Below, piece by piece: positions 1 through 64,000 of a stretch of 64,000 bases of DNA. A model generated the notes under the pieces. It saw nothing but the letters and a program-made list of their open reading frames with translations. It made no database searches and had not been told where the DNA came from. Source of the stretch: Halorubrum lacusprofundi ATCC 49239 (GTDB lineage: Archaea; Halobacteriota; Halobacteria; Halobacteriales; Haloferacaceae); the NCBI RefSeq assembly GCF_000022205.1, contig NC_012029.1, forward strand, positions 1,922,001 through 1,986,000, written 5' to 3'. Position 1 is the first letter of the stretch. Each line of letters begins with the position of its first letter. Position numbers and translations under genes: made by a program.

Positions 1-196
1 GCTCGCTGGGCTCTCGGACGCCGAGCGCGAGGTCGTCGAGGAGTCGATCGACGGCGCGTACTTCGAGGACGACGACGCCTTCCGATCGGTGATCGATCGG
101 ATCCGAGCGCACGACGGGATCCGGGTGGACGACTTCTACGGGACGTGGCTGCTGGAGTACGAGGGCGCGGAGTACCTCGCCTACGTCGAGTGGTAG
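1..196 (+). CDS. Conserved hypothetical protein, C-terminal fragment
   Basis: The window opens inside this gene. The frame begins at base 2 and gives 64 residues ending at a TAG at 194-196. The piece is acidic and ends in a hydrophobic, aromatic tail (LLEYEGAEYLAYVEW). Composition and codon use match the neighbouring haloarchaeal genes. No domain or catalytic motif can be recognised in what remains, so no function is given. It is followed after 62 bases by an epimerase gene on the same strand. Confidence 0.6.
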   Translation, partial: LAGLSDAEREVVEESIDGAYFEDDDAFRSVIDRIRAHDGIRVDDFYGTWLLEYEGAEYLAYVEW

Positions 197-258
197 CTCG
201 TCGTGAACGACGCTCGGAACGCACCGACTTTACCCGGTGGCGGATCAATCGGAGGCCG

Positions 259-1518
259 ATGAACGAGACGACGCGCGAGGCGGTTCGAACGCAAGCGCGA
301 TCGCACCGGGCACGGCTGCTTTCGGTCCTGCGCGTGCAGTACCCCGACGCGCTCGCCGACCGCGGGTATCGCCTCATTCACCCGACGACCGGAGATCCCT
401 ACGCCGGAGACCGGCGGCACCTCATCGCGACCTGCCGATCGGTCGCCAACTTCGCGGTCGGCGCGCTCGCCGACGGCCCCGACTGGTGTCTCGACGCCGC
501 CGAGCACGGCCTGCAATTCCTCCGGGAGGCGCACCGCGCCGACGACGGGGGGTATCACCTCGTCGTCGACGCGGAGGGCGAGCCGGTGGATCGGACGCGG
601 TCGGCGTACGGCCACGCGTTCGTTCTACTGGCGTACGCCCGCGCGGTCGACGCCGGGATCGAGGGCGCCGAGCGCGACCTCGACGCGACCCGAGAGCTGA
701 TCGACGACCGGTTCCGCGACGACCGGGGACTCCTCCGGAGCGACTGCGACGCCGACTGGACCGAGCGAGAGCCGTACCGCGGCCAGAACGCGAACATGCA
801 CGCCTGCGAGGCGTTCCTCGCCGCCTACGAGGCGACGGACGAGGCGAGATACCTCGACCGCGCGCGTCACATCGCCGAGGCGATCACGGTCGACCTCGCC
901 GCCGAGACCGACGGTCTGCTGTGGGAGCACTACACCGCCGACTGGGAGCACGACTTCGCGTACAACGTGGACGAGCCGCGCCACCAGTTCCGGCCGCCGG
1001 GGTACCAGCCGGGCCACCACGCGGAGTGGGCGAAGCTCCTCGCGCTGCTCGACCGGTACGAGGGCGAGGAGGGTGAGGATGGAGAGAGTGAGGATCCAGC
1101 CGCGACCATCGACTGGTACACCCGCGCCCGCGAACTGTTCGACGCCGCAGTCGACCGCGGCTGGTCGGAGAACGGATTCGTGTACACCCACGCGGCCGAC
1201 GGGTCGCCGATCGTCGCCGATCGATACGGGTGGGCGCTCGCGGAGGCGATCGGCGCGTCCGCGGCACTGGCCGAGCGTGCGGCGGCTCGCGGCGACGCCG
1301 ACGAGGCCGATCGGCTCCGGAACTGGCATCGGCGGTTCCTCGTTCGGACCGACCTGTTCCGCGGCCCGGCGGGCGTCTGGTACGAGAAGCGCCTGCCCGC
1401 GGACGCCGACGGCGACCTCGTCGCACAGGACCCGCCCGGCGTCGAACCCGACTACCACCCGGCCGGCGCGTTCTTCGAGGGGTGGCGCTCCGCGCGGGGA
1501 GAGCTGTCTGACGGGTGA
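259..1518 (+). CDS. AGE family epimerase/isomerase (mannose isomerase-like)
   Basis: A 419-residue protein of the N-acylglucosamine 2-epimerase (AGE) superfamily, cytosolic (alpha/alpha)6-barrel enzymes that isomerise or epimerise sugars such as mannose, glucose or N-acetylglucosamine. Family landmarks run through its length: RHLIATCRSVANF near residue 53, YGHAF near 118, GQNANMHACEAFLAAYEAT near 175, QPGHHAEWAKLL near 250 and YHPAGAFFEGW at the end. The spaced histidines of these segments line the active site in characterised members. I took the ATG at 259 rather than an upstream in-frame start because the preceding residues are basic and unlike the family. A short Glu/Gly/Asp-rich loop near residue 275 looks like a lineage-specific insertion. 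Which sugar it uses cannot be read from sequence. Confidence 0.85.
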   Translation: MNETTREAVRTQARSHRARLLSVLRVQYPDALADRGYRLIHPTTGDPYAGDRRHLIATCRSVANFAVGALADGPDWCLDAAEHGLQFLREAHRADDGGYHLVVDAEGEPVDRTRSAYGHAFVLLAYARAVDAGIEGAERDLDATRELIDDRFRDDRGLLRSDCDADWTEREPYRGQNANMHACEAFLAAYEATDEARYLDRARHIAEAITVDLAAETDGLLWEHYTADWEHDFAYNVDEPRHQFRPPGYQPGHHAEWAKLLALLDRYEGEEGEDGESEDPAATIDWYTRARELFDAAVDRGWSENGFVYTHAADGSPIVADRYGWALAEAIGASAALAERAAARGDADEADRLRNWHRRFLVRTDLFRGPAGVWYEKRLPADADGDLVAQDPPGVEPDYHPAGAFFEGWRSARGELSDG

Positions 1519-1551
1519 GGCGGCGCTTCCCCGCTGTGAGCTAGCGAACGT

Positions 1552-2424
1552 TCACGGCCAGTCGGGGTCGATCCCGACGAGGTCGGCGCTGACGCTCCAG
1601 AGCCGCTCGCGCGTCTCGGAGTCGACCGTGTCGTCCGCGGGCGTCATTTCTTCCTCGCCGACGTAGCGACCGGTTCGCTCGGCGTACTCCGGTGACGCGA
1701 CGAGTCGTACGAGGCGGTCGGCCGCGGCTCGGCGCGTCGTCCCGACGCCGGGCAGGAGCCCCGCGATGCGGACCGCGAGCCGGGTTCGGAGCGCGGCGTC
1801 GCGGAACAGGTTCGTCGAGGGGACGAACCCCGGATGGAGGCAGTTCGCCGTGACTCCCGCTGCCTCCGGGATCCGATCGGCGAGTTCGAGCGTGAACGCG
1901 ACGTTCGCGAGCTTCGATCGGGCGTACGCCTCCAAGGGGTCGTAGCCGTCGGCGAACTGGAGGTCGTCGAAGTCGAGCGTCGCACGCCGATGGAGGTCGG
2001 AGGCGGTGACGACGACCCGGGCGGGCGCCGAGCCGGCGAGCTGGTCGAACAGCTCGCGGGTGAGGAGGTACGGCGCGAGGTGGTTCACGGCCAGCGTGAG
2101 TTCGATCCCGTCTGCGGTCTCCGTCCGCGACCTCACCGAGAGCCCGGCGTTGTGCGCGAGAACGTCGAGCCGATCGTACGATTCGCGGAGTTCGGCGGCC
2201 AGATCGCGAACCGCCGACTGGGTCGCCAGATCGGCGCGGTGAAACCGGATCGTCCCGGCCGCCGCGTCGCTCTCGGCGGCGAGCGCCTCGCCACGCTCCC
2301 GATTCCGCCCGACTGCGGCGACGGTGGCTCCGCGTTCGGCCAGCGTCACGGCCGCACGACGGCCGATACCGCTGGTCGCGCCCGTGAGGGCGATCACGCG
2401 GTCGGAAAGGTCGTTCGATGACAC
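1552..2424 (-). CDS. Short-chain dehydrogenase/reductase (SDR)
   Basis: A 290-residue classical SDR, an NAD(P)-dependent oxidoreductase with a Rossmann fold. The dinucleotide-binding motif TGATSGIG is at residues 14-21, the NAG motif at 92-94, the catalytic Ser at about 142 and the YxxxK dyad (YARSK) at 167-171. The Arg after the cofactor strand (VGRNRERG) suggests NADPH preference. The overall pattern, with LAVNHLAPYLLT and a C-terminal extension, is that of retinol-dehydrogenase-like or WW-oxidoreductase-like SDRs that act on hydrophobic alcohols or ketones. The natural substrate cannot be assigned. The gene converges on the epimerase gene and stands alone. Confidence 0.88.
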   Translation of the reverse strand: MSSNDLSDRVIALTGATSGIGRRAAVTLAERGATVAAVGRNRERGEALAAESDAAAGTIRFHRADLATQSAVRDLAAELRESYDRLDVLAHNAGLSVRSRTETADGIELTLAVNHLAPYLLTRELFDQLAGSAPARVVVTASDLHRRATLDFDDLQFADGYDPLEAYARSKLANVAFTLELADRIPEAAGVTANCLHPGFVPSTNLFRDAALRTRLAVRIAGLLPGVGTTRRAAADRLVRLVASPEYAERTGRYVGEEEMTPADDTVDSETRERLWSVSADLVGIDPDWP

Positions 2425-2494
2425 GGGTTGTTCGGTGATCGCGTGCGAACGGGTTAGCGGTGTCGACGTTCAACACGCCGCGGCGAGTCGACCC

Positions 2495-3262
2495 TTAAAG
2501 CGTCGTCGCGATGTGGCGGTCGATCCGATCGACGAGTTTCGGGCGGAACGTCCAGAACCCGTCCCACACGTTCGGCTCGTCTTCGAGGGCGACGAGCGCG
2601 ACGGAGCGGGCGGCGTCCGCTCCCGGCGGCGGGTTGAAGACGACGAACCACGATCGCCGGTACGGGGACGACCGGCCTTCGTGTACCGTCACCGGGAGCG
2701 ACACCCCGGGGTCCGCGTCGCCGACTCCGTAGACGTGGACGTCGACGCCGCTGTTACCGAGGGTCTCGTACACCTCGCGGGTTCCGCGTTCGTCCTGCAG
2801 TCGGGAGAGGCGCTGGAAGGACGCACGGAGCGTCCCGCCGCCCGCCTCGGCCGCGATCCGCTCGATGACGCGGGAGACGACGATCAACAGCAGCTTCTCC
2901 TTGTTCGAGTGAGGGTAGCCGCGGAGCCGGAAGGGCACCTCGTCGAGACCGGAAAGCACGTCGGGGAGCGTGACCTCGTTGAGGTCGATCGCGCCGGTCT
3001 TGTACAGGTCGGAGTTGATGAGCAGCACCGATTCGAGCAGCTCGTCGAGCGTTGACCGAGCGATCACCTCTCCGTCCTCGACGAGGAGGACGATGTCCGT
3101 GTCGGCGTCCGGGAGGTCGCGCTCGCGGATCGCGACCGACTGGTCCTCAAGCAGGGAGTCGAGCAGGTTCCGAACCGGCTCCGGCTCGGACCGGTTGACG
3201 ACCACGAGCGACCGACTTGGGGCGTCGATCTCGTCGAAGAACCCGCGAAACGACTCGGTCAT
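2495..3262 (-). CDS. DICT sensory domain protein
   Basis: A 255-residue soluble protein built around a DICT domain, a predicted sensory domain found with diguanylate cyclases and two-component proteins in bacteria and as stand-alone proteins in haloarchaea. The diagnostic part is about residues 98-175: the RGYPHSNKEKLLLIVVSRVIE segment, then SFQRLSRLQDERGTREVYETL and the GVDVHVYGVGD strand. The N-terminus carries a short FRGFF/SLVVVNRSEPEP motif common in the haloarchaeal versions. No output domain is visible, so it probably works through a partner. I chose the ATG at 3262 because it matches the family start. An earlier in-frame start would add about 89 low-complexity residues encoded by a tandem repeat. 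Confidence 0.75.
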   Translation of the reverse strand: MTESFRGFFDEIDAPSRSLVVVNRSEPEPVRNLLDSLLEDQSVAIRERDLPDADTDIVLLVEDGEVIARSTLDELLESVLLINSDLYKTGAIDLNEVTLPDVLSGLDEVPFRLRGYPHSNKEKLLLIVVSRVIERIAAEAGGGTLRASFQRLSRLQDERGTREVYETLGNSGVDVHVYGVGDADPGVSLPVTVHEGRSSPYRRSWFVVFNPPPGADAARSVALVALEDEPNVWDGFWTFRPKLVDRIDRHIATTL

Positions 3263-3292
3263 CGGCGGACACCCGGCGCGGATCGCCGATCC

Positions 3293-3346
3293 GGCGAGAC
3301 GCGATGCTCTGACGAGACGCGACGCTCTGACGAGACGCGACGCTCC
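3293..3346. repeat. Three tandem 18-bp repeats before the DICT gene
   Basis: Three consecutive copies of an 18-bp unit at 3293-3310, 3311-3328 and 3329-3346. The second and third copies differ only in the last base, and the first differs at two positions. They sit 31-84 bp upstream of the DICT gene start, in its likely leader. The only TATA-like sequence seen upstream (GTTATTT on the minus strand near 3467) would place the repeats inside the transcript. Confidence 0.85.
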
Positions 3347-3491
3347 GATGATACGTTCGTCGTCGCCATCGCCGTGCTCCCCATCTCTGCTCTCTTTCCG
3401 GCGGTGTGCGTCGTCGACATCGTGGATCCGTGAGTGGTTCGCGTGAAGGTGGTGGCGCCGAGTGAAATAACTCCCGCACCGGGGTCGGCCG

Positions 3492-4241
3492 TCACTCGCT
3501 GCCCCAGTCGCGTCGCACCGGCGTCTCACTGGCGTCGACGTTCGCCAGCAGCCACGCCGCCGCCTCGTCGAGCGCGTCTTCGTCGGTCGCAGTCACCTTC
3601 AGTCGGTTGTGCTCCGCCTCGCGGTCGGGGTAACAGCCGATGGCGACATCGAACTGTTCGCCTGCCGCCTCCAGCGCGGGGACGATGTCCGACTCCGGCT
3701 CGACGGTGTAGAGGAACCGCGACCGGCGATCGCCAGCGAACTCGTCGGCGACGGACGCGAACATCGCCTTCAGCTCCTCGGGGATCCCAGGCATGACGTA
3801 GACGCCCTCGACGACGCAGCCCGGCGCGAGTCCGGAGTCATTTAAAAGTGGGCGGCTTCCTTCCGGGACCGCGGCCTCTGCTTCGACATCCACGTTGACG
3901 TCGCTGTCGGGGAGCCGCTCGCGGATCTCGGCCAGCCGCCGCTCGACCGCCTCGCGCGTCAGGTCGGTCGGAACCAGTTCGCGATCGAATGCGTCGGCGA
4001 CCGCCTCCAGCGTCACGTCGTCCGGGGTCCCACCGAGCCCGCCCGTGACGATCACGGCGTCAAATGCGTCGGCGTACGCCCGGACGCATTCCGCGATGAC
4101 GGCGCGGTCGTCCGGCACGGAGAGGATCCGTTTCACGGCGACGCCGCGGTCGCTCAGCTCCGCGGCGAGCCAGTTGGCGTTCGTGTTCACCGTGTCGCCC
4201 GCGAGCAGTTCGTCGCCGACCGTGATCAGCGCGACCTCCAT
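3492..4241 (-). CDS. CinA/MoCF-type molybdopterin-binding domain protein
   Basis: A 249-residue protein with the MoCF/CinA N-terminal fold. The start MEVALITVGDELLAGDTVNTNANWL is typical of CinA, followed by the nucleotide-loop motif VTGGLGGTPDDVT near residue 61 and the GLAPGC...YVMPGIPEE segment near 130. Bacterial CinA couples this domain (COG1058, pyrophosphatase-like) to a C-terminal nicotinamide-nucleotide amidase. The amidase half is absent here, as in other archaeal homologues, so the role may be ADP-ribose or NMN housekeeping rather than NMN deamidation. I chose the ATG at 4241 on family alignment. A GTG at 4289 would add 16 residues and has a weak TATA-like box about 26 bp before it, so it remains possible. 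Confidence 0.82.
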   Translation of the reverse strand: MEVALITVGDELLAGDTVNTNANWLAAELSDRGVAVKRILSVPDDRAVIAECVRAYADAFDAVIVTGGLGGTPDDVTLEAVADAFDRELVPTDLTREAVERRLAEIRERLPDSDVNVDVEAEAAVPEGSRPLLNDSGLAPGCVVEGVYVMPGIPEELKAMFASVADEFAGDRRSRFLYTVEPESDIVPALEAAGEQFDVAIGCYPDREAEHNRLKVTATDEDALDEAAAWLLANVDASETPVRRDWGSE

Positions 4242-4348
4242 CGCCCGATCGTAGGGGCGGCGCACGGATGTGCGTTTCCCGTCGGACACGACGCGCGACT
4301 CGTCTCCGGAGTCCTATTGAGTGCTCCACACCGGTCTTGCGCGACTCG

Positions 4349-4360
4349 TATCGCTATTAT
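4349..4360 (+). promoter_or_regulatory. TATA-like promoter element before 4396 gene
   Basis: An A+T-rich CTATTATAAGCG lies in otherwise G+C-rich DNA about 40 bp upstream of the start codon at 4396, so transcription would begin near 4380 with a short leader. Confidence 0.5.
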
Positions 4361-4395
4361 AAGCGTTTACGTGAGCGATAAGCGACCGATGCGGT

Positions 4396-5244
4396 ATGGC
4401 AACGACGACCGAGCCGGCGGACGGGAGCCCGGACCTGCTGGACGACGCGCGGGAGGCGCTCCGGACCGAGCACCGGCGCGTCGGCGACGAATACGGGGCG
4501 TTCCGCGCCTTCCTCGGGCGCGTCGCGTCCGTCCCGTCGGAGCCGATTCGGACCGACGGCGGCGCGGGACCGATCGCGGGCAGTGGCGGTTCAATCGGAG
4601 TCGCCAGGGGAGCCAGCGCGGTCGGAACCGCCGGCTCCTCCAGCGCGGGGCCGCCGGCGGGGTCGGGACTCGTCGCGGTCAGGGACGCGTACCAGGAGAC
4701 AGTGATGTCCGTCCCGCACTACGAGATCGAGTACGACGACACCTACCAGCGGAGCGTCGCCGAGGAGTGCGGCCCCGAACTGGCGTACGCGCTCACTCGC
4801 GGGTCGCGGTTCCACGCCGAGTGTAAGCGATCCCTGATCGACAGAGTCGAGACCGCTATCGAGGAACGCGAGCGATTCGTCGAGACGATCCGATCGGAGA
4901 CGGAGTCGGTCGAGCGGGCCGCCTCCCGACTCGCCCCGATCCAGAGTGAGGTCGCGTCGACCGCCCGGACGGATTTCACCGAGGACGGATTCGGGACGCT
5001 TGACGCCTATCGCGCCCGGGCCGAGGCGCTGATCGGCGACTGCGATCGGATCGCCACGCGCCGCCAGCGAGAACTCGCGTGCTACGAGCGCGACCTCGCG
5101 ATCGACGGTGATCTCGACGTTCCCACGTACCTGTATCAGGACCTCGACGCGACGTACCCCGTCTTGGCGACGGTCGGAACCGTCGGCGACCGGCTCGACG
5201 ACCTGAAGCGCCGGATCGAGCGAGCGATGGCCCACGCGAGCTGA
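4396..5244 (+). CDS. Haloarchaeal coiled-coil protein, DUF7260-like
   Basis: A 282-residue acidic, largely helical protein without membrane segments. The N-terminal third has an AREALRTEHRRVGDEYGAFRAFLGRV helix, then a Gly/Ala/Ser-rich linker (about residues 54-92). The conserved core follows: AYQETVMSVPHYEIEYDD, then EECGPELAYALTRG and long heptad-like helices to the C-terminus. This order (helix, linker, AYxETVMxVPHY block) is what I know from the haloarchaeal DUF7260 group. The biochemical function is unknown. It is divergent from the CinA gene and converges on a transporter gene 13 bases away. Confidence 0.6.
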   Translation: MATTTEPADGSPDLLDDAREALRTEHRRVGDEYGAFRAFLGRVASVPSEPIRTDGGAGPIAGSGGSIGVARGASAVGTAGSSSAGPPAGSGLVAVRDAYQETVMSVPHYEIEYDDTYQRSVAEECGPELAYALTRGSRFHAECKRSLIDRVETAIEERERFVETIRSETESVERAASRLAPIQSEVASTARTDFTEDGFGTLDAYRARAEALIGDCDRIATRRQRELACYERDLAIDGDLDVPTYLYQDLDATYPVLATVGTVGDRLDDLKRRIERAMAHAS

Positions 5245-5257
5245 TCGGGTAGGCGAG

Positions 5258-6634
5258 CTAGTCGGCCGCAGCCGTCGCGTCCGCCTCAAGCCCCGACCCG
5301 CTCGGCGGTCGGAGCAGGAGCGCCGCCAGCCCCGCGGCGATCGCCAGCCCGCCCCCGAGCGCGAACGTCGGGATCCAGCCGGCCGTCGCGACGAGGTAGC
5401 CGGTCACGGTGCCGGCGAAGACCCCGCCGCCGACCTTCGCGGTGTAGAGGACCGCGTAGTTGCCGGAGGAGTTTTGCGAGCCGTAGTAGTCGGCGATCAC
5501 CGACGGGAAGTAGACGAACAGCGGCGAGGAGAAGAACATCGCCGCCATCACCAGCGCGACGAACGCGACCCCGGCCTCCGCTCGCCCGGCGCCGATAAGC
5601 GCGAGCCGGAACACACCGGCGAGCACGAACGAGGCGGCCATCACCTTCTTGCGGTCGAAGCGGTCGGACGCCTCCCCGAGAATCATCCGCGAGACGCCGG
5701 CAGCGACGGGTAAGAGGGTCGCCGACGCGGTCGCGACGACCGCCGCCAGCCCGAACTGCTCGGCGAAGCGCACGACGTTGGCGATGACGATCAGGTCGGC
5801 CCCGGCCATCGCGACGAACATCGCGTACAGCAGCCAGAACTGCCACGTCGAGAGCATCTCGCGGGTCGTGTACGCGCGACCGCGGAGCGACGCCGCGAGG
5901 TTGTCGCTTCGGTCTCCGCCTTCCGCTCCGTCTCCGTCCTCCTCCAGCCCTAGCCAGTCGTCCGGCGGGTCCCGGAGGAGGTACGCGCCGACGAGCGTCA
6001 CGACGAGGATGGCGACCCCGACGTTCCGCAGTACGTCGCCGTAGGCGGCGGCGGTGGCGTTCGCGCGGACGTACGGGACCACGAGCGCGCTCCCGCCCGC
6101 GAACGCCATCGTTCCGACGCCGGTGGTGAGTCCCGTCCGGTCCGGGAACCACTTGACCGCGGTGTTGACCGCGACCGTGTACACGATCCCCACGCCGATC
6201 GCGCCGAGCGAGTACAGCAGGTACAGCTGCCAGAGCGTCGTCGCGTACGCGAGTCCGACGTACCCGCCGCCGGCGAGCAGGGCGGCGAGGAACGTGAGCG
6301 CGCCCGGACCGCGGCTGTCGCGCCACTTCCCGGCGGGGAACTGCGAGAGCGACTGGAAGACGACGTAAAAGGAAAACACCGCGCCGAGCGCCGGCAGGGC
6401 GAGGTCGAGGCTCTCGGCCAGCGGCTGTTCGATCGACGACCAGACGTACTGGTAGGGGCTCACCGCCGCCATCATCCCCGCGGCGGCGACGATCTGCCAC
6501 CAGCGCGAGAAGCCGAGGATCTCGGCGGCTCGCCCGGCGTAGTCGACGCCGTCGTCGGCGCCGTCGTCGACTCCGGAGTCGTCCGACTCCGAGGCGTCGT
6601 CGGGGTCAGTCGCTCCGTCACCGTCGTCAGCCAT
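5258..6634 (-). CDS. OFA-family MFS transporter (oxalate/formate antiporter-like)
   Basis: A 458-residue major facilitator with 12 predicted membrane helices after a 35-residue acidic cytoplasmic head. The first-helix signature GFSRWWQIVAAAGMMAAVSPYQYVWS, the loop-2/3 motif FPAGKWRDSRGP and the RTGLTTGVGTMAFAGGSALV segment are typical of the oxalate:formate antiporter (OFA) subfamily, whose members exchange small mono- or dicarboxylates. A central acidic loop (about residues 225-245) separates the halves. The start was taken at the ATG of MADDGDG; an ATG two codons upstream is equally possible. The substrate is unproven. A minus-strand TATA-like CGTTTTATTTCC near 6750 would give a leader of about 90 nt. 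Confidence 0.85.
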   Translation of the reverse strand: MADDGDGATDPDDASESDDSGVDDGADDGVDYAGRAAEILGFSRWWQIVAAAGMMAAVSPYQYVWSSIEQPLAESLDLALPALGAVFSFYVVFQSLSQFPAGKWRDSRGPGALTFLAALLAGGGYVGLAYATTLWQLYLLYSLGAIGVGIVYTVAVNTAVKWFPDRTGLTTGVGTMAFAGGSALVVPYVRANATAAAYGDVLRNVGVAILVVTLVGAYLLRDPPDDWLGLEEDGDGAEGGDRSDNLAASLRGRAYTTREMLSTWQFWLLYAMFVAMAGADLIVIANVVRFAEQFGLAAVVATASATLLPVAAGVSRMILGEASDRFDRKKVMAASFVLAGVFRLALIGAGRAEAGVAFVALVMAAMFFSSPLFVYFPSVIADYYGSQNSSGNYAVLYTAKVGGGVFAGTVTGYLVATAGWIPTFALGGGLAIAAGLAALLLRPPSGSGLEADATAAAD

Positions 6635-6896
6635 CGTCACCGTCCGTCCCGCGTCCGGTCGTGTCGTGGGTCATGGGAGTGTGGGAGACCGGTCCGTCCC
6701 GCCCACCGGACCGGCTGTTCGTGTTCGCACGCTGTCGGCACGCGGAAATAAAACGCCCCGTCGGGGAGGTTCTTGCCCCCTCGTCGGCGGGAGTTCGGCG
6801 TTCGCGTTTCCGCGTTCGCGGTCTCGGGTCGATGCCGGAGTCGCTCACCGGTTGCTGGCAGAGTTGCCCCCTCGACTAAAGTGACCCCGAGCAACC

Positions 6897-6906
6897 GATT
6901 AAGTGA
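6897..6906 (+). promoter_or_regulatory. TATA-like box deciding a leaderless GTG start
   Basis: GATTAAGTGA is centred about 22-25 bp before the GTG at 6922. This fits a leaderless transcript and supports that start. The rest of the 6641-6921 gap shows no gene. Confidence 0.5.
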
Positions 6907-6921
6907 CTGCGTCCCCTCCAC

Positions 6922-7965
6922 GTGACCGTGACACACATCGGCATCGTCGGCGCGGGAGCGGGGGCGGCGGCGGCGGCGTTCACCGTCGACGGCGCGGTCC
7001 CGGACGCGGACGTGACGGTCTTCGAGAAGTCCGGCGGGCTCTGTGGCCGCGCGGCGACCCGCCGGCACGGCGAGTTGACGTACGACTACGGCGCGAACTA
7101 CCTGAAGGCCGACGACGACCGCGTGGTCGAGCTGATCACGGAGACGCTCGACAGCGAGGGGCTCGTCGATATCGCGGAACCGATCTACGTCTTCGACGCC
7201 GACGGCGAGGTCTCACCGGGCCGCGACGCGGACGAGCACAAGTGGAGCTACCGGCAGGGGCTCACGCAGATCGCGAAGCGGCTGTTCGCCCGAACCGACG
7301 CGACGGTGCACCGCCGGACGCGGATCGAGACGGTCCGCCGGGTCGGCGATCGGTGGGAGGTCGACGACGCGAGCGGCGTGACGCGGGGACCGTTCGACGC
7401 CCTCCTGTTGAATCCGCCGGCGCCACAGACCGCCGACCTCCTCCGAAGTGCGGAGTGGGACTCTCCCGTCCGCGAGGCGCTCGTCGACGCGGTCGGCGAC
7501 GTGGCGTACCGCACCGTCTGGACCGCGGTCCTGCACTACCCGTTCCCGCTCGACGTGCCCTACTACGGGCTCGTCAACACCGACAAGGCGCACGCGGTCG
7601 GGTGGCTCTCCCGCGACGAGTGCAAGTCCGGCCACGTCCCCGACGGTGAGACGCTACTCATCGTGCAGGCGAACCACGAGTGGTCGGTCGAGCACTACGA
7701 CGCAGACCCGGCCGAAAACGTCGCGATGCTGGCGGAACACGCCGCCGATATCGTCGGCGACGACCGACTGGCGGACCCAGCGTGGACGGATTACCAGGGG
7801 TGGCGGTACGCGCAGCCGGAGACGGGCGTCGATCGCGGCCCGCTCGACTCCGCCTGTCAAGAGGGGCTGTACCTCCTCGGCGACTGGGTCGCCGGGGAGG
7901 CCAGAGTCCACGCCGCGCTCGCGAACGGCCTCGACGTCGGCGAGCGGGTCGCAGACGGGGTCTGA
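6922..7965 (+). CDS. FAD-dependent amine oxidase-like oxidoreductase (renalase type)
   Basis: A 347-residue flavoprotein. A dinucleotide-binding GAGAG motif is at residues 10-14, followed by an acidic strand end (VTVFEKSGGLCGRAATRR) that binds the FAD ribose. The YDYGANYLKA segment near residue 56 and the closing LYLLGDWVAGEARVHAALANGLDVGERV motif (FAD pyrophosphate clamp) place it with the renalase-like NAD(P)/FAD-dependent oxidoreductases. Renalase repairs aberrant isomers of NAD(P)H; whether this one does is unknown. The start is a GTG with a TATA box at the leaderless distance. A second GTG two codons later is also possible. Confidence 0.8.
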   Translation: MTVTHIGIVGAGAGAAAAAFTVDGAVPDADVTVFEKSGGLCGRAATRRHGELTYDYGANYLKADDDRVVELITETLDSEGLVDIAEPIYVFDADGEVSPGRDADEHKWSYRQGLTQIAKRLFARTDATVHRRTRIETVRRVGDRWEVDDASGVTRGPFDALLLNPPAPQTADLLRSAEWDSPVREALVDAVGDVAYRTVWTAVLHYPFPLDVPYYGLVNTDKAHAVGWLSRDECKSGHVPDGETLLIVQANHEWSVEHYDADPAENVAMLAEHAADIVGDDRLADPAWTDYQGWRYAQPETGVDRGPLDSACQEGLYLLGDWVAGEARVHAALANGLDVGERVADGV

Positions 7966-8046
7966 ATCGCGGTCGGGTGCAGAAGAGAGAAAGCGAGGTT
8001 TGTCGGGCGACAATCGGTTCGACGGGTAGTTCGACTGGTCGCGTTG

Positions 8047-8325
8047 TCAGCCCCGGATAAAGCGGTACTCGACGGTGCCCAGCCCGGGGAAGCTGACGCG
8101 GCCGACCGCGTCACGGTCGACGCGGCGAACGAGCGAGCGCGCCAGAATCGCGAGGGCGACGACGCCGGTCAGGACGACGAGCGAGACGACCGGGTACGAG
8201 GCCGCGAGAACGCCGAAGGCGATCAGCGCGAGGAACGCGAACGAAGCACAGATGCTGCCGTCGGGCGCGACGTTGGGTCCCGGCGAGCGACCGGCGGCTG
8301 GGGGTCCGTATTTCATTGATTGCAT
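8047..8325 (-). CDS. Small haloarchaeal membrane protein
   Basis: A 92-residue protein with two predicted membrane helices (SFAFLALIAFGVLAASYPVVSLVVLTGVVALAILA, residues about 28-62), then a basic stretch and a short cytosolic tail ending in GTVEYRFIRG. The minus-strand TATA-like TTTTTATC at 8349-8356 lies 24-31 bp before the ATG at 8325, so the message is probably leaderless from that codon. An internal ATG at 8316 gives an 89-residue version. No family assignment. Confidence 0.65.
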   Translation of the reverse strand: MQSMKYGPPAAGRSPGPNVAPDGSICASFAFLALIAFGVLAASYPVVSLVVLTGVVALAILARSLVRRVDRDAVGRVSFPGLGTVEYRFIRG

Positions 8326-8348
8326 GGATACGCGTACATCCCCCGCCG

Positions 8349-8356
8349 ATAAAAAC
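8349..8356 (-). promoter_or_regulatory. TATA-like box of the small membrane protein gene
   Basis: GATAAAAA on the plus strand (TTTTTATC in gene orientation), 24-31 bp from the ATG at 8325. The DNA upstream (8360-8470) is markedly A+T-rich for this genome. Confidence 0.55.
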
Positions 8357-8610
8357 CTTTCATATTGCAAATATGTTCTGAGAATAGGTGACACACCACA
8401 CATAGCTAAACGGTCTAAAACGGTTGTCAATGCGGAGTAACTGTTGGCATGGTAGTCGTTCGTACACTCGTAATAGATCTATCAAATATCGCTTCACTCG
8501 GCGGGAGAGGGGACACCAGAAGCCACCGAAACACGGTGTTCAGATCGGCGATGAATCGACGGAGACCGGCGATCGGAGGATTTCTCTCGTTCGCTCGCTT
8601 CCGTCCGATC

Positions 8611-9015
8611 ATGACCCGCACACCGGCGTCCGCCGGACGAGGGAACGCCCCCTTCTGGGCGACAGTCGCCGTCGCCGCGCTGTACCTGCCGGCATCGATC
8701 GCCGCTCGCGCGCTGGTCGATCCGGTGTACGCCGCCGGACGGCGGGGCGTGCCCCCGGCGGTCGCCGACGCGGCGGGCACCCTGCCCGCGACGCTCGTCG
8801 CCGGAGCGCTGTGGCTTCTGGTCGCCGGCGGGTTCCTGTACGCCTTCGCCGCGGAGCTCGACGCGATGCGGACCCGGACCGCGTGGTCGCCGCCGGCTAA
8901 GGGGTACCTGATCCTCGCGGCCGGCTCCCTGTTGGCGCACCCGGTCACGGGGACCCCCCTTCTGTTCCTGCTCGTCCCCGGATACACGCTTCATCGCGGA
9001 CTGCGAGTCCGTTAG
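8611..9015 (+). CDS. Hypothetical membrane protein
   Basis: A 134-residue protein with about four hydrophobic segments (VAVAALYLPASIAARALV; LPATLVAGALWLLVAGGFLYAFA; YLILAAGSLLAHPV; PLLFLLVPGYTLHRGL). The topology suggests an integral membrane protein with short loops. No family is recognised. The ATG at 8611 was preferred. An ATG at 8550 would add 20 basic residues and cannot be excluded. Confidence 0.6.
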   Translation: MTRTPASAGRGNAPFWATVAVAALYLPASIAARALVDPVYAAGRRGVPPAVADAAGTLPATLVAGALWLLVAGGFLYAFAAELDAMRTRTAWSPPAKGYLILAAGSLLAHPVTGTPLLFLLVPGYTLHRGLRVR

Positions 9016-9092
9016 CGGGGCGGGATCAGCGCCCACGGCCCGTACTTTTATTCCGACGCGATTCGTGATGTAGATACGAACAGGCACTGTCA

Positions 9093-9389
9093 ATGGCACA
9101 CGAGACCCCTTCTGAACGAACGGAGACGGTCGCAACGCCGGAGCGCCGCCGAGTCATCGCCGGACTCGCGGACGGAACGGTCGAGACGGTCGCGGACCTG
9201 CAGGTCCGTGGGCGGGCGGACGAGATCGCTGCCAAACTCCGCGAGACCCACCTCCCCGCTCTGGAGGAGGCCGGGTACATCGAGTGGAACCGAGAGGAAG
9301 GGACGATCAACCCCGGGCCGAACTTCGAGGAGGCGGGCGACCACGTCGCCGACCTCCCGGATCCGGACGGCGAACCGGCCGACGACTGA
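9093..9389 (+). CDS. Winged-helix DNA-binding protein (ArsR-like)
   Basis: A 98-residue acidic protein whose core (RRRVIAGLADGTVETVADLQVRGRADEIAAKLRETHLPALEEAGYIEWNREEGTI in three helices plus wing) is the pattern of the haloarchaeal ArsR-like winged-helix domains: helix 1 RRRVIAGLA, recognition helix IAAKLRETHLPALEEAG, wing YIEWNREEG. It probably binds DNA as a dimer; the target is unknown. A TATA-like CTTTTATT at 9044-9051 would give a leader of about 20 nt. The orphan methylase gene follows 118 bp downstream on the same strand with its own promoter. Confidence 0.7.
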   Translation: MAHETPSERTETVATPERRRVIAGLADGTVETVADLQVRGRADEIAAKLRETHLPALEEAGYIEWNREEGTINPGPNFEEAGDHVADLPDPDGEPADD

Positions 9390-9472
9390 GTCCGCCGGCG
9401 GGCGGTTGTCTCGCCCGGAGGGCCGTCGTGGCCGGCGAGGGCGCCGTCCTGGGTCGATTGCTCGCCCGTGAC

Positions 9473-9481
9473 GTTTATAAA
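9473..9481 (+). promoter_or_regulatory. TATA box of the Dam-type methylase gene
   Basis: TTTATAAAC about 30 bp upstream of the ATG at 9508, a strong archaeal TATA box placed for a leaderless or nearly leaderless message. Confidence 0.65.
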
Positions 9482-9507
9482 CCGCGGCGGGCGAGCCCAG
9501 ACATCCT

Positions 9508-10428
9508 ATGGCCGAGCCGATTCTGAAGTGGGCCGGCGGGAAGCGGCAGCTCCTCGACGAGCTGTACGCCCGGTTCCCCGCGACGTACGGCCGTTACCAC
9601 GAGCCGTTTGTCGGCGGCGGTGCGGTGTTCTTTGACCTCGAACCGACTGACGCGACGGTCAACGACGCGAATCCGCGGCTGGTGAACTTCTACGAGCGGG
9701 TGCGCGATGAGCCCGAAGCGCTGATCGAGCGGCTGGAATCGTTCGACGACCCCGACGCCGACCCGGGCCCCGCCCTCCCGTACGCCGAGGAGACCGCCCG
9801 CGATCGCGACGTGGAGAGCTACTACTACCAGCAGCGTGCGCGGTTCAACAGGCGCCCGTACGAGGGCGAATTCGATTCACTGGAGGAGGCCGCACTCCTG
9901 TTGTACCTCAATCGAACCTGCTACAACGGGCTCTACCGCGAGAACGCCGACGGCGGGTTCAACGTTCCCGTGGGCCGGTACGCGAACCCCGACTGGGTCC
10001 AGCGTGACCGGATCCGGCGAGCGAGCGACGCGCTCACGGACGCGACGATCCGGAACGACGACTTCGCGTACGTCCTCGACGCCGCGGAGCCGGGCGATCT
10101 GGTCTATTTCGATCCCCCCTACGAGCCGATGAGCGCGACCGCGAGCTTCAACGAGTACAGCGCCGAGGGGTTCGACCGCGACGACCAGCGCCGGCTGCTC
10201 GACGTGGCGGCCGAGCTCGACGAGGCCGGCGTGCGGGTCGTCCTCTCGAACAGCGGCGTGATGTACGAGCCGTACGCGGAGGCGGGCTTCTCCGTCGATA
10301 TCGAGGGCGCGACCCGGGCGATCAACAGCGACGCGGGGAACCGCGACGAGGTCGACGAGATCGTCGCGACCAACGTCCCCCCGTCCGAGCGCCGCGCCGA
10401 CGGACAGCGCGACCTCGCGGAGTTCTGA
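9508..10428 (+). CDS. Dam-family DNA N6-adenine methyltransferase (orphan)
   Basis: A 306-residue D12-class (alpha-type) DNA adenine methylase. It transfers methyl from SAM to adenine N6. The SAM-binding motif I KWAGGKRQLLDEL is at residues 7-19, HEPFVGGGAVFFDL near 31, NRTCYNGLYREN near 136 and the catalytic DPPY near 197. These are the landmarks of E. coli Dam and DpnM; the family often targets GATC, but specificity is not readable from sequence. No restriction endonuclease gene lies beside it (neighbours are a winged-helix protein and a Usp protein), so it looks like an orphan methylase with a regulatory or protective role. Confidence 0.92.
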   Translation: MAEPILKWAGGKRQLLDELYARFPATYGRYHEPFVGGGAVFFDLEPTDATVNDANPRLVNFYERVRDEPEALIERLESFDDPDADPGPALPYAEETARDRDVESYYYQQRARFNRRPYEGEFDSLEEAALLLYLNRTCYNGLYRENADGGFNVPVGRYANPDWVQRDRIRRASDALTDATIRNDDFAYVLDAAEPGDLVYFDPPYEPMSATASFNEYSAEGFDRDDQRRLLDVAAELDEAGVRVVLSNSGVMYEPYAEAGFSVDIEGATRAINSDAGNRDEVDEIVATNVPPSERRADGQRDLAEF

Positions 10429-10528
10429 AGGGCGGCGTCCTCGACTGCCTGTCCGGGCGCCAGCCCGATTCGCTCGGCGGCGACCACAGAGGGCTGGCTT
10501 TTTGCCCTCCCCCGCCGACGACTCGCGT

Positions 10529-10978
10529 ATGACCGATCTCGACATCGACCTCGTCCTCGTGTCCGTGGACGGCAGCGAGGAGTCCCACGAGGCGGTCGAC
10601 TACGCGATCGCCGTCGCCGCCGAGTACGACGCGAGCGTCCACGCCTTATACGTGCTCGACGAGGACGTGGTCCGCGCGATCGACCACGGCGTGGTCGACG
10701 AGGGCGACGTGGCCGACGACACCGAGGCGTTCACCGACTCCGTGGTGCGGCGCGCCGAGGCGGCCGGCATCGCCCACAGCAACTCCATCGCCTACGGGTT
10801 CTCCACGAAGGTGAAGACGGTTCACCCCGGCAGCGTCGTCCTCGACACCGCCGAGGAGCTGGAGTCGGACTTCATCGTCGTCCCGCGCGAGCCCGTCTCC
10901 GGCGACCCCGGCGAGGTGCTCGGGAAGGCCGCCGAGTACGTCCTCCTGTACGCCAGCCAGCCCGTGCTGTCCGTGTGA
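10529..10978 (+). CDS. Universal stress protein family protein
   Basis: A 149-residue UspA-like protein. The first strand and acid (IDLVLVSVDGSEESHEAVDYAIAVA) are canonical. The C-terminal nucleotide loop (GEVLGKAAEYVLLYASQPVLSV) is a weakened form of the G-x2-G-x9-G(S/T) ATP-binding motif, so ATP binding is uncertain. The TATA-like GCTTTTTGC about 27 bp before the ATG supports this start. Its TGA overlaps the ATG of the next gene by one base (TGATG), so the two are probably cotranscribed. Confidence 0.85.
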   Translation: MTDLDIDLVLVSVDGSEESHEAVDYAIAVAAEYDASVHALYVLDEDVVRAIDHGVVDEGDVADDTEAFTDSVVRRAEAAGIAHSNSIAYGFSTKVKTVHPGSVVLDTAEELESDFIVVPREPVSGDPGEVLGKAAEYVLLYASQPVLSV

Positions 10979-11793
10979 TGGTCGGCGATCTTCCCTTCCT
11001 TCCGGCGGGAACTACCCTCCCGCCCGCGCCGTACCTCCTCGTCGTCCTGCTCGCGACCGGCGGGGTCGTCGCCGCGCTCCGCCGGCGACGACCGCGGGTC
11101 ACCGGTCGCCGCGTGCTCGCGCTCGCTCCGTGGATGGCGCTCGGCTCGGCGGCCCACGTCCTCTACGTCGTCGACGCGCTCCCGCCCCTCCTCTCACCCT
11201 TCGCCGGCTCGCCGACCGTCTATCTCACGGTGGGGTCGCTGGCGGGCGCGGCGTGGCTCGTCGCCGACGCCACCCGCCCGGACCGGGTGCCGGCGGTCCT
11301 CGCGGTCGCCGGCACGCTCCTCCTCGCCCCGGTCGTCGCGGTCGCGGTCTCGACCGGGCTCTCGCCGGAGGGCGCGCGCTGGTCAACGATCGCACTCGTG
11401 CTTACGATCCCGATCGCCGGCGCCGTCTGGGTCGGTCTGACGCGACTTCGACCCGAAACTGCGATCACCGGCGGTGTCGGCGCCCTCGCCGTGTTCGCGC
11501 ACGCGCTCGACGGCGTTTCGACCGCGGTCGGGACGACCCACCTCGGATTCGGCGAACGCACGCCGGTCTCGCGGATCCTGCTTGAGATCGGCGGGCTCCC
11601 GTCGCTGCCGGTGGTCGGCGAGGGGTGGCTGTTCCTGCTCGTGAAGCTCGCGGTCGCGAGCGCCGTCGTCTGGCTCTTCGCGGGGTACATCCGGGAGACG
11701 CCCGGCGAGGGCTACCTCCTGCTCGGCTTCGTGGCCGCCGTCGGGCTCGGCCCCGCGGCTCACAACCTGCTGCTGTTCGCCGTGGCGGCGTAA
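10978..11793 (+). CDS. DUF63 family membrane protein
   Basis: A 271-residue archaeal integral membrane protein with about seven to eight hydrophobic helices. DUF63 signature blocks are clear: VFAHALDGVSTAVG near residue 173, ERTPVSRILLEIGG near 190, GEGWLFLLVKLAVA near 212 and GLGPAAHNLLLF at the C-terminus. The polar residues within these helices (His, Asp, Glu) suggest a transport or enzymatic site, but the family function is unknown. The ATG overlaps the stop of the upstream Usp gene, implying translational coupling. Confidence 0.85.
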   Translation: MVGDLPFLPAGTTLPPAPYLLVVLLATGGVVAALRRRRPRVTGRRVLALAPWMALGSAAHVLYVVDALPPLLSPFAGSPTVYLTVGSLAGAAWLVADATRPDRVPAVLAVAGTLLLAPVVAVAVSTGLSPEGARWSTIALVLTIPIAGAVWVGLTRLRPETAITGGVGALAVFAHALDGVSTAVGTTHLGFGERTPVSRILLEIGGLPSLPVVGEGWLFLLVKLAVASAVVWLFAGYIRETPGEGYLLLGFVAAVGLGPAAHNLLLFAVAA

Positions 11794-11829
11794 CGGACCG
11801 GAACCCACGGACACCGTTTCTCCCCGGCG

Positions 11830-12312
11830 TCACAAGACGGAGATCGCAAACGCGACGGCGACACCAGCCAATATGACTGCCTGTACGAACGGGCCGGCGA
11901 AGACACCGATCACCGCGTAGACTGACTGTCGGACGGCGACACGCGGCTCGGCGCCGTTCTCATAGAGGCTACCGAGAAACACGGTTCCACCCACTCCGAC
12001 GACGAGACCGATCGGGCCCATCACGAACAGCAACACGATGCCAACCAGCGTGCCGACGGCGACGGTCCGCGTCGATGCGCCACCGAGCTTTCCGGAGAGC
12101 ATTCCTGACAACAGTTCCACCGCGGAGGCCAGAAGCGAGACGAGAACGAGTGCGAGCAGGACGGTGAGGCTCGGCTCGGTGAAGCCGGTGGTGTACGTGT
12201 AGCCGATAACGGTCAGTGCTGCGAGGACGCCGCTTGGCACGAACGGGACGAACGAACTGGCGGTCCACACGACGAGCAGCACGATCGCTATTTCAGCCGC
12301 GGAGAAAACCAT
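11830..12312 (-). CDS. DUF456 family membrane protein
   Basis: A 160-residue membrane protein with about five hydrophobic segments and a conserved GKLGGASTRTVAVGTLVGIVLLFVMGPIGLVVG core. The GGAS/ST-x-GxxxG and LYENGAEPRVAVRQSVYAVIGVFAG elements are characteristic of DUF456, a widespread small membrane family of unknown function. The gene converges on the DUF63 gene and stands alone. Confidence 0.8.
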   Translation of the reverse strand: MVFSAAEIAIVLLVVWTASSFVPFVPSGVLAALTVIGYTYTTGFTEPSLTVLLALVLVSLLASAVELLSGMLSGKLGGASTRTVAVGTLVGIVLLFVMGPIGLVVGVGGTVFLGSLYENGAEPRVAVRQSVYAVIGVFAGPFVQAVILAGVAVAFAISVL

Positions 12313-12450
12313 ACAGCAGTATCGTCACGCGAGTTCAAAACGGTTCATCTCGAACGAGCTTTTCAGCGGTCGTCGCAGACGCTCGATAGCCCGACAGCTC
12401 GTCGGAAGTGATCGAAACGGGAGAGTACGAAATCGAATCGACCGTCGCGC

Positions 12451-13032
12451 TCAGCCTTCTTCTTCGACGACTTCCGGGTCCTCGATGGCCGACTGCAGCG
12501 AGTCGAGCCCGTTGACCCATTCGGAGACGAGCCCGTACTCCAGCTCCTCGACGAGGTCGATGTCGAGAGCCTCGCCGTCGATAATTCGAGTCCCGGCCTG
12601 CACGACGTAGCCGAGCGCGGCGTCGAGGTCGTCGTTGGCCTCGGCGTCGGCGGCCGCGTGCACGAACTCGCTCACGTCGCCCTCGACGACGCCGCCGACG
12701 ACGTACTCCTCGGCCGCGTAGAAGACGGGAACGAGCGAGGTCTGGACGCCGTCGATCAGCATGACCTTGTCCTCGTCGTCGAACTCCACGTCGGCGAGCA
12801 CGATGTCGCGGACGGTCCGGATCTCCTCGACGGCGCGGTCCTCGTCGATGCGCTCGTCGTCGAGCGCCGCGAGCACCTTCACGACCGCGATCGCGGCGTC
12901 GTCTTGGAGGTTCAACAGGAGCCGCGCGGAGTCCTCGTTTTCGGGGTCTAAATCCTCCTCTTCGAGCCTGTCGAGCCAGTTCTGCCAGCGTTCGTCGGTA
13001 TAGAACGTTTCAACGGCGTCGTCGTCGGTCAT
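12451..13032 (-). CDS. DUF2150 family protein
   Basis: A 193-residue very acidic soluble protein restricted to haloarchaea. The pattern FYTDERWQNWLDRLEEE at the N-terminus, LLNLQDDAAIAVVKVLAALDD near residue 44 and DVEFDDEDKVMLIDGVQTSL near 83 identify DUF2150. It is mostly helical with no catalytic motif visible. I chose the ATG at 13032; an earlier one adds nine residues. The TatD gene lies upstream on the same strand, separated by 84 bases. Confidence 0.8.
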   Translation of the reverse strand: MTDDDAVETFYTDERWQNWLDRLEEEDLDPENEDSARLLLNLQDDAAIAVVKVLAALDDERIDEDRAVEEIRTVRDIVLADVEFDDEDKVMLIDGVQTSLVPVFYAAEEYVVGGVVEGDVSEFVHAAADAEANDDLDAALGYVVQAGTRIIDGEALDIDLVEELEYGLVSEWVNGLDSLQSAIEDPEVVEEEG

Positions 13033-13116
13033 GTACCCTACGTCGCCCGGACTACTCAAATGCCTTTCCTATCGATCGCCGAGCGAGAGGGCGTCTCACC
13101 CGCCCGATGCCGGGAT

Positions 13117-13974
13117 TCAGGTATCACGATTGAGCGTCGACTCGGTGTCGATCTCGTACACGGCGCGGGGTGTCTCGACATGAGCGCGCCGGACCGCGTC
13201 GTCGTATCCCGCTTCCAGCAGCCAGCGGACACGGCGCGGGACTGTCTTCGGACCGAGCACCATCCCCGGCTTTTCGGGGTCGTCGACGTAGTCGGTCTCC
13301 ATCAGGAAGGGCTCGCCCGACTCGGCGGCGCGTTCGAGCCGGTCCTTCTCGCTCATCACGCTCGGGGTGAGTCCCGCGAGTCGCCCCTCGGCGTAATGTT
13401 TTACCACGCGCGTGGGATCGAGTCCCACCTCCTCAGCGGCGGCGGCCAGATCGGTGAGGTCCTCGCTGGCCTCGGTGTGGAGCTGGACGGCGCAGTCGAG
13501 GGCGGCACCGAGCTCGAACGCGCGCCGCGTCACGGCGTTCGACGCCGCCCAGACCGCGTCGCTCACGTCGTAATGCGGGCGCCCCGACTTCAGCGCCAGT
13601 GCATCGCCGTCGGCGACGAACTCGCTTGCGACCTCGATCCCGCCCTGCATCAGGTCGCGGGCGTCCTCGGGCGAGAACCCCCGATCGTCGACGAGCCGAC
13701 TTATCAGGCCGGGATGAACGCCGAGGACGGGCCACGCGCGCCCCGGAAGCACCTCGTTTGCGGCCGCGACCGCGTCGAGCGTCTCCTCGAAGACGGGCCG
13801 GAAGTCGGTCGGCTCGTCGGGCTCGACGCCGAGGTGCCACGACGGCTTGTTTACTACGAGCAGATGGGTCCCGCCGAGCCGGACGAAGTCCTTGACGGCG
13901 TCGACCCCGCGACCGTGACGCGGATCGAGGTGGAGATGATTGTCGAGCACCGGCGTGTCGAGGTCGTCGGTCAT
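13117..13974 (-). CDS. TatD family metal-dependent hydrolase
   Basis: A 285-residue amidohydrolase-superfamily protein of the archaeal TatD-like group. Metal ligands are visible in order: the DNHLHLD HxH motif at residues 11-17, GVHPG near 85, QLHTEASED near 143, VVKHYAEG near 168 and the ETDYVDDP aspartate near 204. TatD enzymes are divalent-metal nucleases or deoxyribonucleases; this subgroup is less well characterised and could act on other phosphoesters. A TATA box (GTTTATAAGC in gene orientation) 26-35 bp before the ATG at 13974 supports a leaderless start. Confidence 0.88.
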   Translation of the reverse strand: MTDDLDTPVLDNHLHLDPRHGRGVDAVKDFVRLGGTHLLVVNKPSWHLGVEPDEPTDFRPVFEETLDAVAAANEVLPGRAWPVLGVHPGLISRLVDDRGFSPEDARDLMQGGIEVASEFVADGDALALKSGRPHYDVSDAVWAASNAVTRRAFELGAALDCAVQLHTEASEDLTDLAAAAEEVGLDPTRVVKHYAEGRLAGLTPSVMSEKDRLERAAESGEPFLMETDYVDDPEKPGMVLGPKTVPRRVRWLLEAGYDDAVRRAHVETPRAVYEIDTESTLNRDT

Positions 13975-13998
13975 GTACAGAGAAGGGGCCGGACGACG

Positions 13999-14008
13999 CT
14001 TATAAACA
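13999..14008 (-). promoter_or_regulatory. TATA box of the TatD gene
   Basis: GCTTATAAAC on the plus strand, centred about 30 bp from the ATG at 13974. A good match to the haloarchaeal TATA box. Confidence 0.6.
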
Positions 14009-14095
14009 ACGGCCGCGGGTCTCAGAGAGCGATTCGAAAGGGATTACCCGGACCTCATAGTCACGGGGATACCGGGAACCGTGAGGATCCGCTCG

Positions 14096-14551
14096 TCACT
14101 CGATTTCGATCTCGGTTCGCTCACCCGAGGACCGAGTCGAGCGGTCGTAATCCGTCGTGAGATCTTCCAACACCAGTTTGAAATTGCGCTTGTTGGCCTT
14201 CCAGACGATATCAAAGGCATCACCGACGATTGGGATTGTTCCCACGGCCACATCCAAGGAGATATTCGCGATCATTCTGAGCAGCGTTGTGTAGGACACA
14301 CCGAGACGGGCCGACTCAACCACGATGTACAGCGAGACTCCGCCGCTGAGTACGTCTCCTGCCCCTGGGAGAATACCGAGCACTGGATCGATACCGATAC
14401 GATAGCCGATTCCCGGAACGCGGATGCCCTCATCGAGAACGTACGCCACGAGTTGTATACGCTTGACCGCTGCCCGGTCAACCGACTTCGGTAGGTGCTC
14501 TATCCGTTCGTTGAACTCGGTCAGAAACTCGCTTTTCTGTCCTCCCGTCAT
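14096..14551 (-). CDS. DUF4112 domain-containing membrane protein
   Basis: A 151-residue protein matching DUF4112: YRIGIDPVLGILPGAGDVLSGGVSLYIV at about residues 50-77 and MIANISLDVAVGTIPIVGDAFDIVWKANKRNFKLV at about 94-128. The two Gly/Pro-rich hydrophobic repeats (LGILPGAGD and VGTIPIVGDAFD) are the hallmark of this family, and probably insert into the membrane. Function unknown. The gene has visibly more A+T and less biased codons than its neighbours. A TATA-like GGTTATCT lies about 29 bp before the ATG. Confidence 0.85.
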   Translation of the reverse strand: MTGGQKSEFLTEFNERIEHLPKSVDRAAVKRIQLVAYVLDEGIRVPGIGYRIGIDPVLGILPGAGDVLSGGVSLYIVVESARLGVSYTTLLRMIANISLDVAVGTIPIVGDAFDIVWKANKRNFKLVLEDLTTDYDRSTRSSGERTEIEIE

Positions 14552-14600
14552 AGATTACGTATAGTTTCCTGCCAGATAACCTTGATGTCCCCAATAGCGG

Positions 14601-14999
14601 CTACGTTCCGGAGCCGTCCCCATCACCGTCGCGGCCGGTAACTTTCCGAATGCACGAGGAGCCGAAGGGGCCGAGTTCGCCGGCGTCCAGCTTCACGAAG
14701 TGGCCGGTCGTGATCGTCGTCCCGCAGCGACGGCACTCGAACTCCCCTTCGCGCTGGACCACCTGACGCTCGTAGTTCACGTACGTCCCGCCGCGCTGGA
14801 CCCGAAGGCGGGCGTTCTCGCGCTCGATGACGCCGCGCTTCTCGGCGGCGTCGAGGATATCGCGGGTGAGCGAGGGGCTCGTCGTCACCGTCTCGATCCG
14901 GTCGATCGCGTCCGGCAGCGCCAGCTCCTCGTGTTCGAGATGAGCCAGCAGCTCGACGCCGAGCTCCAGCTTTTCCTCGCGCGAGGGCGGATCGCTCAC
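14601..14999 (-). CDS. DUF5830-like zinc-ribbon protein
   Basis: A 132-residue protein. The N-terminal half is helical (EKLELGVELLAHLEHEELALPDAIDRIETVT) and resembles a winged-helix unit. The C-terminal part has a zinc-ribbon-like FECRRCGTTITTGHFVKL with Cys-x2-Cys and a later SSCIRKVTGR cysteine. The order fits the haloarchaeal DUF5830 group, function unknown. I chose the GTG at 14999 because a minus-strand CTTAAGAC box lies about 25 bp before it, consistent with a leaderless message. An upstream frame extension starting at 15056 is basic and unlike haloarchaeal proteins. The gene is divergent from pus10. Confidence 0.65.
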   Translation of the reverse strand: MSDPPSREEKLELGVELLAHLEHEELALPDAIDRIETVTTSPSLTRDILDAAEKRGVIERENARLRVQRGGTYVNYERQVVQREGEFECRRCGTTITTGHFVKLDAGELGPFGSSCIRKVTGRDGDGDGSGT

Positions 15000-15121
15000 G
15001 CCCGGCGAAACGACGCGGACCGTCTTAAGTCGGCCGGGAGGGAGCCGGAACAGCACCCAGAATCGGCGAGTGCGCCCCGCGATGTAGTAAGACAGTTACC
15101 ACGGGGGACGCTGGAGACCGT

Positions 15122-16405
15122 ATGGACGTACTCGAGGTCGCGGCGCGGGCGACCGGGACGGGGCCGGTGTGCGACGCGTGTCTCGGCCGGCTCGTCGCCG
15201 ACCGGAGCTTCGGGCTGTCGAACGCCGAGCGCGGGTCGGCGCTGCGGACCAGTCTTGCGCTCCGCGACGACGAGGACTACGAGCCGGTCGAGACGGCAGA
15301 CTGCTGGGTGTGTGAGGGGCGCTGCACCGAGTTCGACGAATGGGCCGAGCGGGCCGCCGAGGCGGTTGAGGACGTGGAGTTCGCCACCTACAACGTCGGC
15401 ACCCGTCCCCCGCCGCTGATCGAGGAGAACGAGGCGCTGCTCCGCGAGGAAGCCGGGCTCGACGACGACGCGGGCGAGCCGTTCAAGTCGGAGTTCAACC
15501 GCGAAGTCGGGAAGCGGTTCGGCCGGCTCACGGAGACGGAGGTGTCGTTCGACCGCCCGGACGTGCAGTTCACGATCGACCTCGCCGAAGACGAGATCGA
15601 CGCGAAGGTGAACTCCACGTTTGTGTACGGCCGGTATCGAAAACTGGAACGGGACATCCCGCAGACCGAGTGGCCCTGCCGCGAGTGCAAGGGCTCGGGG
15701 CGACAGGGCGCGGACCCCTGTGATCACTGTGGCGGCTCCGGCTACCTCTACGACGACAGCGTCGAGGAGTACACCGCGCCCGTCGTCGAGGACGTGATGG
15801 ACGGCACCGAGGCGACGTTCCACGGCGCGGGCCGGGAGGACGTGGACGCCTTGATGCTCGGAACCGGGCGCCCGTTCGTGATCGAAGTCGAGGAGCCGCG
15901 CCGCCGCCGGGTCGACACCGATCGCCTGCAGGCCGACATCAACGCCTTCGCCGACGGCGCCGTGGAGGTCGAGGGGCTCCGGCTCGCGACCTACGACATG
16001 GTCGAACGCGTGAAGGAACACGACGCTGCGAAGCGCTACCGCGCCGAGGTAGCCTTCGACGCCGACGTGGACGCCGACGCCCTCGCGGCCGCGGTCGAAG
16101 AGCTTGAGGGGACGACTGTCGAGCAGTACACCCCGAACCGGGTCGACCACCGCCGGGCGAGCATCACCCGCGAGCGCGACGTGTACGAGGCGACCGCCGA
16201 ACTCGACGACGCCCGCCACGCGATCGTGGAGATTCACGGCGAAGGTGGGCTCTACATCAAAGAGCTGATCTCCGGCGACGAGGGCCGGACGGAGCCGAGC
16301 CTCGCAGGCCTGCTCGGCGTCGGCGCCGAGGTCACCGCGCTCGACGTGGTCGCCGTCGAGGGCGAAGACGAGCCGTTCGAGCGCGAGGAGTTCTTCCGGG
16401 AGTGA
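15122..16405 (+). CDS. pus10: tRNA pseudouridine(54/55) synthase Pus10
   Basis: A 427-residue archaeal Pus10, which converts U54 and U55 of the tRNA T-loop to pseudouridine (archaea use it for Psi55 in place of TruB). The N-terminal zinc module has VCDACLGR near residue 16 and CWVCEGRC near 61. The FNREVGKRF and VQFTIDLAEDEIDAKVNSTFVYGRYRK segments belong to the THUMP-like domain. A CRECKGSGRQGADPCDHCGGSGY zinc motif is near 184-206. The catalytic GREDVDALMLGTGRPFVIEVEEP segment, with the catalytic Asp, is near 237-258. IHGEGGLYIKELISGDEGRTEPSLAGLLG near the end is the conserved C-terminal motif. Length and order are as expected. Confidence 0.95.
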   Translation: MDVLEVAARATGTGPVCDACLGRLVADRSFGLSNAERGSALRTSLALRDDEDYEPVETADCWVCEGRCTEFDEWAERAAEAVEDVEFATYNVGTRPPPLIEENEALLREEAGLDDDAGEPFKSEFNREVGKRFGRLTETEVSFDRPDVQFTIDLAEDEIDAKVNSTFVYGRYRKLERDIPQTEWPCRECKGSGRQGADPCDHCGGSGYLYDDSVEEYTAPVVEDVMDGTEATFHGAGREDVDALMLGTGRPFVIEVEEPRRRRVDTDRLQADINAFADGAVEVEGLRLATYDMVERVKEHDAAKRYRAEVAFDADVDADALAAAVEELEGTTVEQYTPNRVDHRRASITRERDVYEATAELDDARHAIVEIHGEGGLYIKELISGDEGRTEPSLAGLLGVGAEVTALDVVAVEGEDEPFEREEFFRE

Positions 16406-16450
16406 CGGTCCGGGAGTGACGGCGCCGACCTCGGGCGCGGGACCAACGGG

Positions 16451-16480
16451 ATTTATCAGACGTACGTCTGACGATAGGGC
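16451..16480 (+). promoter_or_regulatory. Usp promoter with 16-bp perfect palindrome
   Basis: A TATA-like ATTTATCA at 16451-16458 lies about 25-30 bp before the ATG at 16481. It overlaps TCAGACGTACGTCTGA (16456-16471), a perfect 16-bp palindrome. A dyad between TATA box and start is the usual place for an archaeal repressor operator. Confidence 0.6.
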
Positions 16481-17221
16481 ATGAACGGGAGCGACGCCGA
16501 CAACGGAGGCGGCGGAGCGACGGACTCGGGCACCGACGGGGAACCGAGTTCTGGAGAGGGGGGTACTGAAACACCGCTATCCGACGGTTCGGGCGTCGAC
16601 ACCGCTGGCGAGGAGCCCCCACACGTCGGCGAACCCATCATCGAACCGGCCGTGGCGGAGGCGGCCGCGGCGGCGTCGACTGCGGCCGATGCGACGCTCG
16701 AAGGGGCCGACCGCGCGACGCGCCCGGACCGCGTCTCCTCGGTCCTCGTCGCTGTCGGCCCCGGACCGCACTCGGGGGCGACCGTCGACGTGGCGCGGGA
16801 GATTGCGGACGCGACCGACGCGTGGCTCGAACTCTTCCACGTCGTCCCCTCGGACGCCGCGCTTGCGGACGGGTCGGCGGGGGCGGACAGAAGCGACGCC
16901 GAGAACGATATCGAGACCACAGAGTCCGGAGACGGCGAGCGTGACGACTACGCCACAGCCGGTGAGCGACTGCTCGACGCTGCTCGCGACCGCCTCGGTG
17001 GGTTCGACCGAGTCGATCGCTGGCTCGTCGAGGACCGGTCGGCCGCGGGTGCGATCGTCGAACAGTCCCCCTACTACGACCTCGTGGTCGTCGGCGCCCC
17101 CACGACCGGCACCGTCGGCCGATTCGTGTTCGGCTCCACGACCGACACCGTGGTCGACGACGCCGAGGTTCCCGTGGTCGTCGTCGAGGCGGACGGCTCA
17201 ACTGCACTCAACGCGGAGTAG
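16481..17221 (+). CDS. Universal stress protein with long acidic N-terminal extension
   Basis: A 246-residue protein. Residues 1-85 are a Gly/Asp/Ser/Ala-rich extension of low complexity. The UspA fold begins at RVSSVLVAVGPGPHSGATVDVAREIA (about 85). An acidic loop interrupts the middle (about 130-155). The nucleotide-binding loop is intact: GAPTTGTVGRFVFGSTTDTVV matches G-x2-G-x9-G-S/T, so ATP binding is likely. Variants like this occur in haloarchaea next to transporters, but none is present here. The palindrome in its promoter suggests a dedicated repressor. The trp operon follows 133 bp downstream behind its own promoter. Confidence 0.82.
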   Translation: MNGSDADNGGGGATDSGTDGEPSSGEGGTETPLSDGSGVDTAGEEPPHVGEPIIEPAVAEAAAAASTAADATLEGADRATRPDRVSSVLVAVGPGPHSGATVDVAREIADATDAWLELFHVVPSDAALADGSAGADRSDAENDIETTESGDGERDDYATAGERLLDAARDRLGGFDRVDRWLVEDRSAAGAIVEQSPYYDLVVVGAPTTGTVGRFVFGSTTDTVVDDAEVPVVVVEADGSTALNAE

Positions 17222-17297
17222 GACGTTCAGTCGGTCGGCTCCCGTTTTCTCCCCCTGTTCTCGCTGCATGCTACCAATTCTTGATCCGGCGACAGCG

Positions 17298-17354
17298 TTA
17301 TACCGATGTACATACTTGTACATTACAACGCGAAACACTACATCGGTGTACACA
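17298..17354 (+). promoter_or_regulatory. trp operon promoter with three TGTACA boxes
   Basis: The sequence TTATACC at 17298-17304 is the likely TATA box. TGTACA occurs at 17307-17312, 17317-17322 and 17347-17352, that is at offsets of exactly 10 and 40 bp, so all three lie on the same helix face. The first two lie in an inverted repeat ATGTACA-TACT-TGTACAT (17306-17323) between TATA box and expected transcription start. The third abuts the ATG at 17355. TGTACA is the reported TRP-box consensus bound by the tryptophan repressor TrpY in Methanothermobacter. Confidence 0.75.
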
Positions 17355-18440
17355 ATGAATATCAACGACACGGTCGAACGCGTGACGGACGGGGCGGACC
17401 TGACGGTCGACGAGGCGCGCGAGGCCGCGCGGCTCGTCTTCGAGGAGGCAACTGAGGCGCAGATCGGCGCCTTGCTCGCCGCGCTCCGCGCGAAGGGGGA
17501 GACCGAGGCGGAGATCGCGGGGTTCGCACAGGGGATGCGCGACGCCGCCCGGACGATCGAGCCCGACCGGGAGCCGCTCGTCGACACTTGCGGGACCGGC
17601 GGCGACGACTACGACACAATCAACGTCTCGACGACCGCCGCGATCGTCGCGGCGGGCGCGGGCGTCCCGATCGCCAAGCACGGCAACTACTCGGTGTCCT
17701 CCTCGTCGGGAAGCGCCGACGTGCTGGAGGTCGCGGGCGCCGACGTGGAGGCCGAGCCGCCGGCGGTCGAGGAAGCGATCGAGACCGACGGGATCGGGTT
17801 CATGCTCGCGCCCGTCTTCCACCCGGCGATGAAGGCCGTCATCGGCCCGCGCAAGGAACTCGGGATGCGGACGATCTTCAACGTGCTCGGCCCGCTTACC
17901 AACCCCGCCGGCGCCGACGCGCAGGTACTCGGCGTGTACGACCCCGACCTCGTCGGGACGATCGCGCGGTCGCTCGCGCACATGCCCGTCGAACACGCCT
18001 TGGTCGTCCACGGCGCGGGGATGGACGAGATCGGGATCCACGACGAGACGGTCGCCGCCGAGGTCGACGGCGACGAGGTGCGGGAGTTCACGATCGCACC
18101 CGAGGATCTGGGCCTCGATCGCGCCCCGATCGAGGCGGTTTCTGGCGGGACGCCAGAGGAGAACGCGGCCGACCTCCGCGGGATCGTCGACGGCTCCGTC
18201 ACCGGTCCCAAGCGCGACCTCATTCTGGCGAACGCGGGCGCGGCAATCTACGTCGCCGGCGAGACCGACACGCTCGCGGCGGGCGTCGAGCGCGCGGCCG
18301 AGGCGATCGACTCCGGCGCGGCCGCGACGAAGTTCGCTGCGCTTTGTGGTGACGACGAGGCAGTCGAGGGCGACGGCGAGGCGGCCTCTACCGACTCCGC
18401 GGCCGCCTCGACGACCGCCGGCCCGGAGGACGACGACTGA
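17355..18440 (+). CDS. trpD: Anthranilate phosphoribosyltransferase
   Basis: A 361-residue TrpD, which joins anthranilate to PRPP to give phosphoribosylanthranilate, the second step from chorismate to tryptophan. The PRPP-binding CGTGGD motif is near residue 78, followed by NVSTTAAIVAAGAGVPIAKHGNYSVSSSSGSADVLE (about 87-122), the anthranilate-site RKELGMRTIFNVLGPLTNPA near 169, and the metal-binding DE pair in the HGAGMDEIG segment. The last 30 residues are an acidic Ala/Ser/Glu tail not needed for the fold. It is first gene of the operon; its TGA overlaps the ATG of trpF by one base. Confidence 0.97.
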   Translation: MNINDTVERVTDGADLTVDEAREAARLVFEEATEAQIGALLAALRAKGETEAEIAGFAQGMRDAARTIEPDREPLVDTCGTGGDDYDTINVSTTAAIVAAGAGVPIAKHGNYSVSSSSGSADVLEVAGADVEAEPPAVEEAIETDGIGFMLAPVFHPAMKAVIGPRKELGMRTIFNVLGPLTNPAGADAQVLGVYDPDLVGTIARSLAHMPVEHALVVHGAGMDEIGIHDETVAAEVDGDEVREFTIAPEDLGLDRAPIEAVSGGTPEENAADLRGIVDGSVTGPKRDLILANAGAAIYVAGETDTLAAGVERAAEAIDSGAAATKFAALCGDDEAVEGDGEAASTDSAAASTTAGPEDDD

Positions 18441-19084
18441 TGGCGCGGGTGAAGATCTGCGGGCTGACGCGGGGAGCCGACCTCCGCGCCGCGATCGACG
18501 CCGGCGCCGACGCGGTGGGCGTCATCTCCGAGGTCCCGGTCGACTCCCCCCGCGAGGTCGACCCGGCGACGGCGGCGGAGCTACTCGCGGATGTACCGCC
18601 GTTCGTCACCGCGACGCTCGTCACGATGCCCGACTCCGCCGAGCGCGCGGTCGAGCTCCTACGGACGATCTGTCCGGACGCCATCCAGCTTCACGGCGAG
18701 TGGACGCCCGACGAGATCCGGTTCATCCGCGCGGAGACGGAGCGGAAGGTGTTACTCGCGGTCGACGCCGACGACCCGGCGCGGGCCGAGGAGTTCGATC
18801 GGGTCGCCGACGCGCTCGTGATCGACTCGACCGACGACTCCGGCGCGGGCGGCACCGGCGAGACCCACGACTGGGAACGAGCCGGCGACCTCGCCGACCG
18901 ACTCACCTCGCCGGTGGTCCTCGCCGGCGGACTCACGGCCGACAACGTCGCCGAAGCGGTTCGCGCCGCCGATCCGTTCGCGGTCGACGTGGCCTCGGGC
19001 GTCGAACTCACCGACGGGCGAAAGGACCACAACGCGGTGGCCCGCTTCGTGGCGAACGCGGGGCGGGAGATGGAGTTGGCATGA
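18440..19084 (+). CDS. trpF: Phosphoribosylanthranilate isomerase
   Basis: A 214-residue TIM-barrel enzyme for the third step, isomerising phosphoribosylanthranilate to CdRP. The start MARVKICGLTRGADLRAA carries the catalytic Cys of the KICG motif at residue 7. The QLHGEWTPDEI segment near 77, the catalytic Asp region LVIDSTDDSGAGGTGETHDW near 130, the phosphate-binding VVLAGGLTADNV near 156 and VDVASGVE near 177 are all present. It overlaps trpD by one base and trpE by four (ATGA), so translation is coupled. Confidence 0.95.
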   Translation: MARVKICGLTRGADLRAAIDAGADAVGVISEVPVDSPREVDPATAAELLADVPPFVTATLVTMPDSAERAVELLRTICPDAIQLHGEWTPDEIRFIRAETERKVLLAVDADDPARAEEFDRVADALVIDSTDDSGAGGTGETHDWERAGDLADRLTSPVVLAGGLTADNVAEAVRAADPFAVDVASGVELTDGRKDHNAVARFVANAGREMELA

Positions 19085-20745
19085 CCGAGTCGGCGACTCC
19101 GATCGATCGCTCGAAGGCCGAGTTCGTCGACCTCGCGGCCGACGCCGAGAAGCCGGCCGTGGTCCGCGCGTCCGCGTCGCTCGACGCCGACGTGACCCCG
19201 CTGGCGGCGTACGCGACGCTGGTCGGCGAGGGTCCGTACGGGTTCCTCTTGGAGTCCGGCGAGAAGGTCGCCTCCAGCGACCCCGACGGCGCGTTCACCG
19301 CCGACGGCGACGTCGACAAACACGCCCGGTACTCGTTCGTCGGCTACGACCCCGAGGCGATCGTCTCGGTCCACCCGGACCGGACGGACGTGACTCGGCT
19401 CGGCCCGGCGGCGGAGTTCGTCGGAGACGAGTCTGACGGCGATCTGGGTCCCGACGCCGGCGACGCGATCGATCGAATCCGGGCGGCGTTCCCGGACGTG
19501 AGCCTGCGCGGCTTCCCGGATACCGACCGACAGATCCTCTCGGGCGGCTTCGTCGGCTTCCTCGCGTACGAGGCCGTCTACGACCTCTGGTTGGAGGAGG
19601 TCGGCGTCAAGCGCCCCGAGACCGAGTTCCCGGACGCCGAGTTCGCGCTGACGACCCGGACCGTCGTTTTCGACGATAAGGAGGGGACCGTCGAACTCGT
19701 TTTCACCCCGATCGTCGGCGTCGACGACGACCCCGCGACCGTCTACGACGACCTCGTCGCTGAGGCGGAGCGGGTCGGCGCCGAGCTCCGGGACGCGTCC
19801 CCGCCGACGCCCGACGGGATCCGCGTGACCGACGAGTCCGCCGACCCCCGAGAGGCGTACGAGGAGGCGGTGCGGACCGCCAAACGGCACGTCCTTGACG
19901 GCGATATTTATCAGGGCGTGATCTCGCGGAGCCGCGAGCTCCGCGGCGAGGTCGACTCGCTCGGGCTGTACGCGGCACTGCGCGAGGTGAACCCCTCGCC
20001 GTACATGTACGTGCTGCGCCACGACGACCGCAGTATCGTCGGCGCGAGCCCCGAGACGCTGGTGTCGGTGCAAGGCGACCGTATCGTCTCGAACCCGATC
20101 GCGGGCACCTGTCCCCGGGGGGAGAGCCCGGTCGAGGACCGTCGGCTCGCCGGCGAGATGCTTGCGGACGGGAAGGAGCGCGCTGAACACACGATGCTCG
20201 TCGACCTCGCGCGCAACGACGTGCGGCGCGTCTCGGAGCCGGGCTCGATCCGCGTCGAGGAGTTCATGAACGTGTTGAAGTACAGTCACGTCCAGCACAT
20301 CGAGTCGACCGTGACGGGGACGCTGGCGGGCGACGCCGACGCCTTCGACGCGACGCGCGCGACGTTCCCCGCGGGCACGCTCACCGGTGCGCCGAAAGTG
20401 CGCGCGATGGAGATCATCGAGGAGTTGGAGACGACCCCGCGGGAGGCGTACGGCGGCGGCGTCGGCTACTACGCGTGGACCGGCGACGCCGACTTCGCCA
20501 TCGTGATCCGGACGGCGACGCTCGACGAGTCGCCGCCGGACGCGAGCGGTCCGGACGAGACCGCGGTGACCGTCCGCGCCGGTGCCGGGCTCGTCGCCGA
20601 CTCCGACCCGGCCGCCGAGTACGAGGAGACCGAACAGAAGATGGACGGCGTGTTGACCGCGATCGACCGGATCCGGGAGGGCGGTGATGGCGACTCCCTC
20701 TCCTCCGACGACACCCTCCCCGCCGGCACGGAGGTCGACGAATGA
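19081..20745 (+). CDS. trpE: Anthranilate synthase component I
   Basis: A 554-residue chorismate-using subunit that, with TrpG, makes anthranilate from chorismate and glutamine. The N-terminal half carries the tryptophan-binding region: LLESGEKV near residue 58 (cf. LLES in bacterial TrpE) and RYSFVGYDP near 82. The catalytic half has GDIYQGVISR near 275, NPSPYMYVLRHDD near 303, ASPETLV, PIAGTCPRGESPVEDRRLAGEML, EHTMLVDLARNDV near 372, SHVQHIESTVTG, TFPAGTLTGAPKVRAMEIIEELE near 430 and GAGLVADSDPAAEYEETEQKM. The LLES element indicates feedback inhibition by tryptophan. The ATG overlaps the trpF stop and its TGA overlaps trpG. Confidence 0.96.
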   Translation: MTESATPIDRSKAEFVDLAADAEKPAVVRASASLDADVTPLAAYATLVGEGPYGFLLESGEKVASSDPDGAFTADGDVDKHARYSFVGYDPEAIVSVHPDRTDVTRLGPAAEFVGDESDGDLGPDAGDAIDRIRAAFPDVSLRGFPDTDRQILSGGFVGFLAYEAVYDLWLEEVGVKRPETEFPDAEFALTTRTVVFDDKEGTVELVFTPIVGVDDDPATVYDDLVAEAERVGAELRDASPPTPDGIRVTDESADPREAYEEAVRTAKRHVLDGDIYQGVISRSRELRGEVDSLGLYAALREVNPSPYMYVLRHDDRSIVGASPETLVSVQGDRIVSNPIAGTCPRGESPVEDRRLAGEMLADGKERAEHTMLVDLARNDVRRVSEPGSIRVEEFMNVLKYSHVQHIESTVTGTLAGDADAFDATRATFPAGTLTGAPKVRAMEIIEELETTPREAYGGGVGYYAWTGDADFAIVIRTATLDESPPDASGPDETAVTVRAGAGLVADSDPAAEYEETEQKMDGVLTAIDRIREGGDGDSLSSDDTLPAGTEVDE

Positions 20746-21335
20746 AGGTCGTCGTCGTCGACAACTTCGACTCGTTCACGTACAACCTCGTCGAGTACAT
20801 CTCTGACCAGCCGCTCGACGGCGAAGAGATTGCTGTCGAGGTGTTCAAGAACACGGCGTCGCTGGTGGAGATCCGGGACGCCGATCCGGACGCGATTCTC
20901 ATCAGCCCCGGTCCCGGCCACCCGAAGAACGAGCGCGACGTGGGCGTGACGATGCCGGTGTTGCGCGACCTGTCTCCAGAGATTCCCACGCTCGGCGTCT
21001 GTCTCGGTCTCGAAGCCGCCGTCTACGAGTATGGGGGGACGGTCGGCCACGCGCCAGAGCCCATCCACGGGAAGGCGTTCCCCGTCGATCACGACGGTGA
21101 GGGCGTGTTCGTCGGGCTCGATCAGGGGTTCCGCGCCGGGCGCTACCACTCGCTGGCCGCCACCGAGGTCTCCGACGACTTCTCGGTGACCGCCACCACC
21201 GACCACGAGGGCGAGGAGATCGTGATGGGGATCCGCCACCGCGACCACCCGATCGAAGCGGTGCAGTTCCACCCCGAAAGCGTGTTGACCGCGGTCGGCC
21301 ACGATCTGATCCGGAACTTCCTCGCCTCCGTTTAA
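20742..21335 (+). CDS. trpG: Anthranilate synthase component II (glutamine amidotransferase)
   Basis: A 197-residue class I glutamine amidotransferase that feeds ammonia to TrpE. The N-terminal VVVVDNFDSFTYNLVEYI, the ISPGPGHP oxyanion segment near residue 52, the nucleophile in GVCLGLEA near 86 and the His-Glu pair in AVQFHPESVLT near 172-181 complete the catalytic triad. It is the last gene of trpDFEG. The remaining tryptophan genes (trpC, trpB, trpA) are not in this window; haloarchaea usually keep them in a separate trpCBA cluster. Confidence 0.95.
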   Translation: MKVVVVDNFDSFTYNLVEYISDQPLDGEEIAVEVFKNTASLVEIRDADPDAILISPGPGHPKNERDVGVTMPVLRDLSPEIPTLGVCLGLEAAVYEYGGTVGHAPEPIHGKAFPVDHDGEGVFVGLDQGFRAGRYHSLAATEVSDDFSVTATTDHEGEEIVMGIRHRDHPIEAVQFHPESVLTAVGHDLIRNFLASV

Positions 21336-21361
21336 AAGGGGCTTCGAGGGTCAGGCCGCTG

Positions 21362-22078
21362 TTACTCCGCGTCGTCGGTTTCTGTGTCGTCGGTCTCCAC
21401 GTCGTCTCCCTCCTTCGTCCCGTTACCTCCTATCTCTCCCTCGACGTCGTCTCCGGCCTCCTCCGCGTCCTCCACGCCCCGTCCCGCGAGCCCGACGAGG
21501 TGGCCGATCTCGGGGAGGATCACCTCGTCGACGCCGATCCGGACCGCGTTCTCAGAGCCGGGCAGACAGAAGACGGGCGTGGCGGAGACGACCCCCGCGA
21601 TCGCTCGCGAGCCGATCGTACGAGTCCCGATCTCCTCGTAGGAGAGCCGGCGGAACAGCTCGCCGAAGCCGGGGAGCGTCTTGGCGAACAGCCCTTTCAC
21701 GGCCTCGGGAGTCACGTCGTCGGGCGTCACCCCCGTTCCGCCGGTGGTCACGACCGCGTCCGTGTCCTTCCGGCGCGCGAGCCGGTCGACGGTCCCCTGC
21801 ACGCTGTCGTACTCGTCGGGGATCAGTTCGCGGACGACGGTCTCGTGGTCGGCGTCCTCGAACGCGGCGACGACGTGGTCGCCGGAGGGGTCCTCGTCGA
21901 GTGACCGCGAGGACGATACCGTGACGACCGCGATCGCGACCGAATCGGCGTCGTGGTCGTGGTGGTCGTGGTCGTCGTGAGTGGCGTCATGCTGGCCGTC
22001 GTGAGTGGCGTCATGCTGGCCGTTGTGATCGGACTCGTCGTGATGGTCGTGATCGTGACCGTCGCCGGCGTCGCTCAT
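21362..22078 (-). CDS. moaB: Molybdenum cofactor biosynthesis protein MoaB with His-rich N-terminus
   Basis: A 238-residue MoaB/MogA-type protein, which in other organisms adenylylates molybdopterin for metal insertion. The core starts at DSVAIAVVTVSSSRSLDEDPSGD (about residue 46). The TTGGTGVTPDDVTPEAV loop near 112 and SRAIAGVVSATPVFCLPGSENAVR near 155 are the molybdopterin-binding motifs. The first 45 residues contain 13 His in Asp/His pairs and an exact eight-residue duplication (GQHDATHD), encoded by a 24-bp tandem repeat at about 21976-22023. The C-terminus is a Glu/Asp-rich tail. The ATG at 22078 was chosen; an earlier one adds nine residues. Confidence 0.88.
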   Translation of the reverse strand: MSDAGDGHDHDHHDESDHNGQHDATHDGQHDATHDDHDHHDHDADSVAIAVVTVSSSRSLDEDPSGDHVVAAFEDADHETVVRELIPDEYDSVQGTVDRLARRKDTDAVVTTGGTGVTPDDVTPEAVKGLFAKTLPGFGELFRRLSYEEIGTRTIGSRAIAGVVSATPVFCLPGSENAVRIGVDEVILPEIGHLVGLAGRGVEDAEEAGDDVEGEIGGNGTKEGDDVETDDTETDDAE

Positions 22079-22161
22079 AGCCGATCGTTCGACGGGGACG
22101 GTCAAAACATCCGGCGGTATCGGCGGTCAGCGGAAGGCCGTGCGGTCAGCGATCCGGTTGC

Positions 22162-22581
22162 CTACGGCCAGTCGTCGCGCGACGACTTCTCGGGCGCCTC
22201 CTCCTCGTCCGGCTTGTCCGTCGCGAGGATCCACCCCGCGGCGTCGGCCGCGTCCTCGACGTGGAGGAACTCCCAGCCGGTTGCCTCGGCGAGCGCCTCG
22301 TCTTCCTCGTCGACGCCGACGAACACGTGTCGATCCGTGTCGAACTGCTGGGCGATGTTCTCTAAGCTCTCCTCGACGCCGCGCGGCCCCGAGAAGAAAT
22401 CTTGGCGCACGCGGTGCTTACGGGTGAAGTTCGTGACGACGTAGGTCGGCTTCTCGCTGACGACGCCGACGTACTCCGTCCACTGCCGGGCGTTGTTGAA
22501 CACGTCGTTGGGGTCCGCGAGGGCCTTCAACGCCTTCAGCTCGAACGCCAGCGTCATGTCGGTAGATCCGCCACTGTCCAT
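22162..22581 (-). CDS. Haloarchaeal conserved protein, DUF7124-like
   Basis: A 139-residue soluble protein conserved in haloarchaea. It has MTLAFELKALKALADPNDVFNNARQWTEYVGVV at residues 9-41, followed by KPTYVVTNFTRKHRVRQDFFSGPRGVEESL, where Lys/Arg-rich and aromatic residues dominate, and TDRHVFVGVDEEDEALAEATGWEFLHVEDAA. I recall this as the DUF7124 group; function unknown. The ATG at 22581 was used; the family core would also fit a start at 22557 (MTLAF). It lies between moaB and a 71-residue gene on the same strand. Confidence 0.62.
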   Translation of the reverse strand: MDSGGSTDMTLAFELKALKALADPNDVFNNARQWTEYVGVVSEKPTYVVTNFTRKHRVRQDFFSGPRGVEESLENIAQQFDTDRHVFVGVDEEDEALAEATGWEFLHVEDAADAAGWILATDKPDEEEAPEKSSRDDWP

Positions 22582-22682
22582 GGATCGATGTTCTCGCGGC
22601 GGGCGAAAACAACTTCGCTTCTGGGCCATTCTCACCGTCTGCAAAGCGAGTGTCGGCGGTCAAGCGATCGTTGGCGGTCAAC

Positions 22683-22898
22683 TCAGCGCGCGCGAACCTT
22701 GTAGTAATCGGTGAACTTCACCACGTCGCCGTCGTCGAGGTCCTCGGTCTCCGGTGCTGTTCGCGGCCGCCCGGCGATTTCGCTGACGGCCACCTGCGTC
22801 TCCTCGTCGAGCTCGTCGTAGTGGCGGACTCGCGCGTCCGCCGGGATCGTACCGGTGCGGCGGAGCCGCATGCGCCTGTTCGTCTCCCGAAGTGACAT
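22683..22898 (-). CDS. Small haloarchaeal hypothetical protein
   Basis: A 71-residue protein with a basic head (RETNRRMRLRRTG) and an acidic core RHYDELDEETQVAVSEIAGR...DLDDGDVVKFTDYYKV. Similar short proteins with an HYDEL..DGDVV..TDYY pattern are common in haloarchaea, function unknown. A minus-strand TATA-like ATTTATCAC at about 22929-22937 and an inverted repeat lie just before its ATG. Confidence 0.55.
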   Translation of the reverse strand: MSLRETNRRMRLRRTGTIPADARVRHYDELDEETQVAVSEIAGRPRTAPETEDLDDGDVVKFTDYYKVRAR

Positions 22899-22902
22899 AC
22901 GT

Positions 22903-22937
22903 TACCGTATAACACGGTAGATCGTGATAAATCTGTC
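22903..22937 (-). promoter_or_regulatory. Promoter with inverted repeat before the 71-residue gene
   Basis: TACCGT (22903-22908) and ACGGTA (22914-22919) form a 6-bp inverted repeat with a 5-base centre. It lies between a TATA-like ATTTATCAC (gene orientation, 22929-22937) and the ATG at 22898. The position suggests an operator. Confidence 0.4.
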
Positions 22938-22996
22938 GCCGACGCGGTGCGGACCGCAGCGAGACGCGCGATCTACCCCACGATCCATTCCGCCCG

Positions 22997-25201
22997 TCAC
23001 CGATCCGATCGGGGGAGCGTGACCGTCACGACCGTCCCGCGGGGCGTCGCGTCGCGGACCGCCGCGTCGCCGCCCGACTGCTGGACCACCCAGTAGACGA
23101 GCCAGAGGCCGAGCCCGCTGCCGTGGTACAGGGCGTCGACGGCCTCGCCGGTCTCTAACACGTCTCGGTTCATCCCGGTTAGCCCCGGTCCGTCGTCCGT
23201 GATGGTGACCGTGACCGTATCCTCAGCCGCGGTGACCGTGATCTCGACGGTCGGCGACTCGCGGTCGTGGTGGACGATCGCGTTCCGGACCAGTTCGTCT
23301 ATCGCCCAGTCGATCCATGTTGTCGCCGACGCGTGGACTGTCCCGTCCGGAGTCGACACGGTCACCGATGCCTCGGGGAACGCGTCGGCGATCTCGGCCG
23401 CGACCGCCTCGACCGCTCGTGCGACGTCGACCGGCTCGGTCTCCGGTGGATCGCTCAACACCTCGGTGATCTGGTGGACCTTCTCGCTCGTCGACAGCAG
23501 TGCCTCGGCCCGCGCGGCGATGTCGGCGGCGCCCGCTGCGACCGAGTCGACGTCTCCGGCTGCCGCACCCTCGTCCGCGGCTGCCTCACGCTCTCCCGCT
23601 GTGTCGGCTATCTGCTGCGCCCGGCCGCGGACGACGGTCATCGCGTTCCGGAGGTTGTGCTGGAGGACGCGGTCTACGACCCGAAGCTGGTGCGCGCGAT
23701 TCTCGCTGTCCGTCACGTCGCGGAGGACTCCGACGACGCCGACGACGCGGTTGTCTTCCTTATCCGGCCCTTCCAGCGGGTAGTACAGCACGTCGAACAT
23801 TCGTGTCCCGCGGACGGGATGCCTCCGCATCGCGCGGTACTCCACTGACTGCCCTGCGAGTGCTCGAGTCATCTGCCGCCGCACGTCCGGATAGCTGTCG
23901 TCACCGACGGCATCGGCCAGTGTGAGCCCGGTGATGTCCGCGTCGCCGATCCCGTGGTACGTCCGGTACTGCTCGTTCGCGAACAGAAACCGCTCGTCGC
24001 GGTCGACCGCGGCGATCAGATCCGTCGCGCCGTCGACTGCGCGCTCGTATAGCTCCAGGTCGGCCTCCCGTTCCTTGATCTCGGTGACGTCCCGACAGAT
24101 CGCAAACGTCCCCGCGAGCGCCTCGGCGCCGTCGTAGTACGGGTACCGCCGGGTGCTGAACGTCGCGTCGCGACCGCTCCGCTCGAACGACGGCGACACC
24201 TCGTACTCGACCGGCTCCTCCGTCCGGAGCACCTCCTGTCGTCGCTCGTCGATCTCCGCGGCCGTTTCGGTGTCCATGAACGCGGTCTCGTCGTCGTCGT
24301 ACAGTTCCTCGCGGGAGGTACCGGCGAACTCGCTCACCGCCTCGTTGAGCAGTTCGAACTCGCCGTCGCGGTTCTGCAACATGATGGGGTCGTCGAGCCG
24401 CTCGACGATGTCGCGGTACTGTTTCAGCTTCCCCTCGGCCGCCTTCCGCTCCGTCACGTCGGTCTGGATGGCGACGAACCGGGACACCGTCCCGGCGTCG
24501 TCGAATACGGGCGCGATCGTCTGGTGAGCGTGGTAGTGAGTCCCGTCTTTCCGGCGGTCGACGATCTCCTCTTCCCACACCTCGCCGGCGCAGAGCGTCT
24601 CCCACAGTGACACGAAGTACTCGTCGGACATCTCACCGGAGTTGAGCACCGCCGGCGTCTCCCCGATCACCTGCTCGGGCTCGTAGCCGGTGTGGCGAGT
24701 AAACGCCGGGTTGACGTACTCGATCGTCCCGTCGGTGTCGGTGACGTAGATCGCGTGTCCCGCGTGTTCGACGAGATTCCGAAACGTCCGGAACTCGCGG
24801 TCACGGTCACCGCTGCTTCGCTCGCGGAACACGCCGGTGTACACGGGTTTGCCGTCGACATCGTGTGCATGGAACCGCACCGAGAAAGTGCGCGTCTCCC
24901 CGTCGGCCGCCGCCAGCGGCACCGAAACGTCGCCCGCGTCGTCGAGCCGCGCCGGCTCGACGAGCCGATCGCGGAGCGAGGCCGCTCGTCGGTTGGTGGT
25001 CGCATCCGGGATCAGCTCCGCGAGCCGACGGTCCGCGAGAGACGCTGCGTCGCGGCCGAGGGCGTCCTCGGCGGCGGGGTTGGCGTAGACGATCGCGCCG
25101 GCATCGTCGATCGAGACGATCGGATCCCTGCTCTCCTCGACGACAGACGAGAAGAACCCGCCGTCCGGCGGCGAGGGCTCGTCGTCGTTTCCGCGAGACA
25201 T
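22997..25201 (-). CDS. Multi-PAS sensor histidine kinase
   Basis: A 734-residue cytosolic kinase without membrane helices. Four PAS domains run in order: about residues 15-125 (VVEESRDPIVSIDDAGAIVYANPAAE), 135-255 (LVEHAGHAIYVTDTDGTIEYVNPAF...FVAIQTDVTERK), 260-375 (IVERLDDPIMLQNRDGEFELLNEAV...AICRDVTEIK) and 380-500 (AVDGATDLIAAVDRDERFLFANEQYR...VLRDVTDSE). The phosphoacceptor helix is VVDRVLQHNLRNAMTVVRG near 515, with His in HNLRN. The ATPase domain has an N-box DELVRNAIVHH and G-boxes DDGPGLTGMNRDVLE and HGSGLGLWLVYWVV. No response regulator is adjacent, as is usual for haloarchaeal orphan kinases. It could sense a small ligand or redox state. Confidence 0.92.
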   Translation of the reverse strand: MSRGNDDEPSPPDGGFFSSVVEESRDPIVSIDDAGAIVYANPAAEDALGRDAASLADRRLAELIPDATTNRRAASLRDRLVEPARLDDAGDVSVPLAAADGETRTFSVRFHAHDVDGKPVYTGVFRERSSGDRDREFRTFRNLVEHAGHAIYVTDTDGTIEYVNPAFTRHTGYEPEQVIGETPAVLNSGEMSDEYFVSLWETLCAGEVWEEEIVDRRKDGTHYHAHQTIAPVFDDAGTVSRFVAIQTDVTERKAAEGKLKQYRDIVERLDDPIMLQNRDGEFELLNEAVSEFAGTSREELYDDDETAFMDTETAAEIDERRQEVLRTEEPVEYEVSPSFERSGRDATFSTRRYPYYDGAEALAGTFAICRDVTEIKEREADLELYERAVDGATDLIAAVDRDERFLFANEQYRTYHGIGDADITGLTLADAVGDDSYPDVRRQMTRALAGQSVEYRAMRRHPVRGTRMFDVLYYPLEGPDKEDNRVVGVVGVLRDVTDSENRAHQLRVVDRVLQHNLRNAMTVVRGRAQQIADTAGEREAAADEGAAAGDVDSVAAGAADIAARAEALLSTSEKVHQITEVLSDPPETEPVDVARAVEAVAAEIADAFPEASVTVSTPDGTVHASATTWIDWAIDELVRNAIVHHDRESPTVEITVTAAEDTVTVTITDDGPGLTGMNRDVLETGEAVDALYHGSGLGLWLVYWVVQQSGGDAAVRDATPRGTVVTVTLPRSDR

Positions 25202-25264
25202 ATAAAAACGGGTACAGCGTCGAGGGGGAAAAACCTACTGACCGGCGCGTCGGTCGGAAGCCGG

Positions 25265-26506
25265 CTACTGCTGTTCGGTCGCGGCCGCGAGGTCGTCGAC
25301 GGAGAAGCCGGGCTCCATCAGGAGGTCCCGCTGGTCGCTCACGTCGCGGCCCTCGCGCATGAGCTGTTTGAACGCCGACTGCGGCGAGAGGTCGCCGATG
25401 AGCACGCCGCCGACGACTTTCCCGTCTTTGAGAGCCACGCGGCGCCACTCGCCCTCGGCGGTGGTCGCCTCGATAGAGTCGTCGCCGAGCGTCGGATGGC
25501 CGAAGGAGAGGAACGGGAAGTCGAAGTGAGTGATCGAGTACGAGGAGACCCACTCGAACTCCTCGCTGCCGTACTCGAGCATGTTGCGAGCGGCGATCGT
25601 TCCCTGTTGCTTGGCCGACCCCCACGAGCCGTTCTTCGCCTGCTCGCCGAGGACCAGGTCGTTGAACGTGGTGATGTCGCCGGCCGCGAACACGTTGTCG
25701 ACGTTGGTGCGCATGAACTCGTCGACGACGATGCCGTTCTCCGTCTCCAGCGACGTGTCCTCGACCAGTTCGGTGTTGAAGTTCAGGCCGATGGCGACGC
25801 CGGCGAAGTCGCACTCGTAGCGATCGCCGTTCGGGTCGACCGCGGCCTCGACGTGACCGTCTTCGTCGACCTCGAAGTGGTCGACGCCGGAGCCGAAGAC
25901 GGGCTCGACGCCGCGTTCGCGCATCGCGTCGTGCATGATCTCCGCGCCTTCCTCGGAGAGCGCGTAGCGCCACCAGGAGTCGCCGCGCATCAGGTACTTC
26001 GCCTCGACGTCCTGCGCGCCGCAGATGGCCGCAAAGTCGATGCCTAAGAGTCCCGCGCCGACGATGACCGCTCGGTCCGCGTCCTCGACGCTCTGTTTGA
26101 TCTTGCGGGCGTCCTGGAACGTCCAGAAGTGGTGGATTCCGTCGGCGTCGGCGTTGCCGACCGGGAGCTGCTGGGGGGTGCCGCCGACCGCGAGCAGGAG
26201 GGTGTCGTACTCGAACGTGTCTCCCTCGTGGGTGTGGATCGCGTCGTTCTCGATGTCGATGTCGACGACGACCGTGTTGAGCCGGAGGTCGACATCGTGA
26301 TCGTCGTACCACGATTCCTGATGGATCGAGATCGGGGCCTCGGGGAGCTTCCCCTTCGCGTACTCTTTGATCAGGATCCGGTTGTAGAGGGACTCACCCT
26401 CGTCCGTGAGAACCGTGATCTCGGCGTCGGGCGCTTCCTCGCGGAGCGTCTCGGCCGCGGACGCACCCGCGATACCATCACCGATGATCACGTACGAATC
26501 GCTCAT
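25265..26506 (-). CDS. FAD/NAD(P)-dependent oxidoreductase (nitrite-reductase/rubredoxin-reductase type)
   Basis: A 413-residue pyridine-nucleotide-disulfide-type oxidoreductase of the FAD/NAD(P) class II group. The FAD-binding motif IIGDGIAGASAAETLRE is near residues 6-22, YNRILIKEYAKGKLPE near 42, the TLLLAVGGTPQQLP loop near 103, the NAD-binding VIVGAGLLGIDFAAI near 147 and the second FAD motif DNVFAAGDITTF near 275. The VSSYSITHFDFPFLSFG C-terminal part matches NADH-dependent nitrite-reductase-like and rubredoxin-reductase-like proteins. No redox-active CxxC is visible. The physiological electron acceptor is unknown. The ATG at 26506 starts the nucleotide-binding fold directly. Confidence 0.85.
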   Translation of the reverse strand: MSDSYVIIGDGIAGASAAETLREEAPDAEITVLTDEGESLYNRILIKEYAKGKLPEAPISIHQESWYDDHDVDLRLNTVVVDIDIENDAIHTHEGDTFEYDTLLLAVGGTPQQLPVGNADADGIHHFWTFQDARKIKQSVEDADRAVIVGAGLLGIDFAAICGAQDVEAKYLMRGDSWWRYALSEEGAEIMHDAMRERGVEPVFGSGVDHFEVDEDGHVEAAVDPNGDRYECDFAGVAIGLNFNTELVEDTSLETENGIVVDEFMRTNVDNVFAAGDITTFNDLVLGEQAKNGSWGSAKQQGTIAARNMLEYGSEEFEWVSSYSITHFDFPFLSFGHPTLGDDSIEATTAEGEWRRVALKDGKVVGGVLIGDLSPQSAFKQLMREGRDVSDQRDLLMEPGFSVDDLAAATEQQ

Positions 26507-26656
26507 ACGCGAGGGTTCGGATTCATGGTTAATGTGGGTTGTCATCCACGCCCGGATCCGTGCGAATACCCCGCAAAGCCGGCTCGACGGGCTGATCGAC
26601 GGCTCCCGGACAGCGAGTCTCTCGGCACGAACCACTCGACGCGGAGCCAGACCTCG

Positions 26657-27235
26657 TCAATGGTCGGCACCCGCGGGCTCGGCGGGGAACTTCTTCTCGC
26701 CCGCTTCGATCGCCACATCCAGCCAGTTTTCCATCGGGATGAGCGGGCACTCGTACGCGTGGTTGTACGCGCACGTCGGGTTGTACGCGACGTTACAGTC
26801 TACCACCCACTCGCCGTCGACGCGGTCACGGTCGGGCTCCAAATCGAGGTACCGCCCCGCGCCGTACGTCGTCTCGCCGCTCGTCTCGTCGCGGAAGGGC
26901 ACCCAGAAGCGGTCGGCGCCGTCGGTGGGGCGATACGCCTGCAGCGTTACGGTCTCGCCGTCGATTTCGAGCCGAAACTCCCCCCAGCGACGGTACGTCT
27001 GCTCGCCGTCGGCGGTCGTCTCAACGGTCACGGTCTCCTTCTCGTCGTGTTCGTGAAGCGGGACGACGAACCGGTACGCCGGGTCCGGGTCGAAGTACGC
27101 CAGTCCGGGGAAGGCGTCGCCTCGCATCGACGCCGGGAGCGGGGACCGCGCGGAGTCGCGAAAGTGCTCGTGTTTCGCCCGCCGCTGTGCCTCGATCTGT
27201 GCGGCCCAGTCGTCATCGGGGGTCGTCTCGGTCAT
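26657..27235 (-). CDS. DUF1684 domain protein (first paralogue)
   Basis: A 192-residue soluble protein of the DUF1684 family. The N-terminal helix WAAQIEAQRRAKHEHFRDSARSPLP and GLAYFDPDPAYRFVVPL lead to a beta-rich core: RRWGEFRLEIDGETVTLQAYRP, FWVPFRDETSGETTYGAGRYLDLE. The hallmark cysteine-rich end is DCNVAYNPTCAYNHAYECPLIPMENWLDVAIEAGEKKF (about residues 148-184). The NPxCAYxxxYxCPLxPxENWL motif may bind a metal; biochemical function is unknown. A second copy is at 47869-48414. Confidence 0.88.
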   Translation of the reverse strand: MTETTPDDDWAAQIEAQRRAKHEHFRDSARSPLPASMRGDAFPGLAYFDPDPAYRFVVPLHEHDEKETVTVETTADGEQTYRRWGEFRLEIDGETVTLQAYRPTDGADRFWVPFRDETSGETTYGAGRYLDLEPDRDRVDGEWVVDCNVAYNPTCAYNHAYECPLIPMENWLDVAIEAGEKKFPAEPAGADH

Positions 27236-27354
27236 ACGTTTATATTGGGCGTTTTGTGCAATAACGATTTCGTCGGGAGAGATCGGTGCCACTGGAACAC
27301 CGAGAAGCGATCGCCTCGCCACAGATTCAAGGCCGTCGCCTCCCAACGAAGCCC

Positions 27355-27951
27355 ATGAAGATCCGGCAGAACATCCGTCACTGGGCGGCCAAAAAGGCGT
27401 TGACGACGCCGGTCGTCGGCGACGTGGCGAACGACAAGCTCGTCGACCTCCACACGAGCATCTTCCTCAACAAGGCCGACGAGGACCGGCGCGAGGAGCG
27501 ACGCGCCCACCTCGACAGCTTCTTCGACGCGACGATGGATACCTACGTCGCTGCCCTAGAGGCCGGTTTCCCGGAGGCGGAGGCCCGCGAGATCACCCAC
27601 GTGCAGGCCAACTTCGACTTCTTCAACCACGGGTGGACGGAGATGATGGAGATCCCGGGCGACGAGCTGGAGCCGCACTACCGCCGGTACGAGTCCTTCT
27701 TCGGCGACCACGGGATCACGATCGACGACCCGCTCGGCGAGTTCCGGCCCGCGGAGGGCATCGTCGAGGCCACCGAGACCCCCGAGAAACTTGAGACGCC
27801 GGAGTACGAGAACGCGCTGGCCGGCTTCGCCGACGACGTGTACGTCGAGACCGACGACGGGGAGACAGTCGTCGGCGGCGAGACTGAGGAGCCAGAAGAG
27901 GTCGACCCGTCCGCTGCGCCCGGACTCGACGAGGACGAGGCGAGCGCCTAA
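27355..27951 (+). CDS. DUF6149 family protein
   Basis: A 198-residue soluble protein. The core MKIRQNIRHWAAKKALTTPVVGDVANDKLVDLHTSIFLNKA, then a helical stretch (RRAHLDSFFDATMDTYVAALEAGFPEAEAREITHVQANFDFFNHGWTEMMEIP) and a very acidic C-terminal tail fit the haloarchaeal DUF6149 family. No catalytic motif is clear. The FDFFNHGWTEMMEIPGDELEPHY segment is the most conserved part. The gene is divergent from the DUF1684 gene, and the two starts are 119 bp apart. Confidence 0.72.
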   Translation: MKIRQNIRHWAAKKALTTPVVGDVANDKLVDLHTSIFLNKADEDRREERRAHLDSFFDATMDTYVAALEAGFPEAEAREITHVQANFDFFNHGWTEMMEIPGDELEPHYRRYESFFGDHGITIDDPLGEFRPAEGIVEATETPEKLETPEYENALAGFADDVYVETDDGETVVGGETEEPEEVDPSAAPGLDEDEASA

Positions 27952-27997
27952 CGGGATCGGGGGCAGGGAGCCGAGAGTATCCGAAACCGCCGCCCAC

Positions 27998-28027
27998 GTT
28001 TATACGTCGGCAGCGTGATTCGCCGAC
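27998..28027 (+). promoter_or_regulatory. TATA box and inverted repeat before the AI-2E transporter gene
   Basis: GTTTATAC at 27998-28005 lies 23-30 bp before the ATG at 28028. GTCGGC (28006-28011) and GCCGAC (28022-28027) form an inverted repeat filling the interval up to the start codon, a possible operator. Confidence 0.45.
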
Positions 28028-29068
28028 ATGAACCGCGGGCAATCGTTTCTCCTTCTCCTCATCGGATCGGTCGCGCTCCTCACGCTTTTCGTCATCAGAC
28101 CGTTTATCGAGTACGTCATCGCCTCCGCGATCCTCGCGTACGTTCTCTTCCCGTTCCACGTGCGGCTCTCGCGGGGGCTTCAAGAGGGACTCTCCAACCG
28201 ATTCCGCGAGTCGCTTGCGCGTCAGTTGGGGTACATGCTGTCCGCGCTCTTCTTGATCGTCTCGTCGATCGTCGCCGTCATCCTGCCGCTCGCGTACATC
28301 TCTTGGGTGTTCGTCCGCGACCTCACGGAGATCGCCCGGGGGAACTCCGATATCGACGTCGAGGCCATCGAGACGGAGCTTGCGGCGCTCACAGGCGAAC
28401 AGATTGAAGTCGGCGAGGTTCTCACAACCGTCGGACAGGTGCTCGCCAACACGCTGTTCGGCGGACTGGGCGGGATCGTCACCACCGCGCTCCGCGCGTC
28501 GGTCGGACTCTCGCTGGCGCTATTTCTGGTTTACTACACCCTGCTCGACGGGCCGGCGTTCGTTCGGTGGCTCCGTCAGACGAGCCCGCTTCCGGCGGAT
28601 GTCACGTCCGACCTCGTCGATCGGGTCGACGCGATGACCCGCGGGGTCGTGATCGGTCACATCGTCGTGGCGCTGTTGCAGGCGCTGGTCGCGGGACTCG
28701 GCCTCTGGGCGGCGGGGATCCCGAACGTCGTCTTCTGGACGTTCGTGATGGCGGTGTTGGCGCTGGTGCCGCTAGTCGGAGCGTTCTTCGTCTGGGGGCC
28801 CGCAGCGGCGTACCTCGTCGCGATCGACCAGGTGACGGCCGGAGTGTTCCTCGCGATATACGGGGTCCTCGTCATCGCGATGGTGGACAACTACGCGCGC
28901 CCGATCGTTATCGACCAGCAGGCGCACCTGAATCCGGCGGTGATCCTCCTCGGGGTGTTCGGCGGGATCTACTCCATCGGATTCACCGGACTGTTCGTCG
29001 GTCCCATCGTCATCGGGGTACTCGCGGCCACGCTGGAGACGTTCCGGGAGGATTACGACCTTATCTAA
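28028..29068 (+). CDS. AI-2E family transporter
   Basis: A 346-residue membrane protein of the AI-2 exporter (PerM/UPF0118) superfamily with about seven to eight helices. The first two helices are SFLLLLIGSVALLTLFVIRPFIEYVIASAILAYVLFPFH, followed by an amphipathic region. The conserved C-terminal blocks are GVVIGHIVVALLQALVAGLGLW near 208, VFWTFVMAVLALVPLVGAFFVWGPAAAYL near 235 and PIVIDQQAHLNPAVILLGVFGGIYSIGFTGLFVGPIVIG. Substrates in the superfamily range from autoinducer-2 to Na+(Li+)/H+, so the substrate here is open. The TATA box supports the leaderless ATG. Confidence 0.88.
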   Translation: MNRGQSFLLLLIGSVALLTLFVIRPFIEYVIASAILAYVLFPFHVRLSRGLQEGLSNRFRESLARQLGYMLSALFLIVSSIVAVILPLAYISWVFVRDLTEIARGNSDIDVEAIETELAALTGEQIEVGEVLTTVGQVLANTLFGGLGGIVTTALRASVGLSLALFLVYYTLLDGPAFVRWLRQTSPLPADVTSDLVDRVDAMTRGVVIGHIVVALLQALVAGLGLWAAGIPNVVFWTFVMAVLALVPLVGAFFVWGPAAAYLVAIDQVTAGVFLAIYGVLVIAMVDNYARPIVIDQQAHLNPAVILLGVFGGIYSIGFTGLFVGPIVIGVLAATLETFREDYDLI

Positions 29069-29114
29069 CGGTGTGCGGGTCGTATCGCACATATTCGAGC
29101 GACGCGCGGAGGTC

Positions 29115-29122
29115 GTTTTAAA
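29115..29122 (+). promoter_or_regulatory. TATA box of the TspO gene
   Basis: TTTTAAAT about 28 bp before the ATG at 29147, positioned for a leaderless message. Confidence 0.5.
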
Positions 29123-29146
29123 TCGCTTGCGCTCGTATCTCGTTTC

Positions 29147-29683
29147 ATGTCCACCTCCGTCGGCGCGCGTCTCCCGGACTGGCGCGACGCCCTGCTCGTC
29201 GTCGCCGCCGCGGTCGCGGTCAACCTGATCGGCGCGGTCGGCGTCCCCTTCACCGCCACCGAGAGCGCGTGGTTCGCCGGCCTCGACCTGCCCGCCTACT
29301 ACCCGCCGAGTTGGGCGTTCGGCGTCGTCTGGCCGATTCTGTACGCGCTGATCGGCGCCGCAGCCGCACTCGTCTACCTCGGCGGCCGCGAGGGGCGCGA
29401 GGGACGCGCTGACGGGTCAACACGGATCGCCCGCGACGCCCGAATCGCGCTCGGGCTGTTCGGCGCCCAGCTCGCCGTCAACGTCGCGTGGTCGCCCGTC
29501 TTCTGGGGGCTCGAACGCGCGGACCTCGGGCTCGTCGTCCTCGGACTCCTGCTCCCGCTCGTCGTCGCGACGATCGTCGCGTTCGACCGGGTCGACCGCC
29601 GGGCGGCCCTCCTGCTCGTCCCGTACCTCGCGTGGGTCTGCTTCGCGACCGCGCTCAACTACGGGATCTGGGCGCTAAACTAG
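29147..29683 (+). CDS. tspO: TspO/MBR family tryptophan-rich sensory protein
   Basis: A 178-residue five-helix membrane protein of the TspO/translocator-protein family, which binds porphyrins and acts in stress or light-dependent regulation in bacteria. Signature residues are visible: LDLPAYYPPSWAFGVVWPILYALIGAAAALVY (about 48-79), the FGAQLAVNVAWSPVFWGL helix near 105-122 and the closing PYLAWVCFATALNYGIWALN. The Pro-Pro-Ser-Trp and Trp-Pro motifs and late Trp residues are conserved porphyrin-pocket positions. A Gly/Arg/Glu-rich loop between helices 2 and 3 is longer than in bacterial proteins. Confidence 0.9.
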   Translation: MSTSVGARLPDWRDALLVVAAAVAVNLIGAVGVPFTATESAWFAGLDLPAYYPPSWAFGVVWPILYALIGAAAALVYLGGREGREGRADGSTRIARDARIALGLFGAQLAVNVAWSPVFWGLERADLGLVVLGLLLPLVVATIVAFDRVDRRAALLLVPYLAWVCFATALNYGIWALN

Positions 29684-29691
29684 CGGACCGG

Positions 29692-30327
29692 CTACTCCTT
29701 GCGCTCTCCGCTCTCTCCGCTCTCTCCGCGCTCCCCCAGTCGCGCTGCGATGAACTCCCGTTCCGCCGGATCGAGGTCACGGTCGCCGTCGCGGAAGGCG
29801 CGCAGTCCCGCCCGGTACCGGCCTCCGCTCGCGTCGTCCCCTGCGGCCGGCTCGCCCGCCGACCGCTCCAGTACCAGCTCGGCGATCCCGGTGTTCTCGC
29901 CCGTGTACGCGAAGCCGCATTTATAAAGCGCCGCGTAGGCGAACGAATTGTTGACCGCGATCTTCACCCGGTCGTACCCGTCGGCCGCGAGTCGAGCGAC
30001 CGTGCGATCGATGAGTCGCGGGCCGAGCCCCTCAGCGCGGCGCGCGACGTGGACGGTGACGTATCGGAGGCGACAGCAGTCGGGGTCGGTTCGGTCCGAC
30101 GAGAAGGAGATCGCCGCGACAACGTCGTCGTCGAACTCGCTCGCCTCGACGGTCGGGGGCAGAGGCTCGTCCGGTTCCCACTCCGGGACCGCCGGCGAGC
30201 CGTCCGAGGTCCGCAACACCGCCTTGCCCGGCGCGCCGACGACGAACTTCCCGGCGTAGGCGAACGCCCGGTAGTCGAGCCGCAGCGTCGTCCCCGAGTC
30301 CGGGCCGCCGACGAGCGCGTACTCCAT
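29692..30327 (-). CDS. GNAT family acetyltransferase
   Basis: A 211-residue protein with a GNAT core. YVTVHVARRAEGLGPRLIDRTVARLAADGYDRVKIAVNNSFAYAALYKCGF (about residues 89-139) contains the acetyl-CoA pyrophosphate loop (a variant of RxxGxG/A, here RRAEGLGPRL) and the Asn-x-Ala-Tyr-x2-Leu-Tyr-x3-Gly-Phe motif B. The N-terminal half is a beta-rich extension that may recognise the substrate. The C-terminus ends in a short Glu/Ser/Gly repeat (SGESGER) from a 9-bp tandem repeat at about 29701-29730. Substrate unknown. A minus-strand TATA (CATTTATACGG) about 24 bp upstream marks the start. Confidence 0.78.
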   Translation of the reverse strand: MEYALVGGPDSGTTLRLDYRAFAYAGKFVVGAPGKAVLRTSDGSPAVPEWEPDEPLPPTVEASEFDDDVVAAISFSSDRTDPDCCRLRYVTVHVARRAEGLGPRLIDRTVARLAADGYDRVKIAVNNSFAYAALYKCGFAYTGENTGIAELVLERSAGEPAAGDDASGGRYRAGLRAFRDGDRDLDPAEREFIAARLGERGESGESGERKE

Positions 30328-30410
30328 GGCGACCGCTACGGCTCGTCCGTATAAATGAACGGGGGCTCGCCGCGAACGCCTTTTAAGTGTCTCCGCCGCC
30401 GATCGCCACC

Positions 30411-30986
30411 ATGTACGGCCTCGGCGACGTTCGCTTCTTCGACCGGATCGCCCCGCTGTACGACCGCGTCATGCCGCCGGCCGACGGCGAGACGCTGGCC
30501 GCGGGACTCGACCACGCGACGCGACCGATCGACCGACTGCTCGACATCGGCGGCGGCTCCGGGCGCGCGGCGGCCGCGCTGACCGGTCCCGATATCACCG
30601 TCGTCGACGCCTCGCTCGGGATGCTGGCGCGCGCTCGGGAGCACCGCGGGCTCTCGGGCGTCGCCGGCGACGCGGGGCGGCTTCCGTTCCGCGACGGATC
30701 GGTCGACGCCGCAATGGTCGTCGACGCGTTTCACCACCTGCCCGATCAGGCGGCCGCGATCGGGGAAGCTGCGCGTGTGATCGCCCCTGGCGGCGCGCTC
30801 GTGATCCGGGAGTTCGACCCGACGAACCCGCTCGGCAGAGTCCTCGTCGCGAGCGAGCACGCGATCGGGATGGAGTCGCGGTTCCGTTCCCCAGACGATC
30901 TCGCCGCCGCGCTCGCCGACGCCGGGTTCGATCCGCGGGTCGTCGACCGCGGCTTCGGCTACACGGTCGTGGGCGTGCGGGAGTGA
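30411..30986 (+). CDS. Class I SAM-dependent methyltransferase
   Basis: A 191-residue methyltransferase with a UbiE-like layout. Motif I LLDIGGGSGRAAAALTG is near residue 43, the SAM-ribose acid in VVDASLGMLARARE near 65, motif II GDAGRLPFRDGSVDAAMVVDAFHHLPD near 86-112 and motif III ARVIAPGGALVIREFDP near 124. The N-terminus DVRFFDRIAPLYDRVMPPAD resembles UbiE/COQ5 methyltransferases of quinone biosynthesis, but the protein is shorter. The substrate is not assigned. TTTTAAGTG about 25 bp before the ATG supports a leaderless start and rejects an in-frame start eight codons earlier. Confidence 0.85.
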   Translation: MYGLGDVRFFDRIAPLYDRVMPPADGETLAAGLDHATRPIDRLLDIGGGSGRAAAALTGPDITVVDASLGMLARAREHRGLSGVAGDAGRLPFRDGSVDAAMVVDAFHHLPDQAAAIGEAARVIAPGGALVIREFDPTNPLGRVLVASEHAIGMESRFRSPDDLAAALADAGFDPRVVDRGFGYTVVGVRE

Positions 30987-31090
30987 GGGTGAGAGTCGGT
31001 GAGAAATCCGGCCTCGCAAGTCTGGCCGGTGACGGGGACGTCGACGGGGTTGTCGTCGGAGCCGACGGTAACACGAACCTCCACTAACAG

Positions 31091-31098
31091 GGTTATCG
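31091..31098 (+). promoter_or_regulatory. TATA-like box of the rhodanese gene
   Basis: GGTTATCG about 29 bp before the ATG at 31124. Confidence 0.4.
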
Positions 31099-31123
31099 TG
31101 GTCCCGCCGCAACCCGCGATCGA

Positions 31124-32131
31124 ATGGACGACAGACCCACGCGGACCTCCAGACGATCGGTATTGGCCTCGGCAGGCGCGGCGCTCGCGGCGACGGCCGG
31201 CTGTCTCGGCTCGACCGACAGCGACGACGAACAGCCGTCGGCGTACACGACGCCCGCGGCCGCCGAGTTCGACGGCGTCGTCGACAGCCAGTGGCTCGAA
31301 TCGAACCTCGACGACGTGCACCTGCTCGACGCCCGCGACGAGGAGGCGTTCAGCGAGGGGCGGATCCCCGGCGCGTACCACTTCCCGGATTCCGAGATGC
31401 TGGACAGCTACGCCGAGGAGACCTCCGACGGGTTCGAGGTCTCCCCCGAGGCGATCGCGTGGACGCTCTCGGAAGCGGGGATCGAGCCCGACGACGACGT
31501 GGTGGTGTACGGCGCGGAGTCGAACCTCTGGGAGACGTACGCCATCTACACGCTCAACGCGCTCGGCCACGAGGGGCAGGTCAGCCTGCTCGACGGCGGG
31601 TTCACCGTCTGGGACGCAGCCGGCGGCGAGACCGTCTCTGAGGCCCCCGAGGCGCAGGAAGCCACCTACGAGCCCGAACTGGACACCGGCGTGGTGGCGA
31701 CGCGGGAGTTCGTCGCCGACAACGTCGACGAGGACGGCGCCGCGATCCCGATCCTCGACATGCGCTCGCCCGAGGAGTACTGGGGCGTCGACGAGCGCGG
31801 CGACCTCAGCCGGTTCGGCCACGTCACCGGCGCGACCAACCTCAACTTCGTCCAGAGCATCGACGACGAGGCCGGTCGGCTCCGCTCTCCCGAGGAGTTG
31901 GAGACGCTGTGGATCGACGACGCCGGTATCTCGCCCGACGAGACGGCGGTCGCCTACTGTCAGACCGCGATCCGGGCGTCGGTCGGCTGGTTCGTCCTCG
32001 ATCAGCTCGGCTGGGAGGACGTGCGCAACTACGAGGGGAGCTGGGCCGACTGGGGAACGCTCTCGGAGGATAACGGCTACTACTACACCAGCGGCGAGGA
32101 CACCGGGACAGTCGTCGACACGTTCGCGTAA
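31124..32131 (+). CDS. Tat-exported lipoprotein sulfurtransferase, two rhodanese domains
   Basis: A 335-residue thiosulfate/mercaptopyruvate sulfurtransferase-like protein. The leader has a twin-arginine motif (TSRRSVLASAGAAL, about residues 8-21) and a lipobox LAATAGC with Cys-27, so it is exported folded and lipid-anchored, as many haloarchaeal proteins are. Domain 1 (about 52-165) has the rhodanese frame (HLLDARDEEAFSEGRIPGAYHFP) but its loop VVVYGAESNLWETY has no catalytic Cys. Domain 2 (about 183-325) has DMRSPEEYWG and the active-site loop VAYCQTAIRAS with the Cys. An inactive first and active second domain is normal for TST-type enzymes. Confidence 0.9.
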   Translation: MDDRPTRTSRRSVLASAGAALAATAGCLGSTDSDDEQPSAYTTPAAAEFDGVVDSQWLESNLDDVHLLDARDEEAFSEGRIPGAYHFPDSEMLDSYAEETSDGFEVSPEAIAWTLSEAGIEPDDDVVVYGAESNLWETYAIYTLNALGHEGQVSLLDGGFTVWDAAGGETVSEAPEAQEATYEPELDTGVVATREFVADNVDEDGAAIPILDMRSPEEYWGVDERGDLSRFGHVTGATNLNFVQSIDDEAGRLRSPEELETLWIDDAGISPDETAVAYCQTAIRASVGWFVLDQLGWEDVRNYEGSWADWGTLSEDNGYYYTSGEDTGTVVDTFA

Positions 32132-32239
32132 ATGGTCTTCGTCGGCGCTGTTGGAGTCCTACCCTTCAGGTATACTGTGGAATGAGACAGGGTAACTACC
32201 CCCGATGTTTTCCTAGTCGGAATTCCAATAGTAGGGCGG

Positions 32240-33553
32240 ATGGCTGCCTACGAAATCGGGCTACTGATCATTGGCTTTGCGATCTTGGGGGCAGCCATTC
32301 TGCCACGGTTGCTCGAACACCGCCCGCTGTCGTTTCCGATTATATACGTCACATTCGGGCTCCTCCTGTTCACGGTTATTCCTGGCACTCCATCTCTGAA
32401 CCCGGTCGAGAGCTCCTACGTGACCGAGCGGCTCACCGAACTCGTCGTGATCATCTCACTTATGGGAGCCGGGTTAAAGATCGACCGCCCGTTTTCCCTC
32501 AAGACGTGGTCCGCGGCGTGGCGGCTGATTCTCATTGCACTCCCGATCACTGCTGGGGTAATGGCAGTCCTCGCGTGGGGGATCATCGGTCTGTTGCCAG
32601 CCACGGCCATCTTACTCGGGGCCGTGATCGCGCCGACCGATCCGGTGCTCGCATCAGGCGTCGGGTCGGGCGCACCGCTGACGGAACTCGAAGAAGAACA
32701 GGACCCGAGACAGCGGTGGGGGACGGTTCGATTTTCACTCACTGCGGAGGCCGGCTTCAACGACGGGTTAGCCTTTCCGCTTACGAATCTGGCTATTGCG
32801 GCAGCCGGGGCGGCGCTTGTAGAGGGAGCGTCCTGGTCATGGCTGGTTGACTGGGTTCTCGTTGATGTCCTCTATAAGATCGCGGCGGGGGTTGTCCTCG
32901 GCTATGTGATCGGAAATCTCATGGGCCGGTTTCTGTTTCGGTTACCCACGACTGAGAGTGTCGCCGAGATAATGGGGGGCGGTCAGGAGGTAATGGCAGG
33001 GATCGAAGCGCTGGCCACAACGCTGATCGCGTACAGCGTGACCGAACTCCTGGGCGGGTATGGTTTCATTGCTGTCTTCGTGGGTGCACTGACACTCAGA
33101 CACTTCGAGTGGGAACACGACTACTACGTGGAGCTTCATGATTTCGCCGTCGTCGTCGAACGGCTTCTCATGGCGACGGTTCTCGTACTGTTCGGAGGGG
33201 CTATCGCCGGGGGATTGTTAGGAGCCTTAACGTGGACTGAAGCACTGATTGGGATGATCCTCCTCCTGGTAGTTCGGCCAGTGGCCGGGATTCTCAGCTT
33301 TATCGGAACGGCTGCTTCCTGGCCGGAGCGGGCCGTGATCGGGTTTTTCGGTATTCGAGGCATCGGCTCGTTCTATTACCTCTCCCACGCCTTGGCGGAG
33401 TCGTCGTTTCAGGAGATAGAGCTCCTCATCGCGGCAGAACAGCTCTGGGCTTTCGTCGGATTCGTCGTCCTAATGTCGATCATCCTGCACGGGATGAGTG
33501 CAAACCCGGTCATGAACGCCCTCAATCGACGGCAGCAGCGTCAGGAGAATTAG
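32240..33553 (+). CDS. Cation:proton antiporter (CPA family)
   Basis: A 437-residue membrane antiporter with about 12 helices, of the NhaP/CPA1 type that exchanges Na+ or K+ for H+. LITTLE loops contain the Na+/H+ exchanger landmarks: LVVIISLMGAGLKIDRPF near residue 69, GAVIAPTDPVLASGVGSG near 124 (the conserved Asp of the ion site), FSLTAEAGFNDGLAFPL near 162 (second Asp motif ND) and IGFFGIRGIGSFYYLSHAL near 370. It uses more A+T and less skewed codons than genes on either side, as do the regulator and OsmC genes downstream. Confidence 0.9.
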   Translation: MAAYEIGLLIIGFAILGAAILPRLLEHRPLSFPIIYVTFGLLLFTVIPGTPSLNPVESSYVTERLTELVVIISLMGAGLKIDRPFSLKTWSAAWRLILIALPITAGVMAVLAWGIIGLLPATAILLGAVIAPTDPVLASGVGSGAPLTELEEEQDPRQRWGTVRFSLTAEAGFNDGLAFPLTNLAIAAAGAALVEGASWSWLVDWVLVDVLYKIAAGVVLGYVIGNLMGRFLFRLPTTESVAEIMGGGQEVMAGIEALATTLIAYSVTELLGGYGFIAVFVGALTLRHFEWEHDYYVELHDFAVVVERLLMATVLVLFGGAIAGGLLGALTWTEALIGMILLLVVRPVAGILSFIGTAASWPERAVIGFFGIRGIGSFYYLSHALAESSFQEIELLIAAEQLWAFVGFVVLMSIILHGMSANPVMNALNRRQQRQEN

Positions 33554-34046
33554 GAGGGGTCCGATCGATGACGGGAGTGGATGAATCGGTGCAGTTGATC
33601 GATTGCTTATAAGTGAGAGTGAGTTGTTGCTGGCGGCTGTTCATAAGTCTCTGACAGAACGGTGAACATCTCCAAAGCCCCAGCCGCGAGGAGGTCGCAC
33701 GCTCGCTGTCGTTCGAAAGGCGCAAAGCGACTTTCGCGATGTCGTCAGAATCCGCCGGATTCTGACTGCTAGCCGGAAATTGAAAATTTCCGGCGACGAC
33801 GAGAGCATCCGGCGTCTCGAACCACGCGCCTCACTCGGTCGCTACCACTCTCCTCGTTGCGGTGTCGCCGGCGCCCTCCTCGCGAGCCTACGGCCAGCTC
33901 GCAGGCACGCCGAGCGAGAGCAAAGCTCTCGCTTGCAGCCGGCGGCAAAGCCGCCGGCGACGCCACCGCCGTGCTATTTCTAAGCGATCGTCGCAGTCGC
34001 TCACGACCATTTAAATGCCATCCCGCTGCGGACACGAACTGTTTTG
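33554..34046. other. Gene-free interval with hairpins
   Basis: No convincing coding sequence is visible. The left part (33554-33740) is fairly A+T-rich at first. The middle carries four perfect hairpins in a row (separate entry). The right end has CATTTAAATG (34008-34017), a 10-bp palindrome that can serve as a TATA box for the regulator gene. Short reading frames here translate to Arg/Ser/Ala low-complexity sequence and are taken as noise. Confidence 0.6.
33744..33958. repeat. Cluster of four perfect inverted repeats
   Basis: Four hairpins: 33744-33766 (10-bp arms, 3-nt loop), 33772-33794 (GCCGGAAATT, 10-bp arms, loop GAA), 33913-33933 (9-bp arms, loop AAA) and 33938-33958 (GCCGGCGGC, 9-bp arms, loop AAA). 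Such a density of perfect short-loop hairpins is not explained by the flanking genes. They may be terminators, remnants of mobile-element ends or a structured RNA. Confidence 0.75.
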
Positions 34047-34895
34047 ATGTCTCTCCGCGTACGTCCACTATTGAGGTGTGTTAACGTGAAACAATATGAT
34101 GTGGAGTCGCCGATCGTCGACATCGCGTATCTCGCGCGGTCCGAACATCGTATCTCAACGCTCGTCGCACTGACGGAGCGCCCCCGGAGCCGCTCCGAGC
34201 TCTGCGAGTTGACCGGGGTTTCGTCTTCCACGATGCGCCGGACACTGGACGAATTCAACGACCGGCTCTGGATCCGCAAAGACGGGTATCAGTACGCGGC
34301 GACGCGACTGGGGGAGGCGATCGCATCCGGAATGGAAGACCTGATCGAGCGGGTTGAAACCGAGCGAGAGCTGCGTTCTGTCTGGCAATGGCTCCCCGAC
34401 GCGATCAGCGAGTTTCCGTTCGAGACGTGGTCGGAACTGACCGTAACCGTCGCCGAACCCGATGCGCCGTATCGTCCGGTGGGACGATTCGAGTCGCTCC
34501 TCCGGGAGACGACCACCGTACGGTTCCTTCGTCCGGAAGTCGCGCTGATGGATCTGTGCTTCGACCTGCTCTACCAACTGATCGGCGAGGGCGTGGACGT
34601 GACGTTGATCGACCGTCCGGAGTGTCACCGATACTTTCTGTCGACGTATCCGGATCGTAGCTCCGAGATGATTCAACAGGACAATTTCACGGTATTAGAG
34701 CACAACGACCTGCCTTCGTACGGAACCGGGCTGCTCGATGAACGCATTACGATCAGTTGTTACGAGCGGGATAGCGGAACGGTGCACGCATTGATCGATA
34801 CCGACGCGCCGGCGGTCCGCGAGTGGGCGGAGTCTCTCTACGAAAGCCACAGGGCAGATGCACGTCACGTCGAACCACAAAAGAGCGCCGAGTGA
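34047..34895 (+). CDS. HTH transcriptional regulator (haloarchaeal FilR1-like)
   Basis: A 282-residue two-part regulator. The N-terminal winged helix is YLARSEHRISTLVALTERPRSRSELCELTGVSSSTMRRTLDEFNDRLWIRKDGYQYAATRLGEAI (about residues 28-92). The C-terminal part (about 125-275) is an effector-like domain (FLRPEVALMDLCFDLLYQLIGEGVDVTLIDRPE, DERITISCYERDSGTVHALIDTDAP) of the type known from the archaeal FilR1/DUF1724 regulators. The start is uncertain: an ATG at 34047 lies 34 bp after a TATA-like CATTTAAATG, and a GTG at 34086 begins closer to the conserved core. The target may be the adjacent OsmC gene or the antiporter. Confidence 0.8.
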   Translation: MSLRVRPLLRCVNVKQYDVESPIVDIAYLARSEHRISTLVALTERPRSRSELCELTGVSSSTMRRTLDEFNDRLWIRKDGYQYAATRLGEAIASGMEDLIERVETERELRSVWQWLPDAISEFPFETWSELTVTVAEPDAPYRPVGRFESLLRETTTVRFLRPEVALMDLCFDLLYQLIGEGVDVTLIDRPECHRYFLSTYPDRSSEMIQQDNFTVLEHNDLPSYGTGLLDERITISCYERDSGTVHALIDTDAPAVREWAESLYESHRADARHVEPQKSAE

Positions 34896-35090
34896 GGGTT
34901 GTAGCGACGTACGTAACGTGGTCAGACTCGATGAGCACCGAATTGCAGTTGTTGATTCGTTTGCAGTGGCTGCAAGAACGTCACGAATTGCCGAATTTTC
35001 ACAAAATAGCTACAATACACGCGGCTTCGTAACTCTACTTAGCCGGGAAGAGATACAATCGCTTCTCTGACCGGGGAAGGAGACCAGACC

Positions 35091-35696
35091 ATGACTGCCG
35101 AACGACAACTATCGCACGGTATCGACCTCGAAACACTCGACGGGTTCGCCGCACACGCCGCAGAGAATCCCCAAGCCGTCCGGCTTGGCCTCGGGGCGTC
35201 TGCGACCTACGAGGGGACAGCCGCGCACAGCCTGGCGAAAGTCGATAGCTACGAGCTTGGGGATGAGACGATCGCCCGCGAAACGCGTGAATACACGATT
35301 CCCTACGGCGCCTGGAAGGAAGTACTGGATGCGGGTGGGTGGGTCGGTGGGATCGACCGGCTCGAACCGGTAGAAGCCGCGCTGTCGGCACTGGCTGCCT
35401 GTATCAACGTCGGAATCAGCATCAACGCCGCCGCCAACGGCGTGGATATCGACCATCTCCAGACGCGTGTCCGGACCGATTTCGATCCAGCGGTTCTCTT
35501 CGGTCTCGAGGAACTCAAGGAGGCCGACTCGGTCTTCGAGAACCTCACCGCCGAGATCGAGATAGACGGCGACAATCTCGATCAGGATCTGATCGACGAA
35601 TGGGCACGGCGAGCACCCGTCTACACGTTCGTCTCCCTCGCTCAGGACGTCGATATGAGCGTCAACACGCCTGCGGAGATGGTGAGCGACGACTGA
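35091..35696 (+). CDS. OsmC family protein
   Basis: A 201-residue OsmC/Ohr-family protein; characterised members are thiol peroxidases for organic hydroperoxides or stress proteins. The central helix EAALSALAACINVGISINAAANGVDIDHLQTRV (about 90-122) holds the conserved Cys of the family (AAC). A second Cys at the usual C-terminal position is not evident (RRAPVYTFVSLAQDV, where others have CPV), so hydroperoxidase activity is uncertain. An SD-like AAGGAGA about 10 bp before the ATG suggests a leadered message, unlike most genes here. The 196-bp gap upstream is A+T-rich with no gene seen. Confidence 0.8.
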   Translation: MTAERQLSHGIDLETLDGFAAHAAENPQAVRLGLGASATYEGTAAHSLAKVDSYELGDETIARETREYTIPYGAWKEVLDAGGWVGGIDRLEPVEAALSALAACINVGISINAAANGVDIDHLQTRVRTDFDPAVLFGLEELKEADSVFENLTAEIEIDGDNLDQDLIDEWARRAPVYTFVSLAQDVDMSVNTPAEMVSDD

Positions 35697-35837
35697 CTAG
35701 GAGAGTGACAAATAAGAGAACCCAATCACCCGGCCCGCCCAGCTGGTGGATCTCGCCGATTGATCCGCCGAACGAACCTTTTTTGACCGAAACCGTGAGA
35801 AAACGTATCTCCCTACGGAGGGGATTTGCAGAGCTGC

Positions 35838-37244
35838 TTAGTCGTGCGAGTGGCTGTGCGCGCCGTGGTCGTGGGCGGTGTCGTCGCCCTCGTCGTCGTG
35901 GGTGTGGTCCTGCCCGTCGGGGTCCGTCTCGCCGAGCACCTCCGCGCCCTCGCCGTCGATCATGTCCATATTCTTGAGGTTGTCACGCTCCTCGAAGTCC
36001 TCGACGGCCTCCATCACGTCCTGCTGCGTGATCGTCATCCGGTCTTCCGTGAGCGCACCGAGGACCGCCTCGCGCAGCACCATCCGGAGGTCCGAGCCCG
36101 TGAGCCCGGTCGTTCGGTCGGCGACCTCCTCGGGGTCGAAGTCGGCGATCTGCATCTCGCGGGTGACGACCCGGAGGATGTCCGCGCGCATGTCACGGTC
36201 CGGCTTGGGGAAGTTGACGATCTCGTCGAAGCGGCGCCACGCGGCCGCGTCGAGTTGGTCCGGGTGGTTGGTCGCGCCGATCAAGAGGACCTCGTCGCGC
36301 ACGAGCGACACCTCGTCGATCGACTTGAGGAGGGTGTTGACCGCGCGCTTCAGGGCGGCGTGCTCGTCGGAGCGCCGGGTCTTCGCCACCGAGTCGAACT
36401 CGTCGATGAAGAGGATACACGGCGAGAGCCGCTTTGCGACCTCGAAGGTCTTCTCGACGTTCTTGGCCGTCTCGCCGAGGTACTGGCTCGTGATCATCGA
36501 CATTTTCACCTCGACGAGCGGGATACCGAGCTCGTGCGCGAGCGCCCGCGAGACGGTTGTCTTCCCGGTCCCCGGCGGACCGACGAACAGCAGCTTCCCG
36601 ATCTCGCGAAGCCCGATGCTCGCGAGGTACTCGCGGTGTTCGATCGCTTTCACGATCTTCTGTATCTCGCCCTCTTGATCGCCCGTGAGCACGAGGTCAG
36701 CGAGCGTCGTCTCGATCTCCTCGGGCGCGCGGACGTTGACGAGGTCGAGCATCTCCCCGTCCTCGTCCTCGTCGAAGTACTCCTCCAGGAGGGCGTCGAT
36801 CCAGACGCGATCGGCTTGGATCGGTCGGACGCTGTCGCGCGCCTCCTCGTGGGTCACGGGCGCGTCGAGGTCGTCAGACGCCTCCAGCGCGGCGACGACC
36901 GTCGGATTGGCGGCGATTCGCTCGTCGTCGGCGTGGTCGCGATACCACTCCAGCGCCATCGCCGGCTGGGTCAGGGATATCTCGCCGGAGAATTCCGTCC
37001 GCTGGGTAAAGAGCAGGTCGGAAACGGCGTCCCACGGGTGCTCAACGCCCGTTGCGGTGCGGGTTGTCTCGCTCGTCGCCTTGAGCGGCCGCTCGACGCC
37101 GCCCGGGGCGTCGTCGGCGGCGTCATCCGACCAGAACACCTGTCGGAAGCGCGGCGGCAGGTCGTTCTCGTCGAGGTCGCGGTTCTCGGTGTAGAGGTGC
37201 GTCGTCAACACGAACTCGACGACGTCGAGCGCCGGGTCACTCAT
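35838..37244 (-). CDS. AAA family ATPase with His-rich C-terminus
   Basis: A 468-residue AAA+ ATPase. The N-terminal 190 residues are a haloarchaeal-specific domain (DPALDVVEFVLTTHLYTENRDLDENDLPPRFRQVFW). The ATPase core has Walker A VGPPGTGKTT near 248, the pore-loop-like SMITSQYLGETAKNVEKTF, Walker B CILFIDEFDSVA near 310, sensor 1 LLIGATNHPDQLD and RRFDEIVNFPKPD, and the lid SDLRMVLREAV. It is classic AAA (FtsH/CDC48-like) in type. The last 20 residues contain eight His in Asp/His/Ser context (THDDEGDDTAHDHGAHSHSHD), a possible metal-binding tail. I chose the ATG at 37244. The partner or substrate is unknown. Confidence 0.88.
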   Translation of the reverse strand: MSDPALDVVEFVLTTHLYTENRDLDENDLPPRFRQVFWSDDAADDAPGGVERPLKATSETTRTATGVEHPWDAVSDLLFTQRTEFSGEISLTQPAMALEWYRDHADDERIAANPTVVAALEASDDLDAPVTHEEARDSVRPIQADRVWIDALLEEYFDEDEDGEMLDLVNVRAPEEIETTLADLVLTGDQEGEIQKIVKAIEHREYLASIGLREIGKLLFVGPPGTGKTTVSRALAHELGIPLVEVKMSMITSQYLGETAKNVEKTFEVAKRLSPCILFIDEFDSVAKTRRSDEHAALKRAVNTLLKSIDEVSLVRDEVLLIGATNHPDQLDAAAWRRFDEIVNFPKPDRDMRADILRVVTREMQIADFDPEEVADRTTGLTGSDLRMVLREAVLGALTEDRMTITQQDVMEAVEDFEERDNLKNMDMIDGEGAEVLGETDPDGQDHTHDDEGDDTAHDHGAHSHSHD

Positions 37245-37391
37245 CCGCGCGAAGTAGCCGCGGGACGCGGTTAAGCGCGTCGAACCGCGGGCGCGAACGG
37301 TGGCGGCGAAGGGAGCCGACATACCGATTCACACCGATCACACGGGCGCCGTATCGAACGCTTATTAGCCCTGGTGATCGACCTATCTCGC

Positions 37392-37982
37392 ATGAGCTCC
37401 GAGGACGCGGCCGCCACCGGTGATTCCGCCGGTCAGGCCGACGCGGACCACGAGAACGCGCTCCAGGACGTGATCGCCGTCGACCCCGAGGACGTCGAAC
37501 AGGGGACGGTGAACCGGCTCGACGCCCACACCGGCGACGGGATCCGCCACCGGGCGTTCACCTGTCTCGTGTACGACACCGAGGGCCGGATCCTGCTGGC
37601 CCAGCGCGCGCCCACCAAGCGACTCTGGGACGCTCACTGGGACGGAACGGTCGCCTCCCATCCGGTCGAGGGGCAGTCGCAGAAGGACGCGACCGAACAG
37701 CGCCTTGAAGAGGAGCTGGGGATCACCCCTGAGCAGTACGACGACCTTCGGGTGACGGACAAGTTCGAGTACAAGCGCTACTACCCCAACGAGGGCGTCG
37801 AGTGGGAGGTCTGCTCGGTGCTGAAGGTGACCTTGGACGACACCTCGCTCGACCCCGACGAGGAGGAGATCGGCGGTATGCTGTGGGCCGACTACGAGCA
37901 CCTCCACGAGAACCCGTCGCTGTACAGGCAGCTCCGCCTGTGCCCGTGGTTCGAGATCGCGATGCGGCGCGACTTCTCCTGA
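37392..37982 (+). CDS. idi: Isopentenyl-diphosphate delta-isomerase, type 1 (Nudix)
   Basis: A 196-residue Idi-1, which interconverts isopentenyl and dimethylallyl diphosphate for archaeal lipids and carotenoids. The frame is clear: GIRHRAFTCLVYDTEGRILLAQRAPTKRLWDAHWDGTVASHP (about residues 50-92), the Nudix box GQSQKDATEQRLEEELGI (about 95-112), KFEYKRYYPNEGVEWEVCSVLKV with the catalytic Glu (EWEVC) and CPWFEIA at the end. The catalytic Cys of E. coli Idi (in SVCGHP) aligns with Ala here (TVASHP). The first 40 residues are an acidic extension. The ATG at 37392 was preferred over one six codons earlier. Confidence 0.93.
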   Translation: MSSEDAAATGDSAGQADADHENALQDVIAVDPEDVEQGTVNRLDAHTGDGIRHRAFTCLVYDTEGRILLAQRAPTKRLWDAHWDGTVASHPVEGQSQKDATEQRLEEELGITPEQYDDLRVTDKFEYKRYYPNEGVEWEVCSVLKVTLDDTSLDPDEEEIGGMLWADYEHLHENPSLYRQLRLCPWFEIAMRRDFS

Positions 37983-38054
37983 GCGAGCGGATCGACCCTC
38001 CTGAGACTGCAACCGAAGCGGCGACTTGAAGGCGCGCGGGCGACTTCCTCCGAT

Positions 38055-38810
38055 ATGACTGTCGTCGCCGTGCTTGCGAAGCCGCCCCGCGAGGGGCTCG
38101 TCGCGACCGGGCTCGCGGAGTCGACGCCGCTGTCGGCCGCCGAAGCCGCCGACCTGTACGAGGCGCTGTTCCGCGACGCCGTCCTCGCGGTCGACCGCTC
38201 CGGCGGTGAACTCCTCGTCAACTACCCGGTCAACGACGACCTCCCCGCCGAGTACCGCACCGACGCCGCTCCCGAGGCCGAGCTTCGAACCCTCGTCGCC
38301 GACACCCTCGGCGGCACCGAGGAGGTCCGGTTCGAGCGGCAGGTCGGATCGTCGTTCGGCGCGCGCGCTGGGAACACCGTTACCCACCTGCTCCGCGAGG
38401 AGAACGCCGACTCGGTCGCGATCGTCACCCCGCAGGCGCCGATGCTCTCGCGGACCGTGATCGACTCGGCCGCGATGAAGCTCCGGACGAACGAGGTCGT
38501 GCTCGGCCCATCCACCCGCGGACGCACCTACTACGCCGGGTTCACCGCGCCGATCGACTTCGACGGCGCCTTCGAGGCCCCGAACCTCCCGACGCTCGCG
38601 GCGCGCGGCCGCGACGCCGACCTCGACGTGGAGTTCCTGGAGTCGTCGCCGTCGATGGTCGACGGCGACGACCTCCTCGACGCCGTTCCCCTGCTTCGCG
38701 CCCGGTTCGCCGCCCAGCGCGTCGTTCCCGACTACACCGCCGCGTTCGTCCACGAGCACGGCCTCGATGTGGTCGTCGAGGACGGGGACGCGCGGATCGT
38801 CCGAGACTGA
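38055..38810 (+). CDS. DUF2064-like GT-A-fold protein
   Basis: A 251-residue soluble protein, starting MTVVAVLAKPPREGLVATGLAESTPLSAAEAADLYEALFRDAV, in which the AKPPxxGxxxTxLA start is the pattern of DUF2064/TIGR04282 glycosyltransferase-A-like proteins. The mid-part SVAIVTPQAPMLSRTVIDSAAMKL replaces the usual DxPxL metal motif by TPQAPML, and NEVVLGPSTRGRTYYAGF follows. The LLVNYPVNDDLPAEY segment is haloarchaeal. The substrate is unknown. A nucleotidyl- or glycosyl-transfer role is an inference from fold only. It follows idi by 72 bases on the same strand. Confidence 0.62.
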   Translation: MTVVAVLAKPPREGLVATGLAESTPLSAAEAADLYEALFRDAVLAVDRSGGELLVNYPVNDDLPAEYRTDAAPEAELRTLVADTLGGTEEVRFERQVGSSFGARAGNTVTHLLREENADSVAIVTPQAPMLSRTVIDSAAMKLRTNEVVLGPSTRGRTYYAGFTAPIDFDGAFEAPNLPTLAARGRDADLDVEFLESSPSMVDGDDLLDAVPLLRARFAAQRVVPDYTAAFVHEHGLDVVVEDGDARIVRD

Positions 38811-38876
38811 CGCGGCTCGAAACCCCGATCAGCGCGCCTCGAAACCCGGAAAAGGCTCGGTCACCTACAACTGACA

Positions 38877-39347
38877 ATGACCGATGAGAAGGAGAGCACG
38901 TTCCTCGTCACGCACGTCGAGAGCGACTCCGCGGTGCTGAAAGACGTCCACGACGGGCAGGTGCACACGCTGAGCTCGAACCCCGGGCTCACGGTCGACG
39001 ATGCCTTGGAGGCGACTGTCGCACCCGATCCGCCGATGGAGGTCACGTATCAGATTGTCGAGATTATGGAGCAGCGAGCTCTCTCGATAGCGGAAAGCGA
39101 AGAGCCCCCGACGGTCCACGAGCGCGAGCTCGCGACCGAGACGGAGACCGGCGAGCTCGCCCGCGAGGAACGCGCGGGCGTCGGCGAGATCCACGTGTTG
39201 ACGCCGCCCGAAGAAGACACCGCGGACGCGGTTTCGGACGTGATCGACGACCGCGAGGCGACGCTCTCGCGGGCGGCTCGGCTCGGCGTGAACCGCGTCG
39301 AGGTCCGGTCGGAGCCGGGCGTGGTCAGCGTGCGGTATATGCCCTAA
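38877..39347 (+). CDS. DUF5812 family protein
   Basis: A 156-residue soluble acidic protein specific to haloarchaea. The conserved frame is STFLVTHVESDSAVLKDVHDGQVHTLSSNPGLTVDDALEATVAPDPPMEVTYQIVEI (about residues 7-64), resembling a small OB- or TRAM-like beta barrel, followed by EERAGVGEIHVLTPPEEDTADAVSDVIDDREATLSRAARLGVNRVEVRSEPGVVSVRYMP. Function unknown. It begins 66 bases after the preceding gene and may be cotranscribed with it. Confidence 0.72.
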   Translation: MTDEKESTFLVTHVESDSAVLKDVHDGQVHTLSSNPGLTVDDALEATVAPDPPMEVTYQIVEIMEQRALSIAESEEPPTVHERELATETETGELAREERAGVGEIHVLTPPEEDTADAVSDVIDDREATLSRAARLGVNRVEVRSEPGVVSVRYMP

Positions 39348-39372
39348 GCGCGTCCCGAGACGGAAAGAGCGG

Positions 39373-39720
39373 TTATTCTCGGTCGCCGGTTACACACGAC
39401 GGTCCCGCCGCGCTCTGGACGCGCCAGCCGCCGTCGACGTCGCCGGACCGTGTCTCGTAGTCGACCGCGGTCGCGTCGGTCACGACTGCCGTGTCGACCG
39501 CGTCACCGTCGACCTCGATCCGCTCAGCGCGGAACGGTACGTCGAGGCTGTCACCGCAACAGCCGACGTCGACGAACTCCTCGCGGGTATCCCCGACGGC
39601 GACGCGATCAAGGACCCGAGCGAAGTAGCCGCGGTAGCGGTCCGTCTCGACCTGATCGCGTCCCCAGTCGCTGAGCCCCTCCGGGTACGAGAGAACGACG
39701 CGGGTGGCGTTCGACTCCAT
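39373..39720 (-). CDS. Haloarchaeal hypothetical protein
   Basis: A 115-residue soluble acidic protein: MESNATRVVLSYPEGLSDWGRDQVETDRYRGYFARVL in the N-terminal half, then VDVGCCGDSLDVPFRAERI and a Gly/Asp-rich end with one further Cys. The adjacent GCCGDSLDV cysteines are the most distinctive feature. No family is recognised. It lies just before secFD on the opposite strand. Confidence 0.55.
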   Translation of the reverse strand: MESNATRVVLSYPEGLSDWGRDQVETDRYRGYFARVLDRVAVGDTREEFVDVGCCGDSLDVPFRAERIEVDGDAVDTAVVTDATAVDYETRSGDVDGGWRVQSAAGPSCVTGDRE

Positions 39721-39878
39721 ACGCTTCGGTACGGCGTCCGGGAGCTAATCGGTTGCGGCGCGACGCGTCGCCTCGCACCTGACCGATGGTGAGAGCGGTC
39801 GTGCGTGGGAGATCCGACGGAGACGAAGTCGTAGATGAGTAAGAAGGCTTATTCGCGCCCGCGAAGGAAGCGGTATTT

Positions 39879-40760
39879 ATGGTAGCGATCGAGGTACCGG
39901 AGGTCAACTATACCGAGTACTCGAACCGGCAGCTCGTGGCGATTCCGCTCGCGGTCCTCGTTCTCGCACTCGCGATCATCGGCGGGTGGTACCTGGTCAC
40001 GGGAGCGCCGGCGAATCTCGGGTTGGAGTTCACGGGCGGCGTGGAGCTCCGGATCGCCGACGACGGCGGCGACGTAGAACAGCAGATCGAGACCGCGTTC
40101 GAGCGGCAACCCGACTCGGTCCGGTCGATCCCCGCGGACGACGTGTACGTGGTGACGTTCCGGGCGGCCGACGAGGATCCCGGCGGCCTGGCCGACGACC
40201 TGTCCGCACAGGCCGACGAGGCGGGGCTGTCCACGAGCGCGATCGATCAAGTGTCCCCCAGCTTCGCGTCCGACACGGCCCGAACCGCGGTGTTCGGCGT
40301 TGCGCTCGCCTTCCTCGGAATGAGCGTGCTCGTGTTCGCGCTGTTCCGGACGTTCGTCCCGTCGCTCGCGGTCGTCGCGTCTGCGTTCTCCGACCTGATG
40401 GTCCCCATCGCGGTGATGAATCTCCTCGGGATCCAGATGACGCTCGGAACGATCGCGGCGCTCCTGATGATCATCGGTTACAGCGTCGACTCCGACATTC
40501 TGTTGAACAACTCCGTACTGCGCCGGACCGGCGACTTCTACGAGTCGGTGAACCGTGCGATGCGGACCGGAGTGACGATGACGCTCACGTCGATGGCGGC
40601 GATGATCGTCATGGCTGTCGTCGCGGCGCTGTTCGGGGTCGATCTCCTCCGGAACATCGGAATCATCCTCTCTGTCGGGCTTTGTGCTGACCTAATGAAC
40701 ACGTATCTGCTGAACGTCTCGCTGCTTCGCTGGTACAAATTCGAGGGGGTGAAACAGTAA
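39879..40760 (+). CDS. secF: Protein-export membrane protein SecF
   Basis: A 293-residue SecF, which with SecD uses the proton-motive force to help translocation through the SecYEG channel. It has six membrane helices in the RND half-fold. The NLGLEFTGGVELRI motif after helix 1 is the SecDF D1 signature. The C-terminal blocks LGMSVLVFALFRTFVPSLAVVASAFSDLMVPIAVMNLLGIQMTLGTIAALLMIIGYSVDSDILLNNSVLR contain the conserved D/N-rich GYSVDSDILLNN motif. The periplasmic domain between helices 1 and 2 is short. Its TAA overlaps the ATG of secD by one base, and the order SecF then SecD is the archaeal one. Confidence 0.95.
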   Translation: MVAIEVPEVNYTEYSNRQLVAIPLAVLVLALAIIGGWYLVTGAPANLGLEFTGGVELRIADDGGDVEQQIETAFERQPDSVRSIPADDVYVVTFRAADEDPGGLADDLSAQADEAGLSTSAIDQVSPSFASDTARTAVFGVALAFLGMSVLVFALFRTFVPSLAVVASAFSDLMVPIAVMNLLGIQMTLGTIAALLMIIGYSVDSDILLNNSVLRRTGDFYESVNRAMRTGVTMTLTSMAAMIVMAVVAALFGVDLLRNIGIILSVGLCADLMNTYLLNVSLLRWYKFEGVKQ

Positions 40761-42349
40761 TGCTCGAACCCATCAAGAACAACTGGCAAATATTGCTCTT
40801 GGTCGTCGTCGTACTCGGCGCGACGGTAGCGCTTTTCGCGCCGCAGTTCGGTCCCCAGACCGCCCCGGGCGAGAACGTCTCCGAGGCCCAACAGGGCATC
40901 ACGAACCTCCAGTACGGACTCGATCTGGCGGGCGGGACGCGAGTCCGCGCACCACTCGTCGGCTACACCGCCACCGAGGTCGACTTCGGCGGTGATCAAC
41001 CGGATGACGTCGCTCGCGCAATCGCAGACGAACTTGAGAACGCCTCGGCAAGCGATATCACTGCGGTGCCTGCGGAGAGCGCGGTCGATGTCACAGAGAC
41101 ATCAGTCACCGAAGCGCAGTTCCGGGCGGCGATGGACGCCTCGGGATACGCCTACGAGGACGTTCGCTCCGGCGTGACTCAGGAGACTCGCGATGTCGCA
41201 CAGCGGGTCATCGAGGACAAGATCGACGAGACCGGGCTCTCTGGCGGAACGGTCCAGCAGGTCCAGTCGCTCACCGGCGAGTACTTCATCCTCGTCGAGG
41301 TGCCCGGAGAGAACCGAAGCAGCGTAACCAGCCTGCTCGAAGAACGCGGGACCGTCCAGATCGACATCGCGTACCCGACCGAAAACGGGACCGCTGTCGA
41401 AGAGGAGGTGCTGACGCAAGACGACTTCGCGGAGCTTGGATCGGCTGCCCAGAACGATCGGGGCACCGGCGCCTACGTGCCGGTGACGGTCCGGAACACC
41501 GCCCCGGAGGGCGAGCAGTCGCCCGCCCATAGCTTCCAGCAGGCGGTCGCGGACCGCGGGTTCGCCGCGGCGTACAACTCCAACCAGGACCGGTGCGACT
41601 ACAGCGAGAACCCGGACGACGTGAGCAATCCGTGCCTCCTGCTCACCGTCGACGGCGAGGTCGTCAACTCCTTCGGGATGGACCCGGACCTCGCGGACAG
41701 CATGGCGAGCGGCTCGTGGGCCACCGATGGCGGCTTCCGGCTCACAACGGGTGAGTTCAGCGAGGCCGAGCGAATCGCCATCAATCTGCGTGCCGGCGCG
41801 CTCCCGGCCGACCTCGACATCAGCGGACAGGGGACCTCGCGGTCCATCTCGGCGGCACAGGGGGAGAACTACAAGAACTACTCGCTGGTGACCGGAATTC
41901 TCGCGGTGTTCGCGGTTGCCGGCATGGTGTTCCTCCGCTACCGCGAGCCCGCGGTGGCGCTGCCGATGATCGTCACGGCGCTCGCTGAGGTGTACGCGCT
42001 GCTCGGCTTCGCCGCGCTGTTGAGCTACCCCGTCGAGTTGGCTGTGATCGCCGGCTTCATCGCTGTCGTCGGGACGGGAGTCGACGACCTCGTGATCATC
42101 GCCGACGAGGTGATGAGCGAGGGCGAGGTCAACTCCCGAAAGGTGTTCGACTCCCGGTTCCGCCGCGCCTTCTGGGTGATCGGCGCGGCCGCGGCGACCA
42201 CGATCATCGCGATGTCACCCCTGATGGTGCTGTCACTCGGGGACCTGTCCGGGTTCGCGATCTTTACCATCCTCGGGGTCCTGATCGGCGTGTTGATCAC
42301 CCGCCCCGCGTACGGTGACATCTTGCGTCGCCTGCTGACGGTCCGGTGA
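40760..42349 (+). CDS. secD: Protein-export membrane protein SecD
   Basis: A 529-residue SecD. Helix 1 (WQILLLVVVVLGATVALFAP) is followed by the LQYGLDLAGGTRVRAPLVGY signature and a large extracytoplasmic domain (about residues 60-365), with a paired Cys segment (RCDYSENPDDVSNPC, about 275-290). The last five helices carry GSATRSISAAQG-like surroundings (QGTSRSISAAQGENYKNYSL), AVVGTGVDDLVIIADEVMSEGE and FWVIGAAAATTIIAMSPLMVLSLGDLSGFAIFTILGVLIGVLITRPAYGDILRR. It overlaps secF by one base and is cotranscribed with it. Confidence 0.95.
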   Translation: MLEPIKNNWQILLLVVVVLGATVALFAPQFGPQTAPGENVSEAQQGITNLQYGLDLAGGTRVRAPLVGYTATEVDFGGDQPDDVARAIADELENASASDITAVPAESAVDVTETSVTEAQFRAAMDASGYAYEDVRSGVTQETRDVAQRVIEDKIDETGLSGGTVQQVQSLTGEYFILVEVPGENRSSVTSLLEERGTVQIDIAYPTENGTAVEEEVLTQDDFAELGSAAQNDRGTGAYVPVTVRNTAPEGEQSPAHSFQQAVADRGFAAAYNSNQDRCDYSENPDDVSNPCLLLTVDGEVVNSFGMDPDLADSMASGSWATDGGFRLTTGEFSEAERIAINLRAGALPADLDISGQGTSRSISAAQGENYKNYSLVTGILAVFAVAGMVFLRYREPAVALPMIVTALAEVYALLGFAALLSYPVELAVIAGFIAVVGTGVDDLVIIADEVMSEGEVNSRKVFDSRFRRAFWVIGAAAATTIIAMSPLMVLSLGDLSGFAIFTILGVLIGVLITRPAYGDILRRLLTVR

Positions 42350-42530
42350 AGATCGAAGCGTCCAGATCCAAGTAACGACCTTCCGCGCTCGTCTCGCCGA
42401 ACGCGGAAGCGGTTACCCACCGCGAGCAACTTGAATACGTGATTCACGACGCACCGCACGCAATGGCTCCGGCGCGCGCCGCTCCGGAGCCACGGTCGTC
42501 GCGGGCGCGGAACCATGAGGAGGAACGGGT

Positions 42531-43274
42531 GTGACCGCCTACGCCGAGATCGTCGTCGTCGCGTTCGTCGCCCAGCTCGCGGTGCTGCCGGGCGAGAAGG
42601 TGCAGTTCATGATCGCCGCGCTGTCGACGCGGTACGACCCGAAAGTCGTCGTCGCCGCCGCGGGCTCGGCGTTCGCCGGCTGGACGGCGATCGAGATCGC
42701 CTTCGGCCAAGCCCTGCAGTCGGCGCTTCCCGGCGTCGTGCTCGACGCCGTGACCGCGGTGCTGTTCTTCGTCTTCGCGTACCTGCTGTACCGGTCGATG
42801 CCGAACCGGGAGTCGGGACAGATCGCCTCGGACGGTGACGGCGACCCGGAGGCGGTCGATTCGGACCCGGAGCCCAGCGACGCGACCCTCGCCGCGCTGG
42901 AGTCGGTGACGCTTCCCGGACCGCTCGACCGCTACGCCGGATCGTTCGGCGGCTTCCTGCCGATATTCGTGCTCACCGCCACCGGCGAGTTCGGCGACAA
43001 GACCCAGCTGGTGACGATCGGACTGGCCGTCCAGTACGGCGCGACCTCCGCCATCTGGCTGGGCGAGATGCTGGCGATCATCCCGATCAGCCTCGCGAAC
43101 GCGTACTTCTTCCACACCTTCGCCCACCGGTTCGACATGCGGCGGGCGCACCTCGGGTCCGCGGTGCTGTTCGCCTTCTTCGGTGCCGACACCGTGCTCT
43201 CCATCGCCGCCGGATTCTCCGTCTGGGAGACGTTCATGGAGACCGTGAGCGCGGCGGCGTCTGGGCTGTTCTAG
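42531..43274 (+). CDS. UPF0016/GDT1 family membrane protein
   Basis: A 247-residue, six-to-seven-helix protein of the UPF0016 (TMEM165/Gdt1) family of Mn2+/Ca2+ transporters. These are two-repeat proteins with an E-x-G-D-(K/R)-(T/S) motif in each half. The second motif is canonical (TATGEFGDKTQLVTIGLAVQYG, about residues 148-170). The first is degenerate (LAVLPGEKVQFMIAAL near residue 16), lacking the Glu and Asp. An acidic linker (about 88-122) joins the halves. The start is a GTG at 42531 with an SD-like GGAGGAA 6-8 bp upstream, so this gene has a leader. Whether it transports Mn2+ is untested. Confidence 0.82.
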   Translation: MTAYAEIVVVAFVAQLAVLPGEKVQFMIAALSTRYDPKVVVAAAGSAFAGWTAIEIAFGQALQSALPGVVLDAVTAVLFFVFAYLLYRSMPNRESGQIASDGDGDPEAVDSDPEPSDATLAALESVTLPGPLDRYAGSFGGFLPIFVLTATGEFGDKTQLVTIGLAVQYGATSAIWLGEMLAIIPISLANAYFFHTFAHRFDMRRAHLGSAVLFAFFGADTVLSIAAGFSVWETFMETVSAAASGLF

Positions 43275-43290
43275 GACTTCCCGGGTTCCA

Positions 43291-43995
43291 TTAAAACTCG
43301 TCCAACCCGGACTGCTCGGCGGCCGCCAACACGTCGTCGCAGGTCGCCCACGAGCGCCGCGCGCAGCCGGGCACGTTCCCGTGGTCGTTGACGTACGCCC
43401 GGAGGAAGTTTCGCGTCGCCGGATCGCTCGGATAGCCGCTTCCGAGCCCGTCGTACGCGGGGTAATCGGCGTCGATATCCGCCATCCGCTCGTCGCGAGC
43501 CACCTTCGCGACGACGCTCGCGGCGCCGACCATCGGGTCGTCTTCGTCGGCGCCGTGGGCGGCCGACACGTCGACTTCAGGATGTTCGGTATCGGTGGTA
43601 TCGGAGTCTGGATCGGCCACGGACTCGCCGAGCCGACGGGCGAATCGCGCCTCGCTGGTGTCGCCGGCGTCGGCGACGACACGGATCGGCTCGTCGAGGT
43701 CGACGGCGACAACCCCATGCAGCGCGGCCCGAACCGCCCGTGCTTGTCCGCGCACCGTGAGCGTGTTCATGTCGGTGTCTGGACGGTCGATCTCGGCGGG
43801 TTCGACGAACGCGACGCCGACAGCGACGGCGTCGGTTGCGCGGATCTCGGCATCGATCGACTCGCGGCGCGAGGGGGCGATTCGCTTCGAGTCGTCCACA
43901 TCGGCCGGGAGAGCTACCGGGTCGGCGAGCACCGCCGCGGCGACCATTGGTCCGAGTACGGGGCCCTTGCCGGCCTCGTCGACGCCGAGGTACAC
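43291..43995 (-). CDS. rnhB: Ribonuclease HII
   Basis: A 234-residue RNase HII, which removes ribonucleotides and RNA-DNA hybrid primers. The start MYLGVDEAGKGPVLGPMVAAAVLA has the catalytic Asp-Glu (DEAGKGP). VDDSKRIAPSRRE near residue 35, VVADAGDT near 107 and VGAASVVAKVARDERMADID near 160 hold the other catalytic positions, and GSGYPSDPATRNFL near 186 is the C-terminal signature. An acidic loop (SDTTDTEHPEVDVSAAHGADEDDP, about 128-151) is a haloarchaeal insertion. The GTG start at 43995 agrees with the family and with a TATA-like CTATTTAC (minus strand) about 27 bp upstream. The S8e gene lies upstream on the same strand. Confidence 0.93.
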   Translation of the reverse strand: MYLGVDEAGKGPVLGPMVAAAVLADPVALPADVDDSKRIAPSRRESIDAEIRATDAVAVGVAFVEPAEIDRPDTDMNTLTVRGQARAVRAALHGVVAVDLDEPIRVVADAGDTSEARFARRLGESVADPDSDTTDTEHPEVDVSAAHGADEDDPMVGAASVVAKVARDERMADIDADYPAYDGLGSGYPSDPATRNFLRAYVNDHGNVPGCARRSWATCDDVLAAAEQSGLDEF

Positions 43996-44064
43996 GCGTC
44001 GCTCCTCGTCTCGAACGGGTAAATAGGTTCAGAAAGCGGTCGGCCGCGTGTCGAACGGGACCGT

Positions 44065-44436
44065 TCAGTCGATGAGGACCGCGTTGACCTGTCCGGTCTG
44101 GCCGGGTCGAGAGGAGACGCGAGCGCGGCCCGCGGACGTCTCGATAATGGCGCCCTTGGTGATGATGTTTCGGCGGGCGTAGTTGACGTTCGAGGGGTTG
44201 TCGACGACGTTCTCGATCTCGGCTTCGCTGACGGCGTCGCCGTCGGCGACCTGCGCGACGTTCGTCGAGAGCGCGCGGACCTTCTTCTCGTTGCCGCGAG
44301 AGTCGATGTACTGGACTCGCGTCTCACCGACGGTCGTCTCGGCCGGCTCGCGGCCGAGCTGGTGGCGCTTCTTGTTCGAGGCGTGCTTGAGTCGGCCGCC
44401 GGTCCGCTTGCGCGTGGAGCGTCCCTGGTCTTTCAT
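44065..44436 (-). CDS. rps8e: 30S ribosomal protein S8e
   Basis: A 123-residue archaeal/eukaryotic-type S8e of the small subunit. MKDQGRSTRKRTGGRLKHASNKKRHQLGREPAETTVGETRVQYIDSRGNEKKVRAL at the N-terminus is diagnostic, with NVAQVADGDAVSEAEIENVVDNPSNVNYARRNIITKGAIIETSAGRARVSSRPGQTGQVNAVLID following. The start was set at the ATG at 44436. It is basic at the N-terminus, unlike most proteins in this window, as expected for an rRNA-binding protein. Confidence 0.96.
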   Translation of the reverse strand: MKDQGRSTRKRTGGRLKHASNKKRHQLGREPAETTVGETRVQYIDSRGNEKKVRALSTNVAQVADGDAVSEAEIENVVDNPSNVNYARRNIITKGAIIETSAGRARVSSRPGQTGQVNAVLID

Positions 44437-44549
44437 ACAGGTACGAACAGCCAGCGAATACTTGAAGCGTTCGACTCGTGCCGGCGTCGAGGCCGCCGAG
44501 ACCGGCGACAAGGCGGCCCGGACGCCCCGACGCGCCGCCACGCGATCGG

Positions 44550-46184
44550 TCAGGTGAATCGGCCTTCGAACGCCCGAATCCCCTCGTCGGTGCCGACGAC
44601 GACGAGCTCGTCGTCCGGCTCGATCCGCGTGTCGGGGCCGATTTCGGTCACGGTCTCGTCGTCTCGCTCGATCGCGATGACGGTACAGCCGGTCGCCTCG
44701 CGGACGTTCGCCCGGCCGATCGTCCGTCCGGTAAGCCGCGGTACGCGGCTTCTGACGACCTCAATCTGCTGGTTGAGCGAGAGCACGTCGCGACCCTCGA
44801 TGACGGTCGAGGCGGACATCCGTCCGGTGACGGTCGCAAGGGAGAGCACGTAGTCGGCGCCTGCCCGGTGCATCTTCCGGACGCTCGCGGCTTCCTCGAC
44901 GCGGGCGAGCACCTGCGTGTTCGGCGCCAGATCGCGAACCACGAGTGTCGTAAACTCCGTCGTGGTGTCGTCCGGTAGCGCGAGTACGACCGTCTGTGCC
45001 GCCTCGACGCCGGCGGCGCGCAGCGTCTCCGGATCGGTCGCGTCGCCGACTACGTCGACGCCCTCGGCGTCCTCTCGGTCGACGACCGTGACGGGCAGGT
45101 CGGCGTCTGCGACCGCCTCGGCAACGGTTCGGCCGACCTGTCCGTACCCGATGACCACGGTCTCGCCCGCGCCGAACCGTCGCGTGGCGGAGTTCGTCAG
45201 CTCGACGAGCCGCTCCAGCTGATCCGACCGACCGGAGACGAGCAGGACTGTCCCGGCCGACAGCGTCGCGTTCGGCGGCGGCGCCGCGTCAAACTCGCCG
45301 TTAAACCACGCGCCGATCACGTTGACGCCGGCGCGTTCGCCGATCCTGCTCTCGGCCAGCGTCGAGCCGGCGAGCGAGCTCCCGTGCGGGACCGACACCT
45401 CCGCGAGTTGGAGGGAGTCGCCGATCGCGACCGCCTCGCCGAGGTCTGTCTGCAGCGCGGTCGTCACCTTCGCGGCGAGGCTCTCGCCGAGTAGCGACCG
45501 CGGCGAGAGGACCTCGTCAGCGCCGGCGAGCCGGTGGTACCGCTCGCGTTCCGGGTCCTCGACGACGCTGATAACGCGCACCTCCGGCGACAGCTCTTTG
45601 GCGGCGAGCACGATACTCGCGTCGACCTGGTCGGAGACATCCGTCACCAGCGCCCGCGCGTCGGGCAGGTTCGCGGCCGCCAACCCCTCCGTCGACTCCG
45701 GATCCGCGCGGATCACTGTCCGGCCCGCCTCGTAGAGACGCACCGCCCGGTCGGCGTCCGGTTCGACGATCGCGTAGGGGATCTCGTGGGAGTCGAACTC
45801 CTCGATGAGCGCCGCCGACCGCGAGGTGTCCGAACAGACGACGACGTGGCCGGACAGGTCCTCATCCAGCGACCGGGGGACGGTCGTCGAGAAGGCTTCC
45901 TCTAGGAGGGGCGTCACCACGACCGGCAGCGCGCCGATCAGAAGCACCATGCCGACGAGGTCCATCACCGCGATGAACGCGTTTAGCTGCTGGCTCTCCC
46001 ACGGCGAATCTCCGCCGAATCCGGTGGTCGTGAACATCTCGATCGAGAAGCGCAGCGCCTCGATCATCGTGCGCGGATCCCCCTCGTACACCCGCATCCC
46101 GTAGCGATAGACGACCGCGGTGAAAATCAGCACGAAGAGGACGAAGGCGGAGTACCCCCCGACCCGCCGCTTCCACGAGTCCAT
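44550..46184 (-). CDS. Two-helix potassium channel with duplicated RCK domains
   Basis: A 544-residue K+ channel-type protein. Helix 1 (AFVLFVLIFTAVVYRYGM) and a pore segment SIEMFTTTGFGGDSPWES with a TTGFG selectivity-filter-like sequence precede helix 2 (FIAVMDLVGMVLLIGALPVVVTPLLEE). Two RCK (TrkA-N/TrkA-C) pairs follow, HVVVCSDTSRSAALIEEFD near 115 and VVIGYGQVGRTVAEAVADADLPVTVVDRED near 345 (G-x-G-x2-G of the NAD-binding fold), so it gates on nucleotide or ion binding. The first RCK loop (VVVCSDTSRSA) lacks the glycines. I chose the ATG at 46184 over the GTG at 46208 because a TTTTTG box lies 34 bp before it. It is divergent from an HTH gene. Confidence 0.88.
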   Translation of the reverse strand: MDSWKRRVGGYSAFVLFVLIFTAVVYRYGMRVYEGDPRTMIEALRFSIEMFTTTGFGGDSPWESQQLNAFIAVMDLVGMVLLIGALPVVVTPLLEEAFSTTVPRSLDEDLSGHVVVCSDTSRSAALIEEFDSHEIPYAIVEPDADRAVRLYEAGRTVIRADPESTEGLAAANLPDARALVTDVSDQVDASIVLAAKELSPEVRVISVVEDPERERYHRLAGADEVLSPRSLLGESLAAKVTTALQTDLGEAVAIGDSLQLAEVSVPHGSSLAGSTLAESRIGERAGVNVIGAWFNGEFDAAPPPNATLSAGTVLLVSGRSDQLERLVELTNSATRRFGAGETVVIGYGQVGRTVAEAVADADLPVTVVDREDAEGVDVVGDATDPETLRAAGVEAAQTVVLALPDDTTTEFTTLVVRDLAPNTQVLARVEEAASVRKMHRAGADYVLSLATVTGRMSASTVIEGRDVLSLNQQIEVVRSRVPRLTGRTIGRANVREATGCTVIAIERDDETVTEIGPDTRIEPDDELVVVGTDEGIRAFEGRFT

Positions 46185-46284
46185 TTCCTCCGGATACGAC
46201 ACCCGCACACAAAAACCGGGCGCGTTTCGCGGTGTCGCAAGCGGAAGTTTGATGCTTTAAGGTCCGCCGGTCGAACGATGACGT

Positions 46285-46680
46285 ATGGCGCGGGACCTGT
46301 CGCGCGAGGAAGATCCACCGTCGGTCGACGACGTGCTGGACGCCCTGGCAGACGCCGATGCACGGCGGATCGTGTCTGCGCTCTCCGAGCCGAAGACGGC
46401 CAGCGACATCTCGGAGGAGTGTGACATCCCCCTGTCGACGACGTACCGGAAGCTGGAACTGCTCACCGAGGCCTCCCTGCTGTCGGAGTCGACGGACATT
46501 CGCCGCGACGGGCAACACACGACCCGTTACTCGATCTCGTTTGAGACGGTTACCGTCTCGCTCGACGAGGAGAACGACGAGGAGAACGACCGCGAGTTTG
46601 AGATCGAGTTCACGCGCCCGGATCGCACCCGGGACGAACGGCTGGCCGACCTGTGGTCGGAACTTCGGGAAGAAACATGA
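46285..46680 (+). CDS. Winged-helix transcriptional regulator (ArsR-like)
   Basis: A 131-residue regulator. LDALADADARRIVSALSEPKTASDISEECDIPLSTTYRKLELLTEASLLSESTDIRRDGQHTTRYSISFETVTVSLDEE contains the winged helix-turn-helix (SDISEECDIPLSTTYRKLELL recognition region, about residues 38-60) and wing. Such haloarchaeal ArsR-like repressors with a GQHTTRY signature are often paired with a small membrane protein, exactly as here: its TGA overlaps the ATG of the next gene by four bases. CTTTAAGG about 27 bp before the ATG supports a leaderless start. Target unknown, possibly the divergent K+ channel gene. Confidence 0.82.
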   Translation: MARDLSREEDPPSVDDVLDALADADARRIVSALSEPKTASDISEECDIPLSTTYRKLELLTEASLLSESTDIRRDGQHTTRYSISFETVTVSLDEENDEENDREFEIEFTRPDRTRDERLADLWSELREET

Positions 46681-46955
46681 CTACCCACATCAATCTGCTC
46701 ATCATCGTCGCAAAGACCGCCATCCTGGTGCTCGGTGGCAGCATCACCTACTACGCGCTCCGGGCGTACGGTCGGACCGGCGACCCCTCGCTGCGCGCGC
46801 TCGGTATCGGCTTCGGCGTCGTCACTATCGGGGCGCTGATCGGCGGCGTCTCCCACCAGATTATCGGATCGAGTCTGGCCGTCGGGATCGCGATCGACAG
46901 CCTGCTGACGGCGGTCGGGTTCGGCGTCATCGTCTACTCGCTGACGGTCGAGTGA
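46677..46955 (+). CDS. Small membrane protein, DUF7521-like
   Basis: A 92-residue protein with three predicted helices (NLLIIVAKTAILVLGGSITYYALRA; ALGIGFGVVTIGALIGGVSHQII; VGIAIDSLLTAVGFGVIVYSLTVE). The TKTA-like NLLIIVAKTAILVLGG start and the GGVSHQIIG loop fit the haloarchaeal DUF7521 group that accompanies HTH regulators. It overlaps the upstream regulator gene by ATGA and is surely cotranscribed. It may sense membrane state for that regulator; this is an inference from pairing only. Confidence 0.68.
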   Translation: MTTHINLLIIVAKTAILVLGGSITYYALRAYGRTGDPSLRALGIGFGVVTIGALIGGVSHQIIGSSLAVGIAIDSLLTAVGFGVIVYSLTVE

Positions 46956-47061
46956 GGTGGGCGAGGCGACCGCGTTCCCGTCGCGCTTCCGATCCGCTAT
47001 CGACGTTCGACGAAACCCGATTTCGGTAGTCTTTTGCGGCGCTCTGCCTTCGGATCGCGTC

Positions 47062-47763
47062 ATGAGCGACGCACGCGAGGAGCTCTCCCGCCGGATCGCC
47101 GGCGAGATAACGCTCAGCGACGACCCCGGAGCGACTCTCCGAAAGTGGCGGACTGACTTCGACGTCTCCCAGACGGAGCTGGCCGACCAGCTCGATGTCT
47201 CCTCGTCGGTCGTCTCGGACTACGAGAGCGGACGCCGCGAGAGCCCGGGTATCGGCGTCGTCCGGCGGACGGTCGATGGGCTCTTGGACATCGACGAGCG
47301 ACGCGGCGGCGGGCGGCTCCGACAGTACGCGCGCGTCCTCTCTGCCGGGTTCGAGAGCGACATCGTCCACGACCTCCGCGAGTACTCGACGGCAGTCCCC
47401 CTCGAAGAGTTCTACGAGGCGATGGGCGCGACGGAGATCGTGCGCGGCGAGCAGGACCACGTCAACGGCCACACCGTCATCAACTCGATCGAGGCGATCA
47501 CCCGTCTCTCGAGCGAGGAGTTCTACCGGTTGTACGGCCAGTCGACGAATCGCGCGCTCGTGTTCACCAACGTCACCCGCGGCGAGTCGCCGCTGGTCGC
47601 GCTGCGGGTCGTGAGTCCGACGCCGAACGCGGTCGTGCTCCACGGGATCGAGGACGGCGACCTGTGGGACCACGCCGCCGACCTCGCCCGTGTCGACGGG
47701 TTCTCGCTGGCGATCTCGACCCGCGATCTCGACGACTGTCTGGCCGACCTGCAGGCGCTGTGA
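47062..47763 (+). CDS. XRE-family HTH regulator with C-terminal effector domain
   Basis: A 233-residue regulator. The N-terminal XRE/Cro helix-turn-helix is GATLRKWRTDFDVSQTELADQLDVSSSVVSDYESGRRESPGIGVVRRTVDGLLDIDERRGG (about residues 23-83). It joins a longer archaeal-specific domain (FYEAMGATEIV...INSIEAITRLSSEEFYRLYGQSTNRALVFTNVTRGESPLVALRVVSPTPNAVVLHGIEDGD) resembling the C-terminal part of archaeal regulators of unknown ligand (COG1709-like). TCTTTTGC about 28 bp upstream of the ATG supports the start. No clear operon partner; the next gene is a DUF1684 protein 105 bases on. Confidence 0.8.
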   Translation: MSDAREELSRRIAGEITLSDDPGATLRKWRTDFDVSQTELADQLDVSSSVVSDYESGRRESPGIGVVRRTVDGLLDIDERRGGGRLRQYARVLSAGFESDIVHDLREYSTAVPLEEFYEAMGATEIVRGEQDHVNGHTVINSIEAITRLSSEEFYRLYGQSTNRALVFTNVTRGESPLVALRVVSPTPNAVVLHGIEDGDLWDHAADLARVDGFSLAISTRDLDDCLADLQAL

Positions 47764-47868
47764 GGCGGTCGCCGCGGCTTTGAGGCAGTCGTCGCGGGCG
47801 AGTCGCCTTCGCCGGGCGATCGCACCCGGACCGCGACCCTGAAACCCCCGGCGACCCTCGCTGCGGAC

Positions 47869-48414
47869 ATGAGCGACGACTACGCCGAGCGGCTCCGCGC
47901 GAACCGCCGCGAGAAGGACGAGTTCTTCGCCGAGCACCCGCAGTCGCCGATCCCACCCGAACACCGCGAGGGGTTCGCCGGGCTCGATTACTTCGAGCCA
48001 AACCCCGACTATCGGGTCGAAGCGACGGTCACCGTTCACGACGACCCCGAACCCGTCGAGATGGAGACCACCGCGAGCAACCCGGTGCGGTACCTCCGGA
48101 TCGTCACCTTCGCGTTCGAAGTTGGTGGCGACGAGCACACCCTCGCGGGCTACCGACAGGAGGGCGACGACGGCGCCATTTTCGTCCCCTTCCGCGACAA
48201 GACAACCGGTCAGCAGACGTACCACAACGGGCGGTACATGGAGTTGGAGCCGGACGGCGAACTCGCCGACGGCGACGCGGTGACGATCGACTTTAACCTC
48301 GCGTACTGCCCCTTCTGCGCGTACAGCGAGACGTTCTCCTGCCCGCTCCCGCCCGAAGAGAACTGGCTTGAGATCGTCGTCCCCGCGGGCGAGAAGACGC
48401 CCGACATCGAGTAA
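47869..48414 (+). CDS. DUF1684 domain protein (second paralogue)
   Basis: A 181-residue DUF1684 protein, clearly related to the one at 26657-27235. YAERLRANRREKDEFFAEHPQSPIPPEHREGFAGLDYFEPNPDYR at the N-terminus and IFVPFRDKTTGQQTYHNGRYMELEPDG follow the same order. The Cys motif is DFNLAYCPFCAYSETFSCPLPPEENWLEIVVPAGEKT (about 143-178). The KDEFF-AEHPQSPIPPEHR element is closer to the bacterial form of DUF1684 than the first copy, in which it reads KHEHFRDSARSPLPASMR, so the two copies are diverged rather than recent duplicates. Confidence 0.88.
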   Translation: MSDDYAERLRANRREKDEFFAEHPQSPIPPEHREGFAGLDYFEPNPDYRVEATVTVHDDPEPVEMETTASNPVRYLRIVTFAFEVGGDEHTLAGYRQEGDDGAIFVPFRDKTTGQQTYHNGRYMELEPDGELADGDAVTIDFNLAYCPFCAYSETFSCPLPPEENWLEIVVPAGEKTPDIE

Positions 48415-48494
48415 CTGGTGGCCAGTGAGTGGCCGGCGACGGCGCCCAGACAATCACGGCCCCGCACGACACCGAATCGGTCGATCGACCGACC

Positions 48495-49532
48495 TCACTC
48501 CGCTGCGTTCGGCTGTCCGACGGGCTCCGGGGCGTCACCGGCTTCGATCGCTCGCCGAGTCGATTCATCGATCTCGACGAGGTGACACAGCGGATTCCCG
48601 GGGTAAACGACCGGGTTCTCTAGGAGGCCGATCAGCAGGCCGGTGAAGGGTGCTTCGACCACGACCTCGTCTTTCTTGAACGGGTTGGTGATCGTCGCGA
48701 TCCGCTGGCCCTCGTGAACGAGTGAGCCGCTCTCGAAGTGGGTGTCGACGATCCCGCCGGAGTCTGCCCGGAGCCACGTCTTCTCGCCCGTACCGGCGAC
48801 GATCGTCCGCCAGCCGGGCCAACGCACCGTATCGGTATCTAAGAGGCTGTACTCGGCGAAGACGGAGCGTACCCCCGCGAGCGCGTCGTCGATAAGCGGG
48901 CGCTGGAACCGGTGCGCCTCGCCCATCTCGATCGTGATCGTGGGAATCCCGTCGGCGGTCGCCTCGCCGCGGAGGGTGCCGCTCGGTCCGTCGCTGTCGA
49001 TGACCACCTTCGAGCCGAAGGCCAACGCGAGGCGGTGAACGCCGTCGTCGGTCATGTCGCCGCGGACGTGGAGCATGTTCGTTCGACCGCGGGTGGAAGT
49101 GTGGAAGTCGAGCCCGAAATCACAGGGCGCGATGAAGTTCGAGTAGATCTGATTCGCCATCCGCTTCGAGCTGGTCGAGCCGGCCTTCCCGGGGAACGAC
49201 CGATTCAGGTCGCGGTCGTAGACGGGGAGGTAGCGCTGTTGGGCGAGGAACCCCGGAACGTTGAGCACTGGGAGACAGACGAGGGTGCCAGCGAGCTTCG
49301 AGAGGTCCCACTCGTGGGCGACCTCGCGGACGACCTCGATACCGTTGAGCTCGTCGCCGTGGGCGGCCGCCATGAGGAACGCTGTCGGCCCGTCGCGCTC
49401 GCCGTTGACGATCGTCACGGGGATCCGAACCGGGTCGCCGAGGTACGTCTCGCTGATGCCGTAGCGGATGTTCTGCGTCTCGCCCGGCGGTACCGCGCCG
49501 CCGTTGTACGTGAACACCCGTTCGTCGCTCAT
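48495..49532 (-). CDS. Succinylglutamate desuccinylase/aspartoacylase family hydrolase
   Basis: A 345-residue zinc carboxypeptidase-like enzyme (M14-type fold) of the AstE/ASPA family. The zinc ligands are visible in AAAHGDELNGIEVVREV (H-x2-E, about residues 56-72) and in DFGLDFHTSTRGR near 142. Further family features are NVPGFLAQQRYLP, DRDLNRSFPGKAGSTSSKRMANQIY near 108-130, and ITIEMGEAHRF. A C-terminal beta-rich lid (about 260-330) has WLRADSGGIVDTHFESGSLVHEGQRIATITNPF, biotinyl-like. Members remove acyl groups from amino-acid side chains or N-termini. The gene is divergent from a RimK-family ligase gene with 97 bases between starts, and a strong shared TATATATAT lies in the gap. Confidence 0.88.
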   Translation of the reverse strand: MSDERVFTYNGGAVPPGETQNIRYGISETYLGDPVRIPVTIVNGERDGPTAFLMAAAHGDELNGIEVVREVAHEWDLSKLAGTLVCLPVLNVPGFLAQQRYLPVYDRDLNRSFPGKAGSTSSKRMANQIYSNFIAPCDFGLDFHTSTRGRTNMLHVRGDMTDDGVHRLALAFGSKVVIDSDGPSGTLRGEATADGIPTITIEMGEAHRFQRPLIDDALAGVRSVFAEYSLLDTDTVRWPGWRTIVAGTGEKTWLRADSGGIVDTHFESGSLVHEGQRIATITNPFKKDEVVVEAPFTGLLIGLLENPVVYPGNPLCHLVEIDESTRRAIEAGDAPEPVGQPNAAE

Positions 49533-49556
49533 GTCAGACTGGAGCACGGCGGAGAG

Positions 49557-49565
49557 TATATATAT
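49557..49565 (-). promoter_or_regulatory. Divergent promoter TATATATAT between hydrolase and RimK genes
   Basis: TATATATAT, centred about 29 bp from the hydrolase ATG at 49532, fits a leaderless minus-strand message. On the plus strand a separate TATA-like CTTTTAC at 49601-49607 sits about 25 bp before the RimK ATG at 49630. Confidence 0.6.
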
Positions 49566-49629
49566 GGCGACCCGGCGGCCGCCGGTGGTGATCGGTCGAC
49601 CTTTTACGGACGACTGCGCAGGGGGATCC

Positions 49630-50874
49630 ATGAGTTCGGACCCGGTACGGGTGGGAGTACTGTCGCTGCACAACAGCAAGGAGACGAAGGCGATCTGCAA
49701 CGCCGTCGAGGATCTGGGCCACGAGCCGGTGTGGCTCCGCGAGGAGAACGCGGCGATAAGCGTGGAAGACGGCGACGTGTCGGTGGAGCCCGCCGTCGAC
49801 ATCATCGCGAACCGGCTGCTGTTGTCGAACACGGATCAGCCCGCGGAGCTGCTCGGGCTGGCGACGACGTTCGAGCGCATCAGGCCGATGTTGAACGAGC
49901 CGAACGCCGTGCTCGCGTCAATCCACAAGTTCGCCACGGCGGCGACGCTCGCCGACTGGAACATCCGCGTGCCGGACGCGCTGCTCGCGCTGTCGAACGA
50001 CCGGCTCAACGAGGGGCGCGAGCGCTTCGGCGAGGTCGGAGTTTATAAGACGGCGATCGGCACGCACGGCGGCGGAACGTGGAAGGTCGACCTCACCGAG
50101 CGCGTGAACCCGAAGGTGGGGAACCGGCAGGCGTTCCTCCAGAAGCTCATCGACCGCGATGACGAGGAACACCGCGACCTGCGCGTGTACATCGTCGGCG
50201 ACGAGATCATCGGCTCGATGTACCGCTACGCGCCCGAGGGCGACTGGCGGACCAACGTCGCGCTCGGCGGCGCCGTCGAGGACGCGACCGACGACATGCC
50301 CGACGAAGCGGCGGAGACAGCGCTGTACTCGGCCGACGTGATGGACCTCGACTACGCCGGCGTCGACCTCGTCGAGGGGTACGACGGCTGGTACGTCCTC
50401 GAAGTGAACCCGACGGCCGGGTTTAAAGGGCTGTTCGAGGCGACCGGCACGAGCCCCGCCCCGTACATCGCGAAGCTCGCGATCGAGGCGGTCGACGGCG
50501 AGGTCGACGACGACGATGTCGAGCGCATCGCGGCGACGCTCGACGACTCGCGACCCGCCTGTGCCCCGCTCCCGAAAACGAACAGCTCCGAGCAGCCCGA
50601 CATCGGGTATATCGAGGAGGTCGTCGTCACCGGCACCTCCGGGTCGACGCAGGCGCTCGCGAAGTCGGACACGGGCGCGACCCGAACCAGCATCGACACA
50701 CAGCTCGCCGCCGAGATCGGCGCCGGGCCGATCAAGAGCATGACGCGCGTAAAATCCGGCAGCATGAAGGGCGGGAAGGCCCGCCCCGTCGTCGACCTCG
50801 TGATCGGTATCGGCGGGAACCAGCACACCGTCACCGCCAGCGTCGAGGACCGCGGCCACATGGACTATCTTTAA
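49630..50874 (+). CDS. RimK-family ATP-grasp glutamate ligase fused to a retropepsin-like domain
   Basis: A 414-residue protein with two parts. Residues about 1-290 are an ATP-grasp ligase of the RimK/LysX type: YKTAIGTHGGGTWKVDL holds the flexible glycine loop, DLRVYIVGDEIIGSMYR and DLVEGYDGWYVLEVNPTAGFKGLFEATG hold the ATP/Mg sites. RimK ligases add Glu residues to a protein C-terminus (RpsF in bacteria) or to other acceptors. Residues about 320-414 carry VVVTGTSGSTQALAKSDTGATRTSIDTQLAAEIGAG, a retropepsin-like domain with the DTGA active-site triad (Asp about 347), known from the RimB/DUF785 group, followed by MKGGKARPVVDLVIGIGGNQHTVTASVEDRGHMDYL. The substrate is unknown. The hydrolase gene diverges from it. 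Confidence 0.88.
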   Translation: MSSDPVRVGVLSLHNSKETKAICNAVEDLGHEPVWLREENAAISVEDGDVSVEPAVDIIANRLLLSNTDQPAELLGLATTFERIRPMLNEPNAVLASIHKFATAATLADWNIRVPDALLALSNDRLNEGRERFGEVGVYKTAIGTHGGGTWKVDLTERVNPKVGNRQAFLQKLIDRDDEEHRDLRVYIVGDEIIGSMYRYAPEGDWRTNVALGGAVEDATDDMPDEAAETALYSADVMDLDYAGVDLVEGYDGWYVLEVNPTAGFKGLFEATGTSPAPYIAKLAIEAVDGEVDDDDVERIAATLDDSRPACAPLPKTNSSEQPDIGYIEEVVVTGTSGSTQALAKSDTGATRTSIDTQLAAEIGAGPIKSMTRVKSGSMKGGKARPVVDLVIGIGGNQHTVTASVEDRGHMDYL

Positions 50875-50887
50875 TCAGCGAGAGAAT

Positions 50888-51351
50888 CCCGCCGTTCACG
50901 GCGGGCGTGAATCGCGTCCGTTCCGTGACGCAACCGCCGCCAGTGGCACGGCCGGAACCCCCACCGAAACCGCTAAGTCGTCCGCAAACGTGTGTTTCGA
51001 TAGGGTTACGCCACATCCCATTGCGAACGAGCGCGGGATGTGGGCCGCACTCCACCCATGTTTGCGGCGCGCGGGAAGCCCGGTTGATGGCCTTTGGCCG
51101 ACAAGGTGTGAACCGTGCCGACACAGAACCGCGAGGTTCGACCGATTGGGTGAGAGCGGTCGGTTGAAAATCGACCGCGATGACACGCTTTCGGATGGGA
51201 GCGCCCGTGACAGCGCCACAAGACGCTCCCGGCCGAGGGTCGAAACCCGCCCCATCGACGCCGGGAGAGCCAGTCTTGAAACCGAACCGGACGACCGGGT
51301 TCCCCGCTGTGGAAGGGAAGCCCCGCCGTTTACGGCGGGCGAGGATGTCAC
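50888..51351 (+). mobile_element. Degenerate IS200/IS605-type (TnpB) element remnant or PATE-like element
   Basis: Two almost identical hairpins bound the segment: CCCGCCG-TTCA-CGGCGGG at 50888-50905 and CCCGCCG-TTTA-CGGCGGG at 51322-51339, the second followed by GAGGATGTCAC. These resemble the subterminal palindromes of haloarchaeal IS200/IS605 elements as I recall them. The interior has no transposase. A frame at about 51140-51300 (ESGRLKIDRDDTLSDGSARD onward) resembles the variable C-terminal tail of haloarchaeal TnpB proteins. Between 50982 and 51067 nested stems form (11-bp arms with one mismatch around 9-bp perfect arms), a strong RNA structure. A non-autonomous derivative or a decayed TnpB element with its guide-RNA region is the likeliest reading. 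Confidence 0.55.
50982..51067. repeat. Nested inverted repeats inside the element
   Basis: Outer arms 50982-50992 and 51057-51067 (11 bp, one mismatch) enclose inner arms CCACATCCC (51011-51019) and GGGATGTGG (51035-51043), 9 bp perfect with a 15-base loop. If transcribed this would fold into one long structured hairpin. Confidence 0.75.
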
Positions 51352-51363
51352 CCGCTTCTCCTC

Positions 51364-51465
51364 GGCCGCGACATCCTCACCGACTACCGCGTCGACGTCC
51401 GCCGTCGTGCCGACACCGACGAGGCGGAGCGCGACGAGGCGGGCGAAATCTTGGAAGAAGAGTAG
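51364..51465 (+). pseudogene. C-terminal gene fragment after the element
   Basis: An in-frame stretch of 33 codons ending TAG at 51463-51465 gives GRDILTDYRVDVRRRADTD and an acidic end EAGEILEEE, with normal haloarchaeal amino-acid composition. There is no start codon of its own, and the frame upstream enters the mobile-element end at 51339. It reads as the 3' end of a gene whose body was lost when the element inserted or decayed. The original gene is not recognised. Confidence 0.4.
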
Positions 51466-51836
51466 CGAGACGTCGTCGCCCGTCGAATGGCGGGCTCAGG
51501 CGGACGAGACGATGACGAGCCCCACGAACAGCAGCTCGACGCCAACAGCCGACCCGTCGATGGGGGTGTCTTCGGCTGGCAGCGCTCCGAGTCAGCCGAA
51601 GACGCCGCTTCTCGGCCGCCTCGGGAGGATCGGTCGGACATTCGGATCGCCCTTGTCGGCGCCGCACAGTAAGCGCGCGGCCCATGGAGCGGCGAAAGGG
51701 GAAGGCGAGCCCGGGCGAACACCGACGGATCGCGCCGAAGCCCGAGCGAGCGTCGGCGGTCACAGCCGGTCCAAGACACAGCGGTAGCGTCGGATCCCGA
51801 ATAACGCTTTTGTACTTCCGGGTCGGACCGACGCGT
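51466..51836. other. Gene-free interval
   Basis: I see no convincing coding region. Short frames on both strands translate to Arg/Ser-rich sequence. A plus-strand frame from 51487 to 51672 (61 codons, acidic) and a minus-strand frame with a hydrophobic VGVELLFVGLVIVSSA end near 51510-51560 are the only mildly plausible pieces, and both look like debris from degraded genes. Confidence 0.5.
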
Positions 51837-52043
51837 ATGAACAAGGGAACGGTGTCCGTGCCGGACGAGCAGTACGAGCGGCTCGCGGCGCTCGCGGCCG
51901 CCCGCGGCGTGAGCCCCGAGACGCAGCTGGCCCGACTCATCGACGACGCCTACGAGGGCCTCGATGGCGACGCGGATCCGGCCGGAACCCTCCCGCTCGG
52001 CGTCTGCGCCGATAACGAGGAAGCGGACGACGGCAGTGAGTAG
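51837..52043 (+). CDS. Small RHH-like protein
   Basis: A 68-residue acidic protein. MNKGTVSVPDEQYERLAALAAARGVSPETQLARLIDDAYEGL resembles a ribbon-helix-helix unit: a short strand, an amphipathic helix and a second helix ending in DDAYEGL. The acidic tail of 25 residues is disordered-looking. Such proteins may be antitoxin-like regulators or small DNA-binding proteins, but no partner gene is seen. The ATG at 51837 begins the strand. Confidence 0.6.
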   Translation: MNKGTVSVPDEQYERLAALAAARGVSPETQLARLIDDAYEGLDGDADPAGTLPLGVCADNEEADDGSE

Positions 52044-52076
52044 CGGGCGCTCTCTGCCGATCACTTCCACTCCTGC

Positions 52077-52784
52077 TCACTTCCACTCCTCGGAGCGGTC
52101 GGTCGACTGCAGTTCTCCCTTCGCCTGCCGCGGACGCGTTCGGAGGGAGAGCCCGAGCACGACGATATAAAAACAGGCGACGCCAGCCAGAATGATCAGT
52201 CCCGGAATCGCGCCGACGGACGCGGTGGCAACGACGCCGCTCTCCGGCGGTGTGAACACCGTGAGGCGGACAATCCACGCCGCGATGAGGACGGTGAAGA
52301 GCGGGGTGTACACCCGTCGGAGCCGACGAGAGACCGCCTCGACGGCCGGCGTCTTGATCGTCGGCTTGCGGAGGTCGGTGCTCAGGAGCCCCCGCCAGTT
52401 CGACTGCTCGACGCCCTCGGGGTCGAGCGCGTTCGCGAACACGTTCTCCTCCAAGATCCGAACACGGGACCGCCACACGTCGTATATTCGGTACCGCCGG
52501 GCCTCGATGCTGAGGAAGACGGTGAGCATTACGAGCCCGATGAGCAGCACGTAGTGCGGGCGCGATTCGTTCGAGAACGTCCACGTGAGCAGCGACGCCG
52601 TCAGCACCACCGCCCAGTTCGTGGTTCGGTCGATGCGCGTGCGCCACGAGGCTGCCCGTCCGAGCTCCCCGCGGTAGGTGTGGGCCATAAGCGAGAGTAG
52701 CTCTGACCGGTCCCCTGCGGCTTCCGCGGCGACCTCGCGCTCCTCGCGCGATTCGGGATCGAAGTCCGCGGACGGGTCCGACAT
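52077..52784 (-). CDS. DUF2270 family membrane protein
   Basis: A 235-residue protein with an acidic cytosolic head (about 35 residues), then SELLSLMAHTYRGELGRAASWRTRIDRTTNWAVVLTASLLTWTFSNESRPHYVLLIGLVMLTVFLSIEARRYRIYDVWRSRVRILEENVFANALDPEGVEQSNWRGLLSTDLRKP (about 25-138), the DUF2270 core, and two further C-terminal helices. The YRGELGRAASWRTRIDRTTNW motif and RxRILEEN segment are diagnostic. Four predicted membrane helices in total; function unknown. A TATA-like GTTTTACT (minus) about 27 bp before the ATG at 52784 rejects a 19-residue earlier start. Confidence 0.85.
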   Translation of the reverse strand: MSDPSADFDPESREEREVAAEAAGDRSELLSLMAHTYRGELGRAASWRTRIDRTTNWAVVLTASLLTWTFSNESRPHYVLLIGLVMLTVFLSIEARRYRIYDVWRSRVRILEENVFANALDPEGVEQSNWRGLLSTDLRKPTIKTPAVEAVSRRLRRVYTPLFTVLIAAWIVRLTVFTPPESGVVATASVGAIPGLIILAGVACFYIVVLGLSLRTRPRQAKGELQSTDRSEEWK

Positions 52785-52874
52785 ACGCTCCGTACCGCCT
52801 CCGAAGTAGTAAAACCCAGCATGGAACCGGTGCGATCCCAATAGAAGCGTCGGAGTCGGCGAAGAGTCGCGCGC

Positions 52875-53210
52875 TTAGGCCGGGTCTTCCTTCGTTACTT
52901 CAACCTCGACGCCGCTTGGGTCGACGCCAATTCTGGCGAACTGGGTTCGGACGTGTTCTTTCGCCGCAGACAGAGCCTGATCGCGGGTGTCGAACCCGCG
53001 CGGCATCGGTTCCTCGAACGCGACTCGGATCTCCTCGCCGTCGACAAGCAGGGCGGACCCGCCGCTTTCGACCTCGTAGAAAGAGTCGCACACCCAGACG
53101 TACGGGGCGTCCTCGTCGGGGGCGCCCTTGTAGGCGGGGGGTTCCTCACCGCGCTCGAACACCGTCCCGGTGAGCTCCGTCCCGCCGCCGCTGCCGCGAA
53201 CGAGTATCAT
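52875..53210 (-). CDS. Haloarchaeal conserved protein, DUF7113-like
   Basis: A 111-residue soluble protein. MILVRGSGGGTELTGTVFERGEEPPAYKGAPDEDAPYVWVCDSFYEVESGGSALLVDGEEIRVAFEEPMPRGFDTRDQALSAAKEHVRTQFARIGVDPSGVEVEVTKEDPA in which the ERGEEPPAYKGAPDEDAPYVWVCDSFYEV block is conserved in haloarchaea (I recall it as DUF7113; number not certain). It looks like a small beta-rich domain plus one helix. CTTTTGAG (minus) about 27 bp before the ATG at 53210 supports this start. It is divergent from the HerA-like gene. Confidence 0.55.
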   Translation of the reverse strand: MILVRGSGGGTELTGTVFERGEEPPAYKGAPDEDAPYVWVCDSFYEVESGGSALLVDGEEIRVAFEEPMPRGFDTRDQALSAAKEHVRTQFARIGVDPSGVEVEVTKEDPA

Positions 53211-53341
53211 ATCGCCGATACGGTCCGGAGACTCAAAAGGGGCCCGCGAGGCACCTTCGAGCTTCAAAAAGTCGGAGAGGACGCATCCCCGCTGGACGAC
53301 GAGGGGGAAACGCTTTCGGGGTGGGAGGCGGTGGGTCTGCC

Positions 53342-55219
53342 ATGACGCTGGAGGATTTCACCGAGTTCGGCGACGACGAGGGCGATGGCGGGGGAGACGC
53401 CGCCGCCGATCCTGCGACCGCTGGACGCGGCGGAACCGAGCGCGACGGCGAGGACGCAACCGACGGCGCCGACAAGAATTCGATCGACGGTGATGGCGAG
53501 GACGCAACCGACGGCGGGTTCGCCGCGTACGACGTGGAGCCGACCGGCGAGGACGTCGGGCTCGGCGTCGTCTCCGTCTCGCAGGGGCTCCGGGTCGCGG
53601 AGGACGCGGACGAGACGACGCTGAAAGCGTTCGTCACGGCGGGGAACCGCGAGGCGGTCCGGCTCGGAAAGTACCTCCTGGTCCCGTACCCGGACGGCGA
53701 GCGGCTGTTCTGCCGGATCACCGGGTTGGAGTACGCACAGGAGTTCCGGTCGGACGACGCCACCGAGATCCACGCTCGCCGGCAGATGCGTCGCGACGAC
53801 TTCGCCGAGCGCGACTACAAGTTCATGGCCGAGCTGGAGCCGATGTCGGTCGTCTACGGGACCGGCGACGACATGAAACGCCGGATGACCGACCGGGTGC
53901 CGAAGCCGGGCGCAATCGTCGAGGAGGCCTCCGACGACGCCGAGATCAAGACCGGACTGAAGATTCCCGAGGACGGCGTCTTCCTCGGACACCTCTCCGT
54001 CGGCGGCGAGAAGGTGCGGACGGCGGCCGAGCCGCCCACCGTCGACTACCGCGTGAAGGACGACTACGCCGACGGCGACCCGCTCGCGTTCCGGCACACC
54101 CTCGTCGCCGGCGGGACCGGGTCGGGGAAGACCCACGCCTCCAAGAACGTCCTCCGGCAGTACCTCGATGCGGACCGCACCTACCCGACCGGCGACGGGA
54201 GGGAGTCGCGGATGGCGGTCGTCCAGTTCGATCCGCAAGACGAGTACGCGCAGATGCACGACGACAACCCGGACCTCGACGCCGATTTCGCCCGCCGGCT
54301 GGATCGGGAGGGGATCGCGTACGGCGGCCACGACGACACCGTCGCACTGGTGCCACGGGCCGCGAACGCGACGTATCCCGGCGAAGGCCACCGCGCCGAG
54401 CGCGTGGAGTTCACGATCCCCTTCTCGCTGGCGCAGGACATGCCGTGGCTCGTCGCCGGCTCCGGGCTCAACGAGAACCAGTACCCCGCCCTGTTGACCC
54501 TGCTGAACCGCTTCTTCCGCGATTACGGCGACTCGGGGACCTACAGCCAGTTCCTCTCGTACCTCGACGACCCGGCGCTGAAAGAGGAGCTCGACGAGAG
54601 CGGTCGGATCCACGAGGCGACGTTCGACGCCGTCAAGCGGCGGGTCCGCGGCGTCCCCGGCGGCGTCTTCGATCAGGACGCGAAGCCGATCACGGAGTTA
54701 GACCACACCCTCGTCCGACCGGGTGGTCTCTCCGTAGTTCCCACGTATCACCTCCCGACCTCCCGACAGAAGGAAATCGTCGTACTCGCGGTCGCGGGGC
54801 TGCTCGTCGACGACAAGCTCTCGAACGATCCGGACAGCGACCGGATCGAGGAGACCCCCCTCCTCATCGGAATGGACGAGGCGCACAACTTCCTTGCCGA
54901 CGCCGACACCGTGCAGGCCCAGAAGGTCGTCCAGAAGTTTACGGAGGCGGCCAAGCAGGGACGCAAGGAGCGGCTCGGACTCTTCCTGATCACGCAGGAC
55001 CCGCAAGACGTGGCCGAGTCCGTCTTCAAACAGATCAACACCAAGGTCGTCTTGAACCTCGGCGACGAGGACGCGATCTCAAGCGTCAACATCCCCTCGA
55101 ACCTCGCCGGCAAGGTCCCGTACATGGAGAAGGGACAGATGGTGGTCTACTCGCCGGACAACTCTGAGCCCGTCGAGCTGATCGGGCTCTCGAAGTGCGT
55201 GACACGGCACGGGGATTGA
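53342..55219 (+). CDS. HerA-like ATPase (FtsK/HerA, DUF87)
   Basis: A 625-residue ATPase of the HerA/FtsK superfamily. After a disordered acidic head of about 65 residues (with a repeated DGEDATDG element), the HAS-barrel-like region spans about 70-235. The ATPase core has Walker A VAGGTGSGKTHASKN near 261, Walker B LLIGMDEAHNFLAD near 506, and the sensor/arginine region LFLITQDPQDVAESVFKQINTKVVLNLGDEDAI. The C-terminal KVPYMEKGQMVVYSPDNSEPVELIG strand ends the fold. HerA proteins translocate DNA with the nuclease NurA; no nurA is adjacent here, so this may be a paralogue used for other DNA transactions. Confidence 0.88.
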   Translation: MTLEDFTEFGDDEGDGGGDAAADPATAGRGGTERDGEDATDGADKNSIDGDGEDATDGGFAAYDVEPTGEDVGLGVVSVSQGLRVAEDADETTLKAFVTAGNREAVRLGKYLLVPYPDGERLFCRITGLEYAQEFRSDDATEIHARRQMRRDDFAERDYKFMAELEPMSVVYGTGDDMKRRMTDRVPKPGAIVEEASDDAEIKTGLKIPEDGVFLGHLSVGGEKVRTAAEPPTVDYRVKDDYADGDPLAFRHTLVAGGTGSGKTHASKNVLRQYLDADRTYPTGDGRESRMAVVQFDPQDEYAQMHDDNPDLDADFARRLDREGIAYGGHDDTVALVPRAANATYPGEGHRAERVEFTIPFSLAQDMPWLVAGSGLNENQYPALLTLLNRFFRDYGDSGTYSQFLSYLDDPALKEELDESGRIHEATFDAVKRRVRGVPGGVFDQDAKPITELDHTLVRPGGLSVVPTYHLPTSRQKEIVVLAVAGLLVDDKLSNDPDSDRIEETPLLIGMDEAHNFLADADTVQAQKVVQKFTEAAKQGRKERLGLFLITQDPQDVAESVFKQINTKVVLNLGDEDAISSVNIPSNLAGKVPYMEKGQMVVYSPDNSEPVELIGLSKCVTRHGD

Positions 55220-55271
55220 GCGACGCATCCGGACCGGAATCGGATTGCGGTCGCGTCGGAGTCGCCGCCGC

Positions 55272-55279
55272 CCTTTTTA
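55272..55279 (+). promoter_or_regulatory. TATA-like box of the Usp gene
   Basis: CTTTTTAC about 27 bp before the ATG at 55303, placed for a leaderless transcript. Confidence 0.45.
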
Positions 55280-55302
55280 CGCCGAGCGAGCGAAGCGCGC
55301 AC

Positions 55303-55755
55303 ATGGCCAAACGGATCCTCGTTGCGGTCGACGGATCGACGGAGGCACGGGACGCGCTGGCGTTCGCGGCGTCGGAATGGCCCGACGCCGAACTGACGGC
55401 GCTGCACGTTATCAACCCCGCCGACTCGGCGACGGGCGCGGATGGCGGGTTCCCGGGTGCCGCCGACCAGTGGTACGACAGCGCCAAACAGCGCGGCGAG
55501 CGGATCCTGACCGAGGCGACCGCGGCGGTCGACCGCGACATCGAGACGAGATTGGAGGTCGGTCGGCCGACAGCGACGATACTCGGCGTGGCGGGCGGCG
55601 AGAAGCGGGTCGGCGACGACGACGACCCGGGCGAGCCGTTCGACCACGTCGTGTTAGCGAGTCAGGGTCGGACCGGACTCTCCCGAGTCCTACTCGGAAG
55701 CGTCGCCGAGGGCGTGGTCCGTCGCTCCGAGGTGCCCGTCACCGTCGTTCGGTGA
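55303..55755 (+). CDS. Universal stress protein family protein
   Basis: A 150-residue UspA protein, canonical in all parts: RILVAVDGSTEARDALAFAASEW at the N-terminus, ALHVINPADSA, and the nucleotide-binding loop ASQGRTGLSRVLLGSVAEGVVRRSEVPVTVVR (G-x2-G-x9-GS). ATP binding is therefore likely. Third Usp protein of the window and the shortest. A leaderless TATA box marks its start. It lies just downstream of the HerA-like gene in the same direction, but with its own promoter. Confidence 0.92.
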   Translation: MAKRILVAVDGSTEARDALAFAASEWPDAELTALHVINPADSATGADGGFPGAADQWYDSAKQRGERILTEATAAVDRDIETRLEVGRPTATILGVAGGEKRVGDDDDPGEPFDHVVLASQGRTGLSRVLLGSVAEGVVRRSEVPVTVVR

Positions 55756-55770
55756 GGCCGCCCGAGTCGA

Positions 55771-56058
55771 TCACTCTTCCGCGGACTCCGCCTCGGTCAC
55801 CTCGCCGACGATCGTCCACCCCTCCTCGTCGGGGCCCGACCGCCCGAGTAGCACGGACTCGTAGTCGTCCGAGGTGATGAGCCGGAACTCGGCGTCGCCG
55901 TCGGCGTCGGTGCGGATCCCCTCGCCGCGGAACTCCCGCTGGAAGAACTCGGTCGAGGAGAACTCGAAGACGCCGGCGTCGTCGCCGTCGATCGCGAGCC
56001 GAACGGGCCGGGGTTGGATGTTGTGGATGCGCTTGGCGATCGGATTGAGGTCGGGCAT
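55771..56058 (-). CDS. Haloarchaeal hypothetical protein
   Basis: A 95-residue soluble protein: MPDLNPIAKRIHNIQPRPVRLAIDGDDAGVFEFSSTEFFQREFRGEGIRTDADGDAEFRLITSDDYESVLLGRSGPDEEGWTIVGEVTEAE. The repeated short strands (VRLAIDGDDAGVFEFSS, EFRLITSDDYESVLLGR, GWTIVGEV) suggest a small beta-barrel. The start MPDLNPIAKRIHNI is well conserved among similar haloarchaeal proteins, but I do not know a function. It converges on the Usp gene. Confidence 0.6.
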   Translation of the reverse strand: MPDLNPIAKRIHNIQPRPVRLAIDGDDAGVFEFSSTEFFQREFRGEGIRTDADGDAEFRLITSDDYESVLLGRSGPDEEGWTIVGEVTEAESAEE

Positions 56059-56227
56059 ATGGGAACGTCCACGGGATTCGGAAATAAAAGCGCCGTCCGA
56101 GCTGTCCGCATCGTTCGTGTCATTCACGCTGTCCGCATCGTTCGAGCGGAATCGACAACTGCGTCTCCCGGGTGAAACGACCGTACGAGGTTAATACGTC
56201 TTAGCGCGTTGTTACGTGGGATCATCC

Positions 56228-56950
56228 ATGATATCTGAATCGCTCAACTACCTCCGCGACGGCGACGACGCCATCGTGACAGTGGCAATCGGCGGAGTAC
56301 TGCTGCTCGCGAGCCCGCTCCTGATCCCCTCGTTCCTCGTACTCGGATACCTCATGCGCGTCATCCGGCAGACGGCCGACGGCGACGACGAGCCGCCGGT
56401 CTTCGAAGCGTGGAGTGATCTCCTCGTCGAGGGGCTGAAGGCGTTCGTCGTCACGTTCGTCTATTCGTTGCTGCCGCTCGCGATCCTCGCGGTCGCCGCC
56501 GTGTTCGGTATCGGCGCGGTCGTCGTCGGGTCCGGTGACGGCACCGGCGGCGTCCTCGGCGGCCTGATCGGCGGACTGTTGGCGCTGCTGCTCGTCGTCG
56601 TCGCACTCGCCGTCTCGCTCGCCGGCGTCTACGTGACTCCGGCCGCGCTGGCCGCGGTCGCCGATTCGGGACGCGTCGGCGACGGCTTCGCGGTCGGCAC
56701 GCTCTGGGGCGTCGTCACGAAGCGGGCGTACGCTGTCGGCTGGCTCACTGCCGTCGCGGTGGTGTTCGCCGGCTCGTTAGCGATCGGCGTGTTCTCTATC
56801 GTCCCGATTCTCGGAACGATCGCCGGGGTCTTCGTCCAGTTCTACGCGATCGTCGCCGCGGCAGCCATCATCGGCTGGACGTGGACCGACGTGCGGCCGG
56901 TCGCGACGGACGTTGCGGAGCCCGACCCCGTGAATCGGCCCGCCGTGTGA
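56228..56950 (+). CDS. DUF4013 family membrane protein
   Basis: A 240-residue membrane protein with about five to six helices. SLNYLRDGDDAIVTVAIGGVLLLASPLLIPSFLVLGYLMRVIRQTADGDDEPPVFEAWSDLLVEGLKAFVVTFVYSLLPLAIL at the N-terminus has the DUF4013 signature (YLxRVIRxTADGDDEPPxFEDWxDLLVDGLKAxV). It is a small archaeal membrane family of unknown function. Long Gly/Leu/Val-rich helices follow. A TATA-like GTTAATAC at about 56190-56197 gives a leader of roughly 8 nt. The gene converges on rpl11. Confidence 0.85.
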   Translation: MISESLNYLRDGDDAIVTVAIGGVLLLASPLLIPSFLVLGYLMRVIRQTADGDDEPPVFEAWSDLLVEGLKAFVVTFVYSLLPLAILAVAAVFGIGAVVVGSGDGTGGVLGGLIGGLLALLLVVVALAVSLAGVYVTPAALAAVADSGRVGDGFAVGTLWGVVTKRAYAVGWLTAVAVVFAGSLAIGVFSIVPILGTIAGVFVQFYAIVAAAAIIGWTWTDVRPVATDVAEPDPVNRPAV

Positions 56951-57036
56951 GTCGTCGGGTTGGTGAGACTCATCGATATTCGGCGGCGACGAAACAGATA
57001 GCGTGAAAAAGCCGCGACTGCGAGCGGGAGCGGAAG

Positions 57037-57513
57037 TTACTCGTCGAGAACGTCGTCGTAGTCGCCGGCGTCGACGCGGTCGTCGAACGTCCGGGCGTCC
57101 TCGCCCTCGATGGTGACGCCGAGGGAGGCGCAGGTACCGCCGACCTCCTTGGCGGCGTTTTTCACGTCGTACGCGAGCAGGTCGGTCGACTTCTGCTCGG
57201 CGACCTTCTTCACCTGTTCGATCGACATGTCCGCGACGAAGTCCACCTGGGGCTCGCCGGAGCCGGTCTCGAAGCCGGCCTCGTCTTTGATCAGTTCGGC
57301 CGTCGGCGGGACGCCGACCTCGATCGTGAAGGAGCCGTCGTCGTCGTACTCGACGGTGACGGGCACTTCCATGCCGTCGAACGCGGCGGTCTCGTCGTTG
57401 ATCTGCGCCACAACGTCCTGAACGTCTACCGGCGTCGGCCCGAGCTCGGGACCGAGCGGCGGGCCAGGGGTGGCCTGCCCGCCGGGGACGAGCGCTTCGA
57501 TAGTTCCAGCCAT
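57037..57513 (-). CDS. rpl11: 50S ribosomal protein L11
   Basis: A 158-residue archaeal L11, part of the GTPase-associated centre. MAGTIEALVPGGQATPGPPLGPELGPTPVDVQDVVAQINDETAAFDGMEVPVTVEYDDDGSFTIEVGVPPTAELIKDEAG has the proline-rich N-terminal domain signature, and KVAEQKSTDLLAYDVKNAAKEVGGTCASLGVTIEGEDARTFDDRVDAGDYDDVLDE the rRNA-binding C-terminal domain. Here it is not followed by L1, L10 and L12; the gene ends against the convergent DUF4013 gene. A TATA-like TTAAAAG lies about 25 bp before the ATG; further upstream lie two TTATAAAT boxes. Confidence 0.97.
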   Translation of the reverse strand: MAGTIEALVPGGQATPGPPLGPELGPTPVDVQDVVAQINDETAAFDGMEVPVTVEYDDDGSFTIEVGVPPTAELIKDEAGFETGSGEPQVDFVADMSIEQVKKVAEQKSTDLLAYDVKNAAKEVGGTCASLGVTIEGEDARTFDDRVDAGDYDDVLDE

Positions 57514-57646
57514 ATCCGTATGAACCCGGTGGCGACTTTTAACGGTTGTTCTTTCGGGCAGGGGGAGCCAGCGGTTCGCACACTTCCGATATCGACCGCG
57601 GTGCGGGGATCGGTTCGTGTGTCTGGACGAGTCGGCTTGAAGCGCG

Positions 57647-57687
57647 TTTATAAATGCACCCAGTGATGATCGCTTTGACTTATAAAT
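57647..57687. promoter_or_regulatory. Two TTATAAAT boxes upstream of rpl11
   Basis: TTTATAAAT at 57647-57655 and TTATAAAT at 57680-57687, 33 bp apart. The sequences are nearly symmetric, so direction is unclear. In minus orientation they would start leaders of about 110 and 145 nt before rpl11. In plus orientation they would give transcripts antisense to the MFS gene. Confidence 0.4.
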
Positions 57688-57720
57688 CGCAGTGGCGGAC
57701 GGTCGGTGACTAACCGTTGA

Positions 57721-59106
57721 CTACGGCTCCGTGGGGGGCGACCCCTCGCCCGGGTCCGTCTCGCCCGCGGTGCGTCCGGGAAGGAACGTCCCGGTCTCTC
57801 GGCGGACGCCAACGAGGAGCGCTGCGCCCGCGGCGAGCGGGAGGATCGCGCAGGCGGCGTAGATGGGCGCGAAGCCGACCGACTCGATCAGCGGGAGCGA
57901 CACCATCGGGCCGAGGCCGCCGCCGACGTCGCCGAGGACGTTGTTCGTCCCCGAGGCCCGACCCATCCGCTCGTCGGGGGTCAGGTCCGCGAGCAGGGCC
58001 ATCATCGGGCCGCTCGTCCCGCCCTGTCCGGCGCCGATGAAGATGCAGGCGAGTCCGAGTGAGACCACCGATTCGGCCCGGGCGAGCAGCAGGAACCCGA
58101 CGAACGAGACCACGAGGAACGTCAGCAGTATCGGCGTCCGGGAGTCACGAGTGTCCGAGATCCGCCCGCCGACGAGCATGAAGAACGCGGCCGAGAGGAC
58201 CGTACCGGCCATGAACAGCCCGGAGGTCCCCTGCGGGGCGAGCCCCAACAGGGAGATGTCGTTTGCGCCGAGGAACAACACGAGCGTGGAGAACAGCGCG
58301 CCGATGTACGCGAACATCAGCCCGAAGTTGACCAGCCCGACGGTCACGGCGGGGACGGCGGTGTCGATATCCCACGGCTTGATCGAATCCCCGGAGCGAT
58401 CGCCCGTGACGTGCGTCTCCGGGACGTAGCGGTATGCGACGACGCTGGCGGTGAGCGCGAACGCGGCGGCGACGGAGAAGGCGGCGATGTTGCCCGCGAT
58501 CGCGGAGACGACGCCGCCAAGCACGAGCCCCGCTGGGAACCCCATCGTGATCCCGCCGCGGACGACGCCCATATTCGTCCCCCGCGAGCCGCTGTCGGAG
58601 AGGTCGGCGGCGATGGTGTAGGCCGTCGCGAACACCGCCGCGGAGCCGAACCCCCAGAGAATGCGCGCGAGCAGGAACCACGTCTCGGGCGCGACGACGA
58701 TCGCGATCGGGGTGAACCACTGCTCCGCGCCGACGACCAGCGGACCGGCCGCAAACGTCGGTAGCGACGCCGCGATCGGGCGGAGCGACTCGGCGGGCGG
58801 CATCGCGAGCGCAACGACGTATCCGAGGGTGGCGACGCCCTCGACGAACAGCCCGGCGACGAACGGTTTACGCGTTCCGTACCGGTCGACTAAGGCGCCG
58901 GCGGGCGCGTTCGCGACGAGGCGCACCCACCGGTTCGCGGAGAGGATCACGCCGACCATGAACGCCGAGATGCCGAGCACCGCGCCGAGGTTCGGGAGGA
59001 TTGGGAAGACGACACCGCCGCCAAAGCCGACGAAAAAGGTGCTGGCGATCACCGCGAGCAACACGGTCGGCGGCCGGTCGATCCCGAGCAGTCCCACTTC
59101 AGTCAC
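57721..59106 (-). CDS. MFS transporter (drug/metabolite exporter-like)
   Basis: A 461-residue MFS protein with about 12 helices. The first-repeat motif A region is RWVRLVANAPAGALVDRYGTRKPFV (about residues 59-83) and the fifth-helix motif GVVRGGITMGFPAGLVLGGVVSAI (about 179-202) resembles motif C of exporters. The second-repeat motif is MLVGGRISDTRDSRTP. Its gene lies 57 bp downstream of a TetR-type repressor on the same strand, so the pair is probably one operon and the protein an inducible exporter. The start is a GTG at 59106 preceded by an SD-like GGAGG. Substrate unknown. Confidence 0.88.
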   Translation of the reverse strand: MTEVGLLGIDRPPTVLLAVIASTFFVGFGGGVVFPILPNLGAVLGISAFMVGVILSANRWVRLVANAPAGALVDRYGTRKPFVAGLFVEGVATLGYVVALAMPPAESLRPIAASLPTFAAGPLVVGAEQWFTPIAIVVAPETWFLLARILWGFGSAAVFATAYTIAADLSDSGSRGTNMGVVRGGITMGFPAGLVLGGVVSAIAGNIAAFSVAAAFALTASVVAYRYVPETHVTGDRSGDSIKPWDIDTAVPAVTVGLVNFGLMFAYIGALFSTLVLFLGANDISLLGLAPQGTSGLFMAGTVLSAAFFMLVGGRISDTRDSRTPILLTFLVVSFVGFLLLARAESVVSLGLACIFIGAGQGGTSGPMMALLADLTPDERMGRASGTNNVLGDVGGGLGPMVSLPLIESVGFAPIYAACAILPLAAGAALLVGVRRETGTFLPGRTAGETDPGEGSPPTEP

Positions 59107-59163
59107 CTCCTCTCGTCGCGACAGCGGTGGGAAGAATCATCGCCCGGCACCTCGGGCCGCCCG

Positions 59164-59973
59164 TCATTCGTTTTCATCCTCGTCGACCGGCGTCATTGCC
59201 GCGATTCCCGCTTCGAGCGATGGTCGCTCCACGCCCTCGGCGAGCAGCGGTTCGACGATCCGACGGAGGGTCGCCTCCGCGACGGCCCGCGTGTACGTCG
59301 GCTCGGGACGGTCGACGGCGTCGAGGGTTCCGGTTCCGGACGCGTCGCCGCCGGATGTGCCTCCGGACGCGCTACCGCCGGTCCCGTTCCGACCGGAATC
59401 GTCCGTATCCGACCGGTCACCGTTCATACCGGGACTCCCCGCTGCGTTCGCGCCCCGGCTCAGCGTGATCTGTCGCGTCCGCGCCCCGTCGAGGGTCGCG
59501 ACCAGCAGCGCCGCGGTCTCCTCGACGTCGACGTCGCGGAAGACGCCCTCTTCGATGCCCGATTCGAGGATGTCGACGACGGTGCCGCGGAGCAGCCGAT
59601 CACTCCGGACGAGCTGTTCGCGGATCGGCTGGTTGAACGGCCCCTGCGTGCGGAGTTCGAGGAGAGCGATGTGGAACGCCTCGCGGTCGATCGCCTCGGG
59701 CTCGAAAACGAACCACCCGATAAATCCCGAGAGCCGCTCTACCGGGGGGTCGTCCGCGTGGGCCGCGATCCGCCGCTCCGAGTCACTGATGACGTGATCG
59801 AGGAAGGCGACGAGCAGATCCTCTTTCGTGTCGTAGTGGTAATGGAGCAAGGACTTGCTCTTCGAGCACTCGTCGGCGATATCCTGCATCGTCACGTCGG
59901 CGTAGCCGTGGGCGCGGAGCGCGCGATAGACCCCGTCCATGATCTCGTCGGCCGCGCCCGGCTGCTCACTCAT
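59164..59973 (-). CDS. TetR/AcrR family transcriptional repressor
   Basis: A 269-residue TetR-type regulator. The DNA-binding domain is IMDGVYRALRAHGYADVTMQDIADECSKSKSLLHYHYDTKEDLLVAFLDHVI (about residues 11-62), with the HTH in MQDIADECSKSKSLLHYHYDTKEDLL. The ligand-binding domain follows and is interrupted by a long Gly/Ser/Asp-rich loop (about 180-215). Repressors of this type are released by small hydrophobic ligands. It sits directly upstream of the MFS gene and its own start codon is preceded by a perfect 18-bp palindrome, its likely operator, so it probably controls both itself and the exporter. Confidence 0.92.
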   Translation of the reverse strand: MSEQPGAADEIMDGVYRALRAHGYADVTMQDIADECSKSKSLLHYHYDTKEDLLVAFLDHVISDSERRIAAHADDPPVERLSGFIGWFVFEPEAIDREAFHIALLELRTQGPFNQPIREQLVRSDRLLRGTVVDILESGIEEGVFRDVDVEETAALLVATLDGARTRQITLSRGANAAGSPGMNGDRSDTDDSGRNGTGGSASGGTSGGDASGTGTLDAVDRPEPTYTRAVAEATLRRIVEPLLAEGVERPSLEAGIAAMTPVDEDENE

Positions 59974-60008
59974 TGACTGACCGGTCAGTCAGCCACCAGT
60001 AAATCCCT
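59974..60008 (-). promoter_or_regulatory. TetR operator palindrome and TATA box
   Basis: TGACTGACCGGTCAGTCA at 59974-59991 is a perfect 18-bp palindrome ending one base before the ATG at 59973. The TATA-like GATTTACT (gene orientation, about 60000-60007) lies 25-30 bp from that ATG. A repressor bound here would cover the transcription start, the expected arrangement for TetR autoregulation. Confidence 0.8.
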
Positions 60009-60107
60009 ATCGGTCGGAGAACAATCGGCCGCTACGCCGGATAACGCAGTCGCTCGGAGGCGTAGAACAGTCGAAAAGCCGATACAACCTGAACGTCGTC
60101 GCCGGAG

Positions 60108-60302
60108 TTACAGGCGAGTGACGTTCGTCGCGCGCGGACCCTTCTCGGCCTCCTCGATGTCGAACTCGACTTCCTGACCCTCCTCGAGGTCCGGGCCGCC
60201 GACGTCCTCCATGTGGAAGAACACGTCCTCGTCCGCGTCGTCACTCTCAATAAACCCGTAGCCGCCAGTGTCGTTGAAGAAGTCAACCTTCCCTTTCGCC
60301 AT
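60108..60302 (-). CDS. cspA: Cold-shock domain protein
   Basis: A 64-residue single-domain cold-shock protein, an RNA chaperone with an OB fold. RNP1 is GGYGFIE (residues 13-19) and RNP2 DVFFHM (about 26-31). It is full length for the family. The start was set at the ATG at 60302, with a TATA-like CTTTTATG (minus) about 30 bp before it. Haloarchaea keep several such genes. Confidence 0.95.
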   Translation of the reverse strand: MAKGKVDFFNDTGGYGFIESDDADEDVFFHMEDVGGPDLEEGQEVEFDIEEAEKGPRATNVTRL

Positions 60303-60445
60303 TGCACCTGTATAGTGGAACGGATCGCATAAAAGGCTTCCGCGAGGGCACAACCGTGCGAACTACCCGCACGAACGAGCCTTACAGGACATCTTATACG
60401 CACGTTACAAGAGTCCTAATCGGCTCTTCGTTCGAGTCGGAAACT

Positions 60446-60470
60446 GGTGACAAAAATTTAAGATGTCACC
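60446..60470 (+). promoter_or_regulatory. Inverted repeat around a TATA-like core before sdhC
   Basis: GGTGACA (60446-60452) and TGTCACC (60464-60470), perfect 7-bp arms, flank an A+T-rich centre AAAATTTAAGA (60453-60463). The centre is TATA-like and would give a leader of about 65 nt for sdhC. A second TATA-like CTATACG near 60520 sits at the leaderless distance from the ATG at 60550. Confidence 0.5.
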
Positions 60471-60549
60471 GACGGCTCCGGGTGGTGAGTCCCCGAAGAC
60501 TCCGCCACGTTAGTAACTACTATACGACCCCGGTGCGGAACCGTTAGGT

Positions 60550-60978
60550 ATGAGTCAGTCGTACAATCGAGGCCTCATCGAGGACTTCAGCCGCTGGCGG
60601 GAGTTCCAAGCGGGGATGTGGGCCTGGATCTTTCATAAGTTCACGGGGTGGGTGCTCATCGGCTACTTGTTCACTCACATCGCCGTGTTGAGTACCGCGA
60701 TCCCGGCAGCCGACGGCGCGACGATGCTTTTCCAGGGATCGGAGACGGACGTGTTCACGGGGACAATCGTCAGTCTCGAAGGGCTGCTGCTGGTGCGCAT
60801 CCTGGAGGTCGGCCTGCTCGCGGTCGCCGTCTTCCACATGCTCAACGGCACTCGGCTCCTCCTCGTCGACCTCGGCGTCGGGCTGGAGGCACAAGACAAG
60901 AGCTTCTACGCGTCGCTAATCCTGACCGGAGCGATCACTGTCGCGTCGATTCCGACGTTCATCGCGGGGGCGTTCTAA
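60550..60978 (+). CDS. sdhC: Succinate dehydrogenase cytochrome b subunit
   Basis: A 142-residue membrane subunit with three helices that anchors the dehydrogenase and binds haem and quinone. [21 protein letters not shown] (about residues 28-48) carries a haem-ligand-type His, and [21 protein letters not shown] (about 89-109) the second, in the FHMLNG motif. It is the first gene of sdhCDBA; spacing to sdhD is one base. SdhC and SdhD together form the membrane anchor. Confidence 0.92.
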
Positions 60979-60979
60979 G

Positions 60980-61354
60980 ATGGCAGAGCGTTACTCCTCG
61001 TTCAACTCCGGCGGTCGGATGTGGCTGCTCCAGCGCGTCACGGCGGCGTTCCTACTGATCGTGCTGGCGTTCCACTTCTTCCTGCTCCACTTCGTCCACC
61101 ACGCGGACGAGGTCACGCTCGCGGCCAGCTCGGCGCGGATGGAGCAGCTGAGCTACTACTCGCTAATGGTGCTGTTCCTCGTAACGGCGACGTTCCACGG
61201 GGTCAACGGCGTATACAACGCCCTCATCAACCAGGGGCTGACCGGCACCAAACGCACGGTCGTCAAGTGGACGCTCGTAGCCGCGAGCGTCGTGCTGCTG
61301 TTCCAGGGGATTCGGACGGCGAACGCGTGGGCGGGCGGCTTCCCACTGCTCTGA
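60980..61354 (+). CDS. sdhD: Succinate dehydrogenase membrane anchor subunit
   Basis: A 124-residue membrane protein with three helices. MWLLQRVTAAFLLIVLAFHFFLLHFVHH (about residues 14-41) has the SdhD His ligand, and SLMVLFLVTATFHGVNGVYNALINQG (about 61-86) the second, in the FHGVNG motif. It follows sdhC after one base and precedes sdhB by three, so translation is probably coupled. Confidence 0.92.
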   Translation: MAERYSSFNSGGRMWLLQRVTAAFLLIVLAFHFFLLHFVHHADEVTLAASSARMEQLSYYSLMVLFLVTATFHGVNGVYNALINQGLTGTKRTVVKWTLVAASVVLLFQGIRTANAWAGGFPLL

Positions 61355-61357
61355 ACT

Positions 61358-62248
61358 ATGAGTACGCAGACACCGACACAGACTGAGGAATCGACCGAAA
61401 CCGACGCCGAGACCGAGGTGCCCTCGAAGGGCGACGAGCGTCGAGAAGAAAAGCGACGACGCGCCGCCGAGGAGCGCACGCGTCGGCAGGCCGAGGAGGC
61501 CGAGAAGGCCGCCGCCGATGAGGAGACGGTCGAGCTGAAGGTGTTCCGGTACGACCCCGAGATCGAGGGGAAACAGGAGCCCCGGTTCGACACGTTCCAC
61601 GTCCCGTTCACGAAGGGGATGACCGTCCTCGACGCGCTGATGTACTCGCGGGACACGTACGACTCGTCGCTTACGTTCCGGCACTCCTGCCGGCAGGCCG
61701 TCTGCGGCTCGGACGCGATGTTCGTCAACGGCGGGCAGAAGCTGGCGTGTAAGACCCAGATAGCCGATCTCGAACAGCCGATCCGCGTCGAGCCGCTCCC
61801 GCACGCCGAGGTCGAGAAGGATCTCGTCGTCGACTTGGAGCACTTCTACGACCAGATGGAGGCCGTCGAGCCGTACTTCCAGACGAACGAGTACCCCGAC
61901 GGGGAACTGGAAGAACAGCGCCAGACGCGGGAGAACCGCGAGAAGATCAAGATGTCGACCCGGTGTATCTGGTGTAGCGCGTGTATGTCTTCGTGTAACA
62001 TCGCCGCCGGCGACAACGAGTACCTCGGCCCCGCCGCGATCAACAAGGCATACCGGTTCGCGATGGACGAACGCGAGGGCGAGGAGATCAAACAGAAGCG
62101 GCTGGAGATCATCGAACAGGAGCACGGCGTCTGGCGGTGCCAGACCCAGTTCTCCTGTACGGAGGTGTGTCCGAAGGACATCCCCCTCACCGAGCACATC
62201 CAGGAGCTGAAACGCGAGGCCGTCAAGAACAACCTGAAGTTCTGGTGA
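61358..62248 (+). CDS. sdhB: Succinate dehydrogenase iron-sulfur subunit
   Basis: A 296-residue iron-sulfur protein that passes electrons from SdhA to the quinone. The [2Fe-2S] ligands are in FRHSCRQAVCGSDAMFVNG and LACKT (about residues 107-130), the [4Fe-4S] cluster in RCIWCSACMSSC (about 204-215) and the [3Fe-4S] cluster in the C-terminal CTEVCPKDIPLTEH with an upstream Cys. The first 55 residues are a highly charged Glu/Arg/Ala-rich helical extension absent from bacterial SdhB. It starts three bases after the sdhD stop. Confidence 0.95.
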   Translation: MSTQTPTQTEESTETDAETEVPSKGDERREEKRRRAAEERTRRQAEEAEKAAADEETVELKVFRYDPEIEGKQEPRFDTFHVPFTKGMTVLDALMYSRDTYDSSLTFRHSCRQAVCGSDAMFVNGGQKLACKTQIADLEQPIRVEPLPHAEVEKDLVVDLEHFYDQMEAVEPYFQTNEYPDGELEEQRQTRENREKIKMSTRCIWCSACMSSCNIAAGDNEYLGPAAINKAYRFAMDEREGEEIKQKRLEIIEQEHGVWRCQTQFSCTEVCPKDIPLTEHIQELKREAVKNNLKFW

Positions 62249-62300
62249 GCGTGGTGGACACGCTCAAGGGACTCCAAATCTAACGAGATACCATACAACA

Positions 62301-64000
62301 ATGCACGAACACGACGTTATCGTTGTCGGCGCCGGGGGGGCGGGACTCCGGGCGGCGATCGCGGCACAGGAAGCGGGGGCCGACGTGGCCATCGTCTCGA
62401 AGCTCCACCCGGTCAGATCGCACACGGGCGCGGCCGAGGGCGGCATCAACGCGGCACTGCGCGACGCCGACTCATGGGAGGACCACGCATACGACACGAT
62501 GAAGGGGTCCGACTACCTCGGTGACGCGCCGGCGGTCGAGGCCCTCTGTCGGGAGAGTCCGGAAGAGGTCATCCGGCTCGAACACTGGGGAATGCCCTTC
62601 TCCCGCGAGGACGACGGACGCGTCTCCCAGCGACCGTTCGGCGGGCTCTCCTTCCCCCGGACCACGTACGCCGGCGCGGAGACCGGCCACCAGATGCTCC
62701 ACACGATGTACGAGCAGGTGGTCAAACGCGGGATCACGGTATACGACGAGTGGCACGTGATGGAACTCGCCGTCACCGACGAGGACGACCCGGCCGACCG
62801 GACCTGCCACGGCGTCGTCGCCTACGACATTCAGAGCGGCGAGATCAGCGGCTTTAGCGCCAAGAACGGTGTCATTCTCGCGACCGGCGGGATGGGACAG
62901 GTGTTCGATCACACCACGAACGCGGTCGCAAACACCGGCGACGGCGTCGCGATGGCGTACCGCGCGGGCGTCCCGATGGAAGACATGGAGTTCATCCAGT
63001 TCCATCCGACGACGCTCCCGTCGACGGGCGTCCTCATCTCCGAGGGTGTCCGCGGTGAGGGCGGTATCCTCTACAACAGTGAGGGCGAGCGCTTCATGTT
63101 CGAGCACGGCTACGCGAACAACGACGGCGAGCTCGCTTCCCGTGACGTGGTCTCCCGCGCCGAGCTGACCGAGGTCAACGAGGGGCGCGGGATCGAAGAC
63201 GAGTACGTCCACCTCGACATGCGGCACTTGGGCGAGGAGCGCATTCTCGACCGGCTGGAGAACATCCTCCACCTCGCGGAAGACTTCGAGGGCGCAGACG
63301 GGCTCACGGAGCCGATGCCGGTCAAGCCCGGTCAGCACTACGCGATGGGCGGCATCGAGACGAACGAGTTCGGCGAGACCGTCATCGGCGGCCTTTACGC
63401 CGCCGGTGAGTGCGCCTGCGCGTCGGTCCACGGCGCGAACCGTCTCGGCGGCAACGCCCTGCCTGAGCTCATCGTCTTCGGGAAGCGCGCCGGGCGTCAC
63501 GCGGCCGGCGAGGAGATGGGCGAGGCCGAGGTCACGACCGGCAAGGACGGCGAGTGGGAGCCCGCCGACTACGAGTTCGAGGTCGAGGTCGGCGAGACCG
63601 GCGGGCAGGATCCCGCCGCGGCCGACGGCGGCGCGGTGGCGACGGACCCCGATGGCGTGCTCGAAGCGGAAGTTGAGAGCGCCAAAGACCGCGTTGAGGA
63701 ACTGCTCTCGCGGAAGGGTCGCAACCACGCCGAGACCCGCTCGAAGGTCCAGCAGACGATGACCGCGAACGTCAACGTGTTCCGCGAGGAGGGTCGGCTC
63801 GAGGAGACGCTTAGCGACCTCCACGAGGCGCGAGAGACGTACAAAGATGTCGCCGTCTCGGACCCGTCCCGGACGTTCAACACCGACCTCATCCACACGA
63901 TGGAGACCCGGAACATCCTCGACATTGCCGAGGCGCTGACGATGGGCGCGCTCGCGCGACGGGAGTTCCGCGGCGCTCACTGGCGCAAAGAGCGCCAGGA
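62301..64000 (+). CDS. sdhA: Succinate dehydrogenase flavoprotein subunit, 3' end missing
   Basis: The first 566 residues of SdhA; the gene runs off the right edge. It oxidises succinate to fumarate in the citric acid cycle and passes electrons via SdhB. The FAD motif VIVVGAGGAGLRAAIAAQEAGADVAIVSK is at the N-terminus, the covalent-flavin His in VRSHTGAAEGGINAAL near 40, and catalytic segments QFHPTTLPSTGVLISEGVRGEGGIL near 233 and HYAMGGIETNEFGE and GLYAAGECACASVHGANRLGGNAL near 350-390. An acidic insertion follows (about 410-455). The ATG at 62301 starts the fold; 52 bases separate it from sdhB. Confidence 0.95.
   Translation, partial: MHEHDVIVVGAGGAGLRAAIAAQEAGADVAIVSKLHPVRSHTGAAEGGINAALRDADSWEDHAYDTMKGSDYLGDAPAVEALCRESPEEVIRLEHWGMPFSREDDGRVSQRPFGGLSFPRTTYAGAETGHQMLHTMYEQVVKRGITVYDEWHVMELAVTDEDDPADRTCHGVVAYDIQSGEISGFSAKNGVILATGGMGQVFDHTTNAVANTGDGVAMAYRAGVPMEDMEFIQFHPTTLPSTGVLISEGVRGEGGILYNSEGERFMFEHGYANNDGELASRDVVSRAELTEVNEGRGIEDEYVHLDMRHLGEERILDRLENILHLAEDFEGADGLTEPMPVKPGQHYAMGGIETNEFGETVIGGLYAAGECACASVHGANRLGGNALPELIVFGKRAGRHAAGEEMGEAEVTTGKDGEWEPADYEFEVEVGETGGQDPAAADGGAVATDPDGVLEAEVESAKDRVEELLSRKGRNHAETRSKVQQTMTANVNVFREEGRLEETLSDLHEARETYKDVAVSDPSRTFNTDLIHTMETRNILDIAEALTMGALARREFRGAHWRKERQ

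Follow-up and report, generated by a model that had tools for sequence, protein, structure and literature searches.

TrpY controls the trp genes in Methanothermobacter, and TGTACA is the consensus of its TRP box. The system of Methanothermobacter thermautotrophicus (trpEGCFBAD) comprises an NF053754-type regulator with HTH and ACT domains, TGTACA boxes at trp promoters, and trp as the target, and is similar in these respects to the haloarchaeal one described here. The divergent location of trpY and trpE is the published arrangement (PMC6737238). In Thermococcus kodakarensis, trp is likewise controlled via TGnnCA-like palindromes (TGGACA-N8-TGTCCA), bound by Tar (TK0271), a possibly MarR-like activator that responds when any of the aromatic amino acids is lacking (PMC6737238).

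Among haloarchaeal regulators linked to amino acids, LrpA1 and LrpA2 of Halobacterium salinarum belong to the Lrp/AsnC family, that is, to a protein family different from TrpY. LrpA2 has been proposed to act on aromatic amino acid genes; neither a site nor direct control of a trp promoter is shown there for LrpA1 or LrpA2 (PMC4162585). In Haloarcula hispanica, the expression of both trp operons shifts with the TrmB status, but this effect is indirect, no TrmB site or motif being found nearby, and an additional factor has been called for at these operons (PMC10817205). Haloarchaeal TrpY homologues have been mentioned as untested (PMC6737238). The literature searched names no regulator acting directly on the haloarchaeal trp operons, and no description of a haloarchaeal TrpY regulon was found, which, for a search mostly outside subscription journals, is weak evidence of absence.

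The trpD operon of Halorubrum lacusprofundi

The window, i.e. the whole 64-kb stretch of H. lacusprofundi DNA analyzed, contains the trpDFEG operon on the plus strand. Its first gene is trpD, encoding anthranilate phosphoribosyltransferase (17355-18440; TIGR01245, 411 bits, and translation), followed by trpF (phosphoribosylanthranilate isomerase, 18440-19084), trpE (anthranilate synthase component I, 19081-20745; TIGR01820 TrpE-arch, 578 bits) and trpG (anthranilate synthase component II, 20742-21335; NF041322, 349 bits). The best matches of trpF are TrpF models, the top one scoring 166 bits, below the cut-offs, and the gene order is like that of other trp loci. A second, distant TrpD-like paralogue is encoded in H. 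lacusprofundi and in most Halobacteria (~30% identity where listed); neither the trpD nor the trpC operator model (see below) found a site for it in H. lacusprofundi.

The core promoter consists of the BRE-like CGACA (17290-17294) and the TATA-like TTATA (17298-17302), the latter ending 4 nt upstream of the first TGTACA. The three TGTACA copies reported in the initial annotation are indeed present at 17307-17312, 17317-17322 and 17347-17352, with start-to-start spacings of 10 and 30 bp, and the statement that three copies in 46 bp are rarely produced by chance holds as well (~0.008 expected per genome). Single copies carry little meaning, since the window contains 12 of them, compared to 1.9 expected from dinucleotide shuffles. 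The other nine are located inside long reading frames, possibly excepting those at 13974 and 14326; the former is a lone copy overlapping the start codon (ATG) of a gene on the minus strand (13117-13974), with no second box close by. In the 3.69-Mb genome, the trpD locus is the only place with two exact TGTACA copies separated by 2-28 bp, but pairing alone is weak evidence, as about 2-3 such pairs are estimated by chance at the TGTACA density of the window.

Conserved footprint upstream of trpD

trpD is present in all 194 Halobacteria genomes searched, and the upstream regions from 90 of them were aligned without gaps. About 65 bp upstream of trpD, from the BRE/TATA elements to the gene start, are conserved with no gaps in these 90 genomes, the mean column identity being 0.58-0.77 within this block and 0.28-0.31 farther upstream. 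The block can be outlined, from CGAYA (BRE) through TTAAG (TATA) to GGTG, as CGAYAnnnTTAAgtcgATGTACngATTTGTACATyryAAsaCGAAnacGTACATyGGTGnnCAC-ATG, with CGAYAnnnTTWA at a constant distance from the first box.

Relative to 17307, taken as zero, the block contains TGTAC at offset 0, TGTACAT at offset 10, KTACAT at offset 31 and TGnnCA at offset 40, and the centers of these four boxes (2.5, 12.5, 32.5 and 42.5) form a 10-bp register. Box 1 (17307-17312, consensus ATGTACn) reads TGTAC in 72 and TGTACA in 33 of the 90 genomes; box 2 (TGTACAT, 17317-17323), 10 bp downstream of it, reads TGTACA in 61 and TGnnCA in 85. Box 3 (17338-17343), centered 20 bp past box 2, is CTACAT in H. lacusprofundi, where the consensus is KTACAT, and has the form nnTACA in 71 genomes. 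Box 4 (GGTGTACAC, 17345-17353) has the degenerate consensus GGTGnnCAC, with TGnnCA in 55 genomes and TGTACA in just four.

The count of three boxes made in the initial annotation stands for boxes 1 and 2, which are conserved, but the box at offset +31, better conserved than the third TGTACA, was overlooked there. The TGTACA copy at 17347, described there as touching the trpD start codon, ends 2 nt before the ATG at 17355, and the four genomes that have it all belong to one genus, while the others have TGTCCA, TGGACA, TGTTCA, TGATCA, etc. This third TGTACA is a form of the degenerate box 4 that is confined to one lineage.

The 10-bp spacing is specific: chains of two boxes that match at 11 or more of 12 positions were found in 59 of the 90 trpD regions at the spacing of 10, and in at most five regions at any other spacing in the range 6-18. 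The initial proposal to align the regions upstream of trpD and trpC has yielded boxes conserved before both genes throughout Halobacteria. The high frequency of TGTACA in the window relative to shuffles might be thought to favor three functionless copies, but conservation in 90 genomes, the 10-bp specificity and the matching element at trpC (see below) contradict this explanation, and its probability is negligible. It is conservation that decides the matter, indicating that the site upstream of trpD is a functional element.

Positions 17327-17334, located between the box pairs, match no box, and yet the spacer AAnnC(G)AA found here is almost as conserved as the boxes, with A20, A21 and C24 being almost invariant. 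This conservation counts against the TrpY model, which leaves it unexplained.

Another conserved motif, GAAGGTTTCGA, usually ~100 bp upstream of trpD, is shared by 25 of the 90 loci, among them L059 and L092. A tRNA-Val gene is present in all four scanned loci out of these 25, and the motif, probably the promoter of this gene, was set aside as a candidate part of the trp element.

The trpC promoter and the extent of the regulon

The second trp operon, trpC(BA), has the promoter CGCAAGyCTTA-TGWACA-GATnc-GTnCATTAg-TGTACA-nTA-ATG. Its array consists of three boxes at offsets 0, 10 and 20, abutting the TATA box, and the ATG of trpC is located where the transcription start is expected, the promoter apparently being leaderless. 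The three-box array precedes trpC in 27 of 29 genomes and trpB in the remaining two (L093 and L104, from families f5 and f11); in these two loci the operon appears to be split or the promoter to have moved.

The model built from the trpC/trpB sites contained no trpD sequence and matches 67 of 69 genomes. By our tally, its secondary matches coincide with the trpD promoter in 24 genomes, compared to ~10 matches scattered over other places; where examined, the non-trp matches in the 69 genomes are scattered singletons, with no other conserved target. The trpD model has one match in the H. lacusprofundi genome, and the core pattern finds there the promoters of trpC and trpD, its two remaining matches lying outside trp promoters and resembling chance ones. 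Thus, the patterns and both models reveal no further regulon members in the H. lacusprofundi genome, the operator being restricted to the trp promoters.

The comparison of the two promoters bears on the possibility that the trpD block works at the RNA level, either by forming a leader structure or by controlling translation. Boxes 3 and 4 fall in the probable 5' leader of trpD, the conservation of the block reaches toward the start codon, and GGTG is able to pair with the 3' end of 16S rRNA, so that GGTG of box 4 could be a Shine-Dalgarno sequence as well. Still, RNAalifold predicted no pairs in 51 trpD leader sequences, at trpC the boxes occupy the stretch from TATA to ATG of a promoter that appears to be leaderless, leaving little or no leader, and the boxes are palindromic and helix-phased, like sites of DNA-binding dimers. 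We consider control at the RNA level extremely unlikely.

The box positions also bear on the direction of regulation. A regulator bound to the boxes might be an activator of the trp operons, like Tar with its TGnnCA-like sites in Thermococcus, but those sites are located upstream of BRE/TATA (PMC6737238), whereas the haloarchaeal boxes are all situated at TATA or on its downstream side, in a position expected to block the initiation complex. The Tar-type layout (TGGACA-N8-TGTCCA upstream of BRE/TATA) was not observed at the haloarchaeal promoters, where the boxes are phased by 10 bp. Activation is therefore very unlikely. Since the boxes abut or follow TATA at both promoters, a bound protein should rather keep the initiation complex from assembling or progressing.

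TrpY-family proteins

The search for ACT domains in the H. lacusprofundi genome revealed a 166-residue HTH-ACT protein encoded outside the window (G000:C2:2609111-2609608, minus strand), and the TrpY homologue sought on the basis of the initial annotation is thus encoded at full length. The NCBIfam profile NF053754 (TrpY family transcription regulator) matches it over positions 1-163 of 163 with 232 bits, against the cut-off of 180, and it is the single full-length TrpY-family protein of this genome. ACT (PF01842) scores above the cut-off, while the HTH domain is predicted from the alignment rather than from a Pfam match of its own. NF053754 is above the cut-off in all 194 Halobacteria genomes, almost always in one copy, and in 58 of 60 Methanobacteriales; Haloferax volcanii also has a TrpY-family gene. 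The haloarchaeal and methanobacterial proteins are ~35% identical and have in common VDRR, which falls in the predicted recognition helix, and the ACT-domain segment IRQ/DPE. No solved structure of a TrpY relative was found.

In Methanothermobacter the regulator gene adjoins trp and is autoregulated, whereas in H. lacusprofundi trpY is unlinked to trp, being more than 650 kb from either trp operon. No TGTACA boxes precede the 30 haloarchaeal trpY genes inspected, that is, there is no sign of autoregulation via the boxes. Adjacency and autoregulation are features of the Methanothermobacter system and are not needed for membership in the TrpY family. Co-divergence of TrpY and the operator was not observed across 45 genera (rho 0.07). 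The unlinked gene, its lack of boxes and the missing co-divergence weigh against the TrpY model, as does the conserved spacer.

The main caution comes from T. kodakarensis, where trp is not under the control of the TrpY homologue even though this protein and that of Methanothermobacter are 42% identical (PMC6737238). Membership in the family thus does not in itself prove the function, and the identity of the haloarchaeal proteins to the methanobacterial ones is lower still, ~35%.

Arrays in Methanobacteriales and other Halobacteriota

In 17 of 32 Methanobacteriales loci examined, a trpY-family gene is divergent to trpE and the region between the two genes contains TGTACA, in several cases as a 10-bp pair, TGTACATAAATGTTCAT. 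Most Methanobacteriales trpY genes without adjacent trpE still have TGTACA in their own promoters (L175-L177, L180, L196-L223). Box pairs at the 10-bp spacing are thus common to haloarchaea and some Methanobacteriales. Unlike Methanothermobacter, haloarchaea have two separate trp operons predicted to be under control, and three- or four-box arrays between TATA and the start codon.

Twenty trp upstream regions were also drawn from other families of Halobacteriota, and the same 10-bp arrays precede the first trp gene in many of them, e.g. TGTACA-N4-TGTATA-N4-TGTACA in L286, TATACA-N4-TGTACA-N4-TATACA in L274 and TGAACA-N4-CATACA-N4-AGTACA in L278. The summed three-box score of the 20 regions is 259 at the spacing of 10 and no higher than 227 at any other spacing, shuffles giving 202 +/- 3.7. 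Arrays are absent from a few loci, including two from family f15 and one from f20; for some of these few the true operon start is uncertain. TrpY was found in Methanosarcina acetivorans (among control genomes) and in two Methanothrix/Methanosaeta genomes. The idea of the initial annotation that a TrpY system operates in haloarchaea is thus supported by the boxes at trpD and trpC and by the TrpY-family protein, but its range is wider than haloarchaea.

The boxes might instead be bound by some other regulator that all haloarchaea possess, such as LrpA2/trh1 or a TrmB paralogue like HAH_0923, with TrpY serving another purpose. In H. salinarum deprived of aromatic amino acids, LrpA2 is up 14.9-fold (PMC4162585), HAH_0923 follows trp operons in Har. 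hispanica (PMC10817205), and the lack of trp control by the T. kodakarensis homologue of TrpY (PMC6737238) points in the same direction. At the same time, a TrmB-type regulator does not agree with the absence of a nearby TrmB site or motif at the Har. hispanica trp operons (PMC10817205), and any other regulator has to be reconciled with the same box beside trpE/trpY in Methanobacteriales, where the neighboring gene is of the TrpY family, and with the repetition of the same array across Halobacteriota. Given this evidence, we consider another regulator unlikely.

Proposed mechanism

We infer that TrpY is the binding protein, tryptophan the co-repressor and repression the effect. In particular, the site upstream of trpD is quite likely a tryptophan operator bound by the TrpY-family protein, which would repress trpDFEG and trpCBA in the presence of tryptophan. 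Both haloarchaeal trp operons are most likely controlled by an ancient TrpY-TRP-box repressor system.

The TrpY-family protein would bind TGnnCA boxes, with TGTACA as the best variant, every 10 bp. The 10-bp register places the boxes on one helix face, which suits cooperative dimers, and several TrpY dimers would probably be arranged side by side along it. At trpD the bound boxes (0, 10, 30, 40) would lie between TATA and the start codon, and at trpC (0, 10, 20) directly against TATA. Once tryptophan occupies the ACT domain, the row of bound protein would stand in the way of TBP, TFB and RNA polymerase, so that trpDFEG and trpCBA would be repressed jointly, while falling tryptophan would lead to release. 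In agreement with the prediction of a tryptophan-dependent repressor, both trp operons of H. salinarum rise without aromatic amino acids (PMC4162585).

Judged by these sequence features, the haloarchaeal system would belong to the TrpY/TRP-box kind, differing in how the operator is laid out and in having a regulator gene that is unlinked and apparently not autoregulated. We are inclined, with some reservation, to regard TrpY with the helix-phased TGnnCA array as an ancestral tryptophan switch of Euryarchaeota, extending from Methanobacteriales via other Halobacteriota to haloarchaea. Cooperative dimers placed every 10 bp would cover the promoter from TATA toward the start, and haloarchaeal TrpY, now unlinked and non-autoregulated, would govern two split operons.

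This gives haloarchaeal trp a named candidate regulator, a precisely defined operator and a regulon of two operons, all of which can be examined in Haloferax volcanii, a genetically tractable haloarchaeon. The simple repeat architecture of the operator suits the study of cooperative repression at archaeal promoters, and the TrpY system is probably common to much of Halobacteriota.
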